From NCBI GenBank assembly GCA_029946045.1, contig JAQSDS010000393.1, positions 1 to 20,045 on the forward strand: 20,045 bases of DNA, given 5' to 3'. Shown piece by piece: positions 1 through 20,045 of this stretch. Position 1 is the stretch's first letter. Each line of letters begins with the position of its first letter. Under the pieces are notes generated by a model, which was not told the origin of the DNA, searched no databases, and worked only from the letters and a program-made list of their open reading frames with translations. The stretch is from Rhodoferax sp. (GTDB taxonomy: Bacteria > Pseudomonadota > Gammaproteobacteria > Burkholderiales > Burkholderiaceae_C). The position numbers and the translations under genes are program-made.

Positions 1-18
1 CAACCAGGTGCCATCATC

Positions 19-834
19 ATGTCGCTTCATAGCAATCCTGGCGCTGCACACGACAGCGGGAGCAAAAATGGGGTGCAGTCACTGGAAATCGGAATGTCGA
101 TTTTGCGTGCCATCAGCAGCGGCCATCGCGCCATGATGCTCAAAGACATTGCCGCTGCCACCGACATGCCCGCAAGCAAGGTTCACCGCTACATCGTCAG
201 TCTGGTGCGTTCTGGACTGGTAGAGCAAGATCCAATGACCTCGCGCTACGACCTGGGGCCGTTTGCCCTGAGCCTGGGGCTGGTAGCAGTGGACCGGCTG
301 GACCGAGTCAAGCTCGGCTTGCAAGCCATTGCAGAGTTGCGCGACGAGATCAACCAAACCACCGCGCTGGCGGTGTGGAGCGACACCGGCCCGGTCATCA
401 TCCGGTCGTTGCGCCCCTACCGCCCCATCACCGTCAACGTGGTAACGGGTAGCGCCTTGCAACTGCTCACCTCGGCCAGCGGTCGCGTATTTACCGCCTG
501 GCTGCCTCACAGCATCACCGAGGCGTTGATCGGTCGTGAACGCGCCACCCTTGCACTACCCCCTGAGTTGCAAAGGAGTACCGGGATCGAAGCCATGCTG
601 GCTCAGGTGCGCGAGGATGGCGTTTCAATCGTGCAGGACCACCATTTACTGCCCGGTGTGGCCGCCGCTGGCGCTCCAGTGTTCAACTTCAAACATGAAA
701 TCACCCTGTCGTTGCTGGCCATTGGCGTCAAAAGCATGATTGACCTGTCACCAGCCGGCAAAGTGGTCACGGCCTTGAAGCGCAGCGCTGAAGACCTGTC
801 TTTGCGCCTGGGTCACACTTTAGAAGCGAAATAG
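19..834 (+). CDS. IclR-family transcriptional regulator
   Basis: A DNA-binding regulator of the IclR family, 271 residues, the usual length. A winged helix-turn-helix lies at about residues 20-80 (LKDIAAATDMPASKVHRYI contains the HTH). It is followed by the IclR effector-binding domain at about 85-265. IclR proteins often control aromatic-acid catabolic genes by sensing a pathway intermediate, but the ligand cannot be read from this sequence. The ATG at 19 has an AGGTG eight bases upstream. The frame stays open to the window edge, so a start further upstream cannot be excluded. The gene points towards the paa operon at 4800 but is separated from it by the cassette array. Whether it controls that operon or something to the left is unknown. 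Confidence 0.9.
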   Translation: MSLHSNPGAAHDSGSKNGVQSLEIGMSILRAISSGHRAMMLKDIAAATDMPASKVHRYIVSLVRSGLVEQDPMTSRYDLGPFALSLGLVAVDRLDRVKLGLQAIAELRDEINQTTALAVWSDTGPVIIRSLRPYRPITVNVVTGSALQLLTSASGRVFTAWLPHSITEALIGRERATLALPPELQRSTGIEAMLAQVREDGVSIVQDHHLLPGVAAAGAPVFNFKHEITLSLLAIGVKSMIDLSPAGKVVTALKRSAEDLSLRLGHTLEAK

Positions 835-849
835 GGCTTTAAACCCTAT
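831..849 (+). terminator. hairpin at the end of the IclR gene, possible weak terminator
   Basis: ATAGGG (831-836) and CCCTAT (844-849) are perfect inverted arms around a 7-base loop. The hairpin starts inside the stop codon of the regulator gene. There is no T-tract after it, so intrinsic termination is only possible, not shown. Confidence 0.35.
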
Positions 850-1391
850 GAAATTAGCGTTGACAGCTATGTTTGATGTATCCAGGAATGTCCAACTCAA
901 TGAGGGGCTAATGCTGATCAAGGCCAACCGCAAACTGCCTGAATTACGAGGAAGGCAAGCAGGACTGCCACAGTGAAATACTGAGCGACAAGCCTCACGA
1001 CTTCAAACTGACCAGTAATGTGTCACTCGCTGCGATCGTCAATTCATGGCAGCTAGTTGCCGGTCACGCCCCTCCTCGATACCGGTCATTGCGCCCATGC
1101 CAAAGGACAAACATTTCGCCCAGTACACGTAAGCCCCTTCGGTTCGTAGGCTATAGTGCAAATAACGAAGCGGCTAACGCACTTGGTCCATAAGGCGGGT
1201 TGATTGCAACAAGGGAGTACCGGGTTTCATGAAAAATTTATACCTGTGCGTTGGTACGGCATACAGGCTGCCAGCCCAATTTTCAAGGGGGTTTGGGGCG
1301 TTCTTCCAAAAAGATGTATCGGTGCGTCCCGGATGTATCAACCGGGTTTCGCCGTCTACATTACGTTAGCCGTCCATAGTCACTCGACCAT
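850..1391. other. intergenic region without a convincing gene
   Basis: No frame has both a credible start and coding character. One + frame is open from about 914 to 1193, but it lacks an early start codon and a ribosome site and resembles nothing I recognise; it could be decayed coding DNA. The 1204-1476 frame also lacks support. The only structured element is the GGCTAAC/GTTAGCC pair at 1172-1178 and 1365-1371, discussed separately. No integron integrase remnant was recognised on either strand. Confidence 0.5.
1365..1371 (+). repeat. possible integron core site (GTTAGCC) at the left edge of the cassette array
   Basis: GTTAGCC resembles an attC R' box (GTTRRRY), with one deviation. It sits 21 bases before the ATG of the next gene, the arrangement seen at cassette starts. 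An exact complement, GGCTAAC, lies at 1172-1178. The 200-base span is longer than a normal attC, and I see no matching L boxes inside it. It may be a decayed or composite site, or chance. Confidence 0.3.
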
Positions 1392-2162
1392 ATGCCCGTC
1401 ACCGGACTCTACATGGCCCACCGAGTACACCACTCGGCCATCCCGTATCAGAAGGCATTTGGCCAATACGTTATAGAAGACGTTGTGCCCGTCTTCTCCA
1501 ATTTGTCCGACAGAGCTAATGCAATTGCAGAACTGGAATTCAAACGTCTTGGCGAACAACCTGCCGGAGAGGACTGCGACGGCGATATGAGCGTCGCGGC
1601 AGAAGCTGCACAAGACAAAGGCCAAGTTTTCTACGACACGATGGTAGCTATTCGCCAAACGAGTTTGAACCTCTTTGCCGCTGGCCTGTTTCATATGCTT
1701 GAGCAGCAGTTGGCCGACCTCTGCCGGGACGGTGCTTTCGAGACAGCACCACTACGCGACACAAATCTCGGGATCGTGTCGGCCTGGTACCGAGATAATT
1801 TCAAGCTCGATCTATCCACCCTTTCCGCCTGGTCGAAGATCGAACAGCTTCGCTTACTTGCGAACTCGGTGAAGCATGGAGAAGGAAATTCAGCTGAACA
1901 GTTGCGCGCTATCCGTCCAGACCTATTTCAAAATCCAGATTTATCCGAATTCTTGCGAGATTTTCCTGGGATGTGTACCGCCCAGGCAGTGCGGCTACCG
2001 CTGGCAGGCGAAGATATTTTCGTTACCGCTGAGGTATTTTCGGAGTTCAGTGCGGCAGCGAATTCCTTGTTTGCTGAGATCGCCGATCATTTTGTCGCCC
2101 ATGAAGATGAGCACTATCTCGTGGGCGGCTCGGAACCAAAGGGGTCAGTGTCAGATGATTAA
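1392..2162 (+). CDS. cassette-associated hypothetical protein, 256 aa
   Basis: I do not recognise this protein. It is predicted mostly helical, acidic and soluble, with no signal peptide or membrane segment. Around residues 154-165 it has RLLANSVKHGEG, which resembles the asparagine-and-histidine helix seen in many HEPN-like and abortive-infection-type proteins. The R-to-H spacing is longer than the strict HEPN RNase motif, so this is only a hint. The ATG at 1392 follows the possible core site at 1365 by 21 bases. No strong Shine-Dalgarno is visible, so the start is uncertain (ATG at residue 8 is an alternative). The stop codon lies inside the GATTAAC box of the decayed attC candidate, as in intact cassettes. 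Confidence 0.65.
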   Translation: MPVTGLYMAHRVHHSAIPYQKAFGQYVIEDVVPVFSNLSDRANAIAELEFKRLGEQPAGEDCDGDMSVAAEAAQDKGQVFYDTMVAIRQTSLNLFAAGLFHMLEQQLADLCRDGAFETAPLRDTNLGIVSAWYRDNFKLDLSTLSAWSKIEQLRLLANSVKHGEGNSAEQLRAIRPDLFQNPDLSEFLRDFPGMCTAQAVRLPLAGEDIFVTAEVFSEFSAAANSLFAEIADHFVAHEDEHYLVGGSEPKGSVSDD

Positions 2163-2234
2163 CTTTCAAAGTTGAATAGTTTTTTTACATAAATAGGCGA
2201 CAGTGATCCTTTAACTGCATTGGTCGCATTAGCC
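2157..2234 (+). repeat. candidate decayed attC site
   Basis: The GATTAAC at 2157-2163 (R''-like, containing the stop of the preceding gene) pairs in position with ATTAGCC at 2228-2234 (R'-like, with the essential G of GTT changed to A). In between, AAGTTGAA and TTTAACT are imperfect inverted L-like boxes, and GCGAC (2197-2201) and GTCGC (2223-2227) form another short pair. Size and placement between two cassette genes fit an attC, but the boxes are degenerate, so it would probably be inactive. Confidence 0.3.
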
Positions 2235-2250
2235 GTATTCGAGGCATACC

Positions 2251-2757
2251 GTGATTAAAATGTTTTTCCTAAACTGGGCGTTACGCAAGTCCGAGGCGGA
2301 GATCAAATCGTTCTTGTCCATCTTCATCACGCTGAGCGCTTCGGAGGTCGGTAAAATTATCGGCATGGCAGCACTCATGCACTATCAGTACAGCCAGAAA
2401 GACCCAGAGTTCGAAGTTCAGTTGAATTCGATTAAAGGGGAGAACCGAGGCCCTATCAGCACACGGATTCTTGAACTCAGTAGACTTGTGTACGAGATGA
2501 ATCGCGGCGGCCGCCTTGAAGACGCTGCGTCAATGAACCTCTGGAGATTTACGTTTCGTTGCATGATGGACGACACGTTGCACCACCACGGAATAGCACT
2601 GTGGAAAACTGCCGAAAAAAGCTTTCCAGAGGCGCGGCTGTGGTTGGCTGCCCGGCTTGAAATCGCACACGAGTTAGAACTTCAGCCTGACACGACGAAC
2701 CTGAGATACGCGATAACGCTTTACAACTACATACCTCCGCAATTCCGTGACAGCTAA
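2251..2757 (+). CDS. cassette-encoded hypothetical protein, 168 aa
   Basis: I do not recognise this protein. It is predicted to be a soluble helical protein, with an amphipathic N-terminal stretch and a His-rich spot (DTLHHHG) near the middle. No catalytic motif is evident. The GTG at 2251 is preceded by GAGG six bases upstream, which favours it over the ATG at 2260. Its TAA stop (2755-2757) lies inside the first box of the attC at 2752-2817, the compact layout typical of integron cassettes, so this is the cargo of that cassette. Base composition is lower in GC than the operon downstream. Confidence 0.72.
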   Translation: MIKMFFLNWALRKSEAEIKSFLSIFITLSASEVGKIIGMAALMHYQYSQKDPEFEVQLNSIKGENRGPISTRILELSRLVYEMNRGGRLEDAASMNLWRFTFRCMMDDTLHHHGIALWKTAEKSFPEARLWLAARLEIAHELELQPDTTNLRYAITLYNYIPPQFRDS

Positions 2758-2817
2758 CTTTACATTCAACCCGACCTGCGCAAAAAGCCGCGCAGGCCGG
2801 TTAATTCCACGTTAGGC
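2752..2817 (+). repeat. attC recombination site 1 (66 bp)
   Basis: R'' AGCTAAC (2752-2758), 5-base spacer, L'' ATTCAACC, central stem CCTGCGC/GCGCAGG, L' GGTTAAT and R' GTTAGGC (2811-2817). L'' and L' pair except for one unpaired G on the L'' complement, the extrahelical base that orients integrase on a folded attC strand. This follows the canonical architecture closely. Confidence 0.9.
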
Positions 2818-2824
2818 AGCGCAA

Positions 2825-3085
2825 ATGTCTGAGCCGATATTTTGGGTATGGAACGGATGGGGAGTGCTTTTTACTGGCGTGATCGCCCTCTGGCTGTTCC
2901 TTCACATCCTGTTCACCGTGCGGTTTGGTTCTGGCACGCCTCTTCGAAATACGATTGCACTGGCATTGCCTATTGCGCTGGTGCTCACGTTCATTACATC
3001 TGGGTGGGTCGCGGGTCTGTTGGCGCTTCCGGTAGGCGCGACAGTCGGGCTCGTCTTCGCAAGGTTGCTTATACCGCGCCCTTAA
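2825..3085 (+). CDS. small cassette-encoded membrane protein, 86 aa
   Basis: A very hydrophobic protein with probably three membrane segments, at about residues 10-31, 42-60 and 62-80, and an arginine-proline end. I do not recognise the family. The ATG at 2825 begins eight bases after the R' box of attC 1, the normal position for a cassette gene. No clear Shine-Dalgarno is seen in the short leader, which is common in cassettes. It shares its cassette with the 79-aa gene at 3115; no attC lies between them, only a perfect palindrome at 3076-3091 that includes this gene's stop codon. Function unknown; small membrane cargo in cassettes is sometimes toxin- or defence-related, but nothing here shows that. 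Confidence 0.65.
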   Translation: MSEPIFWVWNGWGVLFTGVIALWLFLHILFTVRFGSGTPLRNTIALALPIALVLTFITSGWVAGLLALPVGATVGLVFARLLIPRP

Positions 3086-3091
3086 GGGCGC
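3076..3091. repeat. 16-bp perfect palindrome between two genes of one cassette
   Basis: GCGCCC TTAA GGGCGC is a perfect palindrome that spans the stop codon of the 86-aa gene. No T-tract follows. It could shape mRNA between the two cassette genes or mark an old fusion of two cassettes. Confidence 0.6.
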
Positions 3092-3114
3092 ACAATTGAG
3101 GAGGGGAAACGCAT

Positions 3115-3354
3115 ATGCAGAGGAAAGTGATACCTGAGGCCGAACTGCTTGCTTGGATGAACCGAGAACTCAACCAGAACACGGACTACAAGGACTGCCA
3201 GTTCACCTCGGTAACAAGGCTTGCCCAACATGACGACGTAGGCTGCAACTGGACGAGCCCGAACTTGAGGCGCAGCGGAGCACCCGTTGCGGTATGCCAG
3301 GCTATCGCTGCCGAGATCGCTGAGCATGCCAGGCAATCGTTCAACGTAGCGTAA
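3115..3354 (+). CDS. cassette-encoded hypothetical protein, 79 aa
   Basis: A small soluble protein with three cysteines (in KDCQF, GCNW and VCQAI) and an N-terminal helix (PEAELLAWMNREL). The overall pattern feels familiar from short hypothetical proteins of betaproteobacteria, but I cannot name a family or function. The start is well supported: GAGGAGGGG at 3098-3106 lies eight bases before the ATG, a far stronger ribosome site than that of its neighbour. It ends ten bases before attC 2, so it is the terminal gene of that cassette. Confidence 0.78.
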   Translation: MQRKVIPEAELLAWMNRELNQNTDYKDCQFTSVTRLAQHDDVGCNWTSPNLRRSGAPVAVCQAIAAEIAEHARQSFNVA

Positions 3355-3363
3355 TGATCCGTT

Positions 3364-3433
3364 GCCTAACCCTACGGTCAACACGGACGCTGCGCGATAA
3401 AGCCGCGCAGCTCCGGTTACCTCCACGTTGGGC
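3364..3433 (+). repeat. attC recombination site 2 (70 bp)
   Basis: R'' GCCTAAC (3364-3370), spacer, L'' GGTCAACACGG, stem CTGCGC/GCGCAG, L' CGGTTACC and R' GTTGGGC (3427-3433). GTCAAC pairs with GTTAC with one extrahelical G. The central part is nearly identical to that of attC 3. Confidence 0.9.
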
Positions 3434-3453
3434 CGCACTGGAAAGGAGTCGCG

Positions 3454-3693
3454 ATGGCGATCACATATAAGGGCTTTGAGCTCAAGCCCGCCGTTGAACA
3501 TCTGCGCGAGTCTGGGCTTTGGAGTGCGCGCGCGCTCATTACAAAACACAACGCGAACGAAGTAAGGCAGAAATTCGTTTCAGCCGCCAACACGTTTTCC
3601 GGCAAAGCAGAGGCTGAGCAACACAGTCTTGAGTTTGCCAAACAAGTGGTAGACGGCAATTGTCAGAACGCCACGATCGAAGATCTTCTGTAA
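3454..3693 (+). CDS. cassette-encoded hypothetical protein, 79 aa
   Basis: A small soluble protein. The N-terminal half looks beta-rich (ITYKGFELKP, then WSARALITKH) and the C-terminal half looks like a long helix with a glycine end (EAEQHSLEFAKQVVDG). This beta-then-helix layout recurs in short bacterial proteins of unknown function; I cannot assign a role. The ATG at 3454 has AAAGGAG at 3442-3448, a good ribosome site, and lies 20 bases after the R' box of attC 2. It is the first gene of its cassette. The second gene follows with no attC between them. Confidence 0.78.
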   Translation: MAITYKGFELKPAVEHLRESGLWSARALITKHNANEVRQKFVSAANTFSGKAEAEQHSLEFAKQVVDGNCQNATIEDLL

Positions 3694-3727
3694 CGTGCGC
3701 AGTGCCTCGGAATCTCTTGGGGGAGGT

Positions 3728-4075
3728 ATGAACTATAACGACAAGCTATTTCGAGACGACTTGACAGATGCAGAAATAAAGGACTTCAGTAGTGAAGAGT
3801 TGGCTCTCTGGGTTATTCGACCCAATCGGTCCGTTGCCGCAGAGGCAAAGACGTGGATGAAGGTTCGCGTTGCACTCCTAATTGCAGCAACGCTCTACTA
3901 CGCATACGCCTATCGCATGAATGGTGAGCAAAGCCCTCTCATCTTTCTCTTGTATTGCTACGAGTTCGCTTACTACACTGTCAGGAAAGAGAAAGCAGTT
4001 CTTGAGGACGCTCGAGCCCGAGAGGAATACCACCAGCGAGTGAAGAAACTCAGGCGCCGTCAATCTCGGGAATGA
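3728..4075 (+). CDS. cassette-encoded small membrane protein, 115 aa
   Basis: A protein with an acidic N-terminal region (about residues 1-40), two closely spaced hydrophobic segments (VALLIAATLYYAYAY and SPLIFLLYCYEFAYY), and a strongly basic, charged C-terminal tail ending KKLRRRQSRE, probably cytoplasmic. I do not recognise the family. The start is ambiguous. The ATG at 3728 has a GGGGGAGG directly upstream, but closer than usual. A GTG at 3695, two bases after the previous stop, would add 11 residues and couple translation to that gene, but it lacks a ribosome site. It ends 28 bases before attC 3 and shares a cassette with the 79-aa gene at 3454. Confidence 0.68.
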   Translation: MNYNDKLFRDDLTDAEIKDFSSEELALWVIRPNRSVAAEAKTWMKVRVALLIAATLYYAYAYRMNGEQSPLIFLLYCYEFAYYTVRKEKAVLEDARAREEYHQRVKKLRRRQSRE

Positions 4076-4102
4076 GGCCATGCGCATCCTCTTATACATG
4101 CG

Positions 4103-4172
4103 GTCCAACCCATCCATCCACCGGACGCTGCGCGATGAAACCGCGCAGCGCCGGTGATTTCAAACGTTAAAC
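4103..4172 (+). repeat. attC recombination site 3 (70 bp)
   Basis: R'' GTCCAAC (4103-4109), spacer, L'' CATCCACCGG, stem CGCTGCGCG/CGCGCAGCG, L' CCGGTGATT and R' GTTAAAC (4166-4172). CCACCGG pairs with CCGGTG plus a neighbouring extrahelical G. It is the last attC seen in the array. Confidence 0.9.
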
Positions 4173-4302
4173 TTGGGCCTGTCGCAGCCGATCGAAAGAC
4201 TGCTGTCCCTTCCGGGCTACGTCGGCTTTCGCAGCAAAACCGACAGTCACTTGACAACAAATTGCTCGCCTTCAAAGAGCAGCGACGACTCGACACGGCA
4301 GA

Positions 4303-4339
4303 GCGTTATATCAAGTGTGTCTCACGCTAGATATAACGC
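4303..4339. repeat. 10-bp inverted repeat with structured 17-base loop
   Basis: GCGTTATATC (4303-4312) and GATATAACGC (4330-4339) are perfect inverted arms. The loop contains a second short pairing, GTG/CAC. The arms read GTT first and AAC second, the reverse order of an attC, so this is not a cassette site. It could be an operator or an RNA hairpin; no T-tract follows. Confidence 0.5.
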
Positions 4340-4659
4340 CCTGGCAGCCTGCCGGACTTTCGACATCAAAGCCAGATTCGGTCCCAGCGCGGATAATTTT
4401 TTACCGGATTCCAGCCTCGTAACCCAGCAATGAGTCAAACAAACAGTGCTCACGAAGAGCGGCAAAGCCAAAAATAGACCACTGCGGCCACACCACCGCC
4501 GATTCCCATAAAAGCTGAAAATGTCTCTAGCCCTATTAGCAAAATCTTAGCAAGCTATATTTATCATAGCGTTTTCACCATTTTCAGCAATTCGCCTGAA
4601 AAACATCGACAGCCGAAGCCTGTCACTTTTCTCCGCGTTAAAAAATTTTCAAATATCGT

Positions 4660-4688
4660 TTGACAGAATTGATTCCTTAATACAGAAT
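4660..4688 (+). promoter_or_regulatory. sigma-70-type promoter candidate for the operon
   Basis: A perfect TTGACA (4660-4665) is followed after 17 bases by CAGAAT (4683-4688), four of six matches to TATAAT. It lies about 55 bases upstream of the leader ORF and in AT-rich DNA, the only good promoter seen before the long gene block. Confidence 0.5.
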
Positions 4689-4710
4689 ACACACCAATAA
4701 ATTAGCGAAC

Positions 4711-4726
4711 CTAAACAACGGTTTAG
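4711..4726. promoter_or_regulatory. perfect palindrome, probable operator
   Basis: CTAAAC AACG GTTTAG is a perfect inverted repeat with a 4-base centre. It lies roughly 22 bases after the -10 candidate, where a bound repressor could block transcription of the operon. TetR-type PaaR regulators of related bacteria and IclR proteins both use palindromes; which protein binds here is not readable from the sequence. Confidence 0.45.
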
Positions 4727-4743
4727 AAACCAGGAGACAACTA

Positions 4744-4800
4744 ATGCTTAAATGTTTAACTAGTTCCGCATTTCGAAACTTCGCCGACGGAGTCCTCTGA
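4744..4800 (+). CDS. short leader ORF (18 aa) coupled to livH
   Basis: An ATG with an excellent ribosome site (AGGAGA, 4732-4737, six bases upstream) opens an 18-residue frame, MLKCLTSSAFRNFADGVL. It ends in TGA at 4798-4800, and the A of that stop is the first base of the livH ATG (TGATG). The livH gene also has its own GGAG (4789-4792) inside the leader frame. The arrangement suggests translational coupling or a regulatory leader peptide. It could also be the relic of a lost upstream gene. I recognise no domain, and the peptide has no run of identical regulatory codons as in amino-acid attenuators. Confidence 0.45.
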   Translation: MLKCLTSSAFRNFADGVL

Positions 4801-5675
4801 TGCTGGCCGAATTTCTGCAATTTTTGTTTTCCGGCATCACCGTGGGTGCCACCTACGCGCTGGCCGCGTTGGGCTTCACGCTGATCTACAACGCCAGCAA
4901 CGTCATCAACTTTGCGCAGGGTGAGTTCATCATGCTCGGCGGCATGCTGGCGGTGTATTTCTCCCAAGCCGGCCTGCCGCTTCCCGCGGCATTGGCGCTG
5001 GCGATTCTGGTGCCCGCCATCGTTGGCGTGGTGCTTGAAAAGCTGGCCATTGAGCCGGTCAAGGGTGCCGAACCGGTCACGCTGATCATCATCACCATCG
5101 GCGCGTCGCTGGTGATTCGCGGCCTGATCCAGGTCTGGCTGGGCAAGAACACCTTCAGCCTGCCTGCCTTCTCGGGCGATGTCCCTTTGCAAATTCTGGG
5201 TGCCACGCTGATGCCGCAAAGCCTGTGGGTGCTGGGCGTGACCGCCATCGTGGTGGTGGTGCTGTGGTACTTCTTTAACCGCACCTTGCACGGCAAGGCG
5301 ATGCTGGCCACGTCTTACAACCGGGTGGCCGCAGAGCTGGTCGGCATCAACACCAACTGGGTGCTGTTTTTGAGTTTTGCCATGTCGGCGGCGTTGGGCG
5401 CACTGGGCGGTATTTTGGTGACACCGCTCACGCTGACCTCTTATGACGTGGGCATCATGCTGGGGCTCAAGGGTTTTGTGGCGGCCGTGGTGGGTGGTTT
5501 GGGCAACGGCCTGGGCGCTGTGCTGGGCGGCTTGCTGGTGGGCATTCTGGAAGCCATGGGCGCTGGTTACATCTCGTCGGCCTACAAGGATGCGATGCCG
5601 TTTGTGCTGATCCTGCTGATTTTGTTCTTTATGCCGCGCGGCCTGTTTGGCGGCAAATCTACCGACCGGGTCTGA
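4800..5675 (+). CDS. livH: branched-chain-type ABC transporter permease (LivH family)
   Basis: Inner-membrane permease of a branched-chain amino-acid-type (HAAT) ABC importer, 291 residues, usual size. About eight hydrophobic segments are visible. The family's hallmark N-terminal region (GATYALAALGFTLIYNASNVINFAQGE, seen in parts) and the C-terminal GGLGNGLGAVLGGLLVG stretch, near the coupling region that contacts the ATPases, are present. It pairs with the LivM-type permease that follows two bases downstream. In aromatic-degradation operons such transporters usually carry aromatic acids rather than leucine; that substrate is inferred from the neighbours. No gene for the periplasmic binding protein lies in the window. 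The start is fixed by the overlap with the leader ORF and by GGAG at 4789. Confidence 0.93.
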   Translation: MLAEFLQFLFSGITVGATYALAALGFTLIYNASNVINFAQGEFIMLGGMLAVYFSQAGLPLPAALALAILVPAIVGVVLEKLAIEPVKGAEPVTLIIITIGASLVIRGLIQVWLGKNTFSLPAFSGDVPLQILGATLMPQSLWVLGVTAIVVVVLWYFFNRTLHGKAMLATSYNRVAAELVGINTNWVLFLSFAMSAALGALGGILVTPLTLTSYDVGIMLGLKGFVAAVVGGLGNGLGAVLGGLLVGILEAMGAGYISSAYKDAMPFVLILLILFFMPRGLFGGKSTDRV

Positions 5676-5677
5676 GC

Positions 5678-6610
5678 ATGTCAAAAAATCCTTATCTGGG
5701 CCTGTACGTCATCATGGCGGTGCTGCTGGTGCTGCCCTTTGTGTTGCCCAACAGCTTTTATGTCGATCTGGCGATTCGCATGGCGATCAACGCGGTGATT
5801 GTGCTGGGCCTGAACCTGCTGATCGGTTTTGCTGGGCAGATCAGCCTGGGCCATGCCGGTTTTCTGGGCATTGGCGCCTATGCCACTGCCGCGTTGCCGA
5901 CCCATTTTGGCTGGCATCCGCTGCTGGCACTGGTGGCCGGGGCGGCAGCAGCCGGGTTGTTGGCGGCGATTGTGGCGCGGCCCATTTTCAAGCTCAAGGG
6001 GCATTACCTGGCCATGGCGACGCTGGGCCTGGGCATCATCATCAACATTGTGGTGCGCACCGAAGCGCAATGGACCGGCGGGCCCGACGGCATGCCGGTG
6101 CCGCCCATGAGCCTGGCCGGTTTCGAGATTTCGGGTGACAAACACTGGTACTGGATTGTGGCGATGCTGCTGTCGGTCAGCGTCTGGGCGTCGCTCAATA
6201 TGATCAATTCACCGTTTGGCCGGGCCTTGCGCGCCCTGCATGGCAGTGAGGTGGCCTCCAAGGTGGTGGGTGTCGATGTGGTGCGCTACAAGGTGGCCAT
6301 TTTTGTGCTGTCTGCGGTGTTTGCCAGCATCATGGGCAGCGTGACGGCGCATTACGTGGGCTTTGTCACGCCGAATCTGGCCGACTTTTTCCACTCGATT
6401 GAGCTGGTCACCATGGTGGTGATTGGCGGCATGGCCTCGGTCTATGGCTCGGTGGTGGGCGCGGTGTTGCTCACGGCGCTGCCGCAAGCGCTGACCTCCT
6501 TTGAAGGCTGGGAAACCGTGGCCTTTGGCACGATTCTGATGCTCTGCATGATCTTCATGCCCAAGGGCCTGGTGCCCACGCTGGCGGCGAAATTTGGACG
6601 GGGAGACTGA
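5678..6610 (+). CDS. livM: branched-chain-type ABC transporter permease (LivM family)
   Basis: Second permease of the same importer, 310 residues. Multiple hydrophobic segments are present, with the LivM signatures LLIGFAGQISLGHAGFLGIG near residue 47 and IGGMASVYGSVVGAVLL near the C-terminus. It would form a heterodimer with LivH and dock LivG and LivF in the cytoplasm. The ATG follows the livH stop by two bases, with only a weak ribosome site, so translation is probably coupled to livH. The next gene starts two bases after its stop. The sequence is intact, with no missing segment. Confidence 0.93.
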   Translation: MSKNPYLGLYVIMAVLLVLPFVLPNSFYVDLAIRMAINAVIVLGLNLLIGFAGQISLGHAGFLGIGAYATAALPTHFGWHPLLALVAGAAAAGLLAAIVARPIFKLKGHYLAMATLGLGIIINIVVRTEAQWTGGPDGMPVPPMSLAGFEISGDKHWYWIVAMLLSVSVWASLNMINSPFGRALRALHGSEVASKVVGVDVVRYKVAIFVLSAVFASIMGSVTAHYVGFVTPNLADFFHSIELVTMVVIGGMASVYGSVVGAVLLTALPQALTSFEGWETVAFGTILMLCMIFMPKGLVPTLAAKFGRGD

Positions 6611-6612
6611 CC

Positions 6613-7374
6613 ATGGCCTTGCTTGAAGTCAAAGACCTGTCGATCCACTTTGGTGGTGTCAAGGCGGTACAAAACGTCAGTTTCACGATTGATGCCGGCA
6701 TTGTGTATGCGGTGATCGGCCCCAACGGCGCGGGCAAAACCACGCTGTTCAACCTGATCACCGGCATTTACACCCCAACCACGGGCAGCATCACGCTTGA
6801 CGGCGAATCCATCGGCGGCAAGTCGCCTGATGAGCTGGCCCGCCGGGGGGTGGCGCGCACCTTTCAAAACCTGCAAATCTGCATGAACATGAGCGCCATC
6901 GAGAACGTCATGGTGGGTGCGCACTTGCGGCTCGACCGCAACCTGCTCAAGGCCGCCCTGCGCTGGCCCTCGCTTAAAAAGCGTGACCGCGAGTTACACA
7001 CCGAAGCCGCTGAACTGATGCGATTTGTCGGGCTGGAGGGCTACATCAACGCACGTGCCGACAGCATGCCCTACGGCGCCCTCAAACGGCTGGAAATTGC
7101 CCGCGCCCTGGCCATGAAACCGCGCCTGATCTTTCTTGACGAACCCGCCGCCGGCCTGAACCCCAAGGAAACCATTGAGGTGGACCAGCTGGTGCGCAAG
7201 GTGGCCGACTCGGGCGTGACAGTGGTGCTGGTGGAGCACGACATGAAGATGGTGATGAACCTGTCAGACCGCATTTTGGTGCTGGACTACGGCAAGAAAC
7301 TGACCGAAGGCACCGGCGCTGAAGTGCGCCGCAACCCCGATGTGATTGCCGCCTACCTTGGCGCACACGCTTGA
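6613..7374 (+). CDS. livG: ABC transporter ATP-binding protein (LivG family)
   Basis: Cytoplasmic ATPase subunit of the importer, 253 residues. Walker A is GPNGAGKTT near residues 36-44, the Q-loop is in RTFQNLQ, Walker B is LIFLDEPAAGLNP, and the switch histidine is in LVEHDM. The signature region reads MPYGALKRLEIARAL, a variant of LSGGQ; LivG proteins commonly have a Y-G-type version here, so this is a family trait rather than a defect. The C-terminal PDVIAAYLG is the typical LivG ending. GGGGAG at 6600-6605, seven bases upstream, supports the ATG at 6613. It works with the fused LivF that follows. Confidence 0.93.
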   Translation: MALLEVKDLSIHFGGVKAVQNVSFTIDAGIVYAVIGPNGAGKTTLFNLITGIYTPTTGSITLDGESIGGKSPDELARRGVARTFQNLQICMNMSAIENVMVGAHLRLDRNLLKAALRWPSLKKRDRELHTEAAELMRFVGLEGYINARADSMPYGALKRLEIARALAMKPRLIFLDEPAAGLNPKETIEVDQLVRKVADSGVTVVLVEHDMKMVMNLSDRILVLDYGKKLTEGTGAEVRRNPDVIAAYLGAHA

Positions 7375-7388
7375 ACTCAAGGCACACC

Positions 7389-8705
7389 ATGGACGCACTT
7401 ACCCTTATCAGCCAGGACCACAGCAACCTGTGGCGCCTGGCCACCACTGTTGACCAAGTGGCTTCTGAAATTGAAGCCGGCGCACCCATCGAGCAGCCGT
7501 TTTTTAACGCCGTGTTTGACTACATCGAGCAGTTTGTAGACCGCTCACACCACCCCAAGGAAGACGACTATTTGTTTCGCCTGCTGCGCCTGCGCAGCGC
7601 CGAGGCGGCTGCCGTGCTCGACACCCTGCAAGTGGAGCACCGCGAAGGCCCGGCCAAGCTGGCGGCTTTGCGCGCCCAGGTGGCCGCAGCGGCTCAGGGC
7701 CAACTGGCGGGCGGCGAATTGGCCACGGCCTTGCGCGACTACACCACGGGCTTGAAAGCGCACATTCGTGCCGAAGAAAAAAGTGTCTTGCCGCTGGCCC
7801 GCAGCGCCTTGCTGGAGACCGATTGGGCCGAGCTCAACGCCGCATTTCTGAACAACAACGATCCGCTGTTTGGTGACAAGGCGCGCGAAGAGTTTCGCCA
7901 GCTTTACCACCGGGTGGCCAGCCTGGCACCCGAGTCGGTCGGTCTGGGGGGCCACAGTGTGGGCACGCTGCAACCCTTGCCAGACCGCGCCAAAGCCGAG
8001 GTGCAGTTGCGCGTGGAAGGCATGGAAAGCTGCTACGGCCGCATCAAGGCGCTCAAAGGCATCAGCCTGGAAGTGCGCCGGGGCGAAACCGTGGCCCTGG
8101 TGGGGGCCAATGGGGCGGGCAAAACCACGTTTTTGCGCACCTTGTCGGGCGTGCAGCCAATGAGCGCGGGCAGCATTCACTTCAAGGGTGAAGACATCAG
8201 CAAACTGCGCTCCGACAAACGCATGCGCCTTGGCATTTGCCAAAGCCCCGAAGGCCGCCAGGTGTTTGGCCCACTGTCGATTGAAGACAACCTGCGCCTG
8301 GGTGCCTACACGCAGCCACGTGACCAGGTGGAAGGCGACATGGAAAAAATCTTCACCATGTTCCCGATCCTGAAAGAAAAACGCGCGCTGCCCGCTGGCA
8401 CCTTGTCAGGCGGTCAACAGCAAATGCTGGCGATTGGCCGCGCCCTGATGGGCCGGCCCAGCCTGCTGCTGCTGGATGAGCCAAGCATGGGGCTGGCGCC
8501 GCTGCTGGTGGAAGAAGTGTTCAACGTGATCCGCATGCTCAAGAGCAAGGGCATGACGATTTTGCTGGTCGAGCAAAACGCCTTTGCCGCGCTGGCGATT
8601 GCCGACCGGGGTTATGTGCTGGAAACCGGCACGGTAACGCTCACCGGCACCGGCCAGGAACTCATCAGCAACGAACAGGTGCGCGCCGCGTACCTGGGTA
8701 TGTAA
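7389..8705 (+). CDS. livF: hemerythrin-domain / LivF ABC ATPase fusion
   Basis: A 438-residue fusion. Residues 1-180 form a four-helix hemerythrin-like domain with the expected iron ligands: His11, His54 and Glu58 (HxxxE), His84, and His125 and Glu129 (HxxxE). Residues about 205-438 are a complete LivF ATPase: Walker A GANGAGKT 239-246, SPEGRQVF in the Q-loop region, signature LSGGQ 339-343, Walker B LLLLDEP, and switch His-equivalent region LLVEQNA. A normal LivF is about 235 residues, so roughly 200 residues are added. Hemerythrin domains bind oxygen or sense redox or iron; linking one to a transporter ATPase suggests gating of uptake, which is inference. The ATG at 7389 has AAGG six bases upstream; an in-frame TTG at 7371 overlaps the livG stop but lacks support. 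Confidence 0.92.
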   Translation: MDALTLISQDHSNLWRLATTVDQVASEIEAGAPIEQPFFNAVFDYIEQFVDRSHHPKEDDYLFRLLRLRSAEAAAVLDTLQVEHREGPAKLAALRAQVAAAAQGQLAGGELATALRDYTTGLKAHIRAEEKSVLPLARSALLETDWAELNAAFLNNNDPLFGDKAREEFRQLYHRVASLAPESVGLGGHSVGTLQPLPDRAKAEVQLRVEGMESCYGRIKALKGISLEVRRGETVALVGANGAGKTTFLRTLSGVQPMSAGSIHFKGEDISKLRSDKRMRLGICQSPEGRQVFGPLSIEDNLRLGAYTQPRDQVEGDMEKIFTMFPILKEKRALPAGTLSGGQQQMLAIGRALMGRPSLLLLDEPSMGLAPLLVEEVFNVIRMLKSKGMTILLVEQNAFAALAIADRGYVLETGTVTLTGTGQELISNEQVRAAYLGM

Positions 8706-8726
8706 AGAATCAACCGAAGGAATACC

Positions 8727-9692
8727 ATGACCAAAAAATTCGCCTCGCAGGCCGACCTTGAGGTCAAGAAGACCACGTTTGCCCAGTTGTCTGAGCACTG
8801 CTGGGCCTACACCGCCGAGGGCGACCCCAATACCGGCGTCATCATTGGTGAAGACGCGGTGCTGATTTGTGACGCGCTGGCCACGCCGGTGATGGCGCAA
8901 AGCCTGATTGCCGAGATTCGCAAGGTCTCAAGCAAGCCCATCAAATACGTGGTGCTGTCGCATTACCACGCGGTGCGCGTGCTGGGTGCGTCGGGCTACA
9001 AGAGTGCTGGCATGCAGGAAATCATTGCCAGCCAGGGCACCTACGAGATGATTGTGGAGCGCGGTGCGCAAGACATGCAGTCTGAATACGAGCGTTTTCC
9101 GCGCCTGTTTGACGCCTTTGACTCGATCCCCGGCCTGACTTGGCCGACCATGGTGTTCAAGGACGAGATGACCTTGTGGATGGGCAAGCTCGAAGTCAAG
9201 ATCATGCATGTGGGCCCCGGCCACACCAAGGGTGACACCATTGTGTGGGTGCCATCCGAGAAGGTGCTGTTCTCAGGCGATCTGATGGAAGCCGATGCTG
9301 CGTGTTACACCGGCGACGCCCAGTTGGAAGAATGGCCCGCCACGCTCGATGCATTGGCCGCCCTGAAGCCCGAAAAAATCGTGCCCGGCCGTGGCCCGGC
9401 GCTTGACACCCCTGAGCGTGTGGCCTCCGGCTTGGCCTACACCCGCGATTTCGTCAGCACCTTGCTGAGTTCAGCCAAAGAAGCAGTGGCCCTTGGCATG
9501 AACCTGAACCAGGCCATGGCGCATTGCCGCAAAGCCATGGACCCCAAGTTTGGCCAGGTCTTTATTTACGAACACTGCCTGCCGTTTGACGTGACCCGCG
9601 CCGTGGACGAGGCCAGTGGCATCAAACACCCGCGCATCTGGACGGCCGAGCGCGACAAGGAAATGTGGCACGGCCTGCAAGCGGCTGAGTAA
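8727..9692 (+). CDS. metallo-beta-lactamase-fold protein with altered metal site
   Basis: A 321-residue member of the MBL-fold hydrolase superfamily. The first metal motif, normally HxHxDH, reads H79-Y-H81-A-V83-R84, so the Asp and third His are lost. The middle ligands remain: His166 in GPGHTKGD and Asp185 in LFSGDLM. The usual late histidine appears as Arg222 in VPGRGP. The loss of several ligands suggests one metal, an altered metal, or a non-hydrolytic role. Related proteins act as thioesterases, lactonases or glyoxalase-II-like enzymes, but none can be assigned. AAGGAA at 8717-8722 supports the ATG. It lies between the transporter and the FAD monooxygenase in the same operon, so a role in the peripheral aromatic step is likely. 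Confidence 0.85.
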   Translation: MTKKFASQADLEVKKTTFAQLSEHCWAYTAEGDPNTGVIIGEDAVLICDALATPVMAQSLIAEIRKVSSKPIKYVVLSHYHAVRVLGASGYKSAGMQEIIASQGTYEMIVERGAQDMQSEYERFPRLFDAFDSIPGLTWPTMVFKDEMTLWMGKLEVKIMHVGPGHTKGDTIVWVPSEKVLFSGDLMEADAACYTGDAQLEEWPATLDALAALKPEKIVPGRGPALDTPERVASGLAYTRDFVSTLLSSAKEAVALGMNLNQAMAHCRKAMDPKFGQVFIYEHCLPFDVTRAVDEASGIKHPRIWTAERDKEMWHGLQAAE

Positions 9693-9702
9693 AGCAGGTA
9701 AC

Positions 9703-9775
9703 CGTCATTGCGAGCGCAGTGAAGCAATCCATGAATCCTGGCGATCTGGACTGCCACGCCTCACCCGCGATGACG
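9703..9775. repeat. dispersed palindromic repeat (REP/MITE-like) inside the operon
   Basis: Outer arms CGTCATTGCG (9703-9712) and CGCGATGACG (9766-9775) pair with one G-T wobble. Inner arms GCAATCCA (9724-9731) and TGGACTGC (9747-9754) pair with one mismatch. The words GTCATTGCGAGCG and GAAGCAATCC are typical of a palindromic repeat scattered through many bacterial genomes. A run of seven T (9779-9785) follows, so the transcript could act as a partial terminator between the MBL and monooxygenase genes. Confidence 0.75.
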
Positions 9776-9824
9776 CTGTTTTTTTACCTTGGTTTTCCTT
9801 CCACAAAAGAATACGAGACAAGCC

Positions 9825-11498
9825 ATGTTAAGCACTTACCAATATCCAAAATTCGATTACGTCCGCCCGCCCGAACAGAGCGGCGTGCCAGCAAAACGCT
9901 ACCCGGTGGTGGTCGTGGGCGCTGGCCCGGTGGGTCTGGCCGCAGCCATTGAACTGGCGCAGTCGGGCGTTGCGGTGGTGGTGCTCGACGATGATGACAC
10001 CGTGTCGGTGGGCTCGCGTGGTGTGTGTTACGCCAAGCGCACCCTTGAAGTGCTGGACCGCCTGGGCCTGGGCGAGCCATGCATGGACAAGGGTGTGAGC
10101 TGGAACGTGGGCCGCACATTTTTCCGCGAGCAAGAGGTGTACAACTTCAACCTGTTGCCGCAAACCGACCACAAACGCCCGGGCATGATCAACCTGCAGC
10201 AGTATTACCTGGAAGAGTTCGAGGTGACACGCGCCAAGGAGCTGCCCAACCTGGACTTGCGCTTCAAGAACAAGGTGGTGTCGGTGACACCGCAGGGTAA
10301 TGGCGCGACGTTGCAGGTTGAAACGCCCGACGGCATTTATTCCCTGGAGACCGATTGGCTGGTGGTGGCCGATGGTGCCCGCAGTGGCATTCGGCGCATG
10401 ATGAATCTGGACATTGACGGCAAGATTTTCAAAGACCGTTTTCTGATTGCCGACGTGGTCATGAAGGCTGATTTTCCGCACGAGCGCTGGTTCTGGTTTG
10501 ATCCGCCGTTTCACCCCGGTCAATCGGTGCTGCTGCACCGCCAGGCCGACAACGTGTACCGCATCGACTTTCAACTCGGCTGGGACGCCGACCCCGAAGA
10601 AGAAAAGAAGCCCGAGAAGGTGATTCCGCGCATCAAGGCCATGCTGGGTGACGAGCGTGAGTTTGAACTGGAATGGGTCAGCGTCTACACCTTCCAGTGC
10701 CGCCGCATGAACGCCTTCACCCACGGCCACGTGTTGTTTGTGGGCGACGCCGCGCACCAGGTGTCACCGTTTGGCGCGCGCGGTGCCAACTCCGGCATTC
10801 AGGACACCGACAACCTGTGCTGGAAACTCAAGCTGGTGATTGAGGGCAAGGCCCCGCCAGCCTTGCTTGACACCTATTCTGAAGAGCGGGTGTTTGCCGC
10901 CGAAGAAAACCTGCTCAACTCCACCCGCTCCACCGACTTCATCACGCCAAAAAGCAAAACCTCGCTGACCTTTCGCAACGCGGTGCTGAGCCTGGCGCGC
11001 GAGCATGCGTTTGCCCGCGCATTGGTCAATTCAGGGCGTTTATCGGTGCCGAGCTTCCTGACCGAGTCAGGCCTGAACACACCCGATGACGGCAGTTTCG
11101 CCGGCGACATGGTGCCCGGCGCGGCGATGGACGATGCACCCATGCAGGTGCAGGGCCAGGCGGCCTGGCTGCTTGACCAGGTGGGTAAACAATTCATGCT
11201 GCTGGTGTACGTGCTTGATGGCGCATCAAGCGACGCCGACCTGCTGGCCAGCTTCAAGGCCGTGGCGAGTGGGCCAATGGCACCTGAAGTGGTGCTGGTG
11301 GCAGCCAAAGCCAGCACGGCGCCGAATGGTCTGCGGGTGCTGGAAGACCGCGCGGGGCGCTTTGCCGAGCGCTTTGACGCCACGCCCGGCACCACCTACC
11401 TGATCCGTCCAGACCAGCATGTGGCAGCGCGCTGGCGCAGTTTTGATGCCGAGCAGGTCCGCCTGGCTATTGCCCGCGCCACCTGTAACCTTCAATAA
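9825..11498 (+). CDS. FAD-dependent aromatic monooxygenase (MhpA-like, class A)
   Basis: A flavoprotein hydroxylase of 557 residues. The FAD-binding Rossmann motif GAGPVG is at 32-37, the DG motif (ADGARSGIRR) around Asp183, and the GD motif (VGDAAHQVSPFGARG) at Gly307-Asp308. A C-terminal thioredoxin-like domain, as in phenol hydroxylase and MhpA, fits residues about 410-557. Such enzymes use NAD(P)H and O2 to add a hydroxyl to an activated aromatic ring. The substrate is not readable; a hydroxylated phenylacetate or benzoate is plausible from context. I chose ATG 9825, with GAG seven bases upstream. An in-frame TTG at 9789 would start next to the T-tract of the repeat and lacks a ribosome site. 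The DUF2783-like gene follows at once. Confidence 0.9.
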   Translation: MLSTYQYPKFDYVRPPEQSGVPAKRYPVVVVGAGPVGLAAAIELAQSGVAVVVLDDDDTVSVGSRGVCYAKRTLEVLDRLGLGEPCMDKGVSWNVGRTFFREQEVYNFNLLPQTDHKRPGMINLQQYYLEEFEVTRAKELPNLDLRFKNKVVSVTPQGNGATLQVETPDGIYSLETDWLVVADGARSGIRRMMNLDIDGKIFKDRFLIADVVMKADFPHERWFWFDPPFHPGQSVLLHRQADNVYRIDFQLGWDADPEEEKKPEKVIPRIKAMLGDEREFELEWVSVYTFQCRRMNAFTHGHVLFVGDAAHQVSPFGARGANSGIQDTDNLCWKLKLVIEGKAPPALLDTYSEERVFAAEENLLNSTRSTDFITPKSKTSLTFRNAVLSLAREHAFARALVNSGRLSVPSFLTESGLNTPDDGSFAGDMVPGAAMDDAPMQVQGQAAWLLDQVGKQFMLLVYVLDGASSDADLLASFKAVASGPMAPEVVLVAAKASTAPNGLRVLEDRAGRFAERFDATPGTTYLIRPDQHVAARWRSFDAEQVRLAIARATCNLQ

Positions 11499-11508
11499 GG
11501 AGCCCTTG

Positions 11509-11733
11509 ATGCCACTTAACCTGCAACCCAACTTCAACGAGTCCGGCAAGCGCTACTTTCGCGCGTTCACCCCGGGCGACGACTTTTACGAAGCCCTGAT
11601 TGACACGCATCGTGACCTGACCGACGAACAAAGCGCCATGGTCAACGCCAAACTGGTGCTGCTGCTGGCCAACCACGTGGGCGACATCAGCGTGCTGCGC
11701 CAAGCCATGCAAATTGCCCGCAACGAATCTTGA
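11509..11733 (+). CDS. small protein, DUF2783-like, 74 aa
   Basis: A small, probably helical soluble protein (LTDEQSAMVNAKLVLLLANH and DISVLRQAMQIAR helices). It resembles the DUF2783 family, short proteins often encoded beside FAD monooxygenases; this assignment is from memory of the family pattern. AAGGAG (11497-11502), which overlaps the stop of the monooxygenase gene, lies six bases before the ATG, so translation is efficient and probably coupled. Its fixed place between hydroxylase and VOC genes suggests a partner or stabilising subunit of the monooxygenase, which is inference. Confidence 0.8.
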   Translation: MPLNLQPNFNESGKRYFRAFTPGDDFYEALIDTHRDLTDEQSAMVNAKLVLLLANHVGDISVLRQAMQIARNES

Positions 11734-11744
11734 TCGGAACTCCC

Positions 11745-12284
11745 ATGCAAATCCAGAAAATCCACCATGTAGCCTACCGCTGCAAAGATGCCAAACAAAC
11801 CGTGGAGTGGTACGGCAAGTACCTCAACATGGCCTTCATCCTGGCGATTGCCGAAAACGAAGTGCCGTCCACCAAAGAGCCCGACCCCTACATGCACGTG
11901 TTTCTGGACGCCGGTGGTGGCAATGTGTTGGCGTTTTTTGAGCTGCCGACCAAGCCCGAGATGGGCCGCGACGAGAACACCCCGGCCTGGACGCAACACC
12001 TGGCCATGCAAGTCGCCACGGTGGACGAGCTGCTGGAAACCAAGGCCAAACTCGAAGCCGATGGCATTGAGGTGGTGGGCCCCACCGACCACACCATCTT
12101 CAAATCCATCTACTTCTTTGACCCCAGCGGCCACCGGCTGGAACTCGCCGCCAACACCGGCACACCAAAAATGGCCAAAATGCTCGACGAAGCCAAGTGG
12201 GACATGCTCAATGAATGGGCCGTGACCAAAAAAGCCCCACAGCACGCCCGCTGGATGCACGACGGCTCTTTTGCCGGGGAATAA
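11745..12284 (+). CDS. VOC-superfamily protein (glyoxalase/extradiol dioxygenase fold)
   Basis: A 179-residue single-module VOC protein with paired beta-alpha-beta-beta-beta repeats. The expected metal ligands are visible: His8 (IHHVAY), His85 (TQHLAMQV) and Glu133 (GHRLELAANTG), a 2-His-1-Glu set as in type I extradiol dioxygenases and related isomerases. It is shorter than classical two-domain extradiol dioxygenases of about 300 residues, so ring cleavage is possible but not proven; a glyoxalase-like isomerase or lyase is the alternative. The ATG at 11745 has GGA seven bases upstream, and the preceding gene stops 11 bases before. Its position between the monooxygenase and the FAH gene suits a ring-cleavage or isomerisation step. 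Confidence 0.88.
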   Translation: MQIQKIHHVAYRCKDAKQTVEWYGKYLNMAFILAIAENEVPSTKEPDPYMHVFLDAGGGNVLAFFELPTKPEMGRDENTPAWTQHLAMQVATVDELLETKAKLEADGIEVVGPTDHTIFKSIYFFDPSGHRLELAANTGTPKMAKMLDEAKWDMLNEWAVTKKAPQHARWMHDGSFAGE

Positions 12285-12287
12285 GCC

Positions 12288-13304
12288 ATGAAACTTGCCA
12301 CACTCAAACAAGGCGGACGCGACGGCACTCTGGTGGTGGTCAACCGCGCGTTGACCCATTGCCGCGCCGTGCCAGCCATTGCCCGTACCTTGCAAGCCGC
12401 GCTGGACGACTGGGAGACGTGTGAACCGCAGTTGCGCCAGGTCTATGAAGCTCTCAACAGTGGCGCCTTCAGCAACCCCGATGCGTTTGACCCGGCCGCC
12501 TGCCACTCACCGCTGCCGCGCGCCTACCAATGGGCCGATGGCTCGGCCTATGTCAACCATGTGGAGCTGGTGCGCCGCGCCCGTGGTGCCGAGTTGCCCG
12601 CTGAATTCTGGACCGACCCCTTGATGTACCAGGGCGGCTCGGACGCGTTTGTCGGCCCACGTGACCCGGTGCGCGCCCTCTCGGTGGACTGGGGCATCGA
12701 CCTGGAAGCCGAGGTGGCCGTGGTCACTGGCGACGTGAACATGGGCAGCAACGCGGCAGCCGCCGCCAAATCGGTGCGCCTGCTGATGCTGGTCAACGAC
12801 GTGTCACTGCGCAACCTGATCCCGGCGGAGTTGGCCAAGGGATTTGGCTTCTTCCAGTCCAAACCCGCGTCAGCCTTCAGCCCGGTGGCGGTCACGCCCG
12901 ACGAGCTGGGTGCCCACTGGGTGGACAGCCGGGTGCAACGGCCTTTGACCGTGCATTTGAACGGCGCCTTGTTTGGCCAGCCCGACGCGGGGCAAGACAT
13001 GGTCTTCAACTTTGCACAACTGATTGCCCATGCGGCCAAAACGCGTGAGCTGCGCGCGGGTTCCATCATCGGTTCCGGCACGGTATCGAACAAGCAGGGC
13101 GGGTTGTATGGCTCGTCAGTGGCGCACGGCGGGGTCGGTTATGCCTGCATTGCCGAGGTGCGCATGTACGAAACCATTGAGACCGGCAAACCGCAAACGC
13201 CCTACATGCAGTTCGGTGACAGCGTGCGCATTGAGATGTTGGACGCGCAAGGTGCGTCGATCTTTGGCGCAATCGACCAAACGGTGCAAGCCTATGCAGG
13301 CTAA
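12288..13304 (+). CDS. fumarylacetoacetate hydrolase family protein
   Basis: A 338-residue FAH-fold enzyme, the length of the two-domain proteobacterial fumarylacetoacetases that accompany homogentisate pathways. The catalytic metal residues appear as Glu140 and Glu142 (DLEAEVAVV) and Asp171 (LVNDVSLRN). KGFGFFQSKP and the late GSGTVSNK segment are also typical. Such enzymes hydrolyse C-C bonds of fumarylacetoacetate or fumarylpyruvate-like ring-cleavage products. No homogentisate dioxygenase (cupin) is in the window, so its substrate here could be a different acylpyruvate-type product. The ATG at 12288 follows the VOC stop by three bases with GGGGA upstream. Confidence in family is high, in exact reaction moderate. 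Confidence 0.9.
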   Translation: MKLATLKQGGRDGTLVVVNRALTHCRAVPAIARTLQAALDDWETCEPQLRQVYEALNSGAFSNPDAFDPAACHSPLPRAYQWADGSAYVNHVELVRRARGAELPAEFWTDPLMYQGGSDAFVGPRDPVRALSVDWGIDLEAEVAVVTGDVNMGSNAAAAAKSVRLLMLVNDVSLRNLIPAELAKGFGFFQSKPASAFSPVAVTPDELGAHWVDSRVQRPLTVHLNGALFGQPDAGQDMVFNFAQLIAHAAKTRELRAGSIIGSGTVSNKQGGLYGSSVAHGGVGYACIAEVRMYETIETGKPQTPYMQFGDSVRIEMLDAQGASIFGAIDQTVQAYAG

Positions 13305-13365
13305 GCCAGCAAGCACTTTGAACCATCTTTTTTAATCTGATTGAACTCTCTACAGGACGCCTCCC

Positions 13366-15033
13366 ATGACACACCCACTCTTCGAAAAACACCGCGCCAA
13401 GCTTGTCGCCGCCCTCAACGCCATCCATACCCGTGGTTACTGGGCCGCGTACAACGAGATGCCCAGCCCCAAGACCTATGGTGAAACCGCAGCGGATGAC
13501 GGAAAGAAGGCGTTTGAGGCGCACCTGGGCCAGCAGTTTGACCTGCAGCAGCCCGGCACCCACGCCTGGCTGGGCGGCGAAGTGTCACCTTTTGGCATTG
13601 ACCTGAATGTGCAGTACCCGGTGTGCGACATCGAGGCGCTGATTACCGCTGGCCAGGCCGCCATGACCGGCTGGCAGGCCGCCGGGGTGGAAGGCCGCAC
13701 CGGCCTGTGCATCGAGATGCTGGACCGCCTGAACGCACAGAGCTTCGAGATCGCCCACGCGGTGATGATGACCACCGGCCAGGGCTGGATGATGGCGTTT
13801 CAGGCTGGGTCACCTCACGCGCAGGACCGTGGCCTGGAGGCCGTGACCTACGCCTACCGTGAGCAAAGTTTTGTGCCCGCTGAAGCGACCTGGGAAAAGC
13901 CGCAGGGCAAAAACCCGCCGCTGGTCATGAAGAAGCATTTTCAAATTGTCGGCCGGGGTGTGGCTGTGGTGGTGGGTTGTGGCACTTTCCCCACCTGGAA
14001 CACCTACCCGGGCCTGTTTGCGGCGCTGGCCACCGGCAACGCGGTGATTGTCAAACCACACAACAACGCGATTCTGCCCGCCGCCATCACCGTGCGCACC
14101 TTGCGTGCCGTGTTGACCGAGCACGGCCTTGACCCCAATCTGGTCACCCTGTGTGTGCCCGACAAGCGTGAAGCCACGCAGGCGCTGGTCACCCACGCCG
14201 CAGTCAAGTCAGTCGACTTCACCGGTGGTAACGTGTTTGGCCAATGGCTCATTGACCACTGCCGCCAGGCCCAGGTGTATGCCGAATTGGCCGGGGTCAA
14301 CAACATCGTGATCGACTCGACCGACGCTTACAAACCCATGCTGCGCAACCTGGCGTTCACGCTGTCGCTGTACTCCGGCCAGATGTGCACCACCTCGCAG
14401 GCGCTGTTTGTGCCTGCCGGCGGCATTGACACCGAAGACGGCCACAAGTCGTATGACGAGGTGTGTGCCGACCTGGCCCGCGCCATCGACGGTTTTCTGG
14501 CCAAGCCCGAAGTGGCTTGTGCCGTGCTCGGTGCGGTGCAATCCACCGACACGCTGGCGCGCATCGCCCTGGCTGAAAGTGGCGCGTTGGGCAAAGTCGT
14601 GCTGGCTTCCAAGAAGCTCGACAACCCCGAGTTTCCCAAGGCCGAAGTGCGCACCCCGGTGCTGCTGACCTGTGATGCGGCCGATGAAGCCGCTTACATG
14701 GAAGAGCGCTTTGGCCCGATCACCTTTGTCGTGAAAGTGGCCGACACCGCGGCCGCCATTGCCTTGTCGGAGCGGGTCATTGCCACCCACGGCGCGTTGA
14801 CTGCCGGTATCTACTCCACCCGTCCGGAAGTGATTGAGGCCATGACAGCCGCCACCTGGCGCGCCAAAGTGGCGTTGTCCATCAACCTGACTGGCGCGGT
14901 GTTTGTCAACCAGTCCGCCGCGTTCTCCGACTACCACGGCACCGGTGGCAACCCGGCGGCCAATGCCTCGTACTCAGACTCGGCCTTTGTGGCCAACCGC
15001 TTCCGCGTAGTGCAGCGCCGCGCCCACGTTTAA
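13366..15033 (+). CDS. paaN: phenylacetic acid degradation protein PaaN (aldehyde dehydrogenase)
   Basis: A 555-residue aldehyde-dehydrogenase-superfamily protein of the PaaN type. The catalytic nucleophile is Cys341 (YSGQMCTTSQ), the general base Glu307 (AELAGVNN), and the NAD site is around FTGGNVFG. In the phenylacetyl-CoA pathway it oxidises the semialdehyde formed on ring opening of oxepin-CoA. It lacks the C-terminal MaoC hydratase domain of the E. coli PaaZ fusion, so the oxepin-CoA hydrolase must be a separate protein, not seen here. AGGA at 13354-13357, eight bases before the ATG, supports the start. A 61-base gap separates it from the FAH gene, the start of the CoA-pathway block. 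Confidence 0.93.
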   Translation: MTHPLFEKHRAKLVAALNAIHTRGYWAAYNEMPSPKTYGETAADDGKKAFEAHLGQQFDLQQPGTHAWLGGEVSPFGIDLNVQYPVCDIEALITAGQAAMTGWQAAGVEGRTGLCIEMLDRLNAQSFEIAHAVMMTTGQGWMMAFQAGSPHAQDRGLEAVTYAYREQSFVPAEATWEKPQGKNPPLVMKKHFQIVGRGVAVVVGCGTFPTWNTYPGLFAALATGNAVIVKPHNNAILPAAITVRTLRAVLTEHGLDPNLVTLCVPDKREATQALVTHAAVKSVDFTGGNVFGQWLIDHCRQAQVYAELAGVNNIVIDSTDAYKPMLRNLAFTLSLYSGQMCTTSQALFVPAGGIDTEDGHKSYDEVCADLARAIDGFLAKPEVACAVLGAVQSTDTLARIALAESGALGKVVLASKKLDNPEFPKAEVRTPVLLTCDAADEAAYMEERFGPITFVVKVADTAAAIALSERVIATHGALTAGIYSTRPEVIEAMTAATWRAKVALSINLTGAVFVNQSAAFSDYHGTGGNPAANASYSDSAFVANRFRVVQRRAHV

Positions 15034-15041
15034 GGCACACC

Positions 15042-15833
15042 ATGACTTACCAGAACATTCGTTTTGAAGCCCAGGACGGCATTGCCCGCCTGACGCTCAA
15101 CCGCCCCGACAAACTCAACAGCTTTACCGGCGCCATGCATGTGGAGTTGCGCGGCGCGCTGGACACCGTGCAACACGACAAAACCATTCGCGTGCTGGTG
15201 CTCACGGGTGCAGGCCGTGCATTTTGCGCGGGACAAGACCTGGCCGACCCCGAGATGGCCATGGGCCCGCTGCAGCCTGACATTGGCCATGTGGTGGAGC
15301 AAAACTACAAGCCGCTGATTCTGGCGCTGCAAAACCTGCGTGTGCCTACGGTGGCCATGGTGAATGGCATTGCGGCCGGCGCCGGAGCCAGTCTGGCGCT
15401 GGCCTGTGACCTGGTGATTGCCGCCAAATCCGCCTCGTTTTTGCAGGCGTTCAGTAAAATCGGCCTGATTCCGGACACCGGTGGCACCTGGTTTTTGCCG
15501 CAGCGTGTGGGCATGGCGCGCGCGCTTGGCCTGGCCATGCTGGCTGACAAATTACCGGCTGAAAAAGCCGAAGCGTGGGGCCTGATCTGGCAGGCAGTGG
15601 ATGACGCTGAACTCGCGTCAACCGTGGACAAACTGGCGGCGCAGCTGGCGCAAATGCCCACCCGTGCGCTGGTTGCCACCCGGCTGGCCATGCACGCCGC
15701 GCCCAACCACACCCTGGAACAACAGCTGGGTTTTGAAGCCGGCTTCATGCGCGAGCTGGGCTGGCGCGACGACTTCAAGGAAGGCGTGGCGGCTTTCCAG
15801 CAAAAACGCGCACCCAAATTCACCGGCAACTGA
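15042..15833 (+). CDS. paaG: ring-1,2-epoxyphenylacetyl-CoA isomerase PaaG
   Basis: A 263-residue crotonase-fold enzyme. The oxyanion-hole segments are AFCAGQDL (residues 60-67) and GIAAGAGASLALACD (109-123). The catalytic aspartate is Asp145 in LIPDTGG, as expected for PaaG and delta-isomerases, in place of the glutamate used by true hydratases. It converts the ring epoxide of phenylacetyl-CoA to oxepin-CoA and also isomerises a later double bond. It starts eight bases after paaN and is followed five bases later by paaH, so the genes are co-transcribed. The sequence is intact. Confidence 0.93.
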   Translation: MTYQNIRFEAQDGIARLTLNRPDKLNSFTGAMHVELRGALDTVQHDKTIRVLVLTGAGRAFCAGQDLADPEMAMGPLQPDIGHVVEQNYKPLILALQNLRVPTVAMVNGIAAGAGASLALACDLVIAAKSASFLQAFSKIGLIPDTGGTWFLPQRVGMARALGLAMLADKLPAEKAEAWGLIWQAVDDAELASTVDKLAAQLAQMPTRALVATRLAMHAAPNHTLEQQLGFEAGFMRELGWRDDFKEGVAAFQQKRAPKFTGN

Positions 15834-15838
15834 TCACC

Positions 15839-17362
15839 ATGACACAAGCGCTCTCTTCACAAGCCGTGATCGCCGTCATAGGCGCTGGCGCCATGGGTGC
15901 CGGTATTGCCCAGGTGGCCGCCGCCGCGGGTCACACGGTCAAGCTGCTCGACAACCGCCCCGGCGCTGCTGCCCAGGCGATTGCGGGTATTTGTGCCCAG
16001 TTTGAAAAAATGGCAGCCAAAGGCAAGCTGAGCCCGCAAGCGTCCAAGGATGCCGGCGCGCGCTTGCTGGCTGCCGGGCACATCGCTGATTTGTCCGATG
16101 CGGCCCTGGTGGTGGAAGCCATTGTGGAAAATCTGCAGGTCAAGCAAACACTGTTCAAAGACCTGGAAGCCGTGGTGTCTGAGGGCTGCATTCTGGCCAG
16201 CAACACCTCGTCGATTTCCATCACTGCCATTGGCGCCGCGCTCAAACACCCGCAGCGTCTGGCTGGCTTGCACTTCTTCAACCCGGCGCCGCTGATGGCG
16301 CTGGTCGAGGTGGTGTCAGGTCTGGCCACCCACCAGGACGTCGCCGACACCCTGTTTGCCACGGCTGCGGCCTGGGGCAAGACCCCGGTGCAGGCCAAAT
16401 CCACGCCGGGCTTCATCGTCAACCGGGTGGCGCGCCCGTATTACGCCGAAGCCTTGCGCGTGCTCAATGAAGGCGGTGCCGATTGCGCCACGCTGGATGC
16501 CGTGATGCGCGAGGCCGGTGGTTTTCGCATGGGGCCGTTTGAGCTGATGGACATGATTGGCCACGACGTGAACTTTGCCGTGACCAACTCGGTGTGGCGC
16601 GCCTTTTTCAACGACCCGCGCTTTTTGCCTTCGTTGATTCAGCAAGACCTGGTGGATGCCGGCTTTCTGGGCAGGAAGTCTGGCCGGGGGTTTTTTGACT
16701 ACAGCGCCAGCGCCGTCAAGCCGTTGCCGGCCACCGCGCCAGAGCAGGTTCAACCCAAAGACATCGTGGTGTACGGGCAATCAGCGGTCGCCCAAGCCCT
16801 GGCAAAGCGCCTGCAAACCAACCAGGTCAGCTTCACCCAGGCCGCCGCCGACGGTGACGCCTTGGCAAGTGCGGGCGGCGCCACTTTGCGCGTGACCGAC
16901 GGCCGCACCGCCACGCGCTGCGCCGTTGACACCCATCTGCCCAACACCGTGCTGATCGACTTGGCGCTGGACTACCAGACCGCCACCCGGCTGGCTGTGA
17001 GCGTGGCCGCCCACTGTGACAGCGCAGCCGCCAACAGCGCCATGGGCTTGCTGCAGGCGGCAGGCTTTGCCGTGTCGCAGTTGCAAGACATCCCCGGCCT
17101 GATCGTGATGCGCACCGTGGCCATGCTGGCCAACGAAGCGGCTGATGCTGTCAACCAGGGCGTGTGTGACACCGCTGCCGTCGACACCGCCATGCGCCTG
17201 GGTGTCAATTACCCCTGCGGCCCGCTGGCCTGGGCCAACGCCATAGGTATCGACAAGCTCAGCACCGTGCTTGCGCATCTGGCGCAAACCTATGGCGAAG
17301 ACCGCTACCGCACCTCGCCCCTGATTCAACACCAACTTTACGCCGCAAAGGTCTTTTCATGA
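15839..17362 (+). CDS. paaH: 3-hydroxyacyl-CoA dehydrogenase PaaH
   Basis: A 507-residue NAD-dependent dehydrogenase. The Rossmann motif is GAGAMG at 15-20, and the catalytic histidine is His145 in HFFNP, followed by PLMALVEVV. A first C-terminal 3HCDH domain (about 190-285) and a second, after a linker (about 405-500), make the long form typical of PaaH. It oxidises 3-hydroxyadipyl-CoA to 3-oxoadipyl-CoA in the phenylacetate route. The ATG lies five bases after paaG. Its stop overlaps the paaI start (ATGA), so the two are translationally coupled. Confidence 0.93.
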   Translation: MTQALSSQAVIAVIGAGAMGAGIAQVAAAAGHTVKLLDNRPGAAAQAIAGICAQFEKMAAKGKLSPQASKDAGARLLAAGHIADLSDAALVVEAIVENLQVKQTLFKDLEAVVSEGCILASNTSSISITAIGAALKHPQRLAGLHFFNPAPLMALVEVVSGLATHQDVADTLFATAAAWGKTPVQAKSTPGFIVNRVARPYYAEALRVLNEGGADCATLDAVMREAGGFRMGPFELMDMIGHDVNFAVTNSVWRAFFNDPRFLPSLIQQDLVDAGFLGRKSGRGFFDYSASAVKPLPATAPEQVQPKDIVVYGQSAVAQALAKRLQTNQVSFTQAAADGDALASAGGATLRVTDGRTATRCAVDTHLPNTVLIDLALDYQTATRLAVSVAAHCDSAAANSAMGLLQAAGFAVSQLQDIPGLIVMRTVAMLANEAADAVNQGVCDTAAVDTAMRLGVNYPCGPLAWANAIGIDKLSTVLAHLAQTYGEDRYRTSPLIQHQLYAAKVFS

Positions 17363-17823
17363 CGGATTCATACGCCAACCCACAAGAACTGGCCGATGCC
17401 GTGACACAGGCCATGTGGTCGCGCGACCGCGCCACGCAAGGCCTGGGCATACAAGCGCTCAGTGTCAAACCCGGCTACGCCATGTTTGCCATGCCGGTGC
17501 GCAGCGACATGGTCAACGGCCATCACATCTGCCACGGCGGCTTCATCTTCATGCTGGCCGACAGTACCTTTGCCTTTGCCTGCAACAGCTACAACCAGAA
17601 CACCGTGGCGTCGAGCTGCAACATTGACTTTCTGGCGCCAGCGCACGAGGGTGACGTGCTGGAAGCCGAAGCGGTGGAGCGCTCGCTGTCTGGCCGCACC
17701 GGGGTGTATGACATCACGGTGCGCACCCGCAGTGGCAAGACCGTGGCGCTGTTTCGCGGCAAAAGTTACCGCATCAAAGGTGAGGTCATCGCCGGCTTGC
17801 AGCAGACCGATGCCGCCACCTGA
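17359..17823 (+). CDS. paaI: hotdog-fold thioesterase PaaI
   Basis: A 154-residue hotdog-fold acyl-CoA thioesterase. The signature is His59-Gly-Gly followed by FIFMLAD with the catalytic Asp68. The length matches the family. PaaI hydrolyses phenylacetyl-CoA derivatives that would otherwise trap CoA, acting as a safety valve for the pathway. The start overlaps the end of paaH by four bases. A 42-base gap with AT-rich sequence precedes paaK. Confidence 0.93.
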   Translation: MTDSYANPQELADAVTQAMWSRDRATQGLGIQALSVKPGYAMFAMPVRSDMVNGHHICHGGFIFMLADSTFAFACNSYNQNTVASSCNIDFLAPAHEGDVLEAEAVERSLSGRTGVYDITVRTRSGKTVALFRGKSYRIKGEVIAGLQQTDAAT

Positions 17824-17865
17824 CTTCAAAATTGTTAAATTGACCGATACCCAGAGGAGAATTGA

Positions 17866-19191
17866 ATGACTGCCAAAAAACCCCAAGCCGGTGAACTCGA
17901 CGCCATTGAAACCGCCAGCCGCGATGAAATCAGCGCCTTGCAACTGCAGCGCCTGAAGTGGTCGCTGCAGCACGCTTATGACAACGTGCCATTTCATAAA
18001 AAAGCTTTTGATGAAAAAGGTGTGCACCCCAGCGACCTGAAAACCCTGGCTGACCTGGCCAAGTTCCCGTTCATGACCAAGATCGCGCTGCGCGACCACT
18101 ACCCGTTTGGCCTGTTTGCAGTGCCCAGGGAAAAGATTGCCCGCTTGCACGCCTCGTCCGGCACCACCGGCAAGTCGATCGTGGTCGGCTACACGCTGAA
18201 AGACATTGATAACTGGGCCAACCTGGTGGCGCGCTCGATTCGTGCCGCCGGTGGCCGCGCGGGCGACATGCTGCACAACGCCTATGGCTACGGCATGTTC
18301 ACTGGCGGTCTGGGCGCGCATTATGGCGCCGAGCGGCTGGGTTGCACCGTGGTGCCGATGTCGGGCGGGCAGACCGAAAAACAGGTGGCGCAGATTCTGG
18401 ACTTTCAGCCGCAAATCATCATGGTGACCCCCAGCTACTCGCTGGTGATTGCCGAGGAGTTTGAGCGCCTGGGCATCACACCAGACCAGATCTCGCTCAA
18501 GATCGGCATCTTTGGCGCTGAGCCTTGGGGCGAGGGCATGCGTGCCGAGATTGAGCGCAAGCTGGGCATTGACGCGATCGACATTTACGGCCTGACCGAG
18601 GTCATGGGCCCCGGCGTGGCCTGCGAATGCATTGAGTCCAAAGACGGCCCGGTGATCTGGGAAGACCATTTCTACCCCGAAATCATCAACCCGGAAACCG
18701 GCGAGGTGGTGGCCGATGGTGAAGACGGCGAACTGGTGTTCACCTCACTCACCAAAGAAGCGTTCCCGGTGATTCGTTACCGCACCCGTGACCTGACGCG
18801 CCTGCTGCCACCCACCTCGCGTGCGTTCCGGCGCATGGGCAAGATCACCGGCCGCAGTGACGACATGCTGATCGTGCGTGGGGTGAATGTGTTCCCGACA
18901 CAAATCGAAGAACAAATCCTGCGCGACAAGCGGCTCTCGGGGAATTACCAGATCCAGCTCAGCCGCGACGGCCACCTGGACAACGTGGAAGTGCGCTGCG
19001 AGTTGCAGCGCGAGGCTGCCGCGCAACTCTCGCCTGCGGATATTGCGGCGCTGGCCAAAGAATTGCAGCACCACATCAAAACCATCGTCGGCATCACCAC
19101 CAAGGTCAGTGTGCTGGCGCCTGAGGCGATACCGCGCACGCTCACCGGCAAGGCGCGCCGGGTGGTTGACGAACGCCCCAAACAACTTTAA
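17866..19191 (+). CDS. paaK: phenylacetate-CoA ligase PaaK
   Basis: An adenylate-forming ligase of 441 residues, the normal PaaK length. The P-loop-like motif SSGTTGKS is at 97-104, YGLTEVMGPG in the centre, and RTRDLTRLL precedes the hinge to the C-terminal domain. It activates phenylacetate with ATP and CoA to phenylacetyl-CoA, the committed first step and the probable link to the imported substrate. AGAGGAGA at 17853-17860, five bases before the ATG, is the best ribosome site in this block. The thiolase gene follows after ten bases. Confidence 0.95.
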   Translation: MTAKKPQAGELDAIETASRDEISALQLQRLKWSLQHAYDNVPFHKKAFDEKGVHPSDLKTLADLAKFPFMTKIALRDHYPFGLFAVPREKIARLHASSGTTGKSIVVGYTLKDIDNWANLVARSIRAAGGRAGDMLHNAYGYGMFTGGLGAHYGAERLGCTVVPMSGGQTEKQVAQILDFQPQIIMVTPSYSLVIAEEFERLGITPDQISLKIGIFGAEPWGEGMRAEIERKLGIDAIDIYGLTEVMGPGVACECIESKDGPVIWEDHFYPEIINPETGEVVADGEDGELVFTSLTKEAFPVIRYRTRDLTRLLPPTSRAFRRMGKITGRSDDMLIVRGVNVFPTQIEEQILRDKRLSGNYQIQLSRDGHLDNVEVRCELQREAAAQLSPADIAALAKELQHHIKTIVGITTKVSVLAPEAIPRTLTGKARRVVDERPKQL

Positions 19192-19201
19192 AGAAAACAC
19201 C

Positions 19202-20045
19202 ATGACTGAAGCCTTTATTTGCGATGCCATTCGCACTCCCATTGGCCGCTACGGCGGTGCGTTGGCTGGCGTGCGCGCCGACGACCTGGCCGCCATTCCG
19301 CTGAAAGCCCTGATGGAACGCAATCCACAGGTCAACTGGGCCAGCGTGGACGACATCATTTTTGGCTGTGCCAACCAGGCGGGTGAAGACAACCGCAACG
19401 TGGCGCGCATGGCTGGCCTGCTGGCGGGCTTGCCCATCGAGGTGCCGGGCACCACCGTCAACCGCCTGTGTGGCTCGTCGCTGGACTGCGTCGGCATGGC
19501 GGCGCGCGCCATCAAGTCGGGCGAAACCGATCTGATGATTGCCGGCGGGGTTGAAAGCATGTCGCGCGCGCCCTTTGTCATGGGCAAGGCTGACGCCGCC
19601 TGGTCGCGCAGCGCGGCCATTTATGACACCACGATTGGCTGGCGTTTTCCGAACCCCATGATGAAGCAGTTGTACGACACCCATTCGATGCCACAAACGG
19701 CAGACAACGTGGCCGCCGACTTCAACATCTCCAGGGCTGATCAGGACGCTTTTGCCGTGCGCTCACAACAACGCTGGGCAGCAGCCCACGCGGCAGGGCG
19801 CTTTGCCGACGAGCTGATCCCGGTGCGGATTGCGCGTAAAAAGGGCGACCCGGTGGTGGTCGACACCGACGAGCACCCGCGCCCCGAAACCACGCTGGCG
19901 ATGCTGGCCAAACTCAAGGGCGTCAACGGCCCCGATTTGAGCGTGACCGCAGGCAACGCCTCGGGCGTCAACGATGGTGCCTGCGCGCTCTTGCTGGCCA
20001 ATGAAGCCACGGCGCACGCCAACGGCCTGACGCCGCGTGCCCGCA
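19202..20045 (+). CDS. paaJ: 3-oxoadipyl-CoA thiolase, partial (PaaJ/PcaF)
   Basis: The first 281 codons of a thiolase; the frame stays open to the window edge, so the C-terminal part is missing. The active-site cysteine is Cys90 in TVNRLCGSSLD, and GGVESMSRAPF follows, both typical of acetyl-CoA acyltransferases of the 3-oxoadipyl-CoA type. The N-terminal CDAIRTPIGRYGG is also characteristic. It would cleave 3-oxoadipyl-CoA to succinyl-CoA and acetyl-CoA, the last step of the pathway. The second catalytic Cys and His lie beyond the window. PaaJ and PcaF are hard to tell apart by sequence alone; the paa context favours PaaJ. Confidence 0.92.
   Translation, partial: MTEAFICDAIRTPIGRYGGALAGVRADDLAAIPLKALMERNPQVNWASVDDIIFGCANQAGEDNRNVARMAGLLAGLPIEVPGTTVNRLCGSSLDCVGMAARAIKSGETDLMIAGGVESMSRAPFVMGKADAAWSRSAAIYDTTIGWRFPNPMMKQLYDTHSMPQTADNVAADFNISRADQDAFAVRSQQRWAAAHAAGRFADELIPVRIARKKGDPVVVDTDEHPRPETTLAMLAKLKGVNGPDLSVTAGNASGVNDGACALLLANEATAHANGLTPRAR

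What the first reader, a model, noticed from the sequence alone, without database searches (positions are those of the whole stretch)
7389..8705. Hemerythrin di-iron domain fused to a LivF transporter ATPase
All expected hemerythrin ligands (His11, His54, Glu58, His84, His125, Glu129) precede a complete ATPase. The operon feeds oxygen-dependent enzymes: an FAD monooxygenase here and the PaaABCDE epoxidase that the pathway requires. A di-iron domain on the import motor suggests oxygen- or redox-gated uptake of the aromatic substrate, a form of transporter control I do not know to be described.
Basis: partly seen in the sequence, partly recalled or inferred. Interest (0 to 1): 0.75.

Follow-up and report, generated by a model that had tools for sequence, protein, structure and literature searches.

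The report
Di-iron sensor-like domain on phenylacetate importer
The motor protein of a bacterial importer, most likely for the aromatic acid phenylacetate, carries an extra predicted iron-binding domain resembling known iron and redox sensors; the combination is real and conserved in many bacteria, but whether the domain switches the importer on or off is untested.

Summary
Window 7389-8705 encodes one 438-aa protein: an HHE-type hemerythrin-like domain (PF01814, aa 4-137), a conserved extension and a complete LivF-type ABC ATPase. It is no local accident: 76 of the 80 named loci kept show the same in-frame fusion. Fused Hr domains group together (97/94), suggesting one origin; LivF's tree suggests later losses. 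All six ligands survive in 84 of 88 fused sequences. The motif is H-HxxxE-H-HxxxE, as in plant BTS proteins, not that of oxygen-carrying hemerythrin. Of 32 standalone relatives examined, 9 directly follow a LivF gene and 7 lie near benzoate enzyme BoxB. Best reading: a phenylacetate importer with a di-iron redox/O2/iron-responsive regulatory domain. Architecture near certain; gating inferred (0.45). Eight full-text searches showed no description of the fusion.

The parts
7389..7799 (+). HHE-type hemerythrin-like domain, aa 1-137; ligand codons H11 7419-7421, H54 7548-7550, E58 7560-7562, H84 7638-7640, H125 7761-7763, E129 7773-7775
   Evidence: PF01814 E=2.9e-17; conserved ligands; helical bundle model, mean pLDDT 92
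7800..7949 (+). conserved C-terminal extension of the Hr domain (DWxEIDxAFxxNxDPLFG...LAPxPxGLG), aa 138-187, two more helices
   Evidence: shared by fused and standalone relatives; helices 143-153 and 163-179
7950..8000 (+). linker, aa 188-204, least conserved and predicted disordered
   Evidence: pLDDT under 50 at aa 178-201; mean conservation 0.54 at aa 191-205 against 0.69-0.89 elsewhere
8001..8705 (+). LivF-type ABC ATPase domain with all nucleotide-binding motifs, aa 205-438 plus stop
4800..5675 (+). LivH-type permease
   Evidence: PF02653
5678..6610 (+). LivM-type permease
   Evidence: PF02653
6613..7374 (+). LivG-type ATPase
   Evidence: PF00005 and PF12399; LivG model is the best hit, below its cut-off (286 of 362 bits)
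19..834 (+). IclR-family regulator
   Evidence: PF09339, PF01614
8727..9692 (+). metallo-beta-lactamase-fold hydrolase
   Evidence: PF00753
9825..11498 (+). FAD monooxygenase (PRK08132 subfamily)
   Evidence: NF006002 851.3 bits, cut-off 416
11506..11733 (+). DUF2783 protein
   Evidence: PF10932
11745..12284 (+). VOC-fold (glyoxalase/dioxygenase) protein
   Evidence: PF00903
12288..13304 (+). fumarylacetoacetate-hydrolase-family protein
   Evidence: PF01557, PF18288
13366..15033 (+). PaaN
   Evidence: TIGR02288 902.6 bits over cut-off
15042..15833 (+). PaaG
   Evidence: TIGR02280 358.3 bits over cut-off
15839..17362 (+). PaaH
   Evidence: TIGR02279 683.7 bits over cut-off
17359..17823 (+). PaaI-like thioesterase (name by place; family is 4HBT)
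   Evidence: PF03061
17866..19191 (+). PaaK phenylacetate-CoA ligase
   Evidence: TIGR02155 707.1 bits over cut-off

Best explanation
The gene encodes the LivF-type ATPase of a HAAT (LivKHMGF-type) importer, most likely for phenylacetate, with an N-terminal di-iron hemerythrin-like domain on a flexible linker. I propose that the domain is a regulatory sensor: its di-iron site is loaded and oxidised or reduced according to cell iron, O2 or redox state, and the change is passed to the ATPase or to LivG/LivM, setting import to what catabolism can handle. Shown by sequence: the fusion, its conservation, the intact site, and the link with phenylacetate genes of both aerobic and anaerobic routes. 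Inferred: metal binding, the signal, the coupling, and its sign (on or off).
For: 76 of 80 named loci fused in frame. Fused Hr rows are one side of a branch, 97/94. Hr dN/dS 0.075-0.298 in 12 pairs. All six ligands in 84 of 88 fused, 10 of 10 after-LivF and 7 of 7 box-linked sequences. Standalone relatives directly follow LivF in 9 of 32 genes examined in family f21, and in the own genome on C173: the same pairing in trans, with LivFs of separate lineages. [quoted passage not shown] FBXL5 is their mammalian parallel (PMC12022348, passages). Phenylacetate as substrate: PaaK and paa genes here; a paa gene at 50% identity or more in 48 of 76 fused loci, some cut short by contig ends; pad genes with PaaK in G750. 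The two-domain model has a disordered linker and pTM 0.53, which suggests no fixed docking.
Against: No measurement of metal, O2 or ATPase. The domain is dispensable: G108, sister of fused G184 (100/98 in the LivF tree), has the LivF at 87% identity without it and keeps PaaA. In four fused sequences of two lineages (L070; L125-L127) the site has decayed while the fusion stays. Oxygen-dependent partners are not universal, and PaaA is commoner with unfused LivF (6 of 9) than with fused (4 of 13 in the order, plus 3 of 3 in another order); a fused transporter lies in an anaerobic operon. narG is not enriched in fused genomes (1 of 8 against 24 of 83). 14 of the 32 standalone genes have neither LivF or LivH directly beside them nor BoxB nearby.
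Confidence: 0.45

Rival explanations
1. Local protection: the domain is a membrane-tethered O2, peroxide or NO scavenger or oxygen store that guards the entry point of aromatic catabolism and does not control transport.
For: The authors of PMC6449761 proposed oxygen store/scavenger or protection for the standalone COG3945 HHE protein in benzoate clusters (passages). A mycobacterial hemerythrin-like protein is a nitric oxide peroxidase (PMC8913304, passages). The standalone copies near BoxB (7 of 32) need no transporter contact.
Against: It does not explain why the domain is covalently on the ATPase, or why standalone copies sit directly behind LivF (9 of 32). A stoichiometric tethered domain is a poor scavenger (inference).
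Confidence: 0.2
2. Iron handling: the domain stores, delivers or repairs iron for the di-iron oxygenases of the pathways (PaaA, BoxB, perhaps the AurF-like protein), in the manner of RIC/YtfE.
For: YtfE is among the solved relatives found by sequence. Hr genes lie near BoxB; PaaA or the AurF-like protein occurs in 13 of 16 fused genomes examined.
Against: G132, G719 and G750 are fused but show neither PaaA nor the AurF-like protein. The domain is on an import ATPase rather than on an oxygenase.
Confidence: 0.15
3. Structural or assembly domain: the helical bundle stabilises the LivF-LivG-permease complex or docks a catabolic enzyme (such as PaaK), and metal binding is incidental.
For: Fusion persists where the site has decayed (L070; L125-L127). 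The C-terminal extension is more conserved than the bundle (0.77 against 0.69). PaaK adjoins the transporter genes in G132, G719 and G750.
Against: All six ligands kept in 84 of 88 fused sequences although the Hr domain as a whole is less conserved than LivF (higher dN/dS in 11 of 12 pairs).
Confidence: 0.15

Closest known systems
[quoted passage not shown]
   Same: a hemerythrin-like domain on the ATP-driven component of a transporter; role there called unclear (O2/redox or iron sensing) in PMC9388753 section 8
   Different: P-type metal pump, domain at the C-terminus, motif H-HxxxE-HxE-HxxxxD; here an ABC importer ATPase, domain at the N-terminus, motif H-HxxxE-H-HxxxE
Standalone COG3945 HHE protein of betaproteobacterial benzoate clusters
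   Same: HHE protein in clusters that can also hold a benzoate ABC transporter (PMC6449761, passages). The Hr relatives found here, some near BoxB, look like the same group, but COG membership was not tested
   Different: separate gene; role left open there; the fusion to LivF is not mentioned in the passages read
FBXL5 and BTS/HRZ hemerythrin-like sensor domains
   Different: effector is a ubiquitin ligase; BTS has three Hr-like sequences
DcrH, Bhr-DGC, Bhr-HD-GYP bacterial hemerythrin sensors
   Same: Hr domain regulating a fused output domain (PMC9388753)
   Different: canonical seven-ligand site, which is not met here
ABC ATPases with added regulatory domains (MalK, MetN, OpuA CBS)
   Same: control of import through a domain added to the ATPase (recalled, from no call)
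   Different: none of these is a di-iron domain (recalled, from no call)

Membership tests
HHE-type hemerythrin-like domain (PF01814 / IPR012312) | Pfam score over gathering cut-off | tested here: met
   63.8 bits, cut-off 25.3
HHE-type hemerythrin-like domain (PF01814 / IPR012312) | di-iron motif H-HxxxE-H-HxxxE | tested here: met
   H11, H54xxxE58, H84, H125xxxE129; motif given in PMC12022348
HHE-type hemerythrin-like domain (PF01814 / IPR012312) | four-helix bundle fold | tested here: met
HHE-type hemerythrin-like domain (PF01814 / IPR012312) | binds two irons | not testable with these tools
   needs purified protein
Canonical O2-binding bacterial hemerythrin | motif H-HxxxE-HxxxH-HxxxxD (PMC9388753) | tested here: not met
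   residue 88 is Pro, residue 130 is Glu
HAAT (LivKHMGF-type) importer ATPase | ABC ATPase with all nucleotide-binding motifs | tested here: met
   PF00005; motifs
HAAT (LivKHMGF-type) importer ATPase | operon with two BPD_transp_2 permeases and a LivG-type ATPase | tested here: met
   same order in related loci
HAAT (LivKHMGF-type) importer ATPase | periplasmic binding protein (LivK) | tested here: inconclusive
   none recognised among the window proteins scanned; a gene 82% identical to the LivK of L084 is on own-genome contig C49 near PaaA; L084's LivK has PF13458
E. coli-type LivF equivalog (NF008626) | score over curated cut-off | tested here: not met
   267.1 bits, cut-off 441: a LivF-type ATPase, not an E. 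coli LivF equivalog
P1B-5 ATPase | P-type ATPase with C-terminal Hr, motif H-HxxxE-HxE-HxxxxD | tested here: not met
   ABC ATPase, N-terminal Hr, no Asp at position 130

The most novel reading that the evidence does not exclude
A new mode of ABC importer control: a di-iron hemerythrin-like domain fused to (or encoded with) the LivF ATPase gates uptake of aromatic acids by redox, O2 or iron state. The fused protein would be a 'Rosetta stone' explaining the HHE proteins of unknown role in HAAT and benzoate clusters: they would act in trans on the LivF subunit.
Probability: 0.4. Interest if true: 0.78.

Novelty: new variant of a known kind. Interest (0 to 1): 0.62.

Why it matters
It gives a testable protein family in which a di-iron site is built into an ABC import motor, with natural controls at hand: an ortholog without the domain (G108), two lineages whose site decayed, and in-trans versions. 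If gating is shown, it links oxygen, redox or iron status directly to uptake of aromatic carbon, and offers a function for HHE proteins of benzoate clusters whose role is left open in PMC6449761.

Tried and rejected
Chimera or annotation artefact: rejected, 76 of 80 loci fused. In-frame start codons in the linker are not conserved (none in L088, L101 or L104).

Clean rule 'fused = aerobic, unfused = anaerobic': LivF orthologs beside PadB in G103, G102 and G179 are unfused, as is the PadC-linked one in G083; G741 has LivF beside PadB and no Hr match in its genome. The rule fails with G750, fused in a pad operon, and with unfused but paa- or FAD-monooxygenase-linked or PaaA-linked G108, G118, G075 and G299. 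In the LivF-based sample 7 of 16 genomes are fused.

Facultative anaerobes marked by narG: not enriched (1 of 8 against 24 of 83).

The full-length structure searches listed only the ATPase in their top rows; the Hr domain had to be folded alone. Foldseek gave it no match under E 0.001 (best 2p0n, E 0.065); fold support is from VIA-align and the sequence profile.

Gene calling by longest open frame in G+C-rich loci gave many antisense artefacts; for adjacency I used tblastn with labelled references instead (on), so adjacency depends on those references. The 32 standalone genes of family f21 are 32 of the 60 standalone matches: ranks 9-44 less four skipped (G067, G701 C94, G673 C58, G698 C69); lower ranks were not fetched. 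The 80 named loci are the best 80 of 417 relatives, found with patterns from fused sequences, so their fused share says nothing about how common fusion is.

In a draft I wrote that two Hr genes precede LivK; the gene between Hr and LivH in L156 has no family match and that in L166 was not examined, so I now say only that a LivH-like gene lies beyond it.

Literature: eight searches (some listings capped) showed no title or abstract describing an Hr-LivF fusion. PMC5866928, a hemerythrin superfamily paper, is not held. PMC4919030's architecture table is a figure and was not seen (passages). Seen: PMC9388753 outline and sections 3, 8, 9; PMC6449761, PMC12022348, PMC8913304 and PMC4919030 passages only.

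Full report
The observation. The frame 7389-8705 on the plus strand is one uninterrupted gene of 438 codons, ATG start, following LivG (stop at 7374) with AAGG shortly before the start. Pfam finds Hemerythrin (aa 4-137, E=2.9e-17) and ABC_tran (aa 222-366, E=4.5e-30). The pattern H11, H54xxxE58, H84, H125xxxE129 is the HHE-class motif H-HxxxE-H-HxxxE (PMC12022348, passages). It is not the motif H-HxxxE-HxxxH-HxxxxD given for oxygen-carrying hemerythrins and bacterial hemerythrin sensors such as DcrH (PMC9388753).

Not an accident. A search with the Hr part returned 341 proteins at E up to 0.001 among 7996 scored candidates; of the 120 listed, 119 carry both PF01814 and PF00005. A scan of named genomes confirmed 417 relatives and kept the best 80; 76 of these have the in-frame fusion. 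The other four are L086 (contig ends inside the gene), L102 and L105 (standalone Hr) and L107 (two standalone Hr genes some 3 kb from a HAAT operon). LivG, LivM and LivH precede the fusion as far as the contigs reach; hosts include Rhodoferax, Polaromonas, Azonexus, Dechloromonas, Zoogloea, Castellaniella, Malikia, Brachymonas, Arhodomonas and Marinobacterium. In sampled whole genomes the fusion is uncommon: 7 of 300 in the order, own genome included, and 8 of 91 in family f21 (six close matches with open frames of 441-696 aa; plus G719 and G750). Three genomes of one genus in another order of the class (G368, G433, G467) also have it.

History. In the Hr tree all 43 fused rows lie on one side of a branch (97/94, 96% of bootstrap trees), next to standalone proteins of Roseospira and Rhodospira. 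Fused rows from L029-L095 were thinned to one in three before both trees. In the LivF tree, fused and unfused orthologs share one clade (98/93) with unfused members nested inside, most clearly G108 beside G184 (100/98); that tree has many unresolved forks and some long branches. One fusion with later losses is the simplest reading.

Constraint. dN/dS of the Hr part is 0.075-0.298 in 12 pairs, of LivF 0.023-0.174; Hr is higher in 11 of 12. The Hr part is thus under purifying selection, mostly less strict than LivF. All six ligands are kept in 84 of 88 distinct fused sequences. The exceptions are L070 (three of six changed) and L125-L127 (two of six changed). Standalone relatives keep them in 10 of 10 after-LivF, 7 of 7 box-linked and 51 of 52 other sequences.

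The association in trans. The own genome has a second relative, 193 aa, 39% identical, directly behind another LivG-LivF pair on contig C173. In family f21, 32 of the 60 standalone genes were examined with about 7 kb on each side where contigs allow. Nine directly follow LivF (L153, L157, L159, L160, L161, L163, L165, L172, L177). Two have a LivH-like gene about 1.5 kb downstream on the same strand (L156, L166); in L156 the gene on the other side is benzoate-CoA ligase. Seven lie near BoxB (L155, L156, L158, L166, L167, L168, L175). Fourteen show none of these, though in one (L181) a HAAT operon lies 3 kb away. If 2.5% of genes lay directly behind a LivF, nine or more of 32 would have a chance of 6e-8; the 2.5% is my own generous guess and the loci are not independent. 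The LivFs concerned come from separate lineages. The authors of PMC6449761 noted an HHE protein (COG3945) in benzoate clusters, some with a benzoate ABC transporter, and called its role not clear (passages).

Substrate. PaaK, PaaN, PaaG and PaaH in the window score over their curated cut-offs. A paa gene at 50% identity or more is found in 48 of 76 fused loci, and a paa, FAD-monooxygenase, MBL or AurF-like gene in 57 of 76; some loci are short. The own genome has PaaA and a LivK-like gene together on contig C49. In G750 PadB, PadC, PadG, PadI, PaaK, LivH, LivM, LivG, [Hr-LivF] and LivK follow one another on one strand, with a few unlabelled frames between (PadG 784.7 and PadI 834.9 bits, cut-off 700). 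PadB and PadC are my labels for a molybdopterin protein and its Fe-S partner, by family and context. Phenylacetate is the shared entry compound of both routes (recalled), so it is the most likely substrate. The FAD monooxygenase/DUF2783/VOC/FAH set may handle a related aromatic.

Oxygen. PaaA is present in 4 of 13 fused genomes of the order (G000, G184, G218, G702), in 3 of 3 of the other-order genus, and in 6 of 9 genomes with an unfused ortholog: PaaA does not go with fusion. An AurF-like protein is present in 7 of the 13 and in 0 of 9 unfused. Neither is found in G132, G719 or G750. No PadB or PadC was found in the 76 fused named loci, but G719 and G750 have PadB. The operon therefore often, not always, accompanies an oxygen-dependent step. 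narG is not enriched.

Mechanism. The most economical account is a di-iron regulatory domain on the import motor. The evidence is the intact site, fusion to the ATPase, the same pairing in trans, and the sensor roles of related domains. The rivals are local protection, iron handling and assembly. Decayed sites and a domain-free ortholog show that the transporter can persist without the site, as expected for a regulatory part and also for an accessory one. Whether oxygen opens or closes import is unknown; the anaerobic operon of G750 argues against a fixed 'open in oxygen' rule.

Comparison. The nearest architectural precedent found is the P1B-5 ATPase with a C-terminal Hr domain, whose role is also unsettled (PMC9388753 section 8). 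Eight full-text searches showed no description of an Hr-LivF fusion. I rate it a new variant of a known kind: hemerythrin-like domains on effectors are known, regulatory domains on ABC ATPases are known (recalled), and this pairing was not found in print.

Noticed in passing
L085:4109-5137 and L095:3017-4081; 25 of 80 loci: An AurF/rubrerythrin-like protein (342 aa, weak Pfam matches below cut-off) is in 25 of 80 loci, 20 times within 3 kb upstream of LivH, often with a 2Fe-2S/FAD reductase gene (28 of 80). In 13 fused genomes it is nearly complementary to PaaA (7 against 4, both only in G218): a candidate alternative oxygenase for phenylacetyl-CoA.
   Followed up: partly
L003 (G000 C428): The own genome also fuses a related Hr domain to the C-terminus of a universal stress protein (342 aa; PF00582 plus PF01814).
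   Followed up: no
L005 (G000 C431) and L007 (G000 C144): Two proteins of 478 and 473 aa with a GGEEF (diguanylate-cyclase-like) motif and a C-terminal Hr match, resembling Bhr-DGC sensors.
   Followed up: no
L070 and L125-L127: Fusions whose di-iron site has decayed while the frame stays open; natural controls.
   Followed up: partly
L198 (G108 C56): LivF 87% identical without the Hr domain, next to paa genes, sister of fused G184; natural control.
   Followed up: partly
   Followed up: partly
window 9825-13304: FAD monooxygenase, DUF2783, VOC and FAH genes recur as a set next to the transporter (FAD monooxygenase in 22 of 80 loci, 21 of them with the MBL-fold gene); substrate unknown.
   Followed up: no
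window 1392-2162 and 2251-2757: Two open frames of 256 and 168 aa without any Pfam match.
   Followed up: no
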